Assembly (NCBI RefSeq): GCF_019278565.1
Contig: NZ_CP058988.1
Location: 2,170,001 to 2,234,000, forward strand
Origin: Cellulophaga sp. HaHa_2_95
Lineage (GTDB): Bacteria; Bacteroidota; Bacteroidia; Flavobacteriales; Flavobacteriaceae
Direction of reading: 5' to 3'
DNA length: 64,000 nucleotides
Positions within the stretch are counted from its first letter, which is position 1; each line of letters opens with the position of its first letter. Below are positions 1-64,000 of this stretch, piece by piece. The position numbers and the translations under genes are program-made. The notes below the pieces were generated by a model, which worked only from the letters and a program-made list of their open reading frames with translations, made no database searches and was not told the DNA's origin.

Positions 1-1
1 G

Positions 2-730
2 CTATTTAATGATGGAGTGGGAGTAGTAGTGTTCTTAACTATTTATCAATTTGCAAGTCCGTCTACAGAAACAATTACAGCCTTAGATGTTGTAGAATTA
101 TTTGGAGTAGAGGTAATTGGCGGTATCTTGTTAGGCTTATTTTTAGGGTGGGTTACCTACCGCTTAATGCGCTCTATAGATGATTATGATATTGAGGTCA
201 TCATCACCTTAGCGACGGTGATGGTAGGAACGGTTATTGCGCAAAAACTGCATTTATCAGCGCCACTAGCAATGGTTACAGCAGGTTTGGTAGTTGGTAA
301 TGATACTTTACGCGATAGTTCTATGTCTGAAATAACAGAAACCTATGTAGATAAGTTTTGGGAATTAATAGACATTCTATTGAATACTTTATTGTTTGTT
401 CTAATTGGGATGGAAATGTTGGTATTGACCTTTAATATCAATTATATATTAGCAGGGCTACTGGCAATACCAATTATATTAATATGTCGTTATATATCTT
501 TGGTATTGCCTATACGGATTTTTGAAAAGAAACTAAACTTTGTACCCAACACCAATTTAATCATGACATGGGGAGGTTTAAGAGGAGGTATTTCTATAGC
601 CTTAGCCTTAGGGTTATCGGATGAAATGAATAGAGATCTATTCTTGGTGATTACTTATGTTGTTGTAGTCTTTTCTATTGTTGCTCAGGGCTTAACCGTT
701 GGTAAATTAGTGAAAAAACTAGCAAAATGA
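2..730 (+). CDS. Na+/H+ antiporter, CPA1 family (3' part)
   Basis: C-terminal part of a cation:proton antiporter of the inner membrane, which exchanges Na+ (or K+) for H+. The reading frame is open to the left edge, and the first visible residues read LFNDGVGVVVFL, the conserved ND-containing helix of CPA1/NhaP antiporters. The 5' end therefore lies outside the window, and the GTG at position 17 is an internal valine codon, not the start. Several hydrophobic helices follow, with the family's late motif TWGGLRGGISIALAL. The stop overlaps the next gene (ATGA), so the two are probably co-translated. Confidence 0.9.
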   Translation, partial: LFNDGVGVVVFLTIYQFASPSTETITALDVVELFGVEVIGGILLGLFLGWVTYRLMRSIDDYDIEVIITLATVMVGTVIAQKLHLSAPLAMVTAGLVVGNDTLRDSSMSEITETYVDKFWELIDILLNTLLFVLIGMEMLVLTFNINYILAGLLAIPIILICRYISLVLPIRIFEKKLNFVPNTNLIMTWGGLRGGISIALALGLSDEMNRDLFLVITYVVVVFSIVAQGLTVGKLVKKLAK

Positions 731-1026
731 TGATACCCGTAAATTACACAGATTTCACGTATACATTAGAAAACAAGGCTCCTGATAAGAATTGGCCTGA
801 AGGATTACAGGCTATGTGGTTTGATGCTAAAGGCGATTGGCAAAAATCTCATGCCATAGCACAAGATTTAAATACTCCTTTAGGAAGTTTAATTCATGGG
901 TATTTACATCGAAAAGAAGGTGATGAATTTAACGCAGGGTTTTGGTATCGGCAAGCAGGAGTATCTTACCCTCAAGTAAGTTTGGAGGAAGAATTACAAG
1001 AAATTGTAGAAGAAATTTTAACATAA
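727..1026 (+). CDS. conserved hypothetical protein, 99 aa
   Basis: Small soluble protein with no signal peptide or membrane segment. It overlaps the antiporter stop codon by four bases (ATGA), which argues for translational coupling. The sequence has HGYLHRKEGD and FWYRQAG stretches and an acidic C-terminus. I recognise it as the kind of conserved hypothetical found in flavobacteria but know no function. A strong hairpin terminator follows immediately. Confidence 0.75.
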   Translation: MMIPVNYTDFTYTLENKAPDKNWPEGLQAMWFDAKGDWQKSHAIAQDLNTPLGSLIHGYLHRKEGDEFNAGFWYRQAGVSYPQVSLEEELQEIVEEILT

Positions 1027-1070
1027 AAATAAAGAGACCCATGTGTATTCGCATGGGTCTCTTTATTTTT
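1027..1070. terminator. bidirectional Rho-independent terminator
   Basis: Near-perfect hairpin: arm AAATAAAGAGACCCATG (1028-1044 region), short loop, and complementary arm CATGGGTCTCTTTATTT, flanked by A and T runs. It lies between the + strand antiporter operon and the convergent aquaporin gene, so it can stop transcription from both sides. Confidence 0.9.
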
Positions 1071-1086
1071 ATGTAATTAGATTCGT

Positions 1087-1785
1087 TTATTTATTCGGAG
1101 CTATAAACTTATAGAGTAGTCCTGCTAAAATAGCACCAACAATGGGTGCTACCCAAAACAACCATAATTGTCCCATAGCTTCTGCGCCTACAAATATTGC
1201 TTGAGCAGTGCTTCTAGCAGGGTTTACAGAGGTATTTGTAACGGGAATACTAATTAAGTGAATTAGTGTTAATGCTAGACCAATAGCTAGCCCTGCAAAA
1301 CCAGGAGCGGCATTTTTATGAGTAGCTCCTAAAATAACAATAAGAAACATAAAGGTCATAACTACTTCAGTCACTAAAGCAGCTGTCATATTAAAGGTGT
1401 GGCCATATTGCTCGACACCATAAAAGTTAGTCGCAAAGTCACCAGCTTGAGAATATCCAGAAAAGCCAGCCTGGTTGCTTACAATCAAATAGAGTATTCC
1501 TGCTCCTGCAATACCTCCTAAAACTTGCGATATGATATAAGGGAGTAGCTCTTTGGTTTCGAAACGGCCACCAACCCAAAGTCCAATAGATACTGCGGGA
1601 TTAAAGTGTCCGCCAGAAATATGACCCAAGGCATAGACACCAGTTAAAACGGTAAGTCCAAATGCTAAAGCAACGCCCACAAGGCCAATGCCAATTTCAG
1701 GGATACCAGCAGCTAGTACGGCACTACCGCACCCGCCTAAAACGAGCCAAAAGGTTCCAATAAACTCTGCAATAAGTTTTTTCAT
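1087..1785 (-). CDS. aqpZ: aquaporin (AqpZ-type MIP channel)
   Basis: Inner-membrane water channel of the MIP family, 232 aa, the usual length. Both pore-lining Asn-Pro-Ala motifs are intact: HFNPAV in the first half and SVNPARS in the second, the latter followed by the Arg of the selectivity filter as in orthodox aquaporins. Six hydrophobic helices can be followed. The N-terminus [15 protein letters not shown] is typical. It is a single gene with its own upstream region. An AqpZ-type water channel is more likely than a glycerol facilitator because the longer GlpF-specific loops are absent. Confidence 0.93.
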
Positions 1786-1880
1786 AATTAATGTGTTTAG
1801 TGATTTATATTAATTTGTTAATGGTTTTAACTTTGTCAATATACTCAAAAAGAAATAAAAGGGATTAACGATTGCGGCTT

Positions 1881-1919
1881 GAACATAAAAAAAGTCCCAT
1901 TCAAATTAATGAATGGGAC
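1881..1919 (-). terminator. terminator of the cold-shock gene
   Basis: Ten-base perfect stem GTCCCATTCA / TGAATGGGAC (1894-1903 with 1910-1919), loop AATTAA. On the - strand it is followed by a run of seven T. It lies just downstream of the cold-shock protein gene. Confidence 0.85.
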
Positions 1920-1943
1920 CTTGTAAATTCTAGAAAGTATATG

Positions 1944-2135
1944 TTATAGTACTCTTACGTTTACCGCATTTAAACCTTTCTTACCTTCTTCTAGATCGAA
2001 TTCAACTACATCGCCTTCACGAATTTCATCGATTAATCCAGAAATGTGTACAAAGTGATCTCTCTCTACACCTTCTTCAGTGATAAAACCAAAACCTTTG
2101 GTGTCATTGAAGAATTTTACTGTTCCTTTACTCAT
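1944..2135 (-). CDS. cold-shock protein, CspA family
   Basis: Single cold-shock domain of 63 aa that binds single-stranded RNA and DNA and acts as an RNA chaperone. RNP1 is visible as KGFGFI and RNP2 as DHFVHIS (usual form VFVHFS), followed by the VEFDLEEGKKGLNAVNV end typical of the family. Monocistronic, with its own promoter and hairpin terminator. Confidence 0.95.
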   Translation of the reverse strand: MSKGTVKFFNDTKGFGFITEEGVERDHFVHISGLIDEIREGDVVEFDLEEGKKGLNAVNVRVL

Positions 2136-2170
2136 GTTAAAAATTTAATTATTAATACTTTATCCTGATA

Positions 2171-2202
2171 CAAAGATGATGCCAAAAAAATTATAATTAC
2201 AA
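2171..2202 (-). promoter_or_regulatory. candidate promoter of the cold-shock gene
   Basis: On the - strand, TTG (2202-2200) is followed after 21 bases by CATCTTTG (2178-2171), one mismatch from the Bacteroidota -7 element TAnnTTTG. The start codon lies about 35 bases further on. The spacing agrees with the known TTG-N17-23-TAnnTTTG pattern. Confidence 0.5.
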
Positions 2203-2273
2203 CCTACTTTAAGGTTTTTTGGTATTTGAATTTGTTGCTATAAGGGCCATCGATACTTTTTTAGGGATGGCAC

Positions 2274-2720
2274 TTAGAGAATTTTTTTAAAACAAATACT
2301 ATTTTTCACATCGGTATAAGGACCATAATTAGGTATGGTCGTGTATTTGTTTTTATGATACAATGCAACAGCTTCTACTTGTCTAGTACCGGTTTCTAAA
2401 ATAATGGTTGAGTATTTTAATTCTCGACCCCATTGTTCTAATTCCATTAATATTTTAGAAGCCACACCTTTTCCTCTGTAGGCTGGCTTTACATACATTC
2501 GCTTAATTTCTAAAGTAAATTCGTCAAAGTGTTTGATTGCGCCACAGCCTATTGCAAGATCATTCTCATAGACTACAAGAATGTTTTCTAAATGATCTGT
2601 TCCATTAAATTGATTGTAAAAATTATGCTCCTCTCCATCTGTGACTTTCAGATAAGCATCTAAAGCTTCAATTAGTTTTAAAAAATCTTTATTTGATGCA
2701 TCTGTTCTTAGAATAATCAT
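2274..2720 (-). CDS. GNAT family N-acetyltransferase
   Basis: Acetyl-CoA dependent N-acetyltransferase of 148 aa. The acetyl-CoA pyrophosphate-binding motif A is clear: IKRMYVKPAYRGKGVASKIL, followed by the ALYHKNKY C-terminal beta/alpha element common in GNATs. The substrate is unknown. It starts 14 bases after the metallophosphoesterase gene and is probably the last gene of that three-gene operon. Confidence 0.88.
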   Translation of the reverse strand: MIILRTDASNKDFLKLIEALDAYLKVTDGEEHNFYNQFNGTDHLENILVVYENDLAIGCGAIKHFDEFTLEIKRMYVKPAYRGKGVASKILMELEQWGRELKYSTIILETGTRQVEAVALYHKNKYTTIPNYGPYTDVKNSICFKKIL

Positions 2721-2734
2721 GCTAATGAGTTTTT

Positions 2735-3643
2735 TTAAACCGTGATACTGATGCCGTCTGCAGCCATGTTTTTATGGCTATCTAAGTAGAAATCAATTCT
2801 ACCTAAATTGATACCAAAACATCCTACTTGATTCACTAAGATATCGTCCTGCATACTATTTTTTACAACAGTTGGTTTGTCTAGAAAGGTATGGGTGTGG
2901 CCACCAATAATAAGATTGGTGTATTTTGTTTTTGCAGCTAACTTAAGATCGTCTGGTTTATCTGTATCATATTGGTATCCTAAGTGAGACAAACATATGA
3001 TAATATCACAAGCCTCTTCTTCTTTAAGGATTCTTTCCGTGTCTGAAGCAATCTCATAGGGGTTTAAGTACGTGGTTTCCTTAAAAAGTCTTTTGGTAAC
3101 TAGTCCGTCTAACTCTATACCTAAACCGTAAACGCCAATTTTGATACCGTCTACAGTATAGATGTCGTAAGGTTTGGTAAACCCTTGCATGGTGGTATTG
3201 GTGAAATCATAATTAGCACTAAGCAATTTAAATTTAGCGTGTGGTAATTGTGCAAAAAGGCCGTCTATACCATTATCAAAATCGTGATTTCCTATTGTAG
3301 CAGCATCATACTTAAGCATGCTCATTAGTTTAAACTCTAATTCGCCACCATAAAAATTAAAATAAGGGGTTCCTTGAAAAATATCTCCTGCATCAAAAAG
3401 CAAGGTATTAGGGTTTTCTCTTCGGATGTTATTTACTAGGGTTGCACGTTTAGCTAAGCCACCAAGACCAGGGAATTCAGAATGTGTACTTGGAAAGCTA
3501 TCAATATGGCTATGCACATCATTAGTATGTAAAATGGTGATCTTCTTTTTTGTATCTAGACTACAAGAATTTAGTGTCAAACCACCCAGTCCTATAAATG
3601 CAGATGTTGCTGTAGTATTGGTAATAAATTTTCTTCTATCCAT
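2735..3643 (-). CDS. 5'-nucleotidase-type metallophosphoesterase (N-terminal domain protein)
   Basis: Exported calcineurin-like phosphoesterase corresponding to the N-terminal catalytic domain of UshA-type 5'-nucleotidases. The metal-binding motifs are in order: LHTNDVHSH, FDAGD, GNHDFD and GGHTH. The N-terminus MDRRKF with a hydrophobic stretch and LNSC resembles a Tat-like or lipoprotein signal, so a periplasmic or membrane-anchored location is likely. It ends without the C-terminal nucleotide-binding domain; that domain is encoded by the gene immediately upstream, three bases away. The two products probably form one two-subunit nucleotidase. Confidence 0.88.
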   Translation of the reverse strand: MDRRKFITNTTATSAFIGLGGLTLNSCSLDTKKKITILHTNDVHSHIDSFPSTHSEFPGLGGLAKRATLVNNIRRENPNTLLFDAGDIFQGTPYFNFYGGELEFKLMSMLKYDAATIGNHDFDNGIDGLFAQLPHAKFKLLSANYDFTNTTMQGFTKPYDIYTVDGIKIGVYGLGIELDGLVTKRLFKETTYLNPYEIASDTERILKEEEACDIIICLSHLGYQYDTDKPDDLKLAAKTKYTNLIIGGHTHTFLDKPTVVKNSMQDDILVNQVGCFGINLGRIDFYLDSHKNMAADGISITV

Positions 3644-3646
3644 GAT

Positions 3647-4414
3647 TTAGTAGTCTAGTTTTATAAATCGATCATCAGTTATTGGAGCAATGGTATCTTT
3701 TTTTGTAAAATAATCAATCATGATATTTCGAATGAGATAGTCAGTCTCTGTAAAGGTTAATTTATTTTTAAAGAAATCCATACGGTCACCTCCATTTACT
3801 AAATAGTTAGAGGTCCCTACATAATAGGTTTTATTTTTATCAAAATTTTCTCCTTGAATCTTAATGGTATTTATAGTGTCATCTTTGTTTAGGATAATTT
3901 GAATTCCGGCTAGTGGATGTGGTCGCTTTGCTTTTATAAGGTAGTCTACCATTTCTAGAATAGCATCTCCTTTTAAACCTACAACTACAATGGTATTTTC
4001 AAAAGGCATAATTTCATAAGCTGTTCTTGCAGAAACATTTCCAGCCGAAATAATACTTCTAATTCCTCCATGATTTAATAAAACAAAATTTAAAGAGCTG
4101 CCTGTTCTAGATTTGAAAATTGGTCCTGCTAATTCTAAAACAGCATCGGCCATTAAGTTCCCCGCCGTGGTGTTTAAAATGCCATCATTTTTTGTGATGT
4201 CTTTTGGAGCATAGGCTATGGTACTATCTAAAATTTCATTAATTCTATTTCTGTATGGAGCTACAAATGCTTCAATACTATCTGTTGGGATAAGAGTGTC
4301 TGAGACAGCAATTTGTTTTCCTGAGATTTCGGTAAGCATAGGTTTTTCTTGTTTACAGGAAAAGAAACAAGTCATTGTTATAATTATAACAATTTGTTTA
4401 ATTTTTAAAATCAT
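3647..4414 (-). CDS. 5'-nucleotidase C-terminal domain lipoprotein
   Basis: Lipoprotein equivalent to the C-terminal substrate-binding domain of UshA-type 5'-nucleotidases (NHGGIRS, MPFENTIVVVGLKGDAILEM, YVGTSNYLVNGGD). The start at 4414 is chosen over an upstream in-frame start at 4483 because it gives a proper signal peptide (MILKIKQIVIIITMTCFFSC) and avoids overlap with the divergent gene. It precedes the metallophosphoesterase-domain gene by 3 bases, so the domain order on the DNA is reversed relative to fused enzymes. Confidence 0.85.
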   Translation of the reverse strand: MILKIKQIVIIITMTCFFSCKQEKPMLTEISGKQIAVSDTLIPTDSIEAFVAPYRNRINEILDSTIAYAPKDITKNDGILNTTAGNLMADAVLELAGPIFKSRTGSSLNFVLLNHGGIRSIISAGNVSARTAYEIMPFENTIVVVGLKGDAILEMVDYLIKAKRPHPLAGIQIILNKDDTINTIKIQGENFDKNKTYYVGTSNYLVNGGDRMDFFKNKLTFTETDYLIRNIMIDYFTKKDTIAPITDDRFIKLDY

Positions 4415-4481
4415 TTTAGTATGTATCTTCGTGTTATAATTGCTATGAATATTATTTACATTTGTACAAATGTAAAAATAC

Positions 4482-5018
4482 ATGTTTTTAAAAGCTTTAA
4501 AACAAAAATTAAAACTTAAATCTGCTAGAAAGCACGTAAAGCAGCTATTGTCAGGCCCTTTAGAGAATGTTAAAAAAGGACGTGGGATAGCTTCTGTAGG
4601 TTGTATTGTAGATTTAGATAAGTTCGAGGATGTGAGTTTGTTTTACCAATTGGTAGATGAGTTCAAGCTAAGACCTAATTCGGTGAAAATTATTGGGTAT
4701 AAAAATTTTTATGACAAGAATTCACCTTATGCAACACCTATTTTTTCGGATAAGGATTTGGGTTGGAATGGAGCAATAGAAAATGGATATGCTTTAGAGT
4801 TTTTTAGCAGGGAATACGATTTGTTATTAAATTATTATTCGGAAGAACAATTGCTATTGCAATTAATGACATTAAAGACAAAAGCAAGAATTAGAGTAGG
4901 TTTTGGTAGTGTAGATCATAAATTGAACGATCTTATCTTGCAAACGCCTATTTCAAATTTTGGATTATTTAAAGAGGAATTAAAAAAGTACCTTAAAATA
5001 TTTAAGGAAATAGAATAG
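4482..5018 (+). CDS. DUF6913 family protein
   Basis: Cytoplasmic protein of 178 aa without signal or membrane segment. Basic N-terminal helix, then an alpha/beta body, and a tail with RIRVGF and LKKYLKIF. I recognise the DUF6913 type known from flavobacteria; its function is unknown. It ends one base before dapA and starts divergently from the 5'-nucleotidase pair. Confidence 0.8.
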
Positions 5019-5019
5019 T

Positions 5020-5910
5020 ATGAAGAATTTGTTTGGCACAGGAGTCGCATTGATAACTCCCTTTAATGAAGATTTTTCTATCGATGTAGCAGGTTTACAG
5101 CGGGTAGTAGAATATAGCATTGCGGGTGGCATTGATTATTTAGTAGTTTTAGGAACAACTGCAGAAACCGCTACGCTGAGTGCACAAGAAAAACAGCTGG
5201 TAATACAAACTGTGGTAACGACTAATGCTGGGAGACTACCATTAGTTTTAGGAGTAGGTGGGAATAATACATTTGCGGTAGTTGAAGAACTCAAAGTAAT
5301 AGATTTATCTGATTTTGAGGCTATACTATCTGTTTCTCCATATTATAATAAACCAACGCAGGAAGGTATTTATCAGCATTTTAAGGCTATTTCTATAGCT
5401 TCTCCTAAGCCTATAATTGTCTATAACGTTCCTGGTAGAACGGGAAGTAATATGACGGCTGCAACAACATTGCGACTAGCACACGATTTTGAAAATATTG
5501 TTGCGATAAAAGAAGCTTGCGGTGACATGGTTCAAATCAATGAAATTATCAAAGGCAAGCCGGAAGATTTTTTGGTAATTTCTGGAGATGATAGTACCGC
5601 TCTGGCTACCGTATTAGCGGGTGGGGCAGGAGTAATATCAGTGATTGGCCAAGGACTACCAAATGAATTTTCTAAAATGATAAAATTAGGTTTAGAAGGT
5701 AAAGTTGGTGATGCCTATGAATTACATCACCAAATGGAGTTGGGCATGACTTTGATTTTCGAAGAAGGGAACCCTGCCGGAATTAAATCTATTTTTGAAA
5801 CCTTACACATTTGCAAAGCATCTGTTCGTTTGCCATTGATAGAAGCGAGCAATGATTTAAAACAAAAAATATCAAATTTCTTAAGTACGGTGGCGAAGGT
5901 ATCTGTCTAA
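5020..5910 (+). CDS. dapA: 4-hydroxy-tetrahydrodipicolinate synthase
   Basis: Condenses pyruvate with aspartate semialdehyde in lysine and diaminopimelate synthesis. 296 aa, the usual length. The (beta/alpha)8 fold shows GTTAETATL at the entry loop, [22 protein letters not shown] (Tyr of the proton relay), and the Schiff-base Lys in VAIKEACGD. The [15 protein letters not shown] end region ([11 protein letters not shown]) is that of true DapA. Two bases after the DUF6913 gene, so part of the same transcript. Confidence 0.95.
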
Positions 5911-5912
5911 AA

Positions 5913-5934
5913 AAAGAGTCGGAACTCTAATTTT
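5913..5934 (+). terminator. weak hairpin after dapA
   Basis: Short stem AGAGT / ACTCT (5915-5919 with 5924-5928), loop CGGA, followed by AATTTTAA. Weak by stem length; possibly a partial terminator between dapA and bamD. Confidence 0.3.
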
Positions 5935-6023
5935 AAGTTAAAAGTTAGCCAAAACATTTGTAAAAGGTATACTGCAGGTTATTTTAGCGATAGAAAATGT
6001 TTTTTAAATCCATTAAGAATAAC

Positions 6024-6031
6024 TAATTTTG
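6024..6031 (+). promoter_or_regulatory. candidate -7 element of bamD
   Basis: TAATTTTG matches TAnnTTTG and lies only 4 bases before the ATG at 6036, which would give a leaderless or nearly leaderless transcript. No TTG is present at the expected -33 position. Confidence 0.35.
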
Positions 6032-6035
6032 CAGA

Positions 6036-6860
6036 ATGTTTAGAAAAATGCGACCTTTTTTAAGTCTCTTAGTTTTAACGCTTGTCTTAAGTTCTTGTAG
6101 TGAGTACCAAAAAGTGCTTAAGAATGATGACGTTAAAGCAAAGTATGATATGGCTGAGAAGTTTTATGAAGCCAAAGATTTTAAGCGTGCTAACAGGTTG
6201 TTAGAACAAATTACGCCTAAATATATTGGGAAGCCTCAAGGGGAGCGCGTTATGTTTTTCTTAGCAGATTCTTACTATCAAATTAAAGATTACAATACAG
6301 CAGGATATCAGTTTGAACGTTTCTTAAAATCGTACCCTAAAAGTGATAAAGCACAAGAGTCTGGTTTTCTAGTAGCAAAGAGCTATTATATGTTGTCTCC
6401 TGACTATTCTTTAGATCAAACAGATACAGATAAAGCATTACAGAAGTTGCAAACCTTTATTAATACGTTCCCAGAGTCAGAATTTATGCCAGAGGCCAAT
6501 CAAATGGCTAAAGACCTTACGGAGAAAAAAGAGCTTAAAGCTATTGAGATTGGTAAGCAGTTTACGAAATTAGGCCAATATTACACATTGGACTATTCTA
6601 TCTCTGCTGCAGCAGCAATGGATAACTTTATTTTGGATTTTCCAGGATCTATTTACAAAGAAGATGCACTATTTTATAAGATGAAAGCGTTAACTAATTT
6701 AGCGTTGAATAGTACTGAGCAAAAAAAGAAACAACGTTTGCAAGATGCAAAGGCATCATATAGTACCTTAAAAAAGAATTTTCCACAGACGCAATATGAA
6801 AAAGATGCGGGTAATTTGATGGAGAAAATTGAAAAAGAATTAGAAAATTATTCCAAATAA
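6036..6860 (+). CDS. bamD: outer membrane protein assembly factor BamD
   Basis: TPR lipoprotein of the BAM complex, which inserts beta-barrel proteins into the outer membrane. 274 aa with lipoprotein signal ending in LSSC, then the typical SEYQKVLKNDDVKAKYDMAEKFYEAKDFKRA first TPR (split here: SEYQKVLKNDD, then AEKFYEAKDF). Further repeats carry YYQIKDYNTAGYQFERFL and FPESEF. First of a run of + strand housekeeping genes with short gaps. Confidence 0.93.
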   Translation: MFRKMRPFLSLLVLTLVLSSCSEYQKVLKNDDVKAKYDMAEKFYEAKDFKRANRLLEQITPKYIGKPQGERVMFFLADSYYQIKDYNTAGYQFERFLKSYPKSDKAQESGFLVAKSYYMLSPDYSLDQTDTDKALQKLQTFINTFPESEFMPEANQMAKDLTEKKELKAIEIGKQFTKLGQYYTLDYSISAAAAMDNFILDFPGSIYKEDALFYKMKALTNLALNSTEQKKKQRLQDAKASYSTLKKNFPQTQYEKDAGNLMEKIEKELENYSK

Positions 6861-6875
6861 ATAACAGGTTTTATT

Positions 6876-7211
6876 ATGAACATGAACGATTTAAAAAATT
6901 CAAAAGCTCCTGTTTCTACAGTGACTATCAATAAGAATGAATTTGATGCTCCTACTGGAAACATTTATGAAGCAATCTCTATAGCTTCTAAAAGAGCTGT
7001 TCAGATTAACTCAGAGATTAAAAAAGAGTTATTAGAAAAGTTAGAAGAGTTTGCAACTTATAGTGATAGTTTAGAAGAGGTTTTTGAAAATAAGGAGCAA
7101 ATTGAAGTGTCTAAGTTTTATGAAAAATTACCTAAGCCACATGCGTTAGCAGTAACAGAATGGCTAGATGATAAAATCTATTATAGAAATACAGCGAAAG
7201 ACTTAAAGTAA
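6876..7211 (+). CDS. RNA polymerase omega-like subunit (RpoZ family)
   Basis: Small protein of 111 aa between bamD and coaBC, the usual place of the Bacteroidota omega subunit. The omega-type core NIYEAISIASKRAVQINSEIK is visible (YEA...A.RA..I). Likely role is binding of the beta' subunit and assembly of RNA polymerase. The C-terminal half (KFYEKLPKPHALAVTEWL) is specific to this phylum. Confidence 0.88.
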   Translation: MNMNDLKNSKAPVSTVTINKNEFDAPTGNIYEAISIASKRAVQINSEIKKELLEKLEEFATYSDSLEEVFENKEQIEVSKFYEKLPKPHALAVTEWLDDKIYYRNTAKDLK

Positions 7212-7217
7212 CATGTC

Positions 7218-8423
7218 ATGTTGAGCGGAAAAAACATCCTTTTAGGAATTACAGGAGGTATTGCCGCTTACAAAACAACTTTTTTAGTCCGCTTACTTAT
7301 TAAAGCTGGCGCTAATGTCAAAGTGATTTTGACAGATAGCGCCAGCTCTTTTGTTTCTCCACTTACGCTTACTACCTTATCTAAAAATCCCGTACTGTCT
7401 TCTTTTGTACATAAAGAAGATGATACTGTTTCATGGAATAATCATGTAGAACTGGGGCTGTGGGCAGATTATATGATTGTAGCTCCTGCTACAGCCAATA
7501 CGCTATCTAAGATGGCTAATGGTACCTGTGATAATTTGCTTTTAGCTACCTATTTATCTGCAAAATGTCCTGTTTTTTTTGCTCCAGCAATGGACTTAGA
7601 TATGTATGTACATCCGTCTTCTAAAGCTTCTTTTGAAAAATTGCAGCATTACGGTAATATTATGATTCCTGCTACTTCTGGTGAACTAGCAAGCGGTTTA
7701 CATGGAGAAGGAAGGATGGCAGAACCAGAAGCGATTGTGTCTTTCTTGAAAGACTATATGGTAAAAGGATTGCCTTTGCGTGGGAAGAAAGTCTTAGTAA
7801 CAGCAGGTCCTACCTACGAGGCTATAGATCCGGTACGTTTTATTGGAAATCACTCTTCAGGATTAATGGGTTTTGAAATAGCAAAAGCTGCTGCAGATTT
7901 AGGGGCAGAAGTTATTTTAGTATCTGGTCCTTCTCATTTGAAGGTCTCTCATGATTTAATTGAGTTAATTCGCGTAGTTTCTGCAGAAGAGATGTATCTA
8001 GAGGTACATAAACATTTTGATAAAGTGGCTATTGCGATAGCCGCTGCTGCAGTAGCAGATTACAAGCCGAAAACTGTAGCAACACAAAAAATTAAAAAGA
8101 AAGCAGAAGATATAAGCATTGAATTAGTTAAAAATAAAGATATTTTGTTTTCAATGGGGCAAAAAAAATCACATCAGTTTTTAGTGGGGTTTGCTTTAGA
8201 AACAGAAAATGAGATAGAAAATGCAAAAGGAAAGCTGATCCGTAAGAATCTGGATGCTATTGTTCTTAATTCTTTAAACGATTCTGGTGCTGGTTTTGGA
8301 AAGAAAACAAATAAAATATCATTCATAGATAAGAATTCTACGATTAAAGCGTTTGAACTAAAAACCAAGGCAGACGTTGCTAAGGATATCATGAATGAAA
8401 TAATGAACAGGTTACATGCGTAA
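7218..8423 (+). CDS. coaBC: bifunctional phosphopantothenoylcysteine decarboxylase/phosphopantothenate-cysteine ligase
   Basis: Coenzyme A synthesis: ligates cysteine to 4'-phosphopantothenate (CoaB) and decarboxylates the product (CoaC). 401 aa. N-terminal flavodoxin-like CoaC domain with GITGGIAAYKT, APATANTLSKMANG and the PAMD stretch; C-terminal CoaB domain beginning with VTAGPTYEAIDPVRFIGN and HSSGLMG, then AAAVADYKPK with the catalytic Lys. Six bases after the omega-like gene; its end overlaps the next gene by 8 bases. Confidence 0.95.
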   Translation: MLSGKNILLGITGGIAAYKTTFLVRLLIKAGANVKVILTDSASSFVSPLTLTTLSKNPVLSSFVHKEDDTVSWNNHVELGLWADYMIVAPATANTLSKMANGTCDNLLLATYLSAKCPVFFAPAMDLDMYVHPSSKASFEKLQHYGNIMIPATSGELASGLHGEGRMAEPEAIVSFLKDYMVKGLPLRGKKVLVTAGPTYEAIDPVRFIGNHSSGLMGFEIAKAAADLGAEVILVSGPSHLKVSHDLIELIRVVSAEEMYLEVHKHFDKVAIAIAAAAVADYKPKTVATQKIKKKAEDISIELVKNKDILFSMGQKKSHQFLVGFALETENEIENAKGKLIRKNLDAIVLNSLNDSGAGFGKKTNKISFIDKNSTIKAFELKTKADVAKDIMNEIMNRLHA

Positions 8424-9306
8424 TTTTATTTTTCTATTGATCGTTTTACTTGTTCCATTCTTTGGTGGAGCTCAGGAGTTAAATGCTGTAGTTACTATAA
8501 ACTCAGACCAAGTAGGGCAAACAAATCAACAAATTTTTAAAACCCTAGAGCGTTCGTTAAATGATTTTGTTAACAAGACAAAATGGACGAATAGAACGTA
8601 TAAAGAAGTAGAGAAATTAAATGCACGTATGTTTATTACGGTTTCTGAATATCAGAGTAATAAATTTAAAGCAAGTATTCAATTGCAATCTTCGCGTCCT
8701 ATTTTTAATACGTCTTATGACAGTCCTATTTTCAATTACAAAGACAACGAATTAAACTTTGAATATACTGAGTTTCAACCATTGGTCTATAATGAAAATG
8801 TATACGACTCTAACTTAGTTAGTGTGGTAGCTTACTACGTATATATCATGTTGGGTATAGATGCGGATACATTTGAATTGGAAGGTGGAACAGATTTTTA
8901 CAGAAAAGCTCAAAACATTGTAACCCAAGCACAGGGAAGTAGTGCGGCTGGATGGAGTCAAGATGCTAGTGAACGTACGCGGTTTGAATTGGTAGATAAT
9001 TTATTGTCTAACACTTTTAAAGAGTACAGAGTAGCTATGTATAATTACCATAGAAAAGGAATGGATATCTTAGCAGATAATAATAGTACCGGCAAGCAAG
9101 TTATTTCTGGAACTATGAGGTTGTTAGAGACTTTAGTAAAGCGTAGACCTAATGCTTTTCTTATTCAGACCTTTTTTGATGCTAAATCCGAAGAAATTAA
9201 AAATGTTTTTTCAGACGGACCGAAAGTAGATATTGTACAACTCAAAGAGACACTTGCTCGTATAGCCCCATTGTATTCAAGTACTTGGAATTCAATTACC
9301 TATTAA
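8416..9306 (+). CDS. porD: PorD-like (DUF4835) protein
   Basis: Exported protein of 296 aa with a cleavable signal peptide (hydrophobic stretch ending near FFGGAQ). The sequence ELNAVVTINSDQVGQTNQQIFKTLE is the start typical of DUF4835 proteins, annotated as type IX secretion protein PorD. Expected in the periplasm or outer membrane; the precise role in type IX secretion is not clear to me. It overlaps coaBC by 8 bases and is followed by recN, an arrangement common in flavobacteria. Confidence 0.85.
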   Translation: MRNFIFLLIVLLVPFFGGAQELNAVVTINSDQVGQTNQQIFKTLERSLNDFVNKTKWTNRTYKEVEKLNARMFITVSEYQSNKFKASIQLQSSRPIFNTSYDSPIFNYKDNELNFEYTEFQPLVYNENVYDSNLVSVVAYYVYIMLGIDADTFELEGGTDFYRKAQNIVTQAQGSSAAGWSQDASERTRFELVDNLLSNTFKEYRVAMYNYHRKGMDILADNNSTGKQVISGTMRLLETLVKRRPNAFLIQTFFDAKSEEIKNVFSDGPKVDIVQLKETLARIAPLYSSTWNSITY

Positions 9307-9416
9307 ATCCTCTGAATTAAATTATAATGCGATGCAATAAAATAGTATCGTTGCTGCTTAATAGTTTCAAACTCAAAGAATATAAATTATCTTTACAGCA
9401 CTAAATTTTTTTAGAA

Positions 9417-11069
9417 TTGCTGAACTCACTATCAATACGGAATTACGCCTTAATAGATGCTTTAAATGTTACTTTCAATGATGGTTTTACCATCATCACA
9501 GGAGAAACAGGAGCAGGGAAGTCTATTTTATTAGGAGGATTAGGGCTTGTTTTAGGAAAAAGAGCAGATTTAAGTGCTCTTCGTGATGAAACCCAAAAAT
9601 GCATTATAGAAGCTACTTTCGATATTAAAAAATATCATTTAAAAGATTTCTTTATTTCGGAAGATCTTGACTTTGAAGAGAAAACAATCATTCGAAGAGA
9701 AATTTTACCTAGCGGGAAATCTAGAGCATTTGTAAATGATTCTCCAGTGACCTTAGGTGTCTTATCAAGTCTGGGAGATAGGTTGATAGATATACATTCT
9801 CAACATCAAACTTTGCAATTAGCAGATAATGATTTTCAATTAAAAGTAATTGATGCCCTTGCGGGTAATGCAGAACTATTGGTAGAATTTGGAGCAGGAT
9901 TATCTGCTTATCAAAAAACACAAAGGGAATTAAAAAAATTAATCGCATTTCAAGAAAATGCGACGAAAGAATACGATTACAATAGTCACTTACTAAAGGA
10001 GCTAGAAACGGCGCCTTTAAAGCCTGGGACATTAGAGGAGCTAGAAGAGCAGTATGAGCAATTGAATAACGTAGAAGTTATTGAAGAGCATCTTTCTAAA
10101 GGAAACGCTTTGCTTAATGACGAGCAAATAGGAATTGTGACCTTACTGACAGAACTTAAATTAGCCTCTAATAAATTAGTAGCATTCGGGCAACAGTTTG
10201 TTGGCTTAAATGAGCGTATTAATTCTGTTTTTATAGAGGTTGATGATATCTCATCGGAATTGCAGTTACTTCAAGAAAATTCTGAAGCAAATCCAGAGCT
10301 TTTAGAACAAGTAAATACAAAACTTCAATTACTATACAATCTGTTTAAGAAACATAGTGTAGCTTCCATAGAAGAATTGGGTGTAATTAAAGATAAATTA
10401 TCTGAAAGTGTTAGTGCAGCAGATAGTGTAGAATCTGACATAAAGGCAATAGAAAAAGAGCTTAAAGCAAAGGAAGAGTCTTTAGATAAACTTGCTTTAA
10501 CAATTAGAAATAAAAGAATTAAAGTAATTCCTGTTTTACAAAAGCAACTGCTAGAAAGTCTTGGGCAGTTAGGTATGCCAAGCGCTACTTTTAAAATTGA
10601 AGTGAACGCCGCTGCTGCTTTTAATGCATCAGGAAAAGATGAGTTAGTGTTCTTGTTTGCTGCCAATAAAGGATCAAATTATGGTGACCTTAAGAAAGTT
10701 GCCTCTGGCGGTGAATTGTCTCGAATAATGCTGACAATCAAATCTATTTTAGCAAAGTATGAGCAATTGCCAACCATGATGTTTGATGAAATAGATACGG
10801 GTGTTTCTGGTGAAATTTCGGGTAAAATGGGAGATATAATGAAAGCAATGAGTGGTACGATGCAAGTGTTTTCTATTACCCACTTACCGCAAGTGGCCTC
10901 TAAAGGAGAGCATCACTTTAAAGTATACAAAGAAGAGCAAGGTATGGTTACACATACGCGAATGAAAAAACTAGCGAGAGAAGAACGTGTGAGAGAGCTC
11001 GCAGAAATGTTAGGAGGTAAAGATATTTCAGAATCTGCACTAGCACATGCAAAACAATTATTAGGATAA
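9417..11069 (+). CDS. recN: DNA repair protein RecN
   Basis: SMC-like ATPase acting in double-strand-break repair. 550 aa. Walker A GETGAGKS near residue 31, long coiled-coil arms in the middle (about 150-380), then the ABC signature ASGGELSRIMLTIKSIL, Walker B MMFDEIDTGVSGE and the SITHLPQVAS switch. The start is TTG at 9417; the product then begins MLNSLSIRNYALID, exactly the N-terminus expected for RecN, with no later ATG that would keep the first strand. A TATCTTTA at 9388-9395 may be its -7 element. Confidence 0.95.
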   Translation: MLNSLSIRNYALIDALNVTFNDGFTIITGETGAGKSILLGGLGLVLGKRADLSALRDETQKCIIEATFDIKKYHLKDFFISEDLDFEEKTIIRREILPSGKSRAFVNDSPVTLGVLSSLGDRLIDIHSQHQTLQLADNDFQLKVIDALAGNAELLVEFGAGLSAYQKTQRELKKLIAFQENATKEYDYNSHLLKELETAPLKPGTLEELEEQYEQLNNVEVIEEHLSKGNALLNDEQIGIVTLLTELKLASNKLVAFGQQFVGLNERINSVFIEVDDISSELQLLQENSEANPELLEQVNTKLQLLYNLFKKHSVASIEELGVIKDKLSESVSAADSVESDIKAIEKELKAKEESLDKLALTIRNKRIKVIPVLQKQLLESLGQLGMPSATFKIEVNAAAAFNASGKDELVFLFAANKGSNYGDLKKVASGGELSRIMLTIKSILAKYEQLPTMMFDEIDTGVSGEISGKMGDIMKAMSGTMQVFSITHLPQVASKGEHHFKVYKEEQGMVTHTRMKKLAREERVRELAEMLGGKDISESALAHAKQLLG

Positions 11070-11130
11070 TTGGATTTGAAAATCACCCTAAATAAATAAA
11101 TTTCAAATAAACGAACTATTCAAATTTTAA

Positions 11131-11138
11131 TATCTTTG
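11131..11138 (+). promoter_or_regulatory. candidate -7 element of fabI
   Basis: TATCTTTG, a perfect TAnnTTTG match, 31 bases before the fabI start codon. No clear TTG at -33. Confidence 0.5.
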
Positions 11139-11169
11139 AATTTAATTAGCGAATACTAAAACAAATAAA

Positions 11170-11982
11170 ATGTCATACAACCTATTAAAAGGAAAAAGAG
11201 GGATAATCTTCGGAGCTCTTGATGAAAATTCAATTGCATGGAAGACTGCAGAACGCGTTCATGCAGAAGGAGGAACTTTTGTATTAACTAATGCGCCTAT
11301 TGCCATGAGAATGGGACAAATAGATGCGCTTGCAAAAAAAACAGGTTCAGAAATTATTCCTGCAGATGCTACTAGTGAAGAAGATTTAGCTAATCTAGTA
11401 GAAAAGGCTACCGAAATTTTAGGAGGTAAATTAGATTTTGTTTTACACTCTATAGGAATGTCTGTGAATGTTCGTAAGGGGAGAAAGTATACAGATGAGA
11501 AATATGATTTCACCGCTAAAGGTTGGGATGTTTCTGCGCTATCTTTTCATAAAGTAATGCAAACGCTTTATAAAGCAGATGCTATGAATGAATGGGGAAG
11601 TATTGTAGCTTTAACGTATATGGCGGCACAACGTACATTCCCTGATTATAATGATATGGCAGATAATAAGGCATATTTAGAGTCTGTAGCGCGTAGCTTT
11701 GGGTATTTTTATGGAAAAGAAAAGAAAGTTCGTGTTAATACTATTTCTCAATCTCCAACACCAACTACAGCGGGTCAAGGGGTAAAAGGTTTTGATGGTT
11801 TCATCAGCTATGCAGAAAAAATGTCTCCTTTAGGGAATGCAACTGCTCAAGATTGTGCAGATTATACAGTTACCTTGTTTTCAGATTTAACCAAGAAAGT
11901 AACTATGCAGAATTTATTTCATGATGGTGGCTTTTCTAATACAGGAGTTAGTCAAGAAGTTATAGAGTATTTTAGCAAATAA
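11170..11982 (+). CDS. fabI: enoyl-[acyl-carrier-protein] reductase (NADH)
   Basis: Last reductive step of each fatty-acid elongation cycle. 270 aa short-chain-dehydrogenase fold. The FabI pattern Tyr-x6-Lys is present as YNDMADNK (Tyr160, Lys167) with the second tyrosine at 150 (LTYMAAQR). LHSIG after the fourth strand replaces the NNAG of ordinary SDRs, as in FabI. Monocistronic: own promoter motif and a strong terminator behind it. Confidence 0.94.
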   Translation: MSYNLLKGKRGIIFGALDENSIAWKTAERVHAEGGTFVLTNAPIAMRMGQIDALAKKTGSEIIPADATSEEDLANLVEKATEILGGKLDFVLHSIGMSVNVRKGRKYTDEKYDFTAKGWDVSALSFHKVMQTLYKADAMNEWGSIVALTYMAAQRTFPDYNDMADNKAYLESVARSFGYFYGKEKKVRVNTISQSPTPTTAGQGVKGFDGFISYAEKMSPLGNATAQDCADYTVTLFSDLTKKVTMQNLFHDGGFSNTGVSQEVIEYFSK

Positions 11983-12000
11983 TAGTAAGATTTTTAATCG

Positions 12001-12032
12001 AAAGCCATTCGTATATACGAGTGGCTTTTATG
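12001..12032 (+). terminator. terminator after fabI
   Basis: Stem AAAGCCA...TCGT / ACGA...TGGCTTT (12001-12012 with 12017-12029), one G-T pair, followed by TTTATG. Confidence 0.85.
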
Positions 12033-12048
12033 TTTATAGTCATTTCAA

Positions 12049-13053
12049 ATGAAATTAGATTTCTCCTTTATAGTTCCTGTATATAATAGGCCTAATGAGA
12101 TTAAAGAGTTGTTAGAAAGTTTGGTCTTGCAAACGTATAAAACACCTTATGAAATTGTTATTGTAGAGGACGGCTCCACTCTTAGTTCAGAAACTGTAAT
12201 TGCCACGTTTGAAGATAAATTAGCCATTACATACCTTAAAAAAGCGAATAGTGGTCCTGGAGATTCTAGGAACTACGGCATGCGTAAAGCCCGTGGCAAT
12301 TATTTTATCGTGTTAGATTCTGATTGTATTTTGCCACCGCAATATTTAATGGAAGCAGAAAAATCACTTCAAAATGAGTATGTAGATTGTTATGGAGGTC
12401 CAGATGCAGCTCATGAAAGTTTTTCATTAGTGCAAAAGGCTATAAACTATGCTATGACTAGCTTTTTGACCACCGGTGGTATCCGTGGAGGAAAGAAAGC
12501 TGTAGGTAAGTTTCAGCCAAGAAGTTTCAATATGGGGATTTCTAAAAAGGCGTTCAAGGCTACAGGTGGTTATGGAAACATACATCCTGGAGAGGATCCA
12601 GATTTAACGATTAGGATTTGGAATAATGGCTTTAAGACCAAGCTAATTTCGGAAGCATATGTTTTTCATAAAAGACGAATAGATTGGAACAAATTTTACA
12701 TACAGGTAAATAAATTTGGGATGGTAAGGCCTATTCTAAATCAGTGGCATCCTGAAACAAAAAAAATCACCTATTGGTTTCCTACCGTGTTCTGTGTGGG
12801 CTTTTTGTTCTCCTTGCTATTTGCTCTAATCGGGTTTAATTTTCCGATCTATTTTTACCTATTTTACTTTTGTTTGTTATTTGTAGATTCGCTTTTAAAA
12901 AATAAAAATGTAGCGATAGCTTTACTTTCGCTAGCAGCTGTTAGTATTCAATTTGTAGGGTATGGTTATGGTTTTTTAAAATCAACATTGTTGCTTAACT
13001 TTAGTTCAAAGAAAGCAGAAGAGTTGTTTCCTAAATTATTCTTCAAAAACTAA
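12049..13053 (+). CDS. glycosyltransferase family 2 protein
   Basis: GT-A fold sugar transferase of 334 aa: FSFIVPVYNRPNEI at the N-terminus, VEDGST for nucleotide binding, LDSDC as the metal-binding DxD-like motif, and GEDPDLTIRIW as the acceptor/catalytic motif. Two hydrophobic segments near residues 245-300 anchor it in the inner membrane. Acceptor unknown. Its stop codon overlaps the next start by one base, so it is cotranscribed with the YbbR-like gene and coaE. Confidence 0.9.
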   Translation: MKLDFSFIVPVYNRPNEIKELLESLVLQTYKTPYEIVIVEDGSTLSSETVIATFEDKLAITYLKKANSGPGDSRNYGMRKARGNYFIVLDSDCILPPQYLMEAEKSLQNEYVDCYGGPDAAHESFSLVQKAINYAMTSFLTTGGIRGGKKAVGKFQPRSFNMGISKKAFKATGGYGNIHPGEDPDLTIRIWNNGFKTKLISEAYVFHKRRIDWNKFYIQVNKFGMVRPILNQWHPETKKITYWFPTVFCVGFLFSLLFALIGFNFPIYFYLFYFCLLFVDSLLKNKNVAIALLSLAAVSIQFVGYGYGFLKSTLLLNFSSKKAEELFPKLFFKN

Positions 13054-14018
13054 TGCAAGCAATGATAAGGATTAAGAAAAGCCTCCAAAAACGAAAAGTT
13101 AAAATCTTCTTGATTTTTCTTTTCTTTTCGAGTATGTCTTGGTTTATAAACAAACTTTCTGAAGACTATACAGGTAGAGCAGTATTTAATGTGGTGTATA
13201 CCAATGTGCCAGATAGTCTTTTGTTTGTAGGAGCTTCAAAAGATCATATAGATGTAAAGCTTAGGGCTAGTGGATTTACATTTTTAGGTTTTGGTTTTAA
13301 AAATAAAACAGTAACTATAGACGTTTCTAAGGCACAACAAGAAGAGGGGACTTATTTTGTGCCCAGAAGTGGGTACCAATTGCAAATAGAAAAGCAATTA
13401 CCGCAATCTATGGAGTTTATGGGAGTAGATGAAGATGATGCTATTGTCTTAGAAATCTATATGCTTGAGACCAAGAAAATTCCTGTAATTCAAAGATTGC
13501 AGGTAGATTATTCTCAAAATTACATGCTAGAGGGAGAAGTTGTTGTACAGCCCGATAGTATTTTGATCCAAGGACCCGAAGCATTGTTAGATACCATAAT
13601 AAGTATTCAAACAGAAGAAAAGTCTATTAATAATATTACGGAAGATTTTAAAGAGGAACTACAGCTGCAAATCCCTGAAAATAATCCAAATATTAAATAT
13701 GCTGCAACAAGTGTTTTTATAAGTGGAAAAGCAGTGCGCTTTTCGGAAAAAATAATTGAAGTGCCTATTTCTGTAACTAATATGCCAGAAGATTTTGAAA
13801 TTAAACTATTTCCTGATACAGTGAAGATTGTTTGCCGGGCAAAGATAGATAATCTTAAAAACCTCGAAGCGTCTAATTTTAGGGTCATTGCAGATTGTAG
13901 TGCTATTCAGGGTGACGCTCAAAATGCAGTTCTGTTACAGTTGGTGTCAACTCCAGAGACGATTAAGGATGTGCGCCTGATGTCTAATGAAGTGCGGTAT
14001 ATTTTAAAGCGGAAATGA
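13053..14018 (+). CDS. YbbR-like domain protein (CdaR-like)
   Basis: Single N-terminal membrane segment (about residues 17-35) followed by an extracytoplasmic part built of YbbR-like repeats (VPDSLLFVGASKDHIDVKLRASG; VQPDSILIQGP; LFPDTVKIVCRA). In Firmicutes the homologue CdaR regulates a diadenylate cyclase. No cyclase gene is next to this one, so that role cannot be transferred directly. Overlaps the preceding gene by one base and coaE by four. Confidence 0.8.
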   Translation: MQAMIRIKKSLQKRKVKIFLIFLFFSSMSWFINKLSEDYTGRAVFNVVYTNVPDSLLFVGASKDHIDVKLRASGFTFLGFGFKNKTVTIDVSKAQQEEGTYFVPRSGYQLQIEKQLPQSMEFMGVDEDDAIVLEIYMLETKKIPVIQRLQVDYSQNYMLEGEVVVQPDSILIQGPEALLDTIISIQTEEKSINNITEDFKEELQLQIPENNPNIKYAATSVFISGKAVRFSEKIIEVPISVTNMPEDFEIKLFPDTVKIVCRAKIDNLKNLEASNFRVIADCSAIQGDAQNAVLLQLVSTPETIKDVRLMSNEVRYILKRK

Positions 14019-14611
14019 TGATTGTAGGGTTAACAGGCGGAATAGGTAGTGGTAAAACTACAGTAGCAAAAATGTTTCACGCGTTGGGTGTTCCTGTATA
14101 TAACTCAGATATTGAGGCTAAAAAGCTAATGGTAACTTCGGAAGTTCTTAAGGTTAAAATAAAAGAACTTTTAGGAACAGAGTCTTACACTGACCATAAG
14201 CTTAATAGAACTTATATTGCCGATAAAATTTTTACGGATCCTGATTTATTAGCACAGTTAAATGCGATAGTACATCCTGCCGTAAAAGAACACTTTATTA
14301 CTTGGGTAGGAGATCAAAACTCTGATTATATTATTCAGGAAACTGCTATTATTTTTGAAAACAATTCTCAAGATAAATTTGATAAAATAATATTAGTCAC
14401 AGCGCCAGAAAGCGTCAGAATTCAGAGAGTTACCTCGCGGGATACTATTTCTGAGACAAAAGTAAAAGAGCGTATAGCCAACCAATGGGCAGATGATAAG
14501 AAAGCTGCATTGTCAGATTTCGTAATCAATAATTTGGAATTAGACAAAACCACTGTTTTAGTCGCCGAAATTCATAAGCAACTTCTTAAATTTTCCTCTT
14601 TTACATCTTAA
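14015..14611 (+). CDS. coaE: dephospho-CoA kinase
   Basis: Final step of CoA synthesis, phosphorylating the 3'-hydroxyl of dephospho-CoA. 198 aa, with the P-loop GLTGGIGSGKTTVAKMF at the N-terminus, IVHPAVKEHF, the QETAIIFE segment and the lid RVTSRD. The start overlaps the YbbR-like stop (ATGA), as this pair does in many flavobacteria. Confidence 0.95.
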   Translation: MMIVGLTGGIGSGKTTVAKMFHALGVPVYNSDIEAKKLMVTSEVLKVKIKELLGTESYTDHKLNRTYIADKIFTDPDLLAQLNAIVHPAVKEHFITWVGDQNSDYIIQETAIIFENNSQDKFDKIILVTAPESVRIQRVTSRDTISETKVKERIANQWADDKKAALSDFVINNLELDKTTVLVAEIHKQLLKFSSFTS

Positions 14612-14681
14612 TTTTAACATTTGTGTTAAGGTTAGGTTAAACGCATTAACTTCTATCTGTTAAATTTTTAATTTTACCGCA

Positions 14682-16280
14682 ATGAATAGACGCTTATTTA
14701 TTCTTCTTGTCATTTTAATGAGTGTTTCTCTAATAGGAATAATTTTTGTTCAAGGCTATTGGATTAAACAGTCTGTTGAAGATAAGGAGGAACAGTTTAC
14801 GAGTATGGTGACCGAAATATTAAATAAGGTCACGGAGAAAATTGAAAAGAGAGAGCTTGCAGATTATACGAGTGAGCTTTTGAAGATTAGAGATAGTGCA
14901 GGTGGGCAAGCAAAAGCACCGGACCTATTAAAAAATATCTTTTTTATGGAAAGAGATATGAACTCTAATGAGATTACGTATTATTCACATGGTATATTAG
15001 AAGAGAGTTACAATGTACCATCAACGTTCTTTGACACTAATAATATTGGTTTTGGGTTGGATTCTACCGTTTTAAAAAACTATACAAGCATTCGTAATAA
15101 AACTATTTTCAAAGAGGATTATGGGTTAGACGGGAAAGCAAACTTGTTGACACCTATTCAGAAATTAGAAAAAATTGGCGGATTAACATCCATAGAGAAG
15201 GCTGCTTGGGAAGATGTTTTTAAAGAAAAGGCGAAAACCAGACCTATTCACAAGCGTGTTACAAGGCAAGAGATAGAACTTTTGTTTGATATGGAGCTTA
15301 AAAATAGAAATATAGATACCGAGTATGAATACGGTATATATAGCCGAAGTTTGCCTACGAAAGTTAAATCTAGAAAATTCAAATTTGCAAAAAGTAGTAC
15401 ACTTTATAAATATCCTATTTTTAAAGATTCTGATGGGGAGAGTAACTTTGCGCTGTTAGTCACATTTCCAGCGAAGAAGAAATATTTAATCAAGACAATT
15501 TTACCTATGGCAATTTTGTCTTTGCTATTTACTTTGGTCATTGTTGTAGCTTATACGAGTGCCATTTATCAATTAATAAGACAAAAACAAATTTCAGAAA
15601 TAAAATCTGATTTTATCAATAACATGACGCATGAGTTTAAGACTCCTATTGCTACCATAAATTTAGCAGTAGAAGCCATTAGAAACCCAAAAATTATTGA
15701 TGATAAAGAAAAGGTAGAACGCTATCTAACGATGATTAAAGATGAGAATAAAAGAATGCATGCTCAAGTAGAGAATGTACTTCGTATTTCTAAACTAGAA
15801 AAGAATCAATTAGATATTAGTAAGGATAGGGTAGACGTTCACGACATAATACATGATGCCATGGCGCATGTAGAATTAATTGTAGATGATAGAGGAGGTT
15901 ATATCCATCTTCACTTAGAAGCAGAAAGCAGTGAAGTATTAGCGAGTGACATGCACTTTACTAATGTTATCGTGAATATACTGGATAATGCTATTAAGTA
16001 TTCGCCAGAGGCGCCTAAAATAGATGTGTATACAGAAGTAGCAAACAACAATATTATTATAAAGATTAAAGATCAAGGTGCAGGAATGAGTAAAGCCGTT
16101 TTGAAAAAGGTTTTTGAAAAATTTTACAGAGAGCACACGGGTAATATACATAATGTAAAAGGTCACGGTTTAGGTTTAGCCTACGTGAAAAAAATTATTG
16201 AAGATCATCAAGGTGAAGTTTACGTTGAGAGTGAGAAAGGAAAAGGAAGTACATTCTACGTGAAGTTACCTTTAATATAA
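14682..16280 (+). CDS. membrane sensor histidine kinase
   Basis: 532 aa. Membrane segment near residues 5-25, periplasmic sensing domain to about 265, second membrane segment about 268-295, then HisKA with phospho-acceptor His in THEFKTPIATINLAVEA and HATPase motifs NILDNAIKYSP, DQGAGM and GHGLGLAYVKKI. Nine bases before a response-regulator gene, so they form one two-component system. The domain layout resembles the RprX/RprY systems of Bacteroidota, which I infer only from architecture. The signal is not evident. Confidence 0.92.
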   Translation: MNRRLFILLVILMSVSLIGIIFVQGYWIKQSVEDKEEQFTSMVTEILNKVTEKIEKRELADYTSELLKIRDSAGGQAKAPDLLKNIFFMERDMNSNEITYYSHGILEESYNVPSTFFDTNNIGFGLDSTVLKNYTSIRNKTIFKEDYGLDGKANLLTPIQKLEKIGGLTSIEKAAWEDVFKEKAKTRPIHKRVTRQEIELLFDMELKNRNIDTEYEYGIYSRSLPTKVKSRKFKFAKSSTLYKYPIFKDSDGESNFALLVTFPAKKKYLIKTILPMAILSLLFTLVIVVAYTSAIYQLIRQKQISEIKSDFINNMTHEFKTPIATINLAVEAIRNPKIIDDKEKVERYLTMIKDENKRMHAQVENVLRISKLEKNQLDISKDRVDVHDIIHDAMAHVELIVDDRGGYIHLHLEAESSEVLASDMHFTNVIVNILDNAIKYSPEAPKIDVYTEVANNNIIIKIKDQGAGMSKAVLKKVFEKFYREHTGNIHNVKGHGLGLAYVKKIIEDHQGEVYVESEKGKGSTFYVKLPLI

Positions 16281-16289
16281 AAAAGAATT

Positions 16290-17003
16290 ATGGAGACAGT
16301 AAACAAGAAAATACTTTTGGTAGAGGATGACCCAAATTTTGGTATCGTTCTTAAAGATTATTTGTCTATGAACGATTTCGATGTCGTTTTAGCAAAGAAC
16401 GGGATGGAAGGTTTTGAGAAATTTAAAAAAGATAATTATGACATCTGTATTCTTGATGTTATGATGCCTTATAAAGACGGGTTTACATTGGCTAAAGAGA
16501 TCCGTGAGAAAAATGAAAATGTGCCAATCGTATTCTTGACAGCTAAAACCATGAAGGAAGACGTATTAAAAGGATACAAAGCAGGAGCAGATGATTATTT
16601 AAATAAGCCGTTTGATTCTGAGGTACTTTTAATGAAACTTAAGGCGATTCTACAAAGAAAAGCTTCAAGTACTTTGGCTGATAGTCGTAAATTCGAATTT
16701 ACCATCGGTGAATTTCAATTGAATTCTAAATTGCGTTTTCTTAAATTTAAAGATCAAGAGCCTGTAAAATTATCCCCAAAAGAGAATGAATTGTTGCGTC
16801 TTTTAGCATTACATGAAAATGATCTAATGCCAAGAGAACTTGCTTTAACAAAAATATGGAGAGATGATAACTATTTCACTTCTCGTAGTATGGATGTTTA
16901 TATAGCAAAGCTTAGAAAGTATTTAAAAGTTGACGATTCTGTAGAAATTCTGAATATTCACGGAGAAGGTTTTAGATTGGTTGTGAAAACAGCGGAGGAA
17001 TAG
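16290..17003 (+). CDS. OmpR-family response regulator
   Basis: 237 aa. Receiver domain with the acidic pair EDD near residue 13, phospho-acceptor Asp in CILDVMMP, and the conserved Thr (FLTAK) and Lys (NKPFD). C-terminal winged helix with ELLRLLALHEND and SMDVYIAKLRKYL, typical of OmpR/PhoB DNA-binding domains. Partner of the upstream kinase; RprY-like by architecture. Confidence 0.93.
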   Translation: METVNKKILLVEDDPNFGIVLKDYLSMNDFDVVLAKNGMEGFEKFKKDNYDICILDVMMPYKDGFTLAKEIREKNENVPIVFLTAKTMKEDVLKGYKAGADDYLNKPFDSEVLLMKLKAILQRKASSTLADSRKFEFTIGEFQLNSKLRFLKFKDQEPVKLSPKENELLRLLALHENDLMPRELALTKIWRDDNYFTSRSMDVYIAKLRKYLKVDDSVEILNIHGEGFRLVVKTAEE

Positions 17004-17028
17004 ACCTTTTACGATTTTAGTATATAGC

Positions 17029-17056
17029 GCCACTTGAATTTTCAAGTGGCTTTTTT
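17029..17056 (+). terminator. terminator after the two-component operon
   Basis: Perfect ten-base inverted repeat GCCACTTGAA / TTCAAGTGGC followed by TTTTTTAT. It overlaps the last two bases of the convergent gluconate permease gene. Confidence 0.9.
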
Positions 17057-18389
17057 ATAGGAATAAACTAATGATGCAAACAGAAATAAATCCTGTTAAA
17101 GCCAGTATGGTCGTCATCATGGTCCATGATTTAAAAGTTTCTTTTTCCGAGATTCTCAGGTATTGGCCTACAAGCCAAAATCCACTATCATTTACATGAG
17201 AAAAAATACTTGCACCAGATGCAATAGCAATCACCAAACAAGCTAATTCTGGATTGCTCAGAGAGGCGTCTACAAGCAACGGAGCAACCAATCCTGCCGA
17301 AGTAATCATAGCTACGGTAGATGAGCCTTGAATTATCCGAACGATAGCGGCACTGGTAAAGGCAAATGCCAAAACAGGAAAACCTACATCACTCAATGAG
17401 GTGGCTAGTAACTCTCCCGCTCCTGTATTAGTTAACACTTGTTTAAAAACACCACCTGCGCCTGTTAGTAAGATTATAGTTCCTGCAGGCTCTAAAGATT
17501 TACTGGTAATCTTAAACAGTTCATTTTTTGTCATCCCTCTTTTTATACCGAAAAAATACCAAGCTAATAAGTTGGCGATAATCAATGCGGTGAACGGATG
17601 ACCTACAAGTTCTACTATATTTAATACTTGAGGGTCTATAGGACCCAAAACTCCGCTAATAATACATGTATTTAATAGTATAAGTATGATTGGAATTCCA
17701 ATTATTCCCATTGTGAGTCCAACTTCAGGTAAACTGTCATGTACGGTACTTTCTGTTTCTTGAGGGGCTTCAATATGTATCTTTTGAGCAATGTATTTTC
17801 CAAAAAGTAATCCACTGGTCAATGCGGTTGGGATACCTACGATAAATCCCATAAGAATTACCCACCCTAATTCTGCACCTATGATTTCGGCCACAGCAAT
17901 GGGTCCTGGTGTAGGAGGTATAAATGCATGAGTAATGGCTAATCCGGCTAATAGGGGAATAGCATATAGTAATAATGATTTTTTTGTTTTACGTTGTAAA
18001 GCATAGATCATTGGAACCAAGATAATAAAAGCGACATCGAAAAAAACAGGGATAGCTATTAAAAATCCAGAAATGACCATAGCAGATGGGGCATTCTTTA
18101 ATCCGAATTTGGAGACCATGAAATTGGCAATAGTTTTTGCTCCGCCAGAACTTTCTAGTATAGCTCCAAACATAGCACCCAAGCCCACAACAGTAGCGAC
18201 AAATCCTAAGGTACCGCCCATCCCGTTTTTAACGGTATCAATAATTTCTTTTGCATTAAGGCCTGCAACCAAACCCACGGTAATACTTCCTATTAGTAAA
18301 GCAATAAAGGCATTAATCTTAAGCTTGAGGATTAAAAATAAGAGAATAGCAATCCCTAGTATAACGGCGAGAATAAGTTGAGTTTCCAC
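17055..18389 (-). CDS. gluconate:H+ symporter, GntP family
   Basis: Inner-membrane permease of 444 aa with about 12 hydrophobic segments. Family motifs include GGTLGFVATVVGLGAMFGAILESSGGA, split here as FVATVVGLGAMFG and ILESSGGA, plus FIPPTPGPIAVAE and HVNDSGFW near the C-terminus. Its start overlaps the gluconokinase stop by one base, making gluconate the likely substrate, taken up and phosphorylated by the neighbour. Confidence 0.92.
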   Translation of the reverse strand: METQLILAVILGIAILLFLILKLKINAFIALLIGSITVGLVAGLNAKEIIDTVKNGMGGTLGFVATVVGLGAMFGAILESSGGAKTIANFMVSKFGLKNAPSAMVISGFLIAIPVFFDVAFIILVPMIYALQRKTKKSLLLYAIPLLAGLAITHAFIPPTPGPIAVAEIIGAELGWVILMGFIVGIPTALTSGLLFGKYIAQKIHIEAPQETESTVHDSLPEVGLTMGIIGIPIILILLNTCIISGVLGPIDPQVLNIVELVGHPFTALIIANLLAWYFFGIKRGMTKNELFKITSKSLEPAGTIILLTGAGGVFKQVLTNTGAGELLATSLSDVGFPVLAFAFTSAAIVRIIQGSSTVAMITSAGLVAPLLVDASLSNPELACLVIAIASGASIFSHVNDSGFWLVGQYLRISEKETFKSWTMMTTILALTGFISVCIISLFL

Positions 18390-18892
18390 TAGTTGAGTTG
18401 GTTTTTTATTTCAGTAATAATTTCCTCAGGATTAAATCTTATTGATACTGTAATTACGTTTTCAGTAGTGTCCGGAATTTGTAAAGCATCAAATTGAGAT
18501 TTTAGAAGGTCTGAAGGCATAAAATGACCCTCTCTACTATTCAACCGATTATAAATAAGCTCAAAAGAGCCTTCTAGAAATATAAAACAATGTTTTTGAA
18601 GTTTATTTGCTAATAATGTTCTGTACTTTTTTTTAAGCGCAGAACAAGCAATTAAAGCGCCTTTACTACTATTTTCTAAAGCAATGCTATTTAGTTTTAA
18701 CAGCCAATCATGCCGATCATCATCATTTAAAGGATGGCCAGCGGCCATTTTATCAATATTTGCCTGTGGATGATAATCATCGCCGTCAAAAAAAGGAATA
18801 CCCCATTCTTTAGAAAGTAACTTTCCAATGGTGCTTTTTCCTGTTCCTGATACCCCCATAATATAAAATACTACGCCATCAACCTTATTCAT
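18389..18892 (-). CDS. gntK: gluconokinase
   Basis: Phosphorylates gluconate to 6-phosphogluconate. 167 aa, with P-loop MGVSGTGKSTIGK, then FFDGDDYHPQANIDKMAAGHPLNDDDRH split as DGDDYHPQ and GHPLNDDDR, and CSALKKKYR: all classic for GntK. It overlaps the permease by one base and miaA by four. Confidence 0.94.
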   Translation of the reverse strand: MNKVDGVVFYIMGVSGTGKSTIGKLLSKEWGIPFFDGDDYHPQANIDKMAAGHPLNDDDRHDWLLKLNSIALENSSKGALIACSALKKKYRTLLANKLQKHCFIFLEGSFELIYNRLNSREGHFMPSDLLKSQFDALQIPDTTENVITVSIRFNPEEIITEIKNQLN

Positions 18893-19794
18893 TTAATTTT
18901 AGTTTCAATTTTATCTATTACTACGTTGATTTCTTCGTCAAAGCCCACCCAAATAGTTTCGGTAGTTCTACGAAACCAAGTTAGTTGCCTTTTTGCAAAT
19001 CTTCTTGTGTTTTTCTTGATTTCAGAAATAGCAAAATCTAATGGCCAAAGACCTTCAAAGTAATTAAATAATTCTTTGTAACCTACAGTTTGTAAGGCAT
19101 TTAACGCTTTGTTCTCTATTAGTGATTTTACTTCGTCTATAAGTCCGGCATCAACCATCAAATCTACCCGCTGGTTTATACGTTCATAAATCATCTCTCT
19201 TTCTGCTTCAATACCGAGAGTAATAGTTTTAAAAGGTCTTTTGTTTTTGTCCTTATTTAAGAACGAAGAGTAAGGTTTTCCTGTTCCGATGCAAATTTCT
19301 AAGGCACGCACCAATCGGTGTGGGTTTTGGATATCCACTTTGTTAAAATAATCAGGGTCTAATTCCTTTAACTGGTTCTGTAAGGCAGCAATTCCTTGTG
19401 TTGTAAGCTGTTGGTTTAGTTTTGTTCGTATGGCTGAATCTACTTCAGGAAAATGGTCTAATCCCTTCGTTACAGCGTCTACATAGAGTCCGCTACCACC
19501 CACTAAAACAACAATATCTTTAGTTTCAAATAAGGTTTCAAGTGTAGCAATAGCATCTCGTTCAAAGTCTCCAACAGAATAAGGTTCTAAGATACTTTTG
19601 TGTTGTACAAAATGGTGCGGAGCAGCGGCTAATTCTTCTGAAGAAGGCACAGCGGTACCTATATTCATTTCTTTAAAAAACTGTCTAGAATCTGCCGATA
19701 TGATTTCTGTGTTATACTGTTGTGCTATGGCAATAGCGAGTTTTGTTTTACCAATTGCGGTAGGTCCAACTACGGAAATTACTGTTTTCTCCAT
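18889..19794 (-). CDS. miaA: tRNA dimethylallyltransferase
   Basis: Adds the isopentenyl group to A37 of tRNAs reading UNN codons. 301 aa. P-loop VGPTAIGKTKLAI, the ISADSRQFFKEMNIGTA segment, and GGSGLYVDAV are conserved; the C-terminal RQLTWFR is the family end motif. Unusual only in sharing overlaps on both sides, with gntK and with an ion channel gene. Confidence 0.95.
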   Translation of the reverse strand: MEKTVISVVGPTAIGKTKLAIAIAQQYNTEIISADSRQFFKEMNIGTAVPSSEELAAAPHHFVQHKSILEPYSVGDFERDAIATLETLFETKDIVVLVGGSGLYVDAVTKGLDHFPEVDSAIRTKLNQQLTTQGIAALQNQLKELDPDYFNKVDIQNPHRLVRALEICIGTGKPYSSFLNKDKNKRPFKTITLGIEAEREMIYERINQRVDLMVDAGLIDEVKSLIENKALNALQTVGYKELFNYFEGLWPLDFAISEIKKNTRRFAKRQLTWFRRTTETIWVGFDEEINVVIDKIETKIK

Positions 19795-20642
19795 TATAAT
19801 TTGCTTCCACAGTTATAACAATGCGAGGCGTCATCTCTATGCCCTTCAGCGGAGCAAGAAGGGCAAGATTGTGTATTTACATGCACATAAGTACCTTCTT
19901 TTGCATTAGAATTTCCTTTAGTTTGTTTTCCAAATTCTACCGTTACAATTCCTGTAGGGACCGCAATAATACCATAACCGACCAACATAATCAAGGTTGC
20001 GATAAATTGTCCTTGCGGCGTTATAGGGGCAATATCTCCATAGCCAACGGTAGTCAGGGTAACAATAGTCCAGTAGATGCTTATAGGAATACTCGTAAAG
20101 CCAGCATCTTCACCTTCAACCAAATACATAAGGGTTCCTAGAAGCACGGAGACAATTAAAACAGCGAATAAGAAAACAATAATTTTTGCTCTACTTGCCT
20201 TTAAAGCGCTTTTTAACTGTGAGGCTTCACCTAGAAATTGCACAAGTTTTAGAATTCTAAAAACTCGTAAAAGACGTAAAGCTCTAATAGCTAACAGTAC
20301 TTGGGAGCCTGCAAGAATATAAGAGATATATAGCGGTATTGTTGATAGTAAATCTATAATACCATAAAAGCTAAAGATATATTTTAAAGGTTTTTTTATA
20401 CTAACTACCCGTGCTATATACTCAATGGTAAAAAATATGGTGATGATCCATTCAAAAGCAAGAAGAATAGAATGGTATTTGGCATCTAGTTCTTTGATGC
20501 TCTCTAACATTACAATAATTACGCTAATGATAATTAAGATGATCAAGATAATATCAAAACCTTTACCCATAGGGGTGTCAGCTTCATATATTACTTCATG
20601 AATTTTATGTTTCCAACCTTTATCTGGCTTATATCTTCTCAA
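19794..20642 (-). CDS. voltage-gated-type potassium channel with C-terminal zinc ribbon
   Basis: 282 aa six-helix cation channel. A voltage-sensor-like S4 with regular arginines (RALRLLRVFRILKLV) precedes the pore with selectivity filter TLTTVGYGD, indicating K+ selectivity. After the last helix the chain ends in a four-cysteine zinc-ribbon motif (CPSC...CYNC). The start is 3 bases after the exonuclease stop; the end overlaps miaA by one base. Confidence 0.9.
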   Translation of the reverse strand: MRRYKPDKGWKHKIHEVIYEADTPMGKGFDIILIILIIISVIIVMLESIKELDAKYHSILLAFEWIITIFFTIEYIARVVSIKKPLKYIFSFYGIIDLLSTIPLYISYILAGSQVLLAIRALRLLRVFRILKLVQFLGEASQLKSALKASRAKIIVFLFAVLIVSVLLGTLMYLVEGEDAGFTSIPISIYWTIVTLTTVGYGDIAPITPQGQFIATLIMLVGYGIIAVPTGIVTVEFGKQTKGNSNAKEGTYVHVNTQSCPSCSAEGHRDDASHCYNCGSKL

Positions 20643-20645
20643 TGG

Positions 20646-22016
20646 TTATTCCTTAATTTCGATTATTTTTTGAACTTTTCGTTTGCGTAAATAGGTTTCA
20701 ATAATATGATTGGTATTTGCATTGCCCGTCATAGGAGTGATAATCGATTCTAAGATAGGTAAATTATTAATTTGATAGTTTAGATCACAGAAACCTAAGC
20801 CTTTAAATACACCATCTTTAATTAAAATAACGCTTTTCTCTCCTAGAACTCTACCCTTATCTACAATGGCAATATTCTTTTCTACTAAGCTATATTTTTG
20901 AATAAGCTCTGTTATTCTAGTGTTATAGGACGCTGGATTTTCTTTTGCTATACAAGCTCCTAAGCAAGTTCCGTCGTCATATTTAGAACAGTTTGTTTTT
21001 GCCTGAGATATGCCATTTACTTTATTACAGAGTTGAAACTCATCTCGTACGGCATGTAAAAAGTTTTCGGCAGCAACCAAACTATTAAAGGTTGTAATTC
21101 TTTGATGAATGGTATTGTTTATTTTTTCCGCTTTAAGTTGCAGGTACCCTTGGTCATTTAATGAAGCGTATATGCCAAAAGTAAATACCTTTTTTTTGTT
21201 GAAAGGATTGTATTTTGGTTTGTTACGCGCTAATTCTTCATTTTCTTTTAATAAAGCAATTAATTCAGTACCGGTTTTTTCAAAAGTTACACTACGTGTC
21301 TCTTTTTGAATTCTTCGAGCTCTATTACCGCTATTGGTAAAGTATTGATTGACGCGTTTTTTAATATTATTACTTTTATTCAATAAGATAATTTCTCCAT
21401 CTTTATTATGCATATAAAATACTCCTACTTCTGAAGGCAAATCATCTACAATATCTAATTGCCTTGGTGATAACTCTCCAAGAGTTTCAGCTTTCATAAC
21501 GGATTTAATGATGGTCTTATCTAAATCTTTGGAAAGAAGCAATTTAAAAAGTTTTAGAGTAGCCAGAGCATCACCGTTTGCTCTGTGGCGATCACTTACA
21601 GGTATTCCGAGAGATCTTACCAATTTACCAAGACTATAAGATTCTGCTTCCGGTAATAGTTTTTGTGAAAGTTCTACGGTGCAAATGGTTTTACGTTCAA
21701 AATTAAAACCCAATCGTCTAAATTCTGTGCGCAATATCCGGTAATCAAATTGTGCATTATGTGCTATTAAGACGGTATCTTCCGTGATCTCTACAATGCG
21801 TTTAGCTACTTCGTAAAACTTGGGAGCGGTTACTAACATTTTATTAGTAATTCCCGTTAAATTAACTACGAAAGGCTGAATTTCTTTTTCCGGATTTACT
21901 AAGCTAATAAATTGATCGACGACTTGATGTCCATCAAATTTATGAATAGCTATTTCTGTGATACCTTCTTCATTATATTTCCCTCCAGTAGTTTCAATAT
22001 CTAATATTGCGTACAT
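20646..22016 (-). CDS. DnaQ-like exonuclease fused to a UvrC/Cho-type GIY-YIG domain
   Basis: 456 aa. N-terminal DEDDh 3'-5' exonuclease (LDIETTG, HNAQFDYRIL, HRANGDA), about residues 1-165, then a UvrC/Cho-type GIY-YIG-like region from about 200. In that region KKRVNQYF and the Glu of KENEELARNKPKYN are retained, but the second core motif reads ILLNKS where YIGKA is expected. The C-terminal part has Cys residues (CSKYDDGTCLGAC) like Cho/UvrC-type proteins of this fusion family. Possibly acts in nucleotide excision or DNA repair, with nuclease activity mainly from the exonuclease domain. Confidence 0.85.
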   Translation of the reverse strand: MYAILDIETTGGKYNEEGITEIAIHKFDGHQVVDQFISLVNPEKEIQPFVVNLTGITNKMLVTAPKFYEVAKRIVEITEDTVLIAHNAQFDYRILRTEFRRLGFNFERKTICTVELSQKLLPEAESYSLGKLVRSLGIPVSDRHRANGDALATLKLFKLLLSKDLDKTIIKSVMKAETLGELSPRQLDIVDDLPSEVGVFYMHNKDGEIILLNKSNNIKKRVNQYFTNSGNRARRIQKETRSVTFEKTGTELIALLKENEELARNKPKYNPFNKKKVFTFGIYASLNDQGYLQLKAEKINNTIHQRITTFNSLVAAENFLHAVRDEFQLCNKVNGISQAKTNCSKYDDGTCLGACIAKENPASYNTRITELIQKYSLVEKNIAIVDKGRVLGEKSVILIKDGVFKGLGFCDLNYQINNLPILESIITPMTGNANTNHIIETYLRKRKVQKIIEIKE

Positions 22017-22126
22017 GTATCGTATTCAGAATTCATTTTTAATTTATAGTATTTGAACAACTAAATACTATTTTAACGTTTAAAGGTAAGTTTTTTTAAC
22101 TTTTGGCCTGTAGTCTTTGTGTTATT

Positions 22127-22777
22127 TTACCTACTTCCAAAAATACTGCTTCCAATTCTGACCATGGTGCTGCCTTCTTCTATGGCGCTAAGGTAGTCAC
22201 CACTCATACCCATAGATAGCGTATCTAAGCCTGTTAATTTAGTAGTCGCTAGGTCGTAAAGAGATTTTAAAGATTTAAATTCTCGCCTTACTTGTTGCTC
22301 ATTATCCGTAAAAGTAGCCATTCCCATGAGTCCCTTTATCTTAATATTTTCTAAAGCTTTAAAGGTATCTGATTCTAGAATACTTAATAATTCTTCTTTA
22401 TCTAAGCCAAATTTAGTATCCTCTTCAGCAATATGAATTTGCAAAAGACAAGCTATTATTCGGTTGTTTTTTTTTGCTTGCTTATTAATTTCTTTCAATA
22501 ACTTAAAGCTATCTACGCCGTGTATTAAGTTTACGTAAGCTGCCATGTACTTTACTTTGTTGGTTTGTACATGACCAATCATATGCCATTGAATATCTTT
22601 GGGAAGTTCTTCCCATTTTTGGGTCATTTCTTGAATCTTATTTTCTCCAAAAATTCGTTGTCCTACTTCATAGGCTTCTTTCAGATCTGCAATAGGCTTT
22701 GTTTTAGAAACCGCAACTAAAGTTACAGCATCCGGTAGTGTGGCTTTAATCTTCTCTAAGTTACTAGCAATAGACAT
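22127..22777 (-). CDS. YggS family PLP-homeostasis protein
   Basis: 216 aa alanine-racemase-N fold protein that binds pyridoxal phosphate and buffers its cellular supply. The PLP Lys lies in VAVSKTKP; other family motifs are FGENKIQEM, WHMIGHVQTNKVKY, GLMGMATF and LSMGMSGD, and the end carries VRIGSSIFG. It precedes no obvious partner; the next gene upstream is the acyl-CoA dehydrogenase 14 bases away. Confidence 0.93.
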   Translation of the reverse strand: MSIASNLEKIKATLPDAVTLVAVSKTKPIADLKEAYEVGQRIFGENKIQEMTQKWEELPKDIQWHMIGHVQTNKVKYMAAYVNLIHGVDSFKLLKEINKQAKKNNRIIACLLQIHIAEEDTKFGLDKEELLSILESDTFKALENIKIKGLMGMATFTDNEQQVRREFKSLKSLYDLATTKLTGLDTLSMGMSGDYLSAIEEGSTMVRIGSSIFGSR

Positions 22778-22791
22778 AAATTGTACTGTAT

Positions 22792-23682
22792 TTATTTATT
22801 AAAGCTTTTAGCTACTTTTTCTGCTTTACGCGATTCTGAATAATCATAAAAGCCTTCTCCAGATTTTATACCAAGTTTTTTTGCAGTCACCATTTTTACA
22901 AGTAAGGGGCAAGGCGCATATTTAGGATTTTTAAACCCGTCGTGCATGACATTTAAAATAGACAGACAAACATCCAAACCAATAAAATCTGCTAATTGTA
23001 AAGGTCCCATAGGGTGTGCCATACCTAATTTCATTACAGTATCTATTTCTTCAACACCTGCAACGCCATTGTAAAGGGTTTCTATAGCCTCATTAATCAT
23101 AGGCATTAAAATCCTATTAGCCACAAAACCAGGATAATCATTTACCTCGGTAGGTATTTTACCTAGTTGCACTGATAAATCCATTATGAGCGTTGTTACT
23201 TCATCAGAAGTAGTATACCCTCGGATTATTTCTACCAATTTCATGATAGGAACTGGGTTCATGAAGTGCATTCCTATCACTTTTTCTGGTCTATTCGTTA
23301 CCGCAGCTATTTGAGTGATCGAAATAGACGAAGTGTTGGTCGCTAAAATTGTTTTAGCATCGGTCACTGCATCTAATTGTTTGAAAATTTTTAATTTCAA
23401 TTCAATATTTTCGGTAGCAGCCTCCACGACTAAATCCATATTTTTAACGCCTTCTTCAAGTTGCGTATAGGTGGTGATATTTGCTAATGTATTCTTTTTA
23501 TCCGCCTCAGAAATAACTTCTTTCGTTAGCATTCTATCTAAGTTCTTGGTAATTGTAGCCATCCCTTTTTCAAGTGAAGCTTCAGCAATATCAATTAGAT
23601 GTACTTTAAATCCGTTTTGAGCAAATACATGTGCAATACCATTTCCCATAGTGCCTGCACCAATAACCGCAATATTTTTCAT
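22792..23682 (-). CDS. 3-hydroxyacyl-CoA (3-hydroxybutyryl-CoA) dehydrogenase
   Basis: NAD-dependent oxidation of 3-hydroxybutyryl-CoA to acetoacetyl-CoA, or the reverse. 296 aa from the ATG at 23682; an in-frame TTG at 23688 is a less likely start. Rossmann motif GAGTMGNGIA, adenosine-binding Asp (LIDIAEAS), catalytic His in HFMNPVPIMKLVE, and NRILMPMINEA. Single-domain length matches Hbd/PaaH types. Confidence 0.92.
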   Translation of the reverse strand: MKNIAVIGAGTMGNGIAHVFAQNGFKVHLIDIAEASLEKGMATITKNLDRMLTKEVISEADKKNTLANITTYTQLEEGVKNMDLVVEAATENIELKLKIFKQLDAVTDAKTILATNTSSISITQIAAVTNRPEKVIGMHFMNPVPIMKLVEIIRGYTTSDEVTTLIMDLSVQLGKIPTEVNDYPGFVANRILMPMINEAIETLYNGVAGVEEIDTVMKLGMAHPMGPLQLADFIGLDVCLSILNVMHDGFKNPKYAPCPLLVKMVTAKKLGIKSGEGFYDYSESRKAEKVAKSFNK

Positions 23683-23703
23683 AATCAATGTTGTGTTTTT
23701 AAT

Positions 23704-24663
23704 TTAAAAAGAAGCTATAATTTGTAATGCGACACGCAATGCATTGGTACCTTGTTCTAAACTTACCACAGGTACGGTGTCATTAACAATAGCATCTGCA
23801 AATGTTTCTAACTCATCTAAAATTGCGTTATTATTTTCAACATCAGGATTTTCAAAATATATTTGCTTTTTTACTCCTTCTGCATTCTGCAAAATCATAT
23901 CAAAATCGCCTGGGTTCTCAGGAGCATCTTTCATTTTTACAACTTCTACCTTTTTTTCTAAGAAGTCTACAGCGATATAGGCATCTTTCTGAAAAAAGCG
24001 AGATTTACGCATATTTTTGAGAGAAATTCTACTTGCAGTAAGATTAGCTACGCATCCGTTTTCAAACTCTATACGAGCATTTGCGATGTCAGGAGAATTA
24101 CTAATTACAGATACGCCGCTAGCATTAATATTTTTAACCTTTGAAGGTACCACACTTAAAATAGCATCAATATCATGAATCATTAAGTCTAATACAACAG
24201 GAACATCTGTTCCTCTAGGGTTAAACTCTGCTAGCCGGTGAGTTTCAATAAACATAGGATTATGTATATTATTTTTCACCGCAGTGAATGCAGGATTAAA
24301 ACGTTCTACATGCCCAACTTGCCCCTTGACTTGGTGCTTTTTTTCTAAAAAAAGTAATTCTTCAGCTTCTTCAAGGGTATTGGTGATAGGTTTTTCTATG
24401 AAAATATGTTTTCCTTTTTCTATGGCTTTCTTAGCACAATCAAAGTGAGATAGGGTAGGAGTTACAATGTCTACTACATCAACAGCATCTATAAGTTTGT
24501 TGATATTATCAAAATAAGTATATCCAAATTCATCGGCCACCTTTTTGCCATTAATAGCATCTGGATCATAAAAACCAACTAAATTGTATTTTTCGGATTG
24601 ATTTAGTAATCGCAAATGAATTTTGCCTAGGTGTCCTGCACCTAAAACGCCAACGTTGAGCAT
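23704..24663 (-). CDS. Gfo/Idh/MocA family oxidoreductase
   Basis: 319 aa NAD(P)-dependent oxidoreductase. N-terminal Rossmann fold with GAGHLGKIHLR, then the family motif EKPIT (HIFIEKPITNTLEEAEELL) and a C-terminal alpha/beta domain with HDIDAIL. Substrate unknown, probably a sugar or cyclitol derivative. Lies 21 bases before the acyl-CoA dehydrogenase and may share its transcript. Confidence 0.88.
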   Translation of the reverse strand: MLNVGVLGAGHLGKIHLRLLNQSEKYNLVGFYDPDAINGKKVADEFGYTYFDNINKLIDAVDVVDIVTPTLSHFDCAKKAIEKGKHIFIEKPITNTLEEAEELLFLEKKHQVKGQVGHVERFNPAFTAVKNNIHNPMFIETHRLAEFNPRGTDVPVVLDLMIHDIDAILSVVPSKVKNINASGVSVISNSPDIANARIEFENGCVANLTASRISLKNMRKSRFFQKDAYIAVDFLEKKVEVVKMKDAPENPGDFDMILQNAEGVKKQIYFENPDVENNNAILDELETFADAIVNDTVPVVSLEQGTNALRVALQIIASF

Positions 24664-24813
24664 AAAAAAAATATTTTTTCAAAAATACGGATACTTAAAT
24701 GTATTTGCAATCAGATTATTAAGATAAAGCTTGTTTTTAATTGATTGTTTTAAAAATATTAATAGAGATTTCTAGCACAGTTTTTTTAACTTCGTGGCAC
24801 AAAACCAAACCCA

Positions 24814-25455
24814 TTGAGAGATACACTAAAGCATAAAGGCATGCGAAATAAACTGGCGGAAACGCTAGTGGAAAAAGGCATAACAAGTAAGAGCGTTCTA
24901 GAAGCAATTAAAACAATTCCGCGTCATTTATTTTTAGACAGTAGTTTTGAAGATCATGCGTATCAAGACAAGGCTTTTCCTATTGGAGCAGAACAAACAA
25001 TTTCTCAGCCGTATACTGTCGCATTTCAAACAGAACTTTTAGAATTAAAGCCTAATGCTAAAGTATTAGAGATTGGGACGGGGAGTGGGTATCAAACAGC
25101 CGTATTATTACATCAAAAAGCAAAAGTGTACACTATTGAACGACAATTAGAGTTGTTTAAAAAAACAAAGCTATTTTTTTCAAAAATGGGCTATAGACCT
25201 AAAAAATATATTTTTGGAGATGGTTACAAAGGATTGCCTGAAGAAGCACCTTTTGACGGAATTATTGTAACTGCAGGGGCACCTTATGTACCTAATCCAT
25301 TATTAGCACAGTTAAAAATAGGAGGTAGGCTAGTAATTCCTGTAGGTGATGAAGAACAAGTGATGACTTTGTTTGTGCGAAAATCTGAAAAAGAATTTGA
25401 GAAAAAAGAGTTTGGTTCCTTCCGCTTTGTACCTTTATTAGAAGATAAAAATTAA
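24814..25455 (+). CDS. pcm: protein-L-isoaspartate O-methyltransferase
   Basis: Repairs isoaspartyl residues by SAM-dependent methylation. 213 aa. SAM motif I LEIGTGSGYQTAVL and the substrate loop IGAEQTISQPYTVAF. The start is TTG at 24814: the N-terminus MRDTLKHKGMRNKL then aligns with family members, whereas the first ATG (24841) would remove nine conserved residues. Confidence 0.93.
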   Translation: MRDTLKHKGMRNKLAETLVEKGITSKSVLEAIKTIPRHLFLDSSFEDHAYQDKAFPIGAEQTISQPYTVAFQTELLELKPNAKVLEIGTGSGYQTAVLLHQKAKVYTIERQLELFKKTKLFFSKMGYRPKKYIFGDGYKGLPEEAPFDGIIVTAGAPYVPNPLLAQLKIGGRLVIPVGDEEQVMTLFVRKSEKEFEKKEFGSFRFVPLLEDKN

Positions 25456-25457
25456 TA

Positions 25458-25490
25458 AAAAAAGAGCTTTAGTTATTAAAGCTCTTTTTT
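25458..25490. terminator. bidirectional terminator overlapping the end of smpB
   Basis: Perfect 11-base stem AAAGAGCTTTA / TAAAGCTCTTT (25461-25471 with 25477-25487), loop GTTAT, with A and T runs on either side. The + side serves pcm, the - side smpB, whose last codons lie within the hairpin. Confidence 0.9.
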
Positions 25491-25933
25491 ATGCGATCTA
25501 AATCTTTCTTATTGTCGCGGTCTTTCATTGTCTCTCGCTTGTCATAAAGCTTTTTACCCTTTGCCAAGGCAACATTGATTTTGGCTAGTCCTCTATCATT
25601 TAAAAATAAATTTAAAGGAACAATTGTTAAGCCCGTATTTTTTACTTCTTTTTCTAGTTTCTTAAGTTCGCCACGATTTAAAAGCAATTTACGTTCTGCT
25701 TTAGGTAAGTGATTGTAGTGCGACCCATGAGAGTATTCATCAATTTGCATATTGATAATAAAAAGTTCTCCACGGTCATTAAATTCACAGAAGCTTTCAG
25801 AAATAGAAGCCTTACTTAAACGTATAGATTTTATTTCAGTACCAGATAAAACTAATCCGGCGGTATACGTGTCTAAAATTTCAAAATCGAAACGTGCACG
25901 TTTGTTTTTTATATTTATTTTCTTTTGTATCAC
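25469..25933 (-). CDS. smpB: SsrA-binding protein SmpB
   Basis: Brings tmRNA to stalled ribosomes for trans-translation. 154 aa, with the OB-fold signature [16 protein letters not shown] and the basic tail [16 protein letters not shown]. The start is GTG at 25933, giving [21 protein letters not shown], as in relatives; there is no usable ATG further in. The tmRNA gene itself is not in the window. Confidence 0.95.
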
Positions 25934-26046
25934 AACAACAAAAATAGTAACAATTAAATGATATGCAATTTAACCAATGGATTAATACTTTGATTAATTT
26001 TGTAATGACTTGTATACTTCTGCGATTAAGATAAAAATATACACCG

Positions 26047-26784
26047 ATGAAATATTTTTTATTACTAGTAATATTAATGCTTTCTGCTTGTAAAAACACA
26101 ACGGAAAAACAGTTGACGGCCGACGAAATTGTAGCGAAGAGTATCGTTGTAAGTGGCGGAGATCTTTATAAAACGAGTAAAATTGCCTTTAAATTTAGAG
26201 ATAAAGAATATGAGTCAGATGCCAATGGGGCTATTCAAAAACGTAAGTTTTTTAGTGATTCTTTAAATTATATTGATATTAAAACAGCTTCTGATTTTCA
26301 ACGCTATATTGAAGATACTCCAGTAGTCGTCTCAGACTCTTTAGCTTTTGTGTATAGTGAGTCTATAAATTCTGTGCATTATTTTGCGCAATTACCATAC
26401 CATTTAAATGATAAAGCGGTGCATAGAAAGCTTCTAAAAGAAGAGACTATTCAAGATAAATCTTATTATTTAGTGCAAGTTACCTTTGATCAAAATGGTG
26501 GTGGTGCAGATTTTCAAGATACGTATTACTACTGGTTTAATAAAGAAACGTTTACACCGGATTATTTGGCTTATGATTTTCAAACCAATGGCGGTGGAGT
26601 ACGGTTTAGAAAGGCTTATAATGAGCGCTATGTAAGTGGAATTCGGTTTGTAGATTATGAAAATTACAAACCCAAAGATGCTTCAGAAACAATACAAAAT
26701 GTAGCAAATTTATTTGCTACAGGTCATTTAGAATTATTGTCTAAAATAGTCTTAGAAAATATCACCGTAGTTTTTGAAAATTAA
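26047..26784 (+). CDS. lipoprotein of unknown function (DUF6503-like)
   Basis: 245 aa with a short lipoprotein signal ending in MLSAC. The body looks like a LolA/LppX-type half-barrel: an antiparallel-strand pattern with YYYWFNKETFTPDYLAYDF and FRKAYNERYVSGIRFVDYENYK. I recognise the DUF6503 type common in flavobacteria; its ligand is unknown. It converges with the histidine phosphatase gene, and the two ends overlap by four bases. Confidence 0.78.
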   Translation: MKYFLLLVILMLSACKNTTEKQLTADEIVAKSIVVSGGDLYKTSKIAFKFRDKEYESDANGAIQKRKFFSDSLNYIDIKTASDFQRYIEDTPVVVSDSLAFVYSESINSVHYFAQLPYHLNDKAVHRKLLKEETIQDKSYYLVQVTFDQNGGGADFQDTYYYWFNKETFTPDYLAYDFQTNGGGVRFRKAYNERYVSGIRFVDYENYKPKDASETIQNVANLFATGHLELLSKIVLENITVVFEN

Positions 26785-27314
26785 TCCATTTTTAAACGAA
26801 TAGCTGTAGCTTTATCATCAATAATGCGCACAATAAATAAGCTGCTATTATCATAATCATCCATAGCAGGGTATTTCTCTTCGCCGAGCATTTTATTGAC
26901 AAAATCTGGCGTGGTATTGCTATGTCCTACGACAAGTACATTTTCTCCTTCATGAATAATTTTAAAATCATCAACATTTAAAGTTGCAGGATCATAATTT
27001 TGAATGCTTAATTCTCTGCTTACTGCTGTAGGAGCAGCAGTCATCATTGTTCTTTCATAATCAGTACTATAAATGGTGTTTAAATCTATTTCACTAAAAA
27101 CACGTTCCCATCTAATGGCTCTTCCTAATCCATCTTGATTTAATTCAGGATCTCTATTGTCAGGATTACTTCTGTCTTTTTCTCCATGCCTAATAAAATA
27201 ATAGGTAGAAATAACGCTTTCTTTAGGTGTTGATGTTACAACAGGCTTATCGTCTTTACAGCTTGTAAAGTTTAATAAAATAAGAGAGGCTAAAAGTATT
27301 TTAAGAGCTTTCAT
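26781..27314 (-). CDS. histidine phosphatase family lipoprotein
   Basis: Phosphoglycerate-mutase-like phosphatase with the catalytic RHGEKD motif and the second His in VVGHSNT. The start at 27314 is chosen because it gives a normal lipoprotein signal (MKALKILLASLILLNFTSC); the upstream in-frame extension to 27440 has no signal character. The catalytic part resembles SixA/PGM phosphatases; substrate unknown. Likely exposed to the periplasm. Confidence 0.87.
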   Translation of the reverse strand: MKALKILLASLILLNFTSCKDDKPVVTSTPKESVISTYYFIRHGEKDRSNPDNRDPELNQDGLGRAIRWERVFSEIDLNTIYSTDYERTMMTAAPTAVSRELSIQNYDPATLNVDDFKIIHEGENVLVVGHSNTTPDFVNKMLGEEKYPAMDDYDNSSLFIVRIIDDKATAIRLKMD

Positions 27315-27483
27315 AAAGAGGTTACAATCATTTGCGTGAATAAAATAAACTACTAAATATAACTCAATATCTTTAAATATAGTATTTCTAAGTGCGCTTT
27401 TAAGTTTTATATCCCCTTTAAGTTTTAAATTTTCTAACAATTATGAATCAATTCGTAAGAAAATAATTTAAGCAAAAAATAGG

Positions 27484-27513
27484 TTGCAGATGGGCGCAAA
27501 GGGTTTTATCTTG
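27484..27513 (+). promoter_or_regulatory. candidate transketolase promoter
   Basis: TTG at 27484-27486 and TATCTTG at 27507-27513 are separated by 20 bases. The -7 element lacks one T of TAnnTTTG. The gene starts 54 bases downstream. Confidence 0.35.
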
Positions 27514-27567
27514 CAAACTATAAAAATTGAGTATAAATAGTACATTATAAAGGATAAATCAGGCAAG

Positions 27568-29598
27568 ATGAACAAGAAAATAGACCAGTTAGCGGCAGAT
27601 AATATAAGAGCTTTAGCTATTTCTATGGTAGAAAAAGCAAATTCTGGACACCCAGGTGGACCAATGGGAGGCGCAGATTACATGCATATTTTGTATTCTG
27701 AGTTTTTTAATTATGATCCTTCTGATATGACATGGCCATTCCGTGACCGTTTTTTCATGGATGCAGGGCATTTATCGCCTTTAATGTACGCTCAGTACTA
27801 TTTATTAGGGAATTTTGCTAAAACAGACGTGCAGAGTTTCAGACAATGGGGTTCTGTAACTCCGGGTCACCCTGAGGTAGATGTGAAAAGAGGAATTGAA
27901 AATACTTCTGGACCATTAGGGCAAGGACATACTATGGGAGTAGGAGCCGCAATTGCTGCTAAATTCTTGCAAGCAAGATTCGGTGATTGGATGAACCATA
28001 AGGTATATGGTTTTATATCTGATGGTGGTGTTCAAGAAGAAATTTCTCAGGGTGCAGGTAGAATTGCAGGTCATTTAGGCTTAAGCAATTTTATTATGTT
28101 TTATGATTCTAATGATGTGCAATTGTCTACAAAGACAGATGAAGTTACTTCTGAAGATACCGCAATGAAGTATGAAGCTTGGGGTTGGAAAGTTGTAACT
28201 ATTGATGGTCATAACCATGACGAAATTAGAAAAGCATTGAAAGATGCTAATGCTGAAACTGAAAAGCCTACATTAATTATTGGTAAAACAATAATGGGTA
28301 AAGGATGTGTTACTGCTACCGGTGAAACATATGAAGGCTACACAGAATTACATGGTAAGCCTATTGGGGATACAGGAGCAGATTTTGTAAAAACATTAAT
28401 TCATTTAGGAGCAAATCCTGAAGACGAATTTGCAATCTATGCAGATGTAGAAGCATCGTACAAAGAGATTATTACTAAGAAAATAAAAGAAGCTCAACTT
28501 AAAAAACAAGAAATTTTAGCTTGGAGAGAAGATAATAAAGAGTTGTCTACAAAACTAAATTCTTTCTTAGCGGGAGAACTTCCTGAGTTAGATTTTGAAT
28601 CTATTGAAAATAAAGCAGGTCTAGCTACTAGAGCAGCTTCTGCAAACGTATTAGGATATTTAGCAGGAAAAGTAGAAAATATGATTGTTTCTTCTGCCGA
28701 TTTATCTAATAGTGATAAAACAGACGGATTTTTAAAGAAAACACATTCGTTACAAAAAGGAAATTTTACGGGTTCTTTCTTACAGTCTGGGGTAGCAGAG
28801 CTTACCATGGCTACAATGGCTAATGGGATGGCCTTGCATGGAGGAGTAATTCCTGTAGTAGCAACGTTCTTTGTGTTTTCTGATTATATGAAACCAGCTA
28901 TTCGTTTGAGTGCTATTCAAGAACTTCCTGTAAAATTTGTTTGGACGCATGATGCTTTTAGAGTAGGGGAAGATGGACCAACACACCAACCTATTGAACA
29001 AGAGGCTCAAATTCGTTTGCTAGAAAAATTAAAGAATCATAGCGGTGATGCTAGTTTTATAGCATTACGCCCTGCAGATTCTGCAGAAACTGTGGTTGGG
29101 TGGAAAATGTTGTTAGAAAATGATAAAGTCCCTTCTGGGTTAATACTTTCAAGACAAGGTATTAAAGATATAGTTGCAACGGGAGCTACTAGATATGAAG
29201 ATGCACTACAAGCAGAAAAAGGTGGGTATTTGGTACATAAATCAGACAACCCAGCTATTACCTTAATTGCAAATGGATCTGAAGTTGCAACACTAGTAGA
29301 AGCAGCAGCTTTATTAGAAGAGAGAAAAGGAGTAAAAGTAAATATAGCGTCTATCATTTCTGAAGGATTGTTCAGAAAACAATCTAAAGAATATCAAAAT
29401 AGTGTTATTGCTACAGATAAACCTATATTTGGTTTAACAGCCGGATTACCTGTTAATTTAGAAGGTTTGGCTGGTGCAAATGGAAAAGTGTTTGGTTTAG
29501 AGCATTTTGGATATTCAGCTCCTGCGACTGTTCTGGATGAAAAGTTTGGATTTACGGGAGAGAAGGTTTACGAACAGGTAGTATCTTTCTTAGGATAG
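27568..29598 (+). CDS. tkt: transketolase
   Basis: Thiamine-diphosphate enzyme of the non-oxidative pentose phosphate pathway; transfers two-carbon units between sugar phosphates. 676 aa, full length in one chain. N-terminal KANSGHPGGPMGGAD, TSGPLGQG, the cofactor segment FISDGGVQEEISQG, the catalytic stretch HDAFRVGEDGPTHQPIEQ and ALRPAD are all present. Separate promoter and terminator suggest a monocistronic gene. Confidence 0.95.
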   Translation: MNKKIDQLAADNIRALAISMVEKANSGHPGGPMGGADYMHILYSEFFNYDPSDMTWPFRDRFFMDAGHLSPLMYAQYYLLGNFAKTDVQSFRQWGSVTPGHPEVDVKRGIENTSGPLGQGHTMGVGAAIAAKFLQARFGDWMNHKVYGFISDGGVQEEISQGAGRIAGHLGLSNFIMFYDSNDVQLSTKTDEVTSEDTAMKYEAWGWKVVTIDGHNHDEIRKALKDANAETEKPTLIIGKTIMGKGCVTATGETYEGYTELHGKPIGDTGADFVKTLIHLGANPEDEFAIYADVEASYKEIITKKIKEAQLKKQEILAWREDNKELSTKLNSFLAGELPELDFESIENKAGLATRAASANVLGYLAGKVENMIVSSADLSNSDKTDGFLKKTHSLQKGNFTGSFLQSGVAELTMATMANGMALHGGVIPVVATFFVFSDYMKPAIRLSAIQELPVKFVWTHDAFRVGEDGPTHQPIEQEAQIRLLEKLKNHSGDASFIALRPADSAETVVGWKMLLENDKVPSGLILSRQGIKDIVATGATRYEDALQAEKGGYLVHKSDNPAITLIANGSEVATLVEAAALLEERKGVKVNIASIISEGLFRKQSKEYQNSVIATDKPIFGLTAGLPVNLEGLAGANGKVFGLEHFGYSAPATVLDEKFGFTGEKVYEQVVSFLG

Positions 29599-29618
29599 TC
29601 TAAAAAAGTTTATAAAGT

Positions 29619-29653
29619 AAAAAGGTTTAACAGTGTTTGTTAGACCTTTTTTT
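29619..29653 (+). terminator. terminator after transketolase
   Basis: Stem AAAGGTTTAACA / TGTTAGACCTTT (29621-29632 with 29638-29649), one G-T pair, followed by TTTTTATT. Confidence 0.88.
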
Positions 29654-29692
29654 ATTGCTATAGGTTGTTGGTTTAGTTCGCGATAATATTGT

Positions 29693-31738
29693 TTATTCCC
29701 CAACGGGAACTGTAAAATAAAATGTAGCACCTTCACCTTCTTTAGTTTCTACACCAATAGTACCTCCATTATTCTCCACCATCTCTTTGCATAGTAATAA
29801 ACCTAATCCAGTCCCTTTTTCTTTATTTGTACCATAGGCACTTTGCAAACTAGAATCGGGCTTAAAGAGCTTGTTTTTAACCTCAGGACTCATGCCTACG
29901 CCATTGTCTTGGATCATTACTTCCCAAAAGTTATTTTTTAAAGATGCATTAAGAACTATTTCTCCCCCGTTAGGGGTGAATTTTATACTATTATTCAATA
30001 AATTTCTAACAATTAAATTAAACTGATTTCGGTCACAATATATTTCGGCAACTTCGGGAACGTTGTTTCTTACAATAATGTTTTTCTGATTGGCATTTTC
30101 TTGTAATAAATGAATGCTATCATTCACACTCGTCTGTACATTTAAATTTTCCGGTTTGTTTACGAAGCCATTCATTTGAGATTTACTCCAATTCAATAAA
30201 TTATTTAAAGTAAAAGACATCGCATCTACATCATTGTATAGCTTAGGAACAAAATTTAAAAAGTCATCTGGCTTTATATCTCCATTTTTGATTAATAAAA
30301 GTAAATTCATTAATGCATTGATTGGGGATCTTAAATCATGGCTTATAATTGAAAATAGCTTTTCTTGAGTTTCATTGGCATAGGTTAATTCTTGTTTGCT
30401 TTCTTCAAGAGTAGCAGCTTTTTGCTCTAACTGGTTATTAAGTTTTTTAATCAACTTGGTATTTTTGTAGACATAAAAAGAGATTAATATGGCTAAGAAG
30501 ACAGCAAATAAACTAAAGATAATATATGTCTGTTGTTGCGCCAGTGCAGTTTTTGTTTGTTTCTTTAATTCTTCTTGTTCTAGCTCAAAGCTTGTTTTAG
30601 CTTTCAGCATGAGCAATGCATTTTTTTTATCTTTTAAAGCAGTACTATCCGTAATAGTTTTAAAGTTTTCAAAGTAGTTAAGTGCTAAAGCAATATTGTT
30701 TTTTTTCTTATTAATGAGGTATAATATTTCGGATAAGGTAGCAATACCTGCTTGGTATTTTTGTTTCTCCGCAATTTTTAAACCAGCAAGCGCTAAATCT
30801 TCTGCAGTATCATAATCTTGTAGTTGTAAGTAGCTTTTTGCCTTTCCGCTGAGCAAATCGGCCTTTCTAATTTGATCCTGAAGTTTTTTGTGGCTTTCTT
30901 CACTTAGCTCAAAATACTTTAAAGCTTCTTTAGGGTTCTTCTTTTCTAGATAAAGCTCCCCTTTGGTGATATAGGCAAAGGACAACCACTCCGGTTTCTT
31001 CTCTTCGGTAAAGATGACAATACTTTGATCCAAAAATTTAAGCGCCTTATCAAAGTTTTTATTTTTCACGTTTAGATATCCTAAATTGCTCTGAATGACT
31101 CCAATCCAGTGTTTTTTATTTAAAACTTCTGATAATTTCAAAGAATTTTCATAATACGGCACAGCTTCTTTGGTATCACCTAACAATAGGAACAATGTTG
31201 CTAGATTTGTATTTAGTTTCATCTCGCTGAGTAAATCCTTTTTGCTTTTACTCAATTCTAAGGCTGCTTGGTATATTTTATAGGCATTTTCATGATCTCC
31301 AGCGTGCATACGCATCATTGCTTTAACATTATACGCAGCTAATAACGTACTATCTGCGCTAACATCTTTAGAGAGTTTTATGGCATTGTTTATATACTCG
31401 AAAGATGCATCAGTTTGATTCGAAGTAATTGTAGATGAAAATGCTAGTGCTATATATGCCTTAGCCTGCCCTCGTTTATAATTTATGGATTTACTAAGTC
31501 TTATTGCGTCATTACTAAGTAAACTAACACTATCGTAATTGGAGTATATAAATTCCCAAGCCAATTTGTTTAATAAATTTATATATACAGTGTCTCTCTC
31601 CTTAGGGGTGTCATTCAGTTTGTAACTCTTAATTTGAGAAAGGATTTCATGTTTTTTATCTTGAGCTTGTAAAAATGAAATACTCAGGATAAAGTGAAAG
31701 AAAATATATAGAAGAAAGGTCTTGAATTTATAGTTCAT
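29693..31738 (-). CDS. tetratricopeptide-repeat sensor histidine kinase (copy 1)
   Basis: 681 aa. Signal peptide, then an N-terminal half of TPR repeats (AYKIYQAALELSKSKKD, NLGYLNVKNKNFDKALKFLDQSI split), one membrane segment near 408-428, a short coiled coil, HisKA with SIISHDLRSPINALMNLL, and HATPase with NLLNNSIKFTP, DNGVGM and GTGLGLLLCKEMV. No receiver or DNA-binding domain. It is closely similar to the next two genes. The sensed signal is unknown. Confidence 0.92.
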   Translation of the reverse strand: MNYKFKTFLLYIFFHFILSISFLQAQDKKHEILSQIKSYKLNDTPKERDTVYINLLNKLAWEFIYSNYDSVSLLSNDAIRLSKSINYKRGQAKAYIALAFSSTITSNQTDASFEYINNAIKLSKDVSADSTLLAAYNVKAMMRMHAGDHENAYKIYQAALELSKSKKDLLSEMKLNTNLATLFLLLGDTKEAVPYYENSLKLSEVLNKKHWIGVIQSNLGYLNVKNKNFDKALKFLDQSIVIFTEEKKPEWLSFAYITKGELYLEKKNPKEALKYFELSEESHKKLQDQIRKADLLSGKAKSYLQLQDYDTAEDLALAGLKIAEKQKYQAGIATLSEILYLINKKKNNIALALNYFENFKTITDSTALKDKKNALLMLKAKTSFELEQEELKKQTKTALAQQQTYIIFSLFAVFLAILISFYVYKNTKLIKKLNNQLEQKAATLEESKQELTYANETQEKLFSIISHDLRSPINALMNLLLLIKNGDIKPDDFLNFVPKLYNDVDAMSFTLNNLLNWSKSQMNGFVNKPENLNVQTSVNDSIHLLQENANQKNIIVRNNVPEVAEIYCDRNQFNLIVRNLLNNSIKFTPNGGEIVLNASLKNNFWEVMIQDNGVGMSPEVKNKLFKPDSSLQSAYGTNKEKGTGLGLLLCKEMVENNGGTIGVETKEGEGATFYFTVPVGE

Positions 31739-31796
31739 TGCATACGAAGTAGATGGCTTCGTTTAAAGTAATGAAATAATTCGGAAATAAATAATT

Positions 31797-33848
31797 TTAG
31801 TTGATGCTATCTGGGTTTGTAGGCATGGTAAAGTAAAATGTAGTTCCTTCATTAGGAATGCTTTCTACAGAGATTTTCCCTCCATTTTTTTCGACCATTT
31901 CTTTACAGAGCAACAGGCCTAATCCTGTACCTTTTTCTTTATTTGTGCCATACGTACTATGCAAAGCAGAATCTGACTTAAAAAGTTTCTTTAGAACTTC
32001 TGGACTAATACCTACACCATTGTCTTTAATAGAAATTTCCCAAAATTGATTTTTTTCATCAGCGTGTATACGTATTTCTCCCCCAGAAGGGGTAAATTTA
32101 ATACCATTGGTTACTAAATTTCTTACAATTAAATTAAACTGATTTACATCACAGTAAATTTCAGCTGACGTTGGCACGTTATTAACGATGGCTATTTTTT
32201 TCTGGTTAGCATTTTCTTGTAATAGTTGAATGCTGCTATTTACTTTTTCATGTATTTGGAAGGAAATAGGTTTGTTTACGAAGCCATTCATCTGAGATTT
32301 GCTCCAAGTTAATAGATTGTTTAAAGTAAATGACATAGCATCTACATCACTATATAGTTTGGGAACAAAATTTAAAAAGTCTTTGGGTTCAATATCTCCA
32401 TTTTTAATTAATAGTAGTAGGTTTTTTAAAGCATTGATGGGAGATTTTAAATCATGGCTGATGATTGAAAAAAGTTTTTCTTGAGTTTCATTAGCGTATT
32501 TTAAAGTCTTTTCGCTTTTCTCAAGAGTAATTGTTTTTTCTTCTAATTGATAGTTTAAGTTGGTTATGGTCTTGTTGTTTCTGTAGCCATAATAGGCAAT
32601 TAGAATTACTAAAAACACAATAAAGAGACTAAAAATTATATAGGTTTTTTGCTGTTTTATTGTTCTTTGGTTTTCCAATTTAAGATCGTTCTGTTGTTTT
32701 TGAAAATTAGTTTTAGCATTTAATAGAGCTAATGCGTTTTGTTTACTCTGAAGAGCTGTACTGTCTGTAATATTTTTAAATTTTTCTAAATAGAAAAGCG
32801 CTTCTTTTTGATTTTCTTTTTCTTTGTTTAATTGATAAAGAATTTCTGAAAAATTGGCAATTAATATTTGATTTTGATTATCAATTGATGATAGGTACCC
32901 TTTTTTTGCTAATTCTTCTGATTTTTCTAATTCATTTATTTGTTGATGATATTTGGTATAGCCTAAGAGTAAGTCTTGCTTTAGTTTTTCATCTATTAGA
33001 TTTTTTTGTAGGCCTTTACTTAAGTCAAGATAACGAAGAGCCTCTTTAGTTTCATTTTTATTGAGAAGTATATTGGCTTTGGTGAGATAAGCATAAGCAA
33101 GCCATTCTTTCCGGTCTACTTCAATGAAAATTTGAATGCTTTCATCTAAAAAAATAATTGCTTTGTCAAACTGATGGGTTTTATTATATAAGAAGCCCAA
33201 ATTACTTTTTACAACTCCCACCCAAAATTTATCTTCCAGACGATCTGTGATGGCAAGTGCTTTTATGTAAATCTTTATAGACTCATCATTGTCTCCTAAT
33301 ACAGAGAATAGTGTAGCTAGGTTGGAGTAGAGTTTTGTTTCTTCTAGGGGATGTCTGTTATTCTCACAAAGGAGTAAAGCGTTTTGGTACTGCTCGTAAG
33401 CTCCTTCATAATCGTTAACATAAGTTTTGTAAATAGCCTTAATATTATACGCAGAGATGAGTGTACTGTCTGCTTTAATTTTAGTACTTAATACTATGGC
33501 TTGGTCAATGTTGTCTAAAGTTTTTTCAGAGTCCTTACATGCAATGATTTCACTGAATGAGGAGGTTAGCAGTGCTTTTGCTTGACCTTGTTTGTAATTT
33601 ATTTTTCTACTTAAATCTAAGGCTTCTGTGCTCAAAATTTTCACACTGTCATAGTTAGAATACCTTAATTCTCGACTTAATGCGTTAATTAGATTAATAT
33701 AAGAAGAATCTTTCTCCTTTCCTTGAAGCCTATGGGCTTTGATTTTAGAAATAATTTCTTGTTTTTTTCCTTGAGCAGTAAGTTTAGGAATATTTAAAAA
33801 AGTGCAGAAAATTAATACGGCAATAAGTGTAGAATAGTTACATTTCAT
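31797..33848 (-). CDS. tetratricopeptide-repeat sensor histidine kinase (copy 2)
   Basis: 683 aa with the same layout as its neighbour: signal peptide, TPR repeats, membrane segment near 408-428 (YIIFSLFIVFLVILIAYYGY), HisKA SIISHDLKSPINALKNLL and HATPase NLVTNGIKFTP, DNGVGI, GTGLGLLLCKEMV. The kinase parts of copies 1 and 2 match over long stretches, while the TPR sensor halves are more diverged, consistent with duplication followed by sensory change. The gap to copy 1 is 58 bases. Confidence 0.92.
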   Translation of the reverse strand: MKCNYSTLIAVLIFCTFLNIPKLTAQGKKQEIISKIKAHRLQGKEKDSSYINLINALSRELRYSNYDSVKILSTEALDLSRKINYKQGQAKALLTSSFSEIIACKDSEKTLDNIDQAIVLSTKIKADSTLISAYNIKAIYKTYVNDYEGAYEQYQNALLLCENNRHPLEETKLYSNLATLFSVLGDNDESIKIYIKALAITDRLEDKFWVGVVKSNLGFLYNKTHQFDKAIIFLDESIQIFIEVDRKEWLAYAYLTKANILLNKNETKEALRYLDLSKGLQKNLIDEKLKQDLLLGYTKYHQQINELEKSEELAKKGYLSSIDNQNQILIANFSEILYQLNKEKENQKEALFYLEKFKNITDSTALQSKQNALALLNAKTNFQKQQNDLKLENQRTIKQQKTYIIFSLFIVFLVILIAYYGYRNNKTITNLNYQLEEKTITLEKSEKTLKYANETQEKLFSIISHDLKSPINALKNLLLLIKNGDIEPKDFLNFVPKLYSDVDAMSFTLNNLLTWSKSQMNGFVNKPISFQIHEKVNSSIQLLQENANQKKIAIVNNVPTSAEIYCDVNQFNLIVRNLVTNGIKFTPSGGEIRIHADEKNQFWEISIKDNGVGISPEVLKKLFKSDSALHSTYGTNKEKGTGLGLLLCKEMVEKNGGKISVESIPNEGTTFYFTMPTNPDSIN

Positions 33849-33907
33849 AAGTTCGCAAAGTGGCTGGCATTGCTGAAATTAAAGAAATAATTGTTAAGAA
33901 GGAAATT

Positions 33908-35986
33908 TTATTTCGTATTATTTTCTCTTAGTGGAATGGTGAAATAAAATATGCTGCCTTCGTTTAATTTACTCGTTACAAAAATTTCTCCTCCATTGTT
34001 ATTAACCATCTCTTTGCATAGAGAAAGTCCCAGACCTGTACCTTTCTCATTAGATGTGCCATACGTGCTTGCAAGTGTCGTGTTTTTAGAATTAAAAACT
34101 TGCTCAAGGACCTCTGGAGACATACCAACGCCTTTATCTTTTATAGCAACTTTAAGAAAGTCGCCCTCTTTTGTTGCATTTGCGGTTATAATGCTTTTTG
34201 GGTGTGAAAATTTTATAGCATTGCTCAAGAGATTTCTGATTACCACATCTATTTGGTTAATATCTGCCCAAACAAAAGCTTTCATAGGCGTGGTGTTGGT
34301 TATAGAAATATTTTTGTTCTTAGCTGTTTCTTGGAGTAAATTAATATTTTCAGAAACTAATTCATGAATATTAAAAGAAGATGCTTCGGTTTTAGAACCC
34401 GTCATTTGCGTTCTACCCCATGATAATAGATTGTTTAAGGTAAATGAAATGGCATCTACATCATTTTTAACTTTAGGTGTAAACTCCAAAAATTCTTCTT
34501 GAGAAATTTCATCATCTTTCAACATGTTCAGAACACTGGCTAGTGCATTTATGGGACCTCTAAGGTCATGACCAATAATTGAAAATAATTTATCTTTTGT
34601 GGCGTTTATTCCACTCAGTTCTTCTTCTCTTTTTTCTAATGCTTTAGTTTTCAACCTGAGCTCTTTATTAAATACTTTACGTGCTTTAGATTGTTTGCGT
34701 AATAAGAAGATTATTAATGCTAAAATAGCTAGAGCAATCAATGCCATATAGAAGTAAATATTTTGTCTAGCTTTTACTTTTTCATTTGCCAGTTGTGCAT
34801 CTTTTTGCTGCTTTTCAAACTCTAATTTAGTTTTGAGTATACCTAGGCTATTTAGGTTTTCTTTTCGTGAGATAGAATCTGATAATAGCTTAAATACCTC
34901 GTGGTACTTTAAAGCAATATCTGCCTTGTTATTCTTTTTATTAATTTGATATAATAGCTGGTTGGATGTTTTAGAATCATCTAAGAGGCTAAGCCTTGTT
35001 CCAATTTCTAAGGAGGCAAGGGCATTCTCTTCCGCTTTAACATAGTTGTAGAGTTTAAAATAAGCTTCAGACAAAGAGTTTAAAAGTTGAGCTTTGCTTC
35101 TGTCATCATTTAAGCTTTCATGCAAAGTAAGTGCTTTATCATACCAGTATAAGGCCAATCTTGGTCTGTTCTGTCTTAAGTACATGTCACCTTTTACCAT
35201 GTAGGAGTAGGCTAGCCAATCATCGATATTTTTTTCTTCAAAAATTACAATACTACTATCAATGTACACTTTAGCATTTTCAAAATCTTTTAGTTTGACA
35301 TATAAATCGGCAATATTACTACTACTTTGTGCGGTGTAAACATCATTCCCTAATTGATGGTTGATCTCTTGAACTTTTTTGTAAAGGCTTAAACTTTGCT
35401 GATAATCTTTTTGTGAAAGATATAAGTGAGCTACATTTTCTTGGATAAAGGATAAATTTAAGAGATCGTTAGTATCAGTAGCAATTTCAATAGCTTTTAA
35501 ATATGCTTTTAGCGCCTCTGCATGATTCCCTATATCATAATGCAAAATACCTAAAGGGTTTAATGCGCGAATTTTTAATTTCTGATTTTCTATTTTTTTA
35601 GCGAGGTTATATGCTTTTTCTAAGAATTGTATAGCCTTATCATTTTTACCATTATACGCTTCATAATGACTAAGTCCTATTAGCGCCATAATAGTTCCTT
35701 CTGCATAGTTTTGTTTCCTACTTAATTCTTGTGCTTTTTTGGTGTAGAAATATAAACTATCTATATTTTTAAAATAGTATTCATGACCTATAGCATTTAA
35801 CAGATCTATGTGTTCTTTGCTTGAAGACTCAAAATTACTATTGTGCTGTAATTGAAATAATACGGTAGATAAACTATCTAATTTGTTGTTCTGTGCATAT
35901 GTGTGGGTGACATTAAGAAACACGAATACAATAAGCAGACAAAAAGGCCTTTTAATGTAGTTAGGAATGATAAAATAGGCAACCAT
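33908..35986 (-). CDS. tetratricopeptide-repeat sensor histidine kinase (copy 3)
   Basis: 692 aa. First gene of the three if they are cotranscribed. TPR repeats dominate residues 40-390, a membrane segment lies near 410-430, followed by HisKA (SIIGHDLRGPINALASVLNML) and HATPase (NLLSNAIKFSHP, DKGVGM, GTGLGLSLCKEMV). More diverged than copies 1 and 2 but clearly paralogous. No response regulator is encoded next to it. The gap to copy 2 is 59 bases. Confidence 0.92.
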   Translation of the reverse strand: MVAYFIIPNYIKRPFCLLIVFVFLNVTHTYAQNNKLDSLSTVLFQLQHNSNFESSSKEHIDLLNAIGHEYYFKNIDSLYFYTKKAQELSRKQNYAEGTIMALIGLSHYEAYNGKNDKAIQFLEKAYNLAKKIENQKLKIRALNPLGILHYDIGNHAEALKAYLKAIEIATDTNDLLNLSFIQENVAHLYLSQKDYQQSLSLYKKVQEINHQLGNDVYTAQSSSNIADLYVKLKDFENAKVYIDSSIVIFEEKNIDDWLAYSYMVKGDMYLRQNRPRLALYWYDKALTLHESLNDDRSKAQLLNSLSEAYFKLYNYVKAEENALASLEIGTRLSLLDDSKTSNQLLYQINKKNNKADIALKYHEVFKLLSDSISRKENLNSLGILKTKLEFEKQQKDAQLANEKVKARQNIYFYMALIALAILALIIFLLRKQSKARKVFNKELRLKTKALEKREEELSGINATKDKLFSIIGHDLRGPINALASVLNMLKDDEISQEEFLEFTPKVKNDVDAISFTLNNLLSWGRTQMTGSKTEASSFNIHELVSENINLLQETAKNKNISITNTTPMKAFVWADINQIDVVIRNLLSNAIKFSHPKSIITANATKEGDFLKVAIKDKGVGMSPEVLEQVFNSKNTTLASTYGTSNEKGTGLGLSLCKEMVNNNGGEIFVTSKLNEGSIFYFTIPLRENNTK

Positions 35987-36236
35987 ATTCGAGGGAAGAT
36001 ATTATCCGTTTCTTTTTTATAAATCTACCTTATAAGCGTATACGAATAAAATTTTTGTTGTGAAATGGCTGTTTTTATTTGTATAAATAAGGTCTACAGG
36101 ATAATTTATATAAATTTATGCTGCAAAAGGCGCCAAAAAAAAAGAGGTAGAATAGTCAAAACACTTGATTATTAGTACTATAATTCGATAAGAAATGATT
36201 TTATGAAAATTTATTTAAAATAGTGATTATTTTATT

Positions 36237-36266
36237 TTGCAAATAGCATCTAAAAAATTAACTTTG
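36237..36266 (+). promoter_or_regulatory. tRNA-His promoter
   Basis: TTG at 36237-36239, 19 bases, then TAACTTTG at 36259-36266, a full match to the Bacteroidota promoter pattern. The tRNA begins 15 bases after the -7 element. The preceding 250 bases, between the kinase gene and this promoter, hold no ORF or clear structure. Confidence 0.75.
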
Positions 36267-36281
36267 CAGCCGCTTACAAAT

Positions 36282-36356
36282 GGTGGTTGTAGCTCAGCTG
36301 GTTAGAGCATCGGTTTGTGGTACCGAGGGTCGCCGGTTCGAACCCGGTCTTCCACC
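36282..36356 (+). tRNA. tRNA-His (anticodon GTG)
   Basis: Cloverleaf is readable: extra 5' G(-1) opposite C73 as in histidine tRNAs, D-stem GCTC/GAGC, anticodon stem TCGGT/ACCGA with loop TTGTGGT (anticodon GTG), T-arm GCCGG TTCGAAC CCGGT. CCA is not encoded. The acceptor stem has two adjacent T-T oppositions at pairs 5-68 and 6-67 (arms GTGGTTG and CTTCCAC). Confidence 0.93.
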
Positions 36357-36363
36357 CAAAAAT

Positions 36364-36395
36364 AAAGCCTTATCAATTTTGATAAGGCTTTTTTT
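36364..36395 (+). terminator. terminator of tRNA-His
   Basis: Stem AAGCCTTATCAA / TTGATAAGGCTT (36365-36376 with 36379-36390) followed by seven or more T. Confidence 0.88.
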
Positions 36396-36410
36396 GTGGC
36401 TGTAACTAAA

Positions 36411-36440
36411 GAAAAAGCCTTTGTACAACTACAAAGGCCT
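36411..36440 (-). terminator. terminator of the M28 peptidase gene
   Basis: Stem GCCTTTGTA / TACAAAGGC (36417-36425 with 36430-36438), loop CAAC, followed on the - strand by TTTTTC. Confidence 0.8.
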
Positions 36441-36471
36441 TTATATATTAAATTAAGGTTGTTGTGTAGGC

Positions 36472-38034
36472 TTATTTGTTTTCCTTATCTACAACAAGTC
36501 TATCTTCTCTATTCGCAACTTCCCAACCGGTATAGAATACTAATCTTGATCTATTTTCTAGTAAGTCATAATTAATCTTATCTGGAGTATCTCCAGGAGC
36601 GTGGTAATCATCATGTGTACCATTAAAGTAAAATATAATAGGGATATTATTTTTCACAAAGTTGTAATGATCACTTCTATAATAAAATCTGTTCGGATCA
36701 TTTTCATCATTGTACGTATAATCTAAAGCAATGTTCATGTATTTTTTATTTGCTTCTTCAGAGATCATATGCAAATCGGTACTCAATTTATCAGATCCTA
36801 TTAAGTAAATGTAATTACGATCTCCTTCTCTTTTAGGATCAATACGGCCTATCATATCTATATTTAAATCGGCAACCGTTTGTGCTAATGGAAAGATAGG
36901 ATCAAAATCAGTATAATATTGAGAACCTAATAGTCCTTTTTCTTCTCCAGTTACATGTAAAAACACAATGGATCTTTTAGGACCCTTACCTTCGTCTGCT
37001 GCTTTCTTAAAAGCTTGAGCTATTTCCAATAAGGCTACCGTTCCAGAACCATCATCATCTGCACCATTGTTTACCTCACCATCTTTAGTAACTCCTATAT
37101 GATCTAAATGCGAAGAAATAATTAAATACTCATCTGGTTTTTCTGAGCCTTTTAAAATAGCGACAACATTTTCAGAATCTACATCTTCATCAGAACTTTT
37201 AATAGCTAAATCTATTTTAGCAGCAATAACCTTTGCTTTGTTTTCATTTTTAACATCAGGTAGGATCGCGTTAGCGATGGTCTCGTTAATAAAGAAATTA
37301 AAGAAAGTACTAGATTGATCTTCTTTGATACCCATTCTTCCGCTATCGTTCTTTTTCATGTAATCAAAGCGACTTTCAAAACGAGCAAAATTATTTTCAT
37401 CAAAATATAAAACACCTTTAGCGCCTTTAGTTTGAGCAGCTTCAAATCTTTTACCTACAGATTCTGATAAATTACTCCAAACAGATTTTTCAGTACCTCC
37501 AGAGATTATATATGTTCCATCAGCCTTCATTGGCTCTCCGGCTTTTATTAACACAATTTTATCTGTAACATCAATAGCACTGTAGTCAGAATACTTTTCG
37601 TCCTCTATTCCAAAACCAGCATATACAATGTCATTGTAAGCTCCTTCTGCAGCAGTGAATGTCAAAAGTCCCTCTCCATTATTGTATGTTTTACCATTTA
37701 TAGTAATAGTTCCTTCTGGAAGTTTGCTAACCGTTAAGGGTACATTTTGAAAATAGTTCCCATCTGCTTGCGCTGCAGGAATACCCATTTTCTTATATTG
37801 CTCTGCCAAATATTCTACGGCCTTTTTCTGTCCAGGCTTTCCTGTTTCTCTACCTTCAAATTCATCAGAGGCATAAATGTATAAATGCTCTTTTAACTCT
37901 GCTTCCGTAATGGTTTCTGCATAAGGTTTAGGATCCATGGCAGTCTTAGCTTCTGAAGATGTATCAGAAACAGTTTTCTGTGAAGAATTACAGGCCATGG
38001 CCAATAATGTCACAACAAATGCTATTTTTTTCAT
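36472..38034 (-). CDS. M28 family metallopeptidase lipoprotein
   Basis: Zinc aminopeptidase of the M28 family, 520 aa from the ATG at 38034; an in-frame TTG at 38046 is the alternative. Lipoprotein signal ending in LLAMAC. A PA-type insert spans about 100-280. Zinc ligands and catalytic residues are visible in order: SSHLDHIG, GADDDGSGT, EEKGLLGSQYY, DMIGRID and YYRSDHYNF. Probably exported and used on peptides outside the cytoplasm. Confidence 0.93.
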   Translation of the reverse strand: MKKIAFVVTLLAMACNSSQKTVSDTSSEAKTAMDPKPYAETITEAELKEHLYIYASDEFEGRETGKPGQKKAVEYLAEQYKKMGIPAAQADGNYFQNVPLTVSKLPEGTITINGKTYNNGEGLLTFTAAEGAYNDIVYAGFGIEDEKYSDYSAIDVTDKIVLIKAGEPMKADGTYIISGGTEKSVWSNLSESVGKRFEAAQTKGAKGVLYFDENNFARFESRFDYMKKNDSGRMGIKEDQSSTFFNFFINETIANAILPDVKNENKAKVIAAKIDLAIKSSDEDVDSENVVAILKGSEKPDEYLIISSHLDHIGVTKDGEVNNGADDDGSGTVALLEIAQAFKKAADEGKGPKRSIVFLHVTGEEKGLLGSQYYTDFDPIFPLAQTVADLNIDMIGRIDPKREGDRNYIYLIGSDKLSTDLHMISEEANKKYMNIALDYTYNDENDPNRFYYRSDHYNFVKNNIPIIFYFNGTHDDYHAPGDTPDKINYDLLENRSRLVFYTGWEVANREDRLVVDKENK

Positions 38035-38263
38035 TTTGGTGTTCAATTAATTAATTAGTCTTTTCAAAAATAATGAAAACAATGAACTTTAAGCCAATCA
38101 ATTAAAAAATCTATCTATGGTTTTCATTGGAATAATAGTTTAACGCTTCATTTTTTTAAAAAGACCACCAAGCGCTAAAAAAATGTTAGAAAAATAAGAG
38201 GAAGCATGATAATTACTTTATAAACTAGTAGCTTTATCAAAGCATTACTTAAAATGTATACGA

Positions 38264-39847
38264 ATGATATCTGGAAAAAATTATATAGGGAACAAACTGT
38301 CGGCAAAAAATACAAAAACATACAAGACCTTTAACCCAAAAACAAACACGGAGAATACGATAAGTTTTTACGAGGCAAATCAGGAAGAAATTGATGAGGC
38401 GGTACTTTTGGCTTCGAATGCTTTTGAGGTGAATAAGCATATTTCTAAGGAAAATAAGGCTATCTTTTTAAGTACAATAGCAGATGAAATAGTAGCATTA
38501 GATAGCGCGCTTATAGAAACATATTGTTCTGAAACAGGACTTGCAGAAGGGAGGGCATTAGGTGAAAGAGGTAGAACTGTTGGACAACTACGTATGTTTG
38601 CAGATTTGGTGCGTCAAGGAAATTGGGTAGACGCCACTATAGATACGGCCATTCCAGACAGAGTACCGATGCCAAAATCAGATTTACGTAAGATGATGGT
38701 GCCCTTAGGACCCGTGGTGGTGTTTGGAGCAAGTAATTTTCCATTGGCCTATTCTACTGCTGGCGGTGATACTGCTTCTGCATTAGCCTCTGGTTGTCCT
38801 GTGATTGTTAAAAGCCACCCTATGCATGCAGCAACAGGAGAACTGGTTGCCGCAGCAATTAGTAAAGCTGCAGAAAAAACAGGCATGCCCAATGGTGTTT
38901 TCTCTAATCTTAATAGTAGCGGAATAGAAGTAGGGGTTGCTTTAGTGAAACATCCTGGAGTTAAAGCCGTTGGTTTTACAGGCAGTATAAGAGGAGGTAG
39001 AGCTTTATTTGATTTAGCGGCGCAAAGAGAGGAACCCATTCCTGTATTTGCGGAAATGGGGAGTATTAACCCTGTAGTTATTTTGCCTAAGGCTTTGGCT
39101 GCCAAAAATGAAGAATGGGCAAAGACTTATGCCAGTTCCATCACATTAGGTTCAGGACAATTTTGTACCAATCCTGGTTTACTATTGGGTATTAGCAGTG
39201 ATTCTTTGAACAAATTTATAGTGCACTTGTCTGATGAAATTGTTAAAATAGATCCCACATGTATGTTGCATCCTAACATTTATAAGGCATATACGAAGAA
39301 TAAGGAGAACGCAGAAACGCAACAAGGAGTTGTCACAGCAGCCTCTTTTGAAACTAAGGTGGCAGATAATTATGCCAAACAAGCACTTACAACGGTAGAC
39401 GGTGCTACATTCTTAAAAAACACAAGCTTGCATCAAGAAGTTTTCGGACCCTATTCTATGGTAGTACGCTGTGAGAATGCGAAAGAATTAGAAGCAGTTA
39501 TAGCAGCTCTAGAGGGGCAACTAACGGGTACTGTGATTGCTGAGGACAATGATGCGGAAAACTATGTTGAAATAATCAATGCTTTAAAAAATAGAGTGGG
39601 GCGTATCATCTATAATGGGGTACCTACAGGAGTAGAAGTTTGTCCGTCTATGCAACATGGGGGGCCATACCCTGCATCTTCAGATAGTAGGTTTTCTGCT
39701 GTAGGAGTACATGCCATAAAAAGATGGATTAGACCTTTTTCATATCAAGACTGGCCTAATGCCTTATTACCTCTAGAATTACAAAACGAAAACCCGTTGC
39801 AATTAAGTAGATTGATAAACGGAGAACAAACTATAAGATCTATCTAA
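38264..39847 (+). CDS. alpha-ketoglutaric semialdehyde (2,5-dioxovalerate) dehydrogenase
   Basis: NAD(P)-dependent aldehyde dehydrogenase of the KGSADH type, 527 aa. Motifs: FGASNFPLAYSTAGGDTASALA (shown in part, FGASNFPLAYS), GFTGS, the Glu in FAEMGSINP and the catalytic Cys in SGQFCTNPG. Oxidises 2,5-dioxopentanoate to 2-oxoglutarate. Eleven bases upstream of a hydroxyproline-epimerase-type gene, which makes hydroxyproline (or a sugar-acid) breakdown the likely pathway. Confidence 0.9.
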   Translation: MISGKNYIGNKLSAKNTKTYKTFNPKTNTENTISFYEANQEEIDEAVLLASNAFEVNKHISKENKAIFLSTIADEIVALDSALIETYCSETGLAEGRALGERGRTVGQLRMFADLVRQGNWVDATIDTAIPDRVPMPKSDLRKMMVPLGPVVVFGASNFPLAYSTAGGDTASALASGCPVIVKSHPMHAATGELVAAAISKAAEKTGMPNGVFSNLNSSGIEVGVALVKHPGVKAVGFTGSIRGGRALFDLAAQREEPIPVFAEMGSINPVVILPKALAAKNEEWAKTYASSITLGSGQFCTNPGLLLGISSDSLNKFIVHLSDEIVKIDPTCMLHPNIYKAYTKNKENAETQQGVVTAASFETKVADNYAKQALTTVDGATFLKNTSLHQEVFGPYSMVVRCENAKELEAVIAALEGQLTGTVIAEDNDAENYVEIINALKNRVGRIIYNGVPTGVEVCPSMQHGGPYPASSDSRFSAVGVHAIKRWIRPFSYQDWPNALLPLELQNENPLQLSRLINGEQTIRSI

Positions 39848-39858
39848 GAAAATAACAA

Positions 39859-40866
39859 ATGGCTAGTAAAACATTTTTCTGTGTTGATGCACATACCTGC
39901 GGAAATCCTGTACGAGTAGTAGCAGGAGGTGGGCCTATATTAAGTGGTGAAAACATGAGTCAAAAACGTCAGCATTTTTTATCTGAATTTGATTGGATTA
40001 GGAAAGGCTTAATGTTTGAACCTCGAGGTCATGATATGATGAGTGGAAGTATTTTTTATGCGCCTTCTAATCCTGAAAATGACTTTGGAATTTTATTTAT
40101 AGAAACTAGCGGTTGCTTACCTATGTGCGGGCATGGTACTATAGGAGCAATTACTATAGGCATAGAAGAAGGGTTAATAATCCCTAAGATTCCAGGTCAC
40201 GTGCGGATGGAGACACCTGCGGGCTTAGTATTAATTGAATACCAACAGACAGGAAATAAAGTGGATTGGGTAAAACTTACGAATGTAAAATCGTATTTAG
40301 CGGAAACAAACTTAACAATAAACTGTACGGGCTTAGGAGAACTAACTTTTGATGTTTCTTATGGAGGTAATTTCTATGCAATTATAGATCCACAGGAAAA
40401 TTTTAAAGGAATTCAAGATTTTTCAGCGGGTAAACTAGTGCAGTTTAGTCAAGAAATTCGCTCTAAGATTAATAAAAAATATCCAAATTTATTTGTTCAC
40501 CCCGAAGATGAAACGATTAGAGATGTAAGTCACGTTTTATGGACAGGAGATACTATTTCTCCAGAGGCTACTGCCCGTAATGCAGTATTCTATGGAGATA
40601 AGGCTATAGATAGATCCCCATGTGGTACCGGAACTTCTGCCCGAATGGCACAATGGCATGCTAAAGGAAAATTAAAAATAGGCGAAAAGTTTATTCATGA
40701 AAGTTATATTGGCTCTCAATTTATAGGTAGAATAGAAGAGGAAGGCACGCTAGAAGGGAAGAAAGCGATCATTCCAAGTATACAAGGTTGGGCAAAAATA
40801 TATGGGTACAATACTATTCTTATAGATGATGATGACCCATATGCTCACGGGTTCCAAGTGCTGTAA
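39859..40866 (+). CDS. 4-hydroxyproline 2-epimerase (proline racemase family)
   Basis: 335 aa cofactor-independent epimerase. Both catalytic cysteines are present: Cys90 in LPMCGHGTIG and Cys255 in DRSPCGTGTSARM. The Cys/Cys pair supports a racemase/epimerase rather than the Thr-containing 3-hydroxyproline dehydratases. Predicted to convert trans-4-hydroxy-L-proline to cis-4-hydroxy-D-proline; proline racemase is less likely given the adjacent semialdehyde dehydrogenase. Confidence 0.88.
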   Translation: MASKTFFCVDAHTCGNPVRVVAGGGPILSGENMSQKRQHFLSEFDWIRKGLMFEPRGHDMMSGSIFYAPSNPENDFGILFIETSGCLPMCGHGTIGAITIGIEEGLIIPKIPGHVRMETPAGLVLIEYQQTGNKVDWVKLTNVKSYLAETNLTINCTGLGELTFDVSYGGNFYAIIDPQENFKGIQDFSAGKLVQFSQEIRSKINKKYPNLFVHPEDETIRDVSHVLWTGDTISPEATARNAVFYGDKAIDRSPCGTGTSARMAQWHAKGKLKIGEKFIHESYIGSQFIGRIEEEGTLEGKKAIIPSIQGWAKIYGYNTILIDDDDPYAHGFQVL

Positions 40867-40927
40867 AGAAATATAATGTAGTTTTATTTAACGAAAATAA
40901 ATACAACTAAAGAGATACTTAGTTAAT

Positions 40928-41797
40928 TTGAATAAAGTAATAGAAAAATACGAATTTAAGAAGGGACTACCTCAAGAGCTTGAAATAAAAAATCTAGCTA
41001 CATTATACCGTGATTCGCGTGAAGACTTGATACAACCTCACAGAACAGATTTTTATCAAATTATATGGTTTAAGAATGGAAAACCTAAGCATATGGTTGA
41101 TTTTAATCCGTTACAGATAGAGCCAAATACTATTTTATTTGTGGATAAAAATAGTGTTCAACGTTTTGATGAAAATGAATTAGTTGACGGGGAAGTACTT
41201 TTATTTACAGACAATTTTTTCTCTAGAACAGAAGAGGATACAAGATTTTTAAGAAGTAGCATGTTGTTTAATGATTTGTATGCAATATCAACCATAAAGT
41301 TAAATGGGGAAACTACTATTTTTGAAACCTTTTTTGAGCTTATGAAAACGGAGCTAAGTCACAGTGCAGATACCTATCAGTCAGATATTCTTAGAAATCA
41401 ACTTAAAAATATATTATTGGTATCAGAAAGAGAAAGGCAAACCCAAAATAGTGCGATGATCAATAAGGGGCCAGATTTAGACTGCGTAATTAAGTTTAGA
41501 GATCTCTTAGATAAACAGTTTCAAATACAAAAATCTGTAGCTAAATATACAACGCAATTAAATGTTACTCAAAAACGTTTAAACTCGGCCACCTTAAAAG
41601 TAATGGATATTACTCCCAAACAAATGATAGATGCTAGGGTTATTTTAGAAGCTAAACGTTTGTTAGTCCATTCGTTAGATAGTGTCAAAGAAATAGGGTA
41701 CACACTCGGTTTTGAAGAGCCTACAAATTTTGTGAAGTATTTTAAAAAACACCAAACGATAACACCAATAGAATTTAGGAATAAGTTTGGTAATTAG
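40928..41797 (+). CDS. AraC family transcriptional regulator
   Basis: 289 aa. N-terminal cupin-like AraC ligand domain (HRTDFYQIIWF, then IEPNTILFVDKNSVQRF) and C-terminal double HTH with YTTQLNVTQKRLNSATL and the second-helix signature VKEIGYTLGFEEPTNFVKYFKKH. The start is TTG at 40928. It follows the epimerase by 61 bases and may control this pair of genes, but that is inference. Confidence 0.9.
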   Translation: MNKVIEKYEFKKGLPQELEIKNLATLYRDSREDLIQPHRTDFYQIIWFKNGKPKHMVDFNPLQIEPNTILFVDKNSVQRFDENELVDGEVLLFTDNFFSRTEEDTRFLRSSMLFNDLYAISTIKLNGETTIFETFFELMKTELSHSADTYQSDILRNQLKNILLVSERERQTQNSAMINKGPDLDCVIKFRDLLDKQFQIQKSVAKYTTQLNVTQKRLNSATLKVMDITPKQMIDARVILEAKRLLVHSLDSVKEIGYTLGFEEPTNFVKYFKKHQTITPIEFRNKFGN

Positions 41798-41910
41798 TTT
41801 TTAAGGCGTAAAAATACCATTTAAAACTGCTTTTTTATCATAATAAATTAATCGTCTTACCGCAAATTTGCTTCTAAGTTTAACGACAATAAAAGAACAA
41901 ATTTGAAGAA

Positions 41911-42180
41911 ATGAAATTGTTAATAGATATTATAGGATGGTCAGGTTCTGGCTTTTTAATTCTTGCTTACGGACTAACATTAGTAGAGAATAATAAGTAT
42001 GTTAGCTGCTCGAAATACTTGAATCTTTTCGGAGCGCTTTTAATAGCCATTAACTGTTATTACTATAATGCCATACCTTCATTTGTTTCTAATTTAATTT
42101 GGTCTGTTATGGCTACCTTAACCATATATAAAACAAAAAAACGCGAACGTTATTTTGTAAAGCCTAAATTTAAGATGTAA
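41911..42180 (+). CDS. small membrane protein, CBU_0592-like
   Basis: 89 aa with about three hydrophobic helices (IIGWSGSGFLILAYGLTLV; YLNLFGALLIAINCYYY; SFVSNLIWSVMATLTIY). The pattern IGW...LLAY...LNL.GA...IN..YY...PS is that of the CBU_0592 family. Function unknown; single gene with a basic C-terminal tail. Confidence 0.8.
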   Translation: MKLLIDIIGWSGSGFLILAYGLTLVENNKYVSCSKYLNLFGALLIAINCYYYNAIPSFVSNLIWSVMATLTIYKTKKRERYFVKPKFKM

Positions 42181-42250
42181 GTTGTTTTTGTACTTAAAGG
42201 GGATGTTTTTTTTTAAAATGCAATTTTGGAATAATAAAATAATCTAATAT

Positions 42251-42634
42251 CTATTCTTCAAACAAAAACTCTCCTTTTGTTTCTGCTGCGTGCAATCCCC
42301 AATCAACAATTAGATTTAGAATAGGAACCAATGTTTGCCCAAACTCCGTAAGCGTATATTCTACTTTTAAAGGTGGTTTTTTAGTAAACACTTTTCTGTT
42401 TACCATTCCATCAGCTTCCAATTGTTTTAACTGTAAACTTAAAGTACGCTCGGTAATACCAGGGATTTCCTTGCGTAATTCATTATAGCGTTTTTTATCG
42501 CCTATTAAATGGGTTAGTATAACACTCTTCCATTTACCGCCAATTAATTCCATTGCTGCGCTCGTTGGGCAAAATGAAATTTTATTATTGATTTTAATCT
42601 TTGGCTTTTTTTCAAACAGTTCTTTTCTGTCCAT
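42251..42634 (-). CDS. HxlR family regulator, YodB-like
   Basis: 127 aa winged-helix repressor. FCPTSAAMELIGGKWKSVIL places a Cys-Pro pair (Cys22) at the position of the redox-sensing Cys6 of Bacillus YodB; IPGITERTLSLQLKQLEADGMV is the recognition region and VEYTLTEFG the wing. Divergent from the nitroreductase operon, with inverted repeats covering both promoters, so it probably represses the operon and itself. The inducer is inferred to be a quinone or other electrophile. Confidence 0.9.
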   Translation of the reverse strand: MDRKELFEKKPKIKINNKISFCPTSAAMELIGGKWKSVILTHLIGDKKRYNELRKEIPGITERTLSLQLKQLEADGMVNRKVFTKKPPLKVEYTLTEFGQTLVPILNLIVDWGLHAAETKGEFLFEE

Positions 42635-42656
42635 TTCTTAAATATTAAATATGTGA

Positions 42657-42703
42657 CAAAGATAATCAGCTTTACTATAGTATGCAACTATACTTTTTAT
42701 AGT
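42657..42703 (-). promoter_or_regulatory. HxlR-gene promoter with operator
   Basis: On the - strand TTG (42687-42685), 20 bases, TATCTTTG (42664-42657). The palindrome TACTATAGTA (42673-42682) lies between the two elements, and ACTAT-N7-ATAGT (42687-42703) overlaps the -33 element, an arrangement suited to autorepression. Confidence 0.65.
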
Positions 42704-42758
42704 AAAATATTTTATATATATATTATTGATTTACAGTATATTAAAAATTATTTTACAT

Positions 42759-42827
42759 ACTATACTTCTTGACCGTTATTGACACGTACCAACTCTACAC
42801 TTACATTTGCACTATAATTTTGATAGT
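42759..42827 (+). promoter_or_regulatory. nitroreductase-operon promoter with operator
   Basis: TTG at 42779-42781, 20 bases, TACATTTG at 42802-42809. The repeat ACTAT-AATTTTG-ATAGT (42811-42827) sits on the expected transcription start, as for a repressor. A half site ACTATACTT lies at 42759-42767. Confidence 0.7.
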
Positions 42828-42859
42828 ATTATAAATCAATAAGTTAATAAATAGTAAAA

Positions 42860-43513
42860 ATGAATCTAACAGAAATATTAAACCACCGCTACTCAGCAAA
42901 AGAATTTGATGCCACTAAGAAAATATCAGATGCAGATTTTCAACAGATAAAAGATGTACTGCGTTTAAGTCCGTCTAGCGTAAACCTACAGCCTTGGCAT
43001 TTTTTAATTGCAGATACTCAAGAAGGCAAAGAACGAATTGCAAAAGGGACACAAGGGTTTTTCAAATTCAACACACCAAAAGTCTTAGACGCATCTCACG
43101 TAATTGTTATCGCAGCTCGCACAGATGCAGACGATGATTATATGAATAGCATTTTGGAGCAAGAAGACCAAGATGGTCGCTTTGCTGCACAAGAGTTTAA
43201 AGATCAAATGCACGGTGGTCGTATGCTATTTGCAAATATTCATCGCTACGACCTTAAAGATTTACCACACTGGATGGAAAAGCAAGTGTATTTAAATATG
43301 GGCGCACTTTTATTGGGTGCAGCTGCCTTAGGTATTGATGCTTGCCCAATGGAAGGGGTAGACGTAAAAGCATTAGATGAAGAATTTAGCTTACGTGAAA
43401 AAGGCTTCACCACTCTAGCGGTTGTGTCTTTAGGTTATAGAAAAGACAGTGACTTTAATGCAAAATTACCAAAGTCAAGGTTTCCTGAAGAAACAGTGAT
43501 TACTCAGTTATAA
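42860..43513 (+). CDS. NfsB-like NAD(P)H-dependent nitroreductase
   Basis: FMN-dependent oxygen-insensitive nitroreductase, 217 aa. HRYSAKEFD and LSPSSVNLQPWHF bind the FMN phosphate; PMEGVD and LAVVSLGYR are the conserved C-terminal motifs of NfsB/NfnB enzymes. Reduces nitroaromatics or quinones. First gene of the operon controlled by the divergent HxlR-type regulator; YodB-type repressors control such enzymes in Firmicutes. Confidence 0.93.
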   Translation: MNLTEILNHRYSAKEFDATKKISDADFQQIKDVLRLSPSSVNLQPWHFLIADTQEGKERIAKGTQGFFKFNTPKVLDASHVIVIAARTDADDDYMNSILEQEDQDGRFAAQEFKDQMHGGRMLFANIHRYDLKDLPHWMEKQVYLNMGALLLGAAALGIDACPMEGVDVKALDEEFSLREKGFTTLAVVSLGYRKDSDFNAKLPKSRFPEETVITQL

Positions 43514-43536
43514 TCAAATTTAAATCTCTAGAAATT

Positions 43537-44466
43537 ATGAAGAAGCTTTTAAAAATAATTGGAGGAATTATTGGAGTATTAGTGATTGCTGTAGCGGTCA
43601 TATACTTCTTCTTTCCAAAGGTTCTTGTAGACCAAACCAATGCCAGTTATGCTCGTGCTGCCAGTCTTGAGAAAAAAACGGTTGAAATAAATGGCTACAC
43701 TGTTCATTTCCATGAAAGTGAAGGGGAAGATGATAAGCCAGACTTTGTTCTTGTTCACGGTATGGGAGATGATAAAAGTAGTTTTTTACAAACGGCTAAA
43801 TTTTTATCAGAAGACTATCATTTAATTCTACCCGATTTAGCGGGTCACGGTGAAAATGAAAGAAAAGAAGGACTTGATTATTCCATAGATGGACAAGCAA
43901 CATTTTTAAAATCTTTTTTAGAAAAACTTGGTGTAAATCAATTTAACCTTGTTGGTAACTCAATGGGCGGACATACCGCTGCAGCATATGCCATTAAATA
44001 TCCAAATGAACTTAATAACCTCATTTTACTAGATGCTGCGGGTATTAAAATAGATGACCACGTTGTGTATGGTGGTTTTGGTAAAGAAATTAAAAACAAA
44101 GAAGAATTGGATGCTGTGCTTTCACGCGTCTTTTATAAAGTGCCGGACCTTCCTGGACCTGTAGCCGATTACATGATAGAAACCATAAACAATAGTAAAG
44201 ATTTTGTAGATGGTTCTTTAATTCCTGCAATTAAAAACGGAAAATATTTCAATCTTAAAGATGATGTGCAATCCATTAAAGCAGCAACATTAGTATTACA
44301 GGGCAAACATGATGAAGTAGTAAGTTTTAACGTGGCTGAATACTACAGAGACCACATCCCCAATGCGAAGTTAGTAGTTCTTGAAAACGCATCGCACTCT
44401 CCACAATTAGAAATTCCAGAGGAAGTAGCTAATGATATTAAAAAATTCATTTCTAAAACTAAATAA
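43537..44466 (+). CDS. alpha/beta hydrolase with N-terminal membrane anchor
   Basis: 309 aa. Membrane segment at about residues 7-29, then an alpha/beta hydrolase fold: oxyanion region LVHGMGDDKSS, nucleophile elbow GNSMGGH, acidic residue in GKHDEVVSF and catalytic His in ASHSPQLE. Related in form to C-C bond hydrolases of meta-cleavage pathways and to haloperoxidase-like hydrolases, but the substrate cannot be told. 23 bases after the nitroreductase. Confidence 0.88.
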   Translation: MKKLLKIIGGIIGVLVIAVAVIYFFFPKVLVDQTNASYARAASLEKKTVEINGYTVHFHESEGEDDKPDFVLVHGMGDDKSSFLQTAKFLSEDYHLILPDLAGHGENERKEGLDYSIDGQATFLKSFLEKLGVNQFNLVGNSMGGHTAAAYAIKYPNELNNLILLDAAGIKIDDHVVYGGFGKEIKNKEELDAVLSRVFYKVPDLPGPVADYMIETINNSKDFVDGSLIPAIKNGKYFNLKDDVQSIKAATLVLQGKHDEVVSFNVAEYYRDHIPNAKLVVLENASHSPQLEIPEEVANDIKKFISKTK

Positions 44467-44469
44467 ATT

Positions 44470-45003
44470 ATGGATACAAACACAAAAATTGTTCACGCAG
44501 CTATCGTACAATATCACCGTTGGTATCTTTTTTATGAACGTGATTTTGAAAACAAACAGCGACTAGAAAATCAGTTAGAAATTTTAGCAGATGATATAAA
44601 AATGAAATCTGCAGCTGGAGAAATGCAAGGCAAAGAAAATTATCCTGAAAGATTAAAAGTTTATAAAGGATGGAAAAATGCGCATCATATTCAAAATATA
44701 GAAGTTAATAAATTAGAGAACGGTACTATTAATTTAGAAGCTGATATTATTTATCAAAATTTAAAGTCAGACGGTGCTAATGACAGTTATCCTTTGCATT
44801 ACAGCACATTTTTAAAAGAGGTTCCTGGTGCGCTTTTACCTGTGTTTACAGAAATTAATATTAACCCTACTGGCGAGATTAAAGACCCAACGTTTGAGAA
44901 TGCATATCCAGAAAACCGAATGTTATCTCTTATGCACTACTGGCTCTTAAATATGGAACAGTTAGATGGTAATGTTGCGCCATTTAAAAGAGGTATTGGC
45001 TGA
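44470..45003 (+). CDS. SnoaL-like protein, N-terminal part (frameshifted)
   Basis: 177 aa in this frame. One complete NTF2/SnoaL-like domain (about residues 5-130), then the start of a second (LMHYWLLNMEQLDGNVAPFK), after which the frame ends in RGIG. The sequence continues without a break in the +1 frame of the next entry. Removing one A from AAAA at 44986-44989 joins them as PFKEVLADGF. Probably one gene of about 283 codons with two similar domains. Confidence 0.75.
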   Translation: MDTNTKIVHAAIVQYHRWYLFYERDFENKQRLENQLEILADDIKMKSAAGEMQGKENYPERLKVYKGWKNAHHIQNIEVNKLENGTINLEADIIYQNLKSDGANDSYPLHYSTFLKEVPGALLPVFTEININPTGEIKDPTFENAYPENRMLSLMHYWLLNMEQLDGNVAPFKRGIG

Positions 45004-45319
45004 TGGTTTTAAACTTAATTTTTCAACAAACAGCGAACCTATTGTTACCATAGAGCAATTAGAACAATGGTTAAACGGAACGCCAAAGCAATTGAAGGAA
45101 AGCAGTCATTTTCCAGAGAATTTTACAGTAAAAGTAATTTCAGAAAATGAATATGAAGTCAATGTAGATTTTGTTTGGAAAGGGATAACAAAAGAGGGTC
45201 AAAAATTAACCGCAACTACTTCTCACCATTGGATTGTAAAGGATAATCCAAATGACAGATTTGCAAAAATAAAAGAGGTTACAATCATTCAAAAAGTACC
45301 ACTTACTCCATTAAAATAA
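44966..45319 (+). CDS. SnoaL-like protein, C-terminal part (frameshifted)
   Basis: Second SnoaL/NTF2-like domain: EVLADGFKLNFSTNSEPIVT, then VNVDFVWKGITKEG and TSHHWIVKDNPNDRFAKI. The apparent first residues MVMLRH are out-of-frame reading of the upstream gene. Real coding in this frame starts at about 44989. If translated from its own ATG it would lack the first helix. See the preceding entry. Confidence 0.65.
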   Translation: MVMLRHLKEVLADGFKLNFSTNSEPIVTIEQLEQWLNGTPKQLKESSHFPENFTVKVISENEYEVNVDFVWKGITKEGQKLTATTSHHWIVKDNPNDRFAKIKEVTIIQKVPLTPLK

Positions 45320-45348
45320 AAGGTGCTTCAATTATAAAGAATATTATT

Positions 45349-45972
45349 ATGAAAAGTACAATAGTAAAATTTACAGCAAAACCAGAATACAAAGATACGT
45401 TTGCAGCAACGCTTAAAGAAGCACAAGCTGCAACACAGAAAGAGGTTGGTAATAAAGAGATTAGAGTATTTGTTTCTAAAGCAGAAGACAATGTGTTTTT
45501 TGTTTACGAACGTTGGGCAGACAAAGCTGCCATTACAGCTCACGATAACGAGCCACATACCAAAAAGTTAATTGAAGTAGGACAGACCGCCTTACAGTCG
45601 GCTCCAGATTTCTACTTTTTAGGCGATACAAATCCGCTTCCAGACCATTCTAAATCTGCAAATCCTGAAGATGACGTATTTATTATTTTCTTCATTTTTA
45701 AAATAAGAACTGAATTTAGAAAAGCACTTATTGAACAGTTTGAAAATCACATTACCCACACAAGAAAAGAGGAAGAAGGCAACATCCTTTTTGATTTATA
45801 TACAGTAGATAATCAAGAGGATACCCTAGCAGTTTATGAGCATTGGAGAAAAGAATCTGATGTTTGGGACATTCACTTTAATCAACCTTATGCAGTAAAA
45901 ACAGGCAAACTGATGGAAGAAGCTGTCATTGGTGATTTAAAGCAGTATATGAATTTCGTTACAGAAATTTAA
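45349..45972 (+). CDS. tandem ABM-domain protein (putative quinol monooxygenase)
   Basis: 207 aa made of two antibiotic-biosynthesis-monooxygenase (ABM, YgiN-like) domains, about residues 3-95 and 108-200. Each has the alpha/beta ferredoxin pattern with a strand-end motif: VFFVYERWADKAAITAHDNEPH in the first (given in part: VYERWADK) and LAVYEHWRKESDVWDIHF in the second (VYEHWRKE). ABM proteins oxidise quinols or bind small aromatics. A tandem monomer could replace the usual homodimer. Confidence 0.88.
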   Translation: MKSTIVKFTAKPEYKDTFAATLKEAQAATQKEVGNKEIRVFVSKAEDNVFFVYERWADKAAITAHDNEPHTKKLIEVGQTALQSAPDFYFLGDTNPLPDHSKSANPEDDVFIIFFIFKIRTEFRKALIEQFENHITHTRKEEEGNILFDLYTVDNQEDTLAVYEHWRKESDVWDIHFNQPYAVKTGKLMEEAVIGDLKQYMNFVTEI

Positions 45973-46004
45973 GAGAAATCAATAATCAACTAAAAAGCAC
46001 TCTT

Positions 46005-46862
46005 ATGAAAAAAGCAATTCTATTAGTTTCCTTGGCAATTTTAGCAAGCTGCGGAAATCAGGACAAAAAAGAAGCAGTTTCAACTACAGAAACGCAAGAT
46101 CACGAACATCCGCATCCACACAACGTTGATGATAACGGATTAGCACCACATACGGAAAACACCATTCATCAATATGCGCCAACGGTTGCGTTGTTAAATA
46201 GTATATATGAAGGTGATTTTACGCCAGAACAAATGGTACAGCAAGGTAATATTGGTATTGGTACCGTAAATCACCTAGCAGGTGAACTGGTTGCTGTAGA
46301 TGGTGTGGTATATACTATTGATGCGGAAGGCGGAATTAAAGAAGCACCAGAAGATTTAGAATCGCCTAATATGACGATGATAAATTTTCAACCTAAAAAA
46401 AAAGTAACCGTTGAAAACATTACTTCATACGAAGAACTAAATAAAGAGCTTCAAAAATACTCTACTTCTAAAAATAGTTTTTATGCTTACAGAATTAAAG
46501 GAGAGTTTGGATATCTAAAAATGGCATCTGCACATAAAGTAGAAAACGAAGATGTCTCTCTTTTTGAATATTTAGATACAAGAGTAATGTATACTAGAGA
46601 AAATATCAAAGGAACTTTAGTAGGTTTATTTACGCCAGATTATATTGGAAATGTAGTGATTCCGGGAATGCACTTTCACTTTTTATCTGAAGATATAACA
46701 CTGGGAGGACATTTAGAAGATATCAAGTTTGACAAACTTCAAGTAGAAATTCAAGAAATAAACCAAGTAAACCTACAGCTTCCTCAAACCGAAAAATTCA
46801 GAAACAAAACGTTGAAGCAAGGTGCCTCACCAAAAGCAACCGCAAAGCAAAACGGTAAATAA
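46005..46862 (+). CDS. alpha-acetolactate decarboxylase-like lipoprotein
   Basis: 285 aa. Lipoprotein signal MKKAILLVSLAILASC, then a His-rich linker (HEHPHPH), then an acetolactate-decarboxylase domain. Zinc ligands appear as His223, His225 and His236 (GMHFHFLSED...GGH) with the same spacing as His194/196/207 of the Brevibacillus enzyme; Glu94 of GEL matches the conserved acid. Would convert acetolactate to acetoin, but location outside the cytoplasm and the operon context suggest another 2-oxo- or beta-hydroxy acid as substrate. Confidence 0.87.
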   Translation: MKKAILLVSLAILASCGNQDKKEAVSTTETQDHEHPHPHNVDDNGLAPHTENTIHQYAPTVALLNSIYEGDFTPEQMVQQGNIGIGTVNHLAGELVAVDGVVYTIDAEGGIKEAPEDLESPNMTMINFQPKKKVTVENITSYEELNKELQKYSTSKNSFYAYRIKGEFGYLKMASAHKVENEDVSLFEYLDTRVMYTRENIKGTLVGLFTPDYIGNVVIPGMHFHFLSEDITLGGHLEDIKFDKLQVEIQEINQVNLQLPQTEKFRNKTLKQGASPKATAKQNGK

Positions 46863-46869
46863 GAAGATT

Positions 46870-48432
46870 ATGAAAAAGCACATCATTTTGGTTTTAGCAT
46901 TGTCTTTCTCTTTTGCAAGTAATGCGCAAAACACTAAAGAAGACAACTATAAAAGAGGCGTAAAAATTGTTAATGAGGTTAATGGTAAAGGCGCTTCAAA
47001 AGGATTAGAAGCAGCCTTTGAAAGTGTCTCTCCAGATATGGCAGATTATATTATTCGCTATGGTTTTGGAGAAATTTATAACAGAAAAGGCATAGATTTT
47101 AAAACCAAAGAATTATTAATAATAGCTAGTCTTACTACACAAGCTAATGTAAAATCGCAGTTAAAATCACATATAAAGGCTGCCTTAAATTTAGGTGCTA
47201 CGCCAAATGAGATTTCAGAAACTATGATTTTATTAAGCTTGTATACGGGCTTTCCCGCTGCAAATAATGGCATTTTTGCTTTAAAAGAAGTTTTAGAAGA
47301 AACAAACTATAAAGCATCTAATAACATAAATACAACACAACAATTAGTTAAAAATTGGGAGTTAGATGGCTTTTCTATGCCTGAGTCAATTGTGGCATCA
47401 CCAACAGAGAATTGGTTATATGTTTCTAATGTAAATCAAAATAACAAAGGGTATATAAGTAGAATTTCAAAGGACGGAAAAGTTGATAATTATAAATGGG
47501 TAACTGGTTTAAATTCGCCAGCAGGTTTAGCATTATATCAAGACAAATTATACGTTGGCGATGGTAAGGAGCTTCATATTATCAATGTTAAAAATGGTAA
47601 AGTCGTAAATAGCATTACTTCTCCAGATGTTGTGTCATTAAATGACGTTGTAGTTTCTAAAAACGGACAGGTATTTATCTCTGATATAGCTAGTGGTAAA
47701 ATTTTCACATTAGTAAATAACAAATTAGAGGTTTGGTTTCAATCCCCGGAAATTAAGCATCCAAACGGATTATTTATACAAGATAATCTGTTAGTTATTG
47801 CCGATTATGGAGCAGAATTAAGTCAGACAATTACAACAAGTAATTTTGGGAGTATGTATGCGGTAAATATTACCAATAATTCTTACCAAATAATTACAAG
47901 CGCGTATAAACTAGGTGGTTTAGATGGTGTTACTTCTGTTAATAACGGATATTTGGTAAGCAGTAATACTACTGGCGAGTTGTTTTTTATTAATTCAAAT
48001 GAAAAAAAGCTCATTGGAAACTTCCCTAAAGGTTTAGCAGACATTAGCATACAGGACAATTTACTTTACACACCTTTAATTTTCAGTAACAAGATACAAG
48101 TCTATAATTTATCTACCGATTCTAATATTAGCGTAGAAAATTGGAAACGAATAAACACAAAAGAAGAATATTTAAAGTTGGCTGCCGATAATTTTTATGG
48201 AGACAAAGAGGGGCAATCTGTTGCTACTCACGATGGTCAAATATTTGGAGTTTTTGGAGGTAAGGTTTTGACTGGTACTTGGGATTGGAAAGATAATTTC
48301 TTCACCAGAACTAGCAAAATCGGAGATATTGATTTAGGGTATGATGAACTTGTAATTGAAGTTACAAATACCAAAATGCGCTTAACACTTAAGCAAGGCA
48401 GGGGAATGACCGTTGTCTACAATAAAAAATAA
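46870..48432 (+). CDS. exported carboxymuconolactone-decarboxylase/SMP-30 fusion
   Basis: 520 aa from the ATG at 46870, chosen because it begins a signal peptide (MKKHIILVLALSFSFASNAQ); an upstream ATG at 46822 lies inside the previous gene. Residues about 45-145 are a CMD domain (GFGEIYNRKGIDFKTKELLIIA, given in part: YNRKGIDFKTKEL; HIKAALNLGATPNEI). Residues about 165-430 form an SMP-30/NHL-like beta-propeller (SPAGLALYQDKLYVGDG, LNDVVVSKNGQVFISD, HPNGLF). A C-terminal domain of about 80 aa follows. Two lactone- or redox-type folds in one secreted chain. Confidence 0.85.
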   Translation: MKKHIILVLALSFSFASNAQNTKEDNYKRGVKIVNEVNGKGASKGLEAAFESVSPDMADYIIRYGFGEIYNRKGIDFKTKELLIIASLTTQANVKSQLKSHIKAALNLGATPNEISETMILLSLYTGFPAANNGIFALKEVLEETNYKASNNINTTQQLVKNWELDGFSMPESIVASPTENWLYVSNVNQNNKGYISRISKDGKVDNYKWVTGLNSPAGLALYQDKLYVGDGKELHIINVKNGKVVNSITSPDVVSLNDVVVSKNGQVFISDIASGKIFTLVNNKLEVWFQSPEIKHPNGLFIQDNLLVIADYGAELSQTITTSNFGSMYAVNITNNSYQIITSAYKLGGLDGVTSVNNGYLVSSNTTGELFFINSNEKKLIGNFPKGLADISIQDNLLYTPLIFSNKIQVYNLSTDSNISVENWKRINTKEEYLKLAADNFYGDKEGQSVATHDGQIFGVFGGKVLTGTWDWKDNFFTRTSKIGDIDLGYDELVIEVTNTKMRLTLKQGRGMTVVYNKK

Positions 48433-48451
48433 TTTAAAAAATAGACACACT

Positions 48452-49390
48452 ATGAAAGCAATAGTATTAGAAAAAGCAGGAGGACCAGAAAACCTTCACT
48501 TAGCAGAAGTAGCAAAACCCAGTATAAAAGATAACGAAGTGTTAGTAGCCGTAAAGGCTATTTCATTAAACCCAGCAGATGTAAAACCAAAGTATCAAGA
48601 TAAGATGCTAAATATGATGTATGGTGAGAAACGACCTGTAATTTTAGGCTGGGACATAGCAGGAACCGTTACAGAAGTTGGTGCTGATGTTACCAATCTA
48701 AAGGTAGGCGACAAGGTCTTTGGTATGGTGAATTTTCCTGGTGTAGGTAACGCTTACGCGGAATTTGTTGCTGCGCCAGAAGCACATTTAGTTACAATGC
48801 CAGACAACGTCTCTTTTGAAGAAGCTGCAGCTACAACCTTAGCTGCTTTAACTGCACTGCAAATTTTGGAAGGAAGGATAAATAAAGGAAATAAAGTACT
48901 TATACAAGCAGGTTCTGGTGGTGTCGGGCATTTTGCGATTCAAATAGCAAAAGCAATGGGAGCTTTTGTGAATACTACTGCCTCGGCAAAAAACAGCGAA
49001 TTTGTTACGTCTATTGGAGCAGATAACACAATTGATTATCATACTCAGAAGTTTGAAGAAATTTTATCTGATATCGACTTTGTGCTAGATACGCAAGGTG
49101 GCGAAGTATTAGAAAATTCCGTAAAAGTCTTGAAAACTGGTGGTACAGCTTATACAACGTTAGGTATGGACATAGATGATGTAAAAGCGTCAGCCAAAAA
49201 GGAGAACAAAACCGTTTCAGACATTTTAGTACACTCTAGTGCTGAAGATATGAACACCTTAAAAGAAATGTTAGAAAATGGTAGCATTAAACCAAACATT
49301 TACAAAACGTTTGCTTTTGAAGATATGGCTGCTGCCCATACCGAAGTTGAAAAAGGAAGAACAGTGGGTAAAGTAATCGTGACACTTTAA
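48452..49390 (+). CDS. NADP-dependent MDR oxidoreductase (quinone oxidoreductase-like)
   Basis: 312 aa from the ATG at 48452; the frame is open further upstream but that part lies inside the preceding gene. MDR fold without structural zinc cysteines: AISLNPADVK, GWDIAGTV.EVG, the nucleotide motif QAGSGGVGHFAIQIAKAMGA (GSGGVGHF) and KVIVTL at the end. Probably reduces quinones or enones. Confidence 0.9.
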   Translation: MKAIVLEKAGGPENLHLAEVAKPSIKDNEVLVAVKAISLNPADVKPKYQDKMLNMMYGEKRPVILGWDIAGTVTEVGADVTNLKVGDKVFGMVNFPGVGNAYAEFVAAPEAHLVTMPDNVSFEEAAATTLAALTALQILEGRINKGNKVLIQAGSGGVGHFAIQIAKAMGAFVNTTASAKNSEFVTSIGADNTIDYHTQKFEEILSDIDFVLDTQGGEVLENSVKVLKTGGTAYTTLGMDIDDVKASAKKENKTVSDILVHSSAEDMNTLKEMLENGSIKPNIYKTFAFEDMAAAHTEVEKGRTVGKVIVTL

Positions 49391-49413
49391 GAAACTTTTA
49401 AAATATATTGAAA

Positions 49414-50901
49414 ATGAAAACACAAGAACAATTACCAAATTATACTCAAAAAATATTTGTAGGTGGTGAGTGGAAAGACGGAAAAGGACCAGCAATAAAA
49501 GATATTAACCCTTGGAACCAAGAGGAGTTATTCTCTTTAAATGGAGCTGCTACAGATGATGTAAATGAAGCTTTTGAACAAGCAGCAGTTGCGCAGAAAA
49601 AATGGGCAGCAGTACTACCTCCTGAAAAGAGTAGAATGATGCTTAAACTAGCCGAAGTAGTTAGAAACCGAAAGCAAGAGTTTGCAGAGTGGGCGCGAAA
49701 AGAAGTAGGAGCAACCTTAGCAAAAGGATATTTTGAAGCTGAATTGGTAGCAAGTGTTTTTGAAAGCGCTGTGCATTTACCATTATTAGTAGAAGGTAAA
49801 ATATTACCACAAGATATAGAAGGCAAAGAATCTGTTGCCATTAGAAAACCTTTAGGTGTTATCGGTTTAATTTCTCCTTGGAATTTCCCAGGTCAATTAA
49901 CCGCGCGTACTTTAGGTCCTGCCTTAGCAGTAGGTAATGCGGTGGTTTTAAAACCAGCATCAACGTCTATAGTAACAGGCGGATTAATATTCGCTTCTTT
50001 TTTAGAAGAGGCAGGTTTCCCTAAAGGGTTATTAAGCGTTTTACCAGGTGGAGGAAGTACTATTGGTACGGCAATTACAAAGCATCCTATTTCAAAACTA
50101 ATTTCGTTTACAGGCTCAACACCAGTGGGTCGTCAAGTTGGTAAAAATGCTCTGGAAGCAGATATCATTAAAAATATCGAGTTAGAACTGGGCGGTAACA
50201 GTCCGTTTGTGGTGCTAGAAGATGCAGATATCGATCAAGCGGTTGAAGCTGCTGCTTGGGGTAAATTTATGAACCAAGGACAAATCTGTATGGCTATCAA
50301 CAGAATAATTGTTGAAGATAAAGTCTATGATGAATTTACAGAAAAGTTTATAGCAAAAGTTAAGACCTTAAAACGTTTGGATATGAATGATCCGGATACG
50401 TTTGTAGGTCCTATTATTGACCAAAATCAATTTGATACTGTTAAAGGCTTAATAGACGATGCAAAAGAACAAGGTTATAAAATGGCATTAGGTGGTGAAG
50501 CAGAAGGTTTACATATGCCACCACACATTTTTGTGGATGTAGATGAAAACTGTCCGTTATTTCAAAATGAGATTTTTGGACCAGCAGTATCCATTGCTCG
50601 CGCAAAAGATACAGAAGATGCTTTACGCTTAGCAAATGCTACAGACTACGGTTTATCTAGCTCTGTATTTACACAAGACGAAGCTAAAGGAATGGCATTT
50701 GCACAAGGCATTGAAGCAGGTATGACGCATATAAACGATCAACCAGTTAATGACAGTGCCTATGCGCCTTTTGGAGGAGTTAAGAATTCAGGTCTAGGAC
50801 GTTTTAATGGACAATGGGGCGTAAAATCGTTTACCGTTGCACATTGGATTACTATTCAGAAAACACCAAGAAAATATCCTTTTAAAGCATCGGATTTTTA
50901 A
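49414..50901 (+). CDS. aldehyde dehydrogenase (benzaldehyde/betaine-aldehyde type)
   Basis: 495 aa from the ATG at 49414; a TTG six bases earlier is the alternative. Complete ALDH: PWNFPGQLTART, GFTGSTP-like SFTGSTPVGR, catalytic Glu in LELGGNSP and Cys in NQGQICMAINR. The C-terminus HWITIQ and WGVKSFT resemble aromatic aldehyde dehydrogenases. Last gene of the HxlR-linked operon, so an aldehyde product of the pathway is its likely substrate. Confidence 0.9.
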   Translation: MKTQEQLPNYTQKIFVGGEWKDGKGPAIKDINPWNQEELFSLNGAATDDVNEAFEQAAVAQKKWAAVLPPEKSRMMLKLAEVVRNRKQEFAEWARKEVGATLAKGYFEAELVASVFESAVHLPLLVEGKILPQDIEGKESVAIRKPLGVIGLISPWNFPGQLTARTLGPALAVGNAVVLKPASTSIVTGGLIFASFLEEAGFPKGLLSVLPGGGSTIGTAITKHPISKLISFTGSTPVGRQVGKNALEADIIKNIELELGGNSPFVVLEDADIDQAVEAAAWGKFMNQGQICMAINRIIVEDKVYDEFTEKFIAKVKTLKRLDMNDPDTFVGPIIDQNQFDTVKGLIDDAKEQGYKMALGGEAEGLHMPPHIFVDVDENCPLFQNEIFGPAVSIARAKDTEDALRLANATDYGLSSSVFTQDEAKGMAFAQGIEAGMTHINDQPVNDSAYAPFGGVKNSGLGRFNGQWGVKSFTVAHWITIQKTPRKYPFKASDF

Positions 50902-50924
50902 TAGAAATTAAAGATTTTTAAGTA

Positions 50925-50974
50925 AACCTATATGTTGCAATTGAAAAAACTAAATCAATTACAACATGCAGGTT
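50925..50974. repeat. imperfect 20-base inverted repeat
   Basis: Arms at 50925-50944 and 50955-50974 match at 17 of 20 positions around a ten-base A-rich spacer. It lies between the convergent ALDH and cydB genes, where a terminator is expected, but it lacks a clean T run on either side. Confidence 0.7.
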
Positions 50975-51082
50975 TTAATAATCCCACTACTAATTCAAAA
51001 ATATATATCCTGAGTTTTATTTGGGTAAAATGTCTATTGGTAATACAATAAATCTCAAGACTATACTTTACATTTTTGAGAC

Positions 51083-52159
51083 TTAATGTTCCCCATAACC
51101 CACATCATCCATCTTACCTTTGAAAACTCTGTATTGGATCACCATATAAATGGCTACAAGCACGATTGCAATAACAAACCAATATATTCCTACCGAAAGA
51201 CCGTATTCGTCGGCAGCAACGTTGTAAATGGTTAAGCTAGGGTTTAGATTATTTGTTGATGGCAATACTTTCGGGAAAATTGAAGCTACCGTTGTGGTTA
51301 ATCCTCCAAATAAGAACGCGGTAGAAAATAAGAACCCTAATCCATCTTTCTTAAACTTTTTGACATTGAATAGCCCGAACAGTCCAATGAAAGTTAGCAC
51401 CGGGAAAATCCACAGCCAAGGGGTACTTAAGAAATTTTGAAAAGGTTTTGGTTCTATAATATGCCAAACAGATAAGGAGATAATGACCAACGCAAGTAAT
51501 ACAAAATTTAGTCTAAAAATAACAGACTTTAATTTTTCATTTAGATCAGAATTCGTTTTAAAAATAATCCAATTAGCTCCGTGAATAGTTAAGGAAACTA
51601 CCCCAATAATGCCGAGTAAAACGGTAAACCAATCCAAAATTCCCAAGTGCTCCGCTTGCGGACTAAATGTAGGATTCCATAGCGGCAGAAAAAAGTAATG
51701 AGCTTCTTGTGTTGAAACGCCTTCCGTTACAATACCTAAGTTTACGCCACGAACAATATTTCCTAGAGCAACCCCAAAAAATAAAGCTAAAAGTAAACTA
51801 GCTATTCCAAAGGCTTTATCCCAAATAGCTTCCCACATGGCATTATGTACTTGCCCCCTAAGTTCTAAACCAATAGCTCTAAAAATTAAGAGCCATAGTA
51901 TCATAATTAATGGCAAATAAAAGCCACTGAAAGAAGAAGCGTATAGCGTGGGGAAGGCAAAGAATAAAACACCTCCTGAAGCAATTAGCCATACTTCATT
52001 GGCGTCCCAGAAAGGGCCAATAGAATTTGTAATTGCTTTTTTGTCTTTCTCTGTTTTAGCAAAGAATAAATGGACAATACCGGCGCCAAAATCATAGCCA
52101 TCTAAGATAACATACACAGCAAGCATGGTCATTAAAACGATATACCAAAATAGTTCCAT
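51083..52159 (-). CDS. cydB: cytochrome bd ubiquinol oxidase subunit II
   Basis: 358 aa, eight or nine hydrophobic helices. N-terminal LDGYDFGAGIVHLFFAKT and NEVWLIASGGVLFFAFP are the family signatures. Partner of CydA in the quinol oxidase, which uses O2 at low concentration and resists sulfide and NO. Two bases separate it from cydA. Confidence 0.95.
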   Translation of the reverse strand: MELFWYIVLMTMLAVYVILDGYDFGAGIVHLFFAKTEKDKKAITNSIGPFWDANEVWLIASGGVLFFAFPTLYASSFSGFYLPLIMILWLLIFRAIGLELRGQVHNAMWEAIWDKAFGIASLLLALFFGVALGNIVRGVNLGIVTEGVSTQEAHYFFLPLWNPTFSPQAEHLGILDWFTVLLGIIGVVSLTIHGANWIIFKTNSDLNEKLKSVIFRLNFVLLALVIISLSVWHIIEPKPFQNFLSTPWLWIFPVLTFIGLFGLFNVKKFKKDGLGFLFSTAFLFGGLTTTVASIFPKVLPSTNNLNPSLTIYNVAADEYGLSVGIYWFVIAIVLVAIYMVIQYRVFKGKMDDVGYGEH

Positions 52160-52161
52160 AA

Positions 52162-53493
52162 TTAGTGTTTTACAAGTTGAGGTCCTTTATTAATAATTTT
52201 ACCCGCTAATATCAGAAATAGTAGACCAAGCAATAGATATAAGCCAACAAATCCTAAAAGCGTAAAAAGTGTATTTCCTGCAGATACTGTGGGAGAGGCT
52301 CCAGCACTTGTTCTAAGCAGATTAAACACTAACCAAGGCTGTCTGCCTAATTCTGCGGTATACCATCCCATAGTATTAGCGATATAAGGGAAAGGAAGGA
52401 GGAAGACTAAGGAATAAAGGATCCATTTTGTTTTGTATAATTTTTTTCTGAGTAATTGCACAATAGCAAAGAATAATAATCCTATAAATATAGTACCTAA
52501 ACCTACCATGATATGATAGGCATAATACAGCCCTGGTATGTTGGTTGGATGTACAGACTCATCAAATTCATTTAACCCTTTTATTTGCGCATCCCACTTT
52601 TGGTAGGTAAGAAAACTCAAGATATTTGGTACGGCAATTTTGTTATCTAATTTTTTTTCTACAATATTAGGTTGGCCAATTAAAACAATCTCAGAACCAC
52701 CGTCTTCGGTTTCAAAAATACCTTCCATTGCAGCAAAGGTTGCAGGTTGATATTTTACTACATTTTTCGCAACTAAATCTCCTGTAGGTACAGCAACTAA
52801 AACACTAGAAATAAAACCAAAAATTACTCCAGTTTTGACAAATAGCTTACCAAAAGTATGATGTTTATCATTTAATAAATAAAAGGCACCAATAGCCGCA
52901 ACTACAAATGAAGCGGTAACTAGAGAAGCTAATTGATTATGAAAATAAGAAGGGAGCAACCAGGGGTTGGAAAATAAGGCGCTAAAATTAGTCAACACAA
53001 ATTTTCCGTTTTCTAAAATTTCGAAACCAACGGGGTGTTGCATCCATGAATGCGTAGCAATAATTAAATAACCACTAGCCCAAGAACCTAGAAAGACCAA
53101 GAAACCTGTAACAAAATGTAGTTTATGACCTAATAACTTCTCTCCAAAAATAAATAAGCCTAAGAATGAAGATTCTAAGAAGAAAGAAAACATTCCTTCC
53201 ATAGCAAGTGTTTGCCCTATAATACCTCCCGTAAGTTCCGAGAATTTAGCCCAATTGGTGCCAAATTGAAATTCCATTGGAATACCCGTAACAACACCCA
53301 TGGCAAAATTTAAGGCAAAGATTTTCATCCAAAATTTAGCAGCATCATTATACATTTCTATCTTGTTGTACAGAAATTTTCCTTTGTAATACACAATTAG
53401 GAGTGATAATCCCATGGTTAATTGTGGGAATAAATAATGAAAAGTAATTGTAAAGGCAAATTGAATTCTATCGTAGAAAAGCATGTCTTCCAT
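52162..53493 (-). CDS. cydA: cytochrome bd ubiquinol oxidase subunit I
   Basis: 443 aa. RIQFAFTITFHYLFPQLTMGLSL contains the haem-ligating His19; GRQPWLVF and the quinol-binding loop follow. The overall length indicates the short Q-loop type. First gene of cydAB, with a palindromic operator and -7 element upstream. Confidence 0.95.
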   Translation of the reverse strand: MEDMLFYDRIQFAFTITFHYLFPQLTMGLSLLIVYYKGKFLYNKIEMYNDAAKFWMKIFALNFAMGVVTGIPMEFQFGTNWAKFSELTGGIIGQTLAMEGMFSFFLESSFLGLFIFGEKLLGHKLHFVTGFLVFLGSWASGYLIIATHSWMQHPVGFEILENGKFVLTNFSALFSNPWLLPSYFHNQLASLVTASFVVAAIGAFYLLNDKHHTFGKLFVKTGVIFGFISSVLVAVPTGDLVAKNVVKYQPATFAAMEGIFETEDGGSEIVLIGQPNIVEKKLDNKIAVPNILSFLTYQKWDAQIKGLNEFDESVHPTNIPGLYYAYHIMVGLGTIFIGLLFFAIVQLLRKKLYKTKWILYSLVFLLPFPYIANTMGWYTAELGRQPWLVFNLLRTSAGASPTVSAGNTLFTLLGFVGLYLLLGLLFLILAGKIINKGPQLVKH

Positions 53494-53526
53494 AAACTAT
53501 AATTTTAGAGATGGCGTATGATGCTA

Positions 53527-53570
53527 CAAAAATAACCATGAAAGTGTTTTTAGAGGGTAACATTAGTTAC
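53527..53570 (-). promoter_or_regulatory. cydAB promoter with GTAAC-N4-GTTAC operator
   Basis: TATTTTTG on the - strand (53534-53527) is a TAnnTTTG match. The palindrome GTAAC-ATTA-GTTAC (53557-53570) is centred 29.5 bp upstream of its first base, that is about -43 from the start: the position used by class II Crp/Fnr activators. Confidence 0.7.
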
Positions 53571-53613
53571 ATAATTATTTTATTTAACGTATTTGTAGAT
53601 TCTATTATCTTCT

Positions 53614-53657
53614 GTAACTTTTGTTACCAAATTCTACCTTAGAATTCAGTATTTTTA
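53614..53657 (+). promoter_or_regulatory. sulfite-oxidase promoter with GTAAC-N4-GTTAC operator
   Basis: GTAAC-TTTT-GTTAC (53614-53627) is centred 29.5 bp upstream of TATTTTTA (53650-53657), the same geometry as at cydA. The start codon is 25 bases further on. Confidence 0.65.
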
Positions 53658-53682
53658 GAAGCTTAAAGTTTGATGTGTTACC

Positions 53683-54903
53683 ATGGAAAGAAGAAAGTTT
53701 ATTAGTAGGTCATCTTTAGCAACCTTGACAGGGATTTTAGGAATGGATATTGTCTTTGGGAATTTGCTTCCAGATAATTACACCCCTTTAGAAATACAAG
53801 AAACAGATCCTTTTAAGTTGTTTAAATTAAATAAGGATATGCTGGTGCTAAATGATAAACCATGGAACATAGAAGCACAGGCCCATTTGCTCGATGATAA
53901 AGTTACACCGAACACCGCGATGTTTATTCGGAATAATGGAAAAATTCCGGAAGGCATAGATATTAATACATGGACATTATCTTTTGATGGAGAATCCATC
54001 AACCAAAAGAAAACATATACCTTAAGTGAGCTCAAAACTAAATTTAAGCACTATACCTATCAGCTTACCTTAGAGTGTGGAGGAAATGGGAGAAGCGAGT
54101 TCAACCCGCCAGCGAAAGGCAATCAGTGGACTATCGGTGCAGTTTCTTCTGCGAAATGGACGGGAATTCGTTTAAAAGATATTTTGGCTGAGGTAGGTGT
54201 AAAATCTGACGCAGTATATATTGGATATCACGCCGCAGATACCCATTTGAGTGGTGACCCTACTAAAGAACCTATTTCACGTGGGGTGCCCATCGCAAAA
54301 GCTTTACAAGAGGAAACTATCTTGGCTTTTCAAATGAATGGTGAAGATATTCCGGTAGCTCATGGATATCCTTTACGACTTATAGCTGGTGGATATCCTG
54401 CTTCTGCTTCGGGAAAATGGTTGAATAGAATTAGTGTTCGAAATATAGTACATGACGGAGAGAAAATGACAGGAATGTCATATAAAGTGCCAAAAAATCC
54501 TGTGGCACCAGGAGTAGAGGTTAAAGAAGAAGATATGCGTATTATAGAATCTATGCCCATAAAATCTTTGGTAACTTATCCTAAATCTGGAGCTACTTTT
54601 GGGATGGCTAAAAGTTTAGAAATTAGAGGTCATGCTTGGGCGGGGGAATTAAATGTTTCTAAAGTTGAATATTCTATCGATTTTGGAAGTACATGGAGCA
54701 CGTGTTCCTTAGAAAAGGAAGTAAACAGGTTTGCATGGCAGCATTTTTCTGCTAAAATAAAATTTCCGAAAAAAGGATATTATGAAGTTTGGGCAAAAGC
54801 AACCGATAGTAATGGTCACTCACAACCCATGCTTGTTCCAGGGTGGAATCCGAAAGGCTATTTAAATAATGCATGTCATAGAATTGCCGTAAAAGTTGTT
54901 TAA
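53683..54903 (+). CDS. sulfite-oxidase-like molybdopterin oxidoreductase
   Basis: 406 aa. N-terminal ERRKFISRSS with a hydrophobic stretch indicates Tat export. The molybdenum ligand is Cys132 in LECGGNGR; HGYPLRL and GGYPASASGKWL surround the cofactor. The C-terminal dimerisation domain (about 295-405) has the usual immunoglobulin-like pattern. Periplasmic oxidation of sulfite to sulfate, or a related S- or N-oxide reaction, passing electrons to the adjacent cytochrome. SorA or SoxC assignment is not possible by eye. Confidence 0.9.
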   Translation: MERRKFISRSSLATLTGILGMDIVFGNLLPDNYTPLEIQETDPFKLFKLNKDMLVLNDKPWNIEAQAHLLDDKVTPNTAMFIRNNGKIPEGIDINTWTLSFDGESINQKKTYTLSELKTKFKHYTYQLTLECGGNGRSEFNPPAKGNQWTIGAVSSAKWTGIRLKDILAEVGVKSDAVYIGYHAADTHLSGDPTKEPISRGVPIAKALQEETILAFQMNGEDIPVAHGYPLRLIAGGYPASASGKWLNRISVRNIVHDGEKMTGMSYKVPKNPVAPGVEVKEEDMRIIESMPIKSLVTYPKSGATFGMAKSLEIRGHAWAGELNVSKVEYSIDFGSTWSTCSLEKEVNRFAWQHFSAKIKFPKKGYYEVWAKATDSNGHSQPMLVPGWNPKGYLNNACHRIAVKVV

Positions 54904-55386
54904 ATGGGGGTAGAGGAAAAATTTAAACAAAGTGTTAAGGGTATTCATAGCTTATTAGCCATTCTTTTAATTGGTTTTATAGGCGTACTTGTAATTCTGT
55001 TTTTTATAATTAAGGATGCGGCTACTACTACGACCAATGCTCCAATTATAGCTCCTGATTATGTTGAGGTACCCGTCAATGAAGAAGATTTAGACAAGAT
55101 AGAAAATGGCATTCATGTGCGAACAGGTTTTGTAGAAGGTGAAGGTTTGATGTTGGTAGTGCAAAATTGTACTAGTTGTCACTCGGCTAAATTAGTGACA
55201 CAAAATAGAATGTCGAAAGAAAAATGGTTGGCGACAATTCGATGGATGCAAGAAACTCAGAATTTATGGGATTTAGGAGTAAATGAAGAACCTATTTTAA
55301 ATTATTTAAGTACCAACTATGCGCCTAATCAAATAGGACGTAGAGCTAATTTAACAAATATAGATTGGTATAAACTAGAAGAATAG
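54904..55386 (+). CDS. membrane-anchored monohaem cytochrome c
   Basis: 160 aa. One N-terminal membrane helix (about 15-37), a linker, then a single c-type haem site C89-T-S-C92-H93. It begins directly after the molybdoenzyme stop, which makes it the probable electron acceptor of that enzyme, comparable to SorB or SoxD. The distal ligand is not evident. Confidence 0.88.
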   Translation: MGVEEKFKQSVKGIHSLLAILLIGFIGVLVILFFIIKDAATTTTNAPIIAPDYVEVPVNEEDLDKIENGIHVRTGFVEGEGLMLVVQNCTSCHSAKLVTQNRMSKEKWLATIRWMQETQNLWDLGVNEEPILNYLSTNYAPNQIGRRANLTNIDWYKLEE

Positions 55387-55396
55387 AGCGATTAGA

Positions 55397-56275
55397 ATGA
55401 AAGAATATGTTGATGTTTTTATAAATGCGTTTATGGGCGCCTTGAATTGGACTTGGAAATCCATCATTTTTGAAGTGCCTTGGTATACTAATTATTTTTG
55501 GGGGTTAATTTTGATATCCTTAGTAGTATGGAGTTTGGAAATTGCATTTCCATGGCGAAAAAATCAGTCTATTTTCAGAAAAGATTTTTGGTTAGATGGT
55601 TTCTATATGTTTTTCAATTTCTTTCTTTTTGTGATTGCAATAAGTGGTTTTTATAAATTATTAGAAACGTTTTTTTCCCAATTAGGAATTAGTGAATCTA
55701 GTCTTACACTAATCGATTTTTCTTCTTGGCCTTCTTGGGCGCAATTGGTAATTTTCTTTATCATCTTAGATTTTGTGCAGTGGTTTACACATACATTGCT
55801 TCATAAATATGAATTTTTATGGAATTTTCATAAAGTTCATCATAGTGTAAAAGAAATGGGTTTTGCTGCGCATTTAAGATATCATTGGATGGAAAATATA
55901 GTTTACAAACCTTTAAAAACGTTTGGAGTGATGATCTTGGGTGGCTTTGAGCCAGAACAAGCTTATATTGTGCATTTTATAGCCATAACAATAGGGCACT
56001 TTAATCATTCTAATATAAAAATAACTTGGGGTCCTTTGAAGTATATCTTAAATAATCCAGTAATGCATTTATACCATCATGCATATGATTTACCCAAAGG
56101 TACCTATGGCGTAAACTTTGGTATAAGCTTAAGCATTTGGGATTATATTTTTAAAACAAATTATATCCCAGAAGATAGTGGTACAATTGAATTGGGATTT
56201 CATGGAGATGATACGTTTCCAAAGGATTTTATACATCAGAATATGGAAGGTTTTAAACCTTTTAAAAAACAATAA
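55397..56275 (+). CDS. fatty-acid hydroxylase/sterol desaturase family protein
   Basis: 292 aa membrane-bound di-iron enzyme family. Histidine clusters: HTLLH, HKVHH (in WNFHKVHHS) and HLYHH, with several hydrophobic segments. Would hydroxylate or desaturate a lipid. Its place 10 bases after the cytochrome suggests it is cotranscribed with the sulfite-oxidase pair, and the functional link is unexplained. Confidence 0.9.
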   Translation: MKEYVDVFINAFMGALNWTWKSIIFEVPWYTNYFWGLILISLVVWSLEIAFPWRKNQSIFRKDFWLDGFYMFFNFFLFVIAISGFYKLLETFFSQLGISESSLTLIDFSSWPSWAQLVIFFIILDFVQWFTHTLLHKYEFLWNFHKVHHSVKEMGFAAHLRYHWMENIVYKPLKTFGVMILGGFEPEQAYIVHFIAITIGHFNHSNIKITWGPLKYILNNPVMHLYHHAYDLPKGTYGVNFGISLSIWDYIFKTNYIPEDSGTIELGFHGDDTFPKDFIHQNMEGFKPFKKQ

Positions 56276-56309
56276 AAAATCCTTTGGTTCTAAAACCAAA
56301 GGATTTTTT
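56275..56309. terminator. terminator between convergent genes
   Basis: Stem AAAATCCTTTGGTT / AACCAAAGGATTTT (about 56276-56289 with 56294-56307), loop CTAA, flanked by A and T runs. Confidence 0.9.
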
Positions 56310-56330
56310 ATTAGCGCTACTATTATTGTA

Positions 56331-56948
56331 TTATTGTTCCTTAAAGTTGATACTCCAAATACCGCGTACTTCATTTGTTCCATAGCCTAAAGCCATGTCT
56401 TGTGGATAAAGGCTTCTGATTACCGCAAGTGTTTCTGGATTTACATCATTTTCTGTTCCGTGACATTGCAGACACATTGCATTGGTTATAATTGGATAAT
56501 AAAATTCAACCGTATCGCCCATATTTTCCTTTATAAGAGGAGCAGGGGTAATGCCATTGACGATATCTTGTTTAAAAGATTTAATATATTCCAATTCGGC
56601 GGCATTGGCTTTATTCGCTTGGTTTCTAGGTTTATCAGAGACTCTTTTGATAGTTGCCTTATGTTTCAACGCCATACTATCAGTAATTGGATATGCTTGA
56701 ATACTACAGAATCTTAAAGCTTCCAAAGTTCCTTTTTTTTGTATAGTGCCTATCAATTGTTTTCCTAAAACTTGTTGTGTGGTCTGGGCATATTCTAAGC
56801 CTATAACTTCCAGATTTTTTTGGTTTTGAGTAGTCTTATGCGTCGCGTTTTCAACCGCAGGAATCTGCTTAGTGGTGTTGGTTTTAGTTTCTGAATCTTT
56901 ACAACCAACTAAAACCAACAAAAGTAAAGAGGGGATTATGAATTTCAT
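56331..56948 (-). CDS. DUF3365 (Tll0287-like) haem lipoprotein
   Basis: 205 aa with lipoprotein signal ending in VLVGC (Cys16). A single c-type haem motif Cys159-L-Q-Cys162-His163 lies in the DUF3365 domain (LRFCSIQAYPIT; YYPI). This family is thought to bind a haem for redox or gas sensing. It is the last gene of the rhodanese-HMA group; its start overlaps the HMA stop by one base. Confidence 0.87.
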   Translation of the reverse strand: MKFIIPSLLLLVLVGCKDSETKTNTTKQIPAVENATHKTTQNQKNLEVIGLEYAQTTQQVLGKQLIGTIQKKGTLEALRFCSIQAYPITDSMALKHKATIKRVSDKPRNQANKANAAELEYIKSFKQDIVNGITPAPLIKENMGDTVEFYYPIITNAMCLQCHGTENDVNPETLAVIRSLYPQDMALGYGTNEVRGIWSINFKEQ

Positions 56949-57217
56949 TATGATGATATTTTACCTGTAGCACAACTTATGAACGATTTTGCTTTCGAAG
57001 CAAATGAATTTTCTTCATCTATAGATGGGTATCCAATAGCTTTGAGTTTATCATGAACTTTTAAAAGGTCTTCGTTACTCTTAGTAGAAAAAGATATGAT
57101 AGAATTGTCTATATCGATCTTAATATCAGAAACAGTATCAATTTCTGAAATTTTGTTCTTAATTGTATTGGCACAACCACCACATTTTAAATTCTGAACG
57201 GTAATAGAATTTTGCAT
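56948..57217 (-). CDS. heavy-metal-associated (HMA) domain protein
   Basis: 89 aa. Metal site CGGC in LKCGGCANTIKNKI, then the ferredoxin-like HMA fold; a further Cys sits near the C-terminus (SFISCATGK). Likely copper chaperone or sulfane-sulfur/metal handling protein. Six bases after the rhodanese gene. Confidence 0.88.
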   Translation of the reverse strand: MQNSITVQNLKCGGCANTIKNKISEIDTVSDIKIDIDNSIISFSTKSNEDLLKVHDKLKAIGYPSIDEENSFASKAKSFISCATGKISS

Positions 57218-57223
57218 AGTTCT

Positions 57224-57562
57224 TTATTTATAGGCCATATAGCCACCCTTTAAATCAATAATATCTGTAAAGCCCATTTTCGAAAGCTTATTCGCTGCTC
57301 TTTTACTCCGCATTCCAGATTGGCAGTAGATATATAGAGGCTCATCTTTTTTGAATTTATTGAAAGCATTTTCAAAGGCAGCGGAATTGAAAAAATCAAT
57401 ATTAATTGCTTTTTTAATAGCACCTCTAGAAAATTCGTTAGGGGTTCTAACATCAACAAGTTGAACATTTTTAACTGCAATTGCAGCTTTATATGTTGAA
57501 GCGTTTATAGTTTTAATAAATTCAGAATTTTTGTTTCCGAATAGAAAATTTAAGAATGACAT
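57224..57562 (-). CDS. single-domain rhodanese-like protein
   Basis: 112 aa rhodanese domain with persulfide-forming Cys80 in YCQSGMRSKRA and the CDC25-like VDVRTPNEFSRG. A sulfur carrier or transferase. The start at 57562 (MSFLNFLFGN) gives the usual N-terminus; the frame stays open to an ATG at 57649, so an N-terminally longer form is possible. Heads the operon with the HMA and DUF3365 genes. A terminator-like hairpin lies immediately upstream. Confidence 0.87.
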   Translation of the reverse strand: MSFLNFLFGNKNSEFIKTINASTYKAAIAVKNVQLVDVRTPNEFSRGAIKKAINIDFFNSAAFENAFNKFKKDEPLYIYCQSGMRSKRAANKLSKMGFTDIIDLKGGYMAYK

Positions 57563-57574
57563 AATAGTATATTT

Positions 57575-57619
57575 TTTTAAAAAAATGGAAGTAGTCACAA
57601 CCACATCACTACTTCCATT
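57575..57619 (-). terminator. terminator-like hairpin before the rhodanese gene
   Basis: Perfect 12-base inverted repeat AATGGAAGTAGT / ACTACTTCCATT (57584-57595 with 57608-57619) followed on the - strand by TTTTTTT. It ends 17 bases before the rhodanese start codon. It may end the regulator transcript or act as an attenuator in the rhodanese leader. Confidence 0.8.
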
Positions 57620-57671
57620 GAAACAACCAACTAATAAACTATATGCCATTAAAGGCTCTAATTTATTACTG

Positions 57672-57715
57672 TAAAATTACAGTTTGTTAGTATCATTAAA
57701 AGTAACCTAGGTTAC
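57672..57715 (-). promoter_or_regulatory. rhodanese-operon promoter with GTAAC-N4-GTTAC operator
   Basis: GTAAC-CTAG-GTTAC (57702-57715) is centred 29.5 bp upstream of TAATTTTA (57679-57672, - strand), the geometry seen at cydA and the sulfite-oxidase gene. ACTGTAA-AA-TTACAGT (57668-57683) is a second palindrome over the -7 element. Confidence 0.65.
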
Positions 57716-57720
57716 ATAGG

Positions 57721-58353
57721 CTATAAATTAATTGCTTTTATGTAATTACGATGCAATTCTATTTTTCCTAATTCTTCCAATTTCTTTAGTAATCTAGAAA
57801 TGACCACTCTTGAGCTATGTAAGTCATACGCTATCTGTTGGTGTGTATTATGAATGGTCCTGTCATTGGTAATCCTTATTTTTTCTTTTAAGTAACCTAG
57901 TAAACGCTCATCCATATTTTGAAAAGCAATAGAATCTACGGTATTTAAGAGCTCTGTTAATCTATTATGGTAGCTTTCGAAAACAAAGTTTCTCCAGGAC
58001 TTATATTTGGCCGTCCATTCTTCCATTTTTTGAACAGGAACCATAATCAATTTTGTTTCTGTTTCGGCGATGGCTCTAATTTCACTGATAGACTGAGATA
58101 AGCAGCAACTCAATGTCATAGAACAGGTATCTCCTTTTTCTAAATAATATAATAAGAGTTCATCACCATCTTTATCTTCTCTTAAAATTTTTATAGCGCC
58201 AGAAATTAGTAAAGGCATGCTTTTGATGTATTCACCAATCTCAATTAATTTAAACCCTTCGGGTACTTCTTTGAATGTTCCTACTTGAACAATTTCTTCT
58301 ATTAGTTCTTTTTCAAATATAGTTCCGTAATTATCTATTAAATCTTTTATCAT
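57721..58353 (-). CDS. Crp/Fnr family transcriptional regulator
   Basis: 210 aa. N-terminal cyclic-nucleotide-binding-like barrel, a cysteine cluster Cys77, Cys83, Cys84 (DTCSMTLSCCLS), dimerisation helix, and C-terminal HTH with recognition helix SSRVVISRLLKKLEELG. The start at 58353 is chosen over 58446, which adds an unrelated hydrophobic extension. Not a classic Fnr: the N-terminal iron-sulfur cysteines are missing. Its stop lies 5 bases from a GTAAC-N4-GTTAC palindrome. Probable regulator of the rhodanese, cyd and sulfite-oxidase units. Confidence 0.9.
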   Translation of the reverse strand: MIKDLIDNYGTIFEKELIEEIVQVGTFKEVPEGFKLIEIGEYIKSMPLLISGAIKILREDKDGDELLLYYLEKGDTCSMTLSCCLSQSISEIRAIAETETKLIMVPVQKMEEWTAKYKSWRNFVFESYHNRLTELLNTVDSIAFQNMDERLLGYLKEKIRITNDRTIHNTHQQIAYDLHSSRVVISRLLKKLEELGKIELHRNYIKAINL

Positions 58354-58530
58354 GGTAGTGGAGTTCAGTAAAAAACAATCAATCTCAAATTTAAGAATAA
58401 TAAAGGAGTTCCGCTTAAAATAAAAGAACCATACGTTGTGAAGCACTATTCGTTTTTTTAAGAATCTTCTTATCTTTTAGCAAAATTAAATTCAATTTAT
58501 TATTAAATCATTACAATTGGGTCATAATTT

Positions 58531-58582
58531 TTGCTTAATAGGTAAATATGCATATATTTGGTAAACCAATTTGGTGAACCAA
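58531..58582 (+). promoter_or_regulatory. alginate-lyase promoter with tandem TTGGT-NN-ACCAA operators
   Basis: TTG at 58531-58533, 19 bases, TATATTTG at 58553-58560. TTGGTAAACCAA (58558-58569) and TTGGTGAACCAA (58571-58582), 13 bp apart, start inside the -7 element and cover the transcription start, as for a repressor. Confidence 0.75.
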
Positions 58583-58595
58583 TTAACTTAACAAT

Positions 58596-60929
58596 ATGAA
58601 ACATAGCCTGTTATTAATACTTTTACTCGTAGTGTTATTCACTTCTTGTAATTCAAAATCTCAAGGAATTGAGATGGCCAACAATGTAGAAGAGTTTAAT
58701 GAAATGGTTAAAAATTTGCAACCAGGAGATTCTATTGTATTGGCAAATGGAGTATGGAAAGATGCAGAGCTTGTTTTTGAAGGAAAAGGAACAGAAGAAG
58801 AACCAATAACATTAACTGTAGAAGATAAAGGGAAGGTTATTTTAGAGGGGGCTTCAAATCTTCAGTTAGCGGGTGAGCATTTAATTGTTAGTGGTCTTGT
58901 TTTTAAAAACGGGTACACCCCAACAAATGCGATTATTTCTTTCAGGAAAAATAGAGAAGAAATCGCTAATAATTCTAGATTAACAGAGTGTGTTATAGAT
59001 AATTTTAATAATCCAGAGCGTCAAGTGCAGGATTATTGGGTTACTATTTATGGGAAAAATAATCGTATAGATCATAACCATATTGTAGGTAAGAAAAATC
59101 TAGGAGTTACTATGATTGTTGGTTTAGATACAAAGGAAAGTGTACAAAATAATCATAAAATTGATCATAATTATTTCGGACCTCGCCCAACTTTTGGAAA
59201 CAATGGGGGAGAAACCTTACGAATAGGTACTAGTCATACTGCTTTAGAAAATTCTAATACGTTGGTGGAATCTAACTATTTTGATAGAACTAATGGCGAG
59301 CACGAAATTATATCCAACAAATCTTGTCAAAATACCTTTAAGTACAATACATTTTTTGAATGCACAGGAACTTTAACCATGCGCCATGGAAATGAAACCT
59401 TAGTAGATGGAAATGTCTTTATAGGTAACGGCAAACCAAGTACTGGTGGGGTTCGTATTATTAATGAAACGCAAACCGTAATTAATAATTATCATATTGG
59501 TTTAACAGGGTACCGCTTTAGAGGGGCTTTTGTAATGATGAATGGAGTGCCAAATTCGCCACCAAATCGTTACGTTCCTGTAATTGATTCTAGATTGAAC
59601 AACAATACATTTATTAACTGTGAACATATACAATTATGTGCAGGGAGTGATTCAGAAAGAAGTCAAGCACCTAGAACTTCAGAAATTTCTGGAAACATCT
59701 TTTACAATGATGATAAAGAAGACATTTTTACGGTGTATGATGATATTAGTGGTATTACTTTTAAAGATAATCTATTAGGAGAAAATGGTAAAACTAGTAT
59801 TGCTAATGGATTTGAGAATGCGGCAATTACTTTAGTGGAAAATGAACAAGGATTTTTGATTCCTACTTCAGATAAAATAAAAAATAAAGTTACGATTAGT
59901 CCAAATATTGCAACCAAGGAAAACACAGGAACAACTTGGTACTCTAAAGCAGACACTGGTGTTGCCCTAAACTCAGGAAAAATAATAAAAGTAGACGCAG
60001 GGATTAATACCTTATATGAAATTGTGAAGAAATCTAAAGCAGGTGATGTAATTGAATTATCAGAAGGTGGAACTTATTTAATTACAAAAGCAGTTCAAAT
60101 TAACCATCCATTGACATTTAAAACTTCAGGAACAGAAAAGGCCACCATTTTTTTTGAGCGTATGATGGCTTTCGAAATTCAAAATGGAGGAAGTCTTTCA
60201 TTAGAAAATATAACTTTTGATGGTACAAAATCCCCAGATTATGCAGGTAATTCAGTAATTAGCACAAGTAAGAACTCCATGCTAGATAATTATAAACTGT
60301 TTATTGATAACTGTGAATTTAAAGATATGGTAGTCAATCATTCTTTTGATGTTTTAAGGGTGTCTAAAGGAACATTTGCCGATACCATTAGTATCCAGAA
60401 TTCAACATTTAAAAACATTTCAGGTCACATTGCTGCCTTAGATAAGGAAACGGACGATATTGGAGCTTATAATGTAGAGTACCTGCTAATGAAAAACAAT
60501 ACCGTTACAGATATGCAGGGTGCTGCTTTGAGATTATACAGAGGGGGAAAAGACGAGAGTACCTTCGGCCCATTTTTAGAAGTTGACCACAATGTATTTA
60601 ATAATGTAGGTTTTGGTAAAAAAAATAAATATAATGCAGCAATGTCTTTGTATGGTGTTCAAGTAAATGATATTCAAAATAATAATTTTAATAATACCAA
60701 TGGTTTAAAAATGCACTTGGTTGTAGGAGAGCCAATTGTAAATGTGGTGAATAATAATTACTACAAGTCAGGTGAAATAGAAGTTACTGGAGATGAAAAA
60801 CATACTATAGCAAACCTTTATAATATCGAATCGGAGTTTAAAGAAGGAACCTTTCAATTATCAGAAAATTCCTCTTTAGTAGGAAAAGGAACAGACCAAA
60901 AAGAAATAGGAATTATAGCTAAGAACTAA
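58596..60929 (+). CDS. alginate lyase, polysaccharide lyase family 6
   Basis: 777 aa lipoprotein (signal ending FTSC, Cys18). Parallel beta-helix of the chondroitinase-B/PL6 fold over about residues 25-400 with catalytic Lys242 (EIISNKS) and Arg263 (TLTMRHGNET), and a second beta-helix domain in the C-terminal half (about 460-775). Depolymerises alginate by beta-elimination at the cell surface. First gene of an alginate operon with PL17 and KdgF genes; two bases precede the next gene. Confidence 0.92.
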   Translation: MKHSLLLILLLVVLFTSCNSKSQGIEMANNVEEFNEMVKNLQPGDSIVLANGVWKDAELVFEGKGTEEEPITLTVEDKGKVILEGASNLQLAGEHLIVSGLVFKNGYTPTNAIISFRKNREEIANNSRLTECVIDNFNNPERQVQDYWVTIYGKNNRIDHNHIVGKKNLGVTMIVGLDTKESVQNNHKIDHNYFGPRPTFGNNGGETLRIGTSHTALENSNTLVESNYFDRTNGEHEIISNKSCQNTFKYNTFFECTGTLTMRHGNETLVDGNVFIGNGKPSTGGVRIINETQTVINNYHIGLTGYRFRGAFVMMNGVPNSPPNRYVPVIDSRLNNNTFINCEHIQLCAGSDSERSQAPRTSEISGNIFYNDDKEDIFTVYDDISGITFKDNLLGENGKTSIANGFENAAITLVENEQGFLIPTSDKIKNKVTISPNIATKENTGTTWYSKADTGVALNSGKIIKVDAGINTLYEIVKKSKAGDVIELSEGGTYLITKAVQINHPLTFKTSGTEKATIFFERMMAFEIQNGGSLSLENITFDGTKSPDYAGNSVISTSKNSMLDNYKLFIDNCEFKDMVVNHSFDVLRVSKGTFADTISIQNSTFKNISGHIAALDKETDDIGAYNVEYLLMKNNTVTDMQGAALRLYRGGKDESTFGPFLEVDHNVFNNVGFGKKNKYNAAMSLYGVQVNDIQNNNFNNTNGLKMHLVVGEPIVNVVNNNYYKSGEIEVTGDEKHTIANLYNIESEFKEGTFQLSENSSLVGKGTDQKEIGIIAKN

Positions 60930-60931
60930 TT

Positions 60932-62953
60932 ATGAAGTTAATACAAAGTATCACATTAAAACTCGTACCAGTTGTACTTCTTATAAGCCTATTTTCTTGT
61001 AAAGAAGAAGTGACGGTGGTTTCAAAAGAAGAAGACAAGACAGTCTCAGAGCAAGGAGCACACCCTAATTTAATTTTAACAGCGCAAGGCGTTAAAGATA
61101 TTAGGGCACAATTGGGGAGTATTCCCATTTTTGATGCTTCTTTAAAGGCTGTTCAGGAAGAAGTGGACGCCGAAATAGCCTTAGGGATTGACACGCCGAT
61201 TCCTCAGGATTATTCCGGAGGTTACACGCACGTGAGACACAAGAGTAATATGATAATGTTACAAAAAGCTGGTGTTTTATATCAAATTTTGGATGATGAA
61301 AAGTATGCAAAGTATGTAAAAGACATGCTTATGCAATATGAAGCCATGTATAAAACCTTGCCATTGCATCCAAAAACAAGGTCATATGCACGCGGAAAAT
61401 TGTTTTGGCAATGTTTAAATGATGCTAATTGGTTGGTTTATGTGAGTCAAGCGTATGATTGTGTCTACAATTATTTATCTGAGGAAGAGCGTAATAAGCT
61501 AGAAGCTAATTTATTTAAACCATTTGCAGATCATATATCTGTAGATAGTCCGCAATTTTACCAAAGAGTTCATAACCATAGTACTTGGGGTAATGCAGCT
61601 GTAGGGATGATTGGTTTGGTAATGAATGACGAAATATTAATTGATCGTGCTTTATACGGTATTAAAGATTTAAAATTAGATACCAAAGAAAAAGATGATG
61701 ATGGTGGATTCTTGAATAAAGATGGTAAAGCTGGCTTTTTGGCGAATATAGAAGAGCCATTTTCTCCAGATGGTTATTATAATGAAGGACCATATTATCA
61801 ACGCTATGCGATGTATCCTTTTTTAATTTTTGCGGAAGGATTACATAATGTTAAACCAGAATTAAAGATTTTTGAATATAAAGACGGAGTGTTATTGAAG
61901 TCTATAAATGCCCTTCTAAATTTATCGGATGCAGATGGTGATTTTTTTCCATTAAACGATGGTCAAAAAGGTATGTCTTATTATAATGATGCTTTAGTTA
62001 CGGCGACAGATATTTCGTATTATTTTGGAACCCAAGATCCAGGGTTGTTAAGTATTGCTGAAAAACAAAACAAAGTATTATTAGATGATTCAGGATTAGC
62101 TGTTGCTCTTGGTATAAAAAAAGGATTAGCAAAACCATTTGAGAAAAAATCAATTAACTTATCAGACGGACCAGAGGGTACAGAAGGAGGAGTTGGTATT
62201 TTGAGAAATGAGGATATAGAACTTGTGTTTAAATATGCAGCACAAGGCTCTAGTCACGGTCATTATGATAAGTTATCCTATTCATTATATGAAAATGGAG
62301 AAGAAGTGATTCAGGATTATGGATTAGCACGTTTTGTAAATATAGAACAGAAAGGGGGAGGGAATTACCTAAAGGAAAATAAAACTTGGGCAAAACAAAC
62401 GATTGCTCATAATACCGTGACACAAAATGAAATGTCTCATTTTGATGGAAAATTTGAAATAGGAAGTCAAAACCATTCTGTGCTGCATTATTTTTCATCA
62501 GACGATGATAACGTTCAAGTGGCTAGTGCTAAAGAGGTAAATGCATATCCGGGAACTGAAATGCTTCGTACAATGGCAATTATTGAAGATTCGGATTTTG
62601 AAAAACCCTATGTATTAGATATTATGAAGGTAGTTTCTAATACAACAAATCAATATGATTTTCCGTATTATTTTTTAGGACAAGTATTGAATACAAATTT
62701 CGAATATAAAGTGCCGGAAAACTTAAAAGCCTTAGGAAGCAGTAATGGGTATCAACATTTATATGTAGAAGGCACAGCGAAATCTGAAAAGGAGAATACA
62801 AAGTTTTCTTGGTTAAATAAAGGGAAGTTTTATAGTTTAACAACGGTATCAAATGTTAATGACGAAATACTTTTTACTAGAATTGGTGCAAACGATCCAG
62901 AATTTAATTTGCGCCGCGAAGCTGCTTTAATGTTAAGGCGAAAAAAACACTAA
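60932..62953 (+). CDS. oligoalginate lyase, polysaccharide lyase family 17 (frameshifted near the end)
   Basis: 673 aa in this frame with lipoprotein signal ending LFSC (Cys23). N-terminal alpha-barrel (about 45-380) with VHNHSTWGNAAVG (Asn215, His216) and YYNEGPYYQRY; C-terminal heparinase II/III-like beta-sheet domain with HGHYDKLSYSLY. Cleaves alginate oligomers to monomers exolytically. The frame stops after LMLRRKKH, but coding continues in the next frame to 63215. One extra A in a run of seven (62941-62947) accounts for the shift. Confidence 0.9.
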   Translation: MKLIQSITLKLVPVVLLISLFSCKEEVTVVSKEEDKTVSEQGAHPNLILTAQGVKDIRAQLGSIPIFDASLKAVQEEVDAEIALGIDTPIPQDYSGGYTHVRHKSNMIMLQKAGVLYQILDDEKYAKYVKDMLMQYEAMYKTLPLHPKTRSYARGKLFWQCLNDANWLVYVSQAYDCVYNYLSEEERNKLEANLFKPFADHISVDSPQFYQRVHNHSTWGNAAVGMIGLVMNDEILIDRALYGIKDLKLDTKEKDDDGGFLNKDGKAGFLANIEEPFSPDGYYNEGPYYQRYAMYPFLIFAEGLHNVKPELKIFEYKDGVLLKSINALLNLSDADGDFFPLNDGQKGMSYYNDALVTATDISYYFGTQDPGLLSIAEKQNKVLLDDSGLAVALGIKKGLAKPFEKKSINLSDGPEGTEGGVGILRNEDIELVFKYAAQGSSHGHYDKLSYSLYENGEEVIQDYGLARFVNIEQKGGGNYLKENKTWAKQTIAHNTVTQNEMSHFDGKFEIGSQNHSVLHYFSSDDDNVQVASAKEVNAYPGTEMLRTMAIIEDSDFEKPYVLDIMKVVSNTTNQYDFPYYFLGQVLNTNFEYKVPENLKALGSSNGYQHLYVEGTAKSEKENTKFSWLNKGKFYSLTTVSNVNDEILFTRIGANDPEFNLRREAALMLRRKKH

Positions 62954-63215
62954 AAACACACTTTTTGTTTCTGCCATTGAAGCGCACGGAAGTTATAGTC
63001 CAGTTACAGAATCTGCAGTTAATTCTAACAGTGCAATTACGGCTTTAAAAGTAGTTTTAGATTCAGAAGGTTATACTGCAATACAGATAACAGATATCAA
63101 CGGAAATACAAAGTTGTTTATAACAGCAAACACGAACGCTGCCAAAGAAGCAAGGCATAACTTAAAAATTAATAATAAGGATTATGAGTGGTCAGGTCCT
63201 TATTATTTCAAATAA
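62948..63215 (+). pseudogene. detached C-terminal tail of the PL17 lyase
   Basis: In the frame beginning at multiples of three, the sequence after the shift reads KNTLFVSAIEAHGSYSP, then ESAVNSNSAITALKV and ends WSGPYYFK, the normal C-terminal strand region of PL17/heparinase-like lyases. Restoring the frame gives a protein of about 760 residues, the usual length for the family. Confidence 0.8.
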
Positions 63216-63235
63216 ATTAATCATAAATATAAAAA

Positions 63236-63610
63236 ATGAGTAGATCTAGTGAAAAATACGTCATTACAAAAGACATGGAATGGGAAGTTCTTGGCGGAGG
63301 AGTGTCAAGAAAATTCTTAGGGTATGACAATCAAATCATGATGGTAAGAGTAAAATTTGAGACAGGAGCATTAGGAGCTCCGCATCAACATTTTCATACG
63401 CAAGCTACATACTGCGTTTCAGGTAAATTTGAATTTGAGATTGACGGAGTAAAACAAATTGTTGAAGGTGGAGATGGCGTGTATATTGAACCTAATTTGT
63501 TGCATAGTGCAGTTTGTTTAGAGGAGGGTGAATTAATTGACACTTTTAGTCCTGTAAGAGAAGATTTCTTAAGTGGAGATGCTGTATCTTATTTTAGTGA
63601 TAAGGCATAA
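63236..63610 (+). CDS. kdgF: KdgF-like cupin
   Basis: 124 aa single cupin. Metal-binding motif His50, His52, His54 (PHQHFHTQATYCVSG) and the second motif YIEPNLLHSAVC. Homologue of KdgF, which linearises unsaturated uronates released by alginate or pectin lyases into the keto acid used by the catabolic enzymes. Position directly after PL6 and PL17 genes fits this role. Confidence 0.9.
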   Translation: MSRSSEKYVITKDMEWEVLGGGVSRKFLGYDNQIMMVRVKFETGALGAPHQHFHTQATYCVSGKFEFEIDGVKQIVEGGDGVYIEPNLLHSAVCLEEGELIDTFSPVREDFLSGDAVSYFSDKA

Positions 63611-63850
63611 TAAAGAAGGACAGGCCACTAATAGTGCTTTAAAGTTATGCTTAAGATTAAGAAAATTTAGAACATGAAAACCTGTTCGAAATTTATAATT
63701 GGAATTAGGGGGGGCGTTGAAAGGATGGGGATATCATCGAGAAGTAAGATGCCTTTTTATCAATTTGTCTAATCTATATCCTAAAAATTAGCATTTCGTC
63801 ATTTTTGCATGTTAAAAATTGGGATTATATTTTTTTTTAACAAAGTAATA
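63611..63850. other. intergenic region without recognisable gene
   Basis: The 240 bases after kdgF hold only a 32-codon ORF (63674-63772) of no recognisable type and a run of seven G. No terminator of clear quality is seen. Confidence 0.5.
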
Positions 63851-63853
63851 ACA

Positions 63854-63896
63854 TATATTTGGTTATTCAGATTGGTCAACCAATTTGGGTAACCAA
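63854..63896 (+). promoter_or_regulatory. second alginate-type operator array with -7 element
   Basis: TATATTTG at 63854-63861 runs into TTGGTTATTCAG (63859-63870, half site), TTGGTCAACCAA (63872-63883) and TTGGGTAACCAA (63885-63896), all in 13-bp phase. The register relative to the -7 element equals that at the PL6 promoter. No TTG lies at -33. Confidence 0.65.
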
Positions 63897-63962
63897 ATTT
63901 TTTTTAACTCAAAACTCAATTTATGAACCAAATAAAAAAATATGAATTTAGAAAAATGAAAT

Positions 63963-63994
63963 AAAAAAAAGGATAGGTTTTCAACCCATCCTCC
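63963..63994 (-). terminator. terminator at the right edge
   Basis: Stem GGAT-A-GGTT / AACC-C-ATCC (63971-63979 with 63983-63991) with one mismatch. The long A run at 63963-63970 gives eight T on the - strand, so it probably serves a - strand gene outside the window. Confidence 0.55.
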
Positions 63995-64000
63995 TTTATT

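What the first reader, a model, noticed from the sequence alone, without database searches (positions are those of the whole stretch)
53527..58353. Three promoters share a GTAAC-N4-GTTAC palindrome at identical spacing: a candidate Crp/Fnr regulon
The palindrome GTAAC-N4-GTTAC occurs at 53557-53570, 53614-53627 and 57702-57715 with different central bases (ATTA, TTTT, CTAG). In each case its centre is exactly 29.5 bp upstream of the first base of a -7-like element (TATTTTTG, TATTTTTA, TAATTTTA), placing it near -43. Constant spacing with a variable centre is what a class II activator site looks like. The controlled units are cydAB, the sulfite-oxidase operon and the rhodanese-HMA-haem lipoprotein operon, and a Crp/Fnr gene with a Cys77/Cys83/Cys84 cluster adjoins one site. 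The set suggests a response to sulfide, sulfite or reactive sulfur, or low O2/NO.
Basis: partly seen in the sequence, partly recalled or inferred. Interest (0 to 1): 0.8.

Follow-up and report, generated by a model that had tools for sequence, protein, structure and literature searches.

The report
Sulfide-detoxification regulon of marine flavobacteria
A short DNA palindrome placed at one exact distance before many promoters appears to be the switch by which a cysteine-bearing Crp/Fnr protein turns on sulfide and persulfide disposal genes in flavobacteria and some of their relatives.

Summary
The three palindromes are real, and the fixed spacing to the -7 box is real far beyond the window. In 199 family genomes the full motif occurs 400 times, against 6 for the reversed control. 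Around 80 orthologues of the neighbouring Crp/Fnr gene, 193 palindrome-box pairs sit at gap 22 and 0-4 at any other gap. Motif and gene co-occur: 103 of 108 genomes with a close orthologue, 6 of 46 with none or a remote one. With the flavobacterial sigma-A box at -12..-5 (PMC9723704), the centre is at -41.5, the class II position. The genes behind it are largely the sulfide/persulfide route (SQR, CstB-like dioxygenase-rhodanese, rhodanese, sulfite oxidase, TauE, YeeE, SulP), plus cydAB, Prx, Dps and an RND pump. A different palindrome marks cbb3-oxidase and usp genes, so the low-O2 reading is weak. The signal (probably sulfane sulfur on Cys77/83/84) is inferred. I found no binding or expression data, and no description in the library searched.

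The parts
57721..58353 (-). Crp/Fnr-family regulator, 210 aa, Cys77/Cys83/Cys84; proposed activator of the regulon
   Evidence: PF00027 2.4e-7, PF13545 5.8e-6; CRP/FNR fold; the three Cys in 80 of 80 closest orthologues and 19 of 20 distant ones
57702..57715 (.). Activator site GTAACCTAGGTTAC, 5 bases past the crp stop codon
   Evidence: palindrome within 200 bp 3' of crp in 58 of 80 orthologous loci
57672..57679 (-). -7 box TAATTTTA of the rhodanese operon; predicted +1 at 57667
   Evidence: -12..-5 convention from PMC9723704
57584..57619 (-). 12-bp hairpin followed by T7 inside the 102-nt rhodanese leader: candidate attenuator, small-RNA end or crp terminator
   Evidence: leader fold -28 kcal/mol, z -4.07; present in L097 and L098
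57224..57565 (-). Single-domain rhodanese, 113 aa
   Evidence: PF00581 1.9e-20; the longer start at 57649 is not kept in L097
56948..57217 (-). HMA metal-binding domain protein
   Evidence: PF00403 1.2e-10
56331..56948 (-). Lipoprotein with Tll0287-like domain
   Evidence: PF11845 4e-22
53614..53627 (.). Activator site GTAACTTTTGTTAC of the sulfite-oxidase operon
53650..53657 (+). -7 box TATTTTTA; predicted +1 at 53662
53683..54903 (+). Molybdenum sulfite oxidase
   Evidence: PF00174 1.7e-48; PDB sulfite oxidase 4.3e-51
54904..55386 (+). Membrane-anchored protein with one CxxCH-type haem motif; presumed electron acceptor
   Evidence: no Pfam hit; motif read from the translation
55397..56275 (+). 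Fatty-acid-hydroxylase superfamily membrane protein; homologues directly follow a site in 10 of 193 linked cases
   Evidence: PF04116 3.5e-25
53557..53570 (.). Activator site GTAACTAATGTTAC (read on -) of cydAB, divergent from the sulfite-oxidase site, centres 57 bp apart
53527..53534 (-). -7 box TATTTTTG of cydAB; predicted +1 at 53522
52162..53493 (-). cydA, cytochrome bd oxidase subunit I
   Evidence: PF01654 5.9e-141
51083..52159 (-). cydB, cytochrome bd oxidase subunit II
   Evidence: PF02322 1.1e-78

Best explanation
The Crp/Fnr protein at 57721-58353 is a class II transcription activator. As a dimer it binds GTRAC-N4-GTYAC centred at -41.5, overlapping the -33 region, and recruits sigma-A RNA polymerase to a TAnnTTTG box. 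Its regulon is the cell's sulfide and persulfide disposal route: SQR makes persulfide; CstB-like dioxygenase-rhodaneses and rhodanese turn it into sulfite and thiosulfate; sulfite oxidase, TauE, YeeE and SulP remove the products; cytochrome bd keeps respiration going under sulfide; Prx, Dps and an RND pump deal with side damage. The inducer is most likely sulfane sulfur (persulfide or polysulfide), read by Cys77, Cys83 and Cys84 in a loop that in Crp holds cyclic AMP. Shown computationally: site, spacing, family-wide conservation, linkage to this regulator, and gene content. Inferred: direct binding, activation rather than repression, the inducer, the cysteine chemistry, and the roles of the single enzymes (taken from their families).
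For: Fixed gap: 193 pairs at N22, 0-4 at any other gap 0-59; five control palindromes occur 0-7 times against 234. Family scan 400 against 6 reversed. Unprompted scan of perfect 5-N4-5 palindromes with a box at gap 22: GTAAC 193, next ATGAC and ATGAT 11 each. Regulator linkage: 103/108 (orthologue E below 1e-76) against 6/46 (none, or E above 1e-50), Fisher 6e-25; the 45 genomes between have it in 29; 95/99 against 4/20 in genomes of 2.5 Mb or more; palindrome within 200 bp 3' of crp in 58/80. Recognition helix SRVVISRLL aligns with NtcA STRVTVTRLL; NtcA binds GTAN8TAC at -41.5 (PMC3898017, passages), which GTAAC-N4-GTTAC satisfies. Gene content: first genes are sulfur-route in 123/193 linked and 51/94 sampled sites; 0/114 ORFs in parE loci. 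The own SQR-like protein has cysteines at three positions aligned with cysteines of a solved SQR, the third in a weak second stretch. Cys77/83/84 in 80/80 closest and 19/20 distant orthologues; loop 79-88 is the only stretch of three or more residues with pLDDT under 50. Separate low-O2-type palindrome.
Against: No expression, binding or inducer data were found. Sites upstream of individual orthologues are conserved only in part. Not all targets are sulfur genes: Dps, RND pump, DUF983, fatty-acid hydroxylase, di-haem peroxidase; in the genome-wide sample 20 of 94 first genes are unlabelled. At two mismatches the own-genome pattern is no more frequent than its reverse. One orthologue has Glu183 instead of Val yet keeps GTAAC sites, so the helix argument is not strict. 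One paralogue (L240) lacks Cys83 and Cys84 but lies beside YeeE and a perfect palindrome. In the linked set, target genes lie in a sulfur gene cluster (254 of 1444 ORFs carry the labels). One out-of-family site precedes a hybrid-cluster-protein gene, a nitrosative-stress type (role recalled).
Confidence: 0.78

Rival explanations
1. Same regulator and regulon, but the inducer is not persulfide: sulfite, thiosulfate, peroxide or general thiol stress, or a bound metabolite.
For: Prx, Dps, di-haem peroxidase and an RND pump are among the targets; sulfite oxidase, TauE and SulP handle sulfite and sulfate.
Against: The commonest targets are a persulfide-dioxygenase type and TauE (CstB-like 40 and TauE 34 of 193). 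Three strictly kept cysteines are expected for a thiol-reactive signal.
Confidence: 0.3
2. It is the low-oxygen or NO regulator of the family (FNR, Dnr or HcpR type), and cydAB is the key target.
For: cydAB is a target; one out-of-family site precedes a hybrid-cluster-protein gene (L370, PF03063 3e-176).
Against: No FNR-type cysteine cluster in this protein. In the same loci ATGAY-N4-RTCAT at the same gap precedes cbb3-oxidase (FixS, and COX1-FixO behind it), Usp, radical-SAM and S30AE genes; in this genome it precedes an FNR homologue with a CEQC motif and a usp gene (2 of 4 sites). I noticed no nor, nos or cbb3 gene among the first genes printed or labelled.
Confidence: 0.08
3. The palindrome is bound by another regulator, and the Crp/Fnr gene is only a passenger of the same gene cluster.
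For: Site and regulator were linked by association only.
Against: In this genome the sites lie at places from 1.32 to 3.47 Mb, not only beside crp, and presence of the gene goes with the genome-wide count (Spearman 0.74). Geometry and site match class II Crp/Fnr binding and NtcA in particular. Sites precede crp itself in 12 of 193 linked cases.
Confidence: 0.05
4. The sites repress: the dimer sits on the -33 region and blocks polymerase until sulfane sulfur releases it, as in CstR and SqrR systems.
For: The right half-site lies where a -33 element would be (-33 position recalled).
Against: Centre at -41.5 with a rigid single spacing is the class II activator position (PMC3898017, passages); a repressor would not need one exact distance.
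Confidence: 0.08

Closest known systems
NtcA of cyanobacteria (Crp/Fnr family)
   Same: Site GTAN8TAC centred at -41.5 with a -10-type box (PMC3898017, passages); recognition helix RVxx[ST]RLL.
   Different: NtcA answers 2-oxoglutarate and governs nitrogen (same passages); NtcA model score 38.4 against a cut-off of 244.95; targets here are largely sulfur genes.
CstR/cst operon of Staphylococcus and FisR, SqrR, BigR systems
   Same: Same target logic (recalled for CstR): TauE, CstB-type dioxygenase-rhodanese, SQR; cysteine-bearing regulator. FisR has three conserved cysteines (PMC9774590, passages). The CstB-like gene matches PDB 3r2u at 3.9e-52 (that 3r2u is the staphylococcal protein is recalled).
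   Different: Those regulators are of other families (recalled: CsoR, ArsR, sigma-54 activator); CstR and SqrR are repressors (recalled); I know of none that uses this site.
FNR of E. coli and the FNR homologue of this genome (L385)
   Same: Crp/Fnr fold and class II spacing.
   Different: This protein has no N-terminal cysteine cluster; the FNR homologue has its own ATGAY palindrome.
Crp of Acinetobacter baumannii
   Same: Crp-type regulator found persulfidated in sulfide-exposed cells, at a Cys opposite the ligand pocket (PMC7315123, passages).
   Different: No effect on its function was shown in the passages seen; it is 50% identical to E. coli Crp.
HcpR and a second Crp/Fnr protein of Porphyromonas gingivalis
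   Different: Only 14-17% identity over the model; no GTAAC site or sulfur regulon is known to me (recalled).

Membership tests
Crp/Fnr superfamily | cNMP-binding-type sensor domain | tested here: met
   PF00027 31.1 bits, cut-off 27.5
Crp/Fnr superfamily | C-terminal Crp-type helix-turn-helix | tested here: met
Crp/Fnr superfamily | Palindromic target at a fixed promoter position | tested here: met
   193 pairs at one gap; position -41.5 from PMC9723704; binding itself not tested
FNR (oxygen sensor) | Four Fe-S cysteines, three of them N-terminal (recalled) | tested here: not met
   only Cys77, 83, 84 are present
FNR (oxygen sensor) | FNR-type TTGAT-N4-ATCAA site (recalled) | tested here: not met
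   site is GTAAC-N4-GTTAC; the ATGAY site precedes other genes
cAMP-CRP | NCBI equivalog model for CRP | tested here: not met
   50.1 bits against 266
NtcA | GTAN8TAC site at about -41.5 | tested here: met
NtcA | NCBI equivalog model for NtcA | tested here: not met
   38.4 bits against 244.95
NtcA | 2-oxoglutarate response | not testable with these tools
   needs protein
Sulfane-sulfur-responsive regulators (works like) | Controls persulfide dioxygenase, SQR and sulfurtransferase genes | tested here: met
   by sites in front of them only:
Sulfane-sulfur-responsive regulators (works like) | Conserved reactive cysteines | tested here: inconclusive
   conserved (80 of 80; 19 of 20); reactivity not tested
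Sulfane-sulfur-responsive regulators (works like) | Persulfide or polysulfide changes DNA binding | not testable with these tools
   needs protein

The most novel reading that the evidence does not exclude
A master regulator of sulfide and persulfide metabolism, spread through the class Bacteroidia, that is a Crp/Fnr activator: the cyclic-nucleotide cassette has become a Cys-x5-Cys-Cys loop that senses sulfane sulfur by persulfide or polysulfide bridging, and an NtcA-like recognition helix and site were combined with Bacteroidota promoter geometry. It would be a Crp/Fnr-type sulfane-sulfur sensor with a defined regulon.
Probability: 0.5. Interest if true: 0.82.

Novelty: new variant of a known kind. 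Interest (0 to 1): 0.7.

Why it matters
Flavobacteriaceae are a major component of marine, soil and freshwater ecosystems (PMC9723704, abstract), and few of their transcription factors have a known site or regulon (recalled). This gives a consensus, an exact promoter geometry, a candidate regulator and a target list that can be tested with one deletion strain, and it predicts how these heterotrophs take part in sulfide oxidation. It would add the Crp/Fnr fold to the families that sense reactive sulfur. It also suggests that at least two Crp/Fnr systems in the group (GTAAC for sulfur, ATGAY for low oxygen) share one geometry, so a scan for palindromes at this one distance could map further regulons in the phylum.

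Tried and rejected
Palindrome count as evidence: rejected, because 12 palindromes against 10 for the reversed control is no enrichment; at two mismatches the full pattern gives 19 against 23 reversed. Only the exact palindrome at the exact gap carries the signal. Low-O2/NO reading: weakened. The ATGAY set is itself mixed: 33 sites, among them two before Prx homologues and several before genes that I could not place; in the own genome 4 sites, one before an FNR homologue, one before a usp gene, one before a DnaJ-like gene and one with no gene in reach. Strict helix-to-site rule (Val183 needed): not upheld, L128 has Glu183 and GTAAC sites. Genomes with a close Crp/Fnr orthologue but no strict motif (5 of 108): four of the five (L247, L248, L250, L251) have a near site beside crp or before the next sulfur gene (one mismatch, gap 21 or 23, or a perfect palindrome with a variant box); none was found for L249. 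Rfam for the leader hairpin: one chance match only. The terminator scan did not flag the hairpin, probably because its loop, with the inner pairs, is longer than the scan allows. Literature: (listings) showed no paper on a Crp/Fnr regulator of sulfide or persulfide genes in Bacteroidota; the library holds open-licence papers only. F. psychrophilum transcriptome paper (PMC9723704): outline, abstract and passages seen; the words crp, gtaac and palindrom do not occur in its main text; its supplement was not read. PMC7315123, PMC9774590 and PMC3898017: passages only.

Sampling limits: the 80 orthologous loci are the best 80 of 585 confirmed. The 94 genome-wide sites come from loci L038-L066 plus 60 stretches that I picked from the listing, which itself did not list all 400 matches; some of them are crp-linked too; sites too near a stretch end with no gene in reach and duplicate sites were dropped before the count. 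Of 32 out-of-family sites listed, I fetched 29. In one search the CstB-like and parE sets are the 30 best-scoring matches, not all. The logo uses 192 of 193 sites and is fixed by construction at the pattern's own letters. The thresholds 1e-76 and 1e-50 were chosen after the E-values had been seen. Gene starts are mechanical; ORFs that began before the box were trimmed to the first Met after it. Gene labels are best BLAST hits to 28 reference proteins, not curated; the reference of the DUF983-like label has no Pfam hit itself, but another member does (L099). Split by the Crp/Fnr gene (by hand), the sulfite-oxidase promoters have a site in 5 of 10 other genomes with an orthologue at E below 1e-76 and in 0 of 5 with none or a more distant one.
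Full report
WHAT IS IN THE WINDOW. GTAAC-N4-GTTAC occurs three times in 64 kb, at the stated coordinates, with 0.01 expected in shuffles. Each is followed, in the direction of a gene, by a Bacteroidota -7 box after exactly 22 bases. The units are cydAB, a sulfite-oxidase operon (sulfite oxidase, a CxxCH protein and a fatty-acid-hydroxylase-type membrane protein) and rhodanese-HMA-Tll0287. The window is G000:C1:2170001-2234000 of a 4.54-Mb genome; its regulator is 99% identical to that of Cellulophaga baltica DSM 24729.

OUT-OF-SAMPLE TEST IN THE SAME GENOME. The genome has 12 such palindromes, hardly more than the reversed control (10). With two mismatches allowed the pattern loses its edge (19 against 23 reversed). 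The six new promoters belong to Dps, a SulP permease, an MBL-rhodanese-rhodanese protein, an SQR-like flavoprotein, a TolC-MFP-RND operon and a 1-Cys peroxiredoxin followed by a second MBL-rhodanese. A tenth palindrome (L016:10355) has a box one base off consensus just upstream of a 125-aa ORF and a TonB receptor gene. Two are inside coding regions. Among one-mismatch sites, one precedes a DUF983 gene, a type that recurs in relatives.

FAMILY AND CLASS. The full pattern is found in 138 of 199 family genomes, 400 times against 6 for the reversed pattern. In a phylum draw it is in 39 of 395 genomes, 37 of them in the same class; the two outside it (G272, G565) have one site each. Outside the family, 29 of the 32 listed sites were read. 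Nineteen precede TauE, CstB-like, second MBL-rhodanese, SQR, YeeE, SulP, TolC, rhodanese, DUF983, Tll0287 or cydA homologues; 8 precede genes without such a label and 2 have no gene in reach. Of the 8, one is another TauE, one a thioredoxin and one a hybrid-cluster protein.

THE SPACING IS RIGID. Around 80 orthologues of the Crp/Fnr gene (collected by protein, not by motif) there are 234 palindromes; 193 pairs have a box at gap 22 and 0-4 at each other gap from 0 to 59. Five control palindromes occur 0-7 times. A scan that did not name the sequence, for any perfect 5-N4-5 palindrome with a box at gap 22, returned GTAAC 193, ATGAC 11, ATGAT 11 and GTGAC 8. The flavobacterial sigma-A box lies at -12 to -5 (PMC9723704, passages), so the centre is at -41.5. 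The base before the palindrome is T in 92%, and the two bases after it are T and G in about 60% each, 20 bases before the box, where a -33 element would lie (the -33 reading is recalled knowledge).

THE REGULATOR. Motif and regulator co-occur: 103 of 108 genomes with an orthologue at E below 1e-76, against 6 of 46 with none or only E above 1e-50 (Fisher 6e-25); in the 45 genomes between, 29 have the motif. The contrast holds in genomes of 2.5 Mb or more: 95 of 99 against 4 of 20. In 58 of 80 loci a palindrome lies within 200 bp after the crp stop; the commonest offset is 8, and here it is 6. In 12 of 193 cases the first gene is crp itself. The recognition helix SRVV[IV]SRLL aligns with NtcA; NtcA binds GTAN8TAC at -41.5 (PMC3898017, passages), and the present palindrome is a special case of that site. 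Cys77, Cys83 and Cys84 are kept in 30 of 30 and 80 of 80 close orthologues and in 19 of 20 at 46-60% identity, the exception being L240. In the model, residues 79-88 are the only stretch of three or more with pLDDT below 50; by alignment this is the place of the cyclic-nucleotide cassette of Crp (inference; the cassette's position is recalled).

WHAT THE GENES DO. First genes at linked sites (193): CstB-like 40, TauE 34, DUF983-like 16, rhodanese 13, SQR (mitochondrial-SQOR type) 13, crp 12, fatty-acid hydroxylase 10, Prx 9, SulP 8, DUF2892-like 5, TolC 5, cydA 4, sulfite oxidase 4, Tll0287 4, YeeE 3, second MBL-rhodanese 2, HMA 2, DsrE 1, other 2, none 6. In 94 sampled genome-wide sites: CstB-like 17, TolC 13, TauE 9, rhodanese 6, SQR 6, SulP 5, Prx 4, DUF2892-like 4, sulfite oxidase 4, others 26, of which 20 are unlabelled and one has no gene. 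Sulfur-route share 123 of 193 and 51 of 94, against 0 of 114 ORFs around parE and 254 of 1444 ORFs in the crp loci as a whole. The own SQR-like protein has cysteines aligned with three of a solved SQR, the third in a weak second stretch (their catalytic role is recalled). The SQR of relatives matches mitochondrial SQOR at 1e-98. The CstB-like protein matches PDB 3r2u at 3.9e-52 over nearly its whole length; its best hit is 3tp9, a lactamase-rhodanese protein, 1.4e-68 (that 3r2u is the staphylococcal protein is recalled).

WHY NOT OXYGEN. In the same loci ATGAY-N4-RTCAT at the same gap (33 sites) precedes, among others, FixS and a COX1-FixO gene of cbb3 oxidase, Usp, a radical-SAM protein that I read as HemN, and an S30AE ribosome-hibernation protein. 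In the own genome it precedes an FNR homologue with CEQC and a usp gene (2 of 4 sites). The low-oxygen system is therefore probably separate, with its own site. The set is not pure: two of the 33 precede Prx homologues.

WEAK POINTS. Promoters of individual orthologues keep the site only in part (cydA 7 of 16 rows, sulfite oxidase 6 of 16, CstB-like 11 of 30, SQR 5 of 13; parE 0 of 30). Some of these genes may be internal to operons, which I did not resolve. The inducer and the cysteine mechanism are inference. A persulfidated Crp in Acinetobacter (PMC7315123, passages) is a precedent for the chemistry only. The review of bacterial sulfur sensing that I searched names FisR, OxyR, LasR and OhrR in the passages seen; the word fnr does not occur in it and crp only in its reference list (PMC9774590, passages).

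VERDICT. The family of the regulator (Crp/Fnr) is known; the site, regulon and probable signal of this branch are, as far as the searches show, undescribed.

Noticed in passing
window 57584-57619 (-), leader of the rhodanese operon: A 12-bp hairpin with a T7 tail lies between the activator-dependent promoter and the rhodanese start (leader fold z -4.07). It is kept in L097 and L098 with a conserved upstream stretch: attenuator, about 85-nt small RNA, or terminator of crp.
   Followed up: partly
L385:779-1501 (-), L384, and loci L097-L176: A second palindrome, ATGAY-N4-RTCAT, at the same gap of 22 precedes an FNR homologue and a usp gene here and, in relatives, cbb3-oxidase, usp and other genes: probably the FNR regulon of the group.
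   Followed up: partly
L099-L103, L105, L108: GTGAC-N4-GTCAC at gap 22 precedes the CstB-like gene in 7 of 8 cases: a variant of the same site.
   Followed up: partly
L015:7134-12893: A TolC-MFP-RND efflux operon carries the site here; TolC homologues follow 13 of 94 sampled sites and two sites outside the family. What it exports is unknown.
   Followed up: no
L028:1081-1482, L099:9605-9991: DUF983 proteins are regular members of the set (16 of 193 linked sites carry a DUF983-like label); function unknown.
   Followed up: no
L015:3265-4764: Three methionine-sulfoxide-reductase-like genes (msrB, msrA, msrA, named by eye from sequence) lie divergent to the SQR-like gene.
   Followed up: no
L240: A Crp/Fnr paralogue that has lost Cys83 and Cys84 but still lies beside YeeE and a perfect palindrome: a natural test of the cysteine model.
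   Followed up: no
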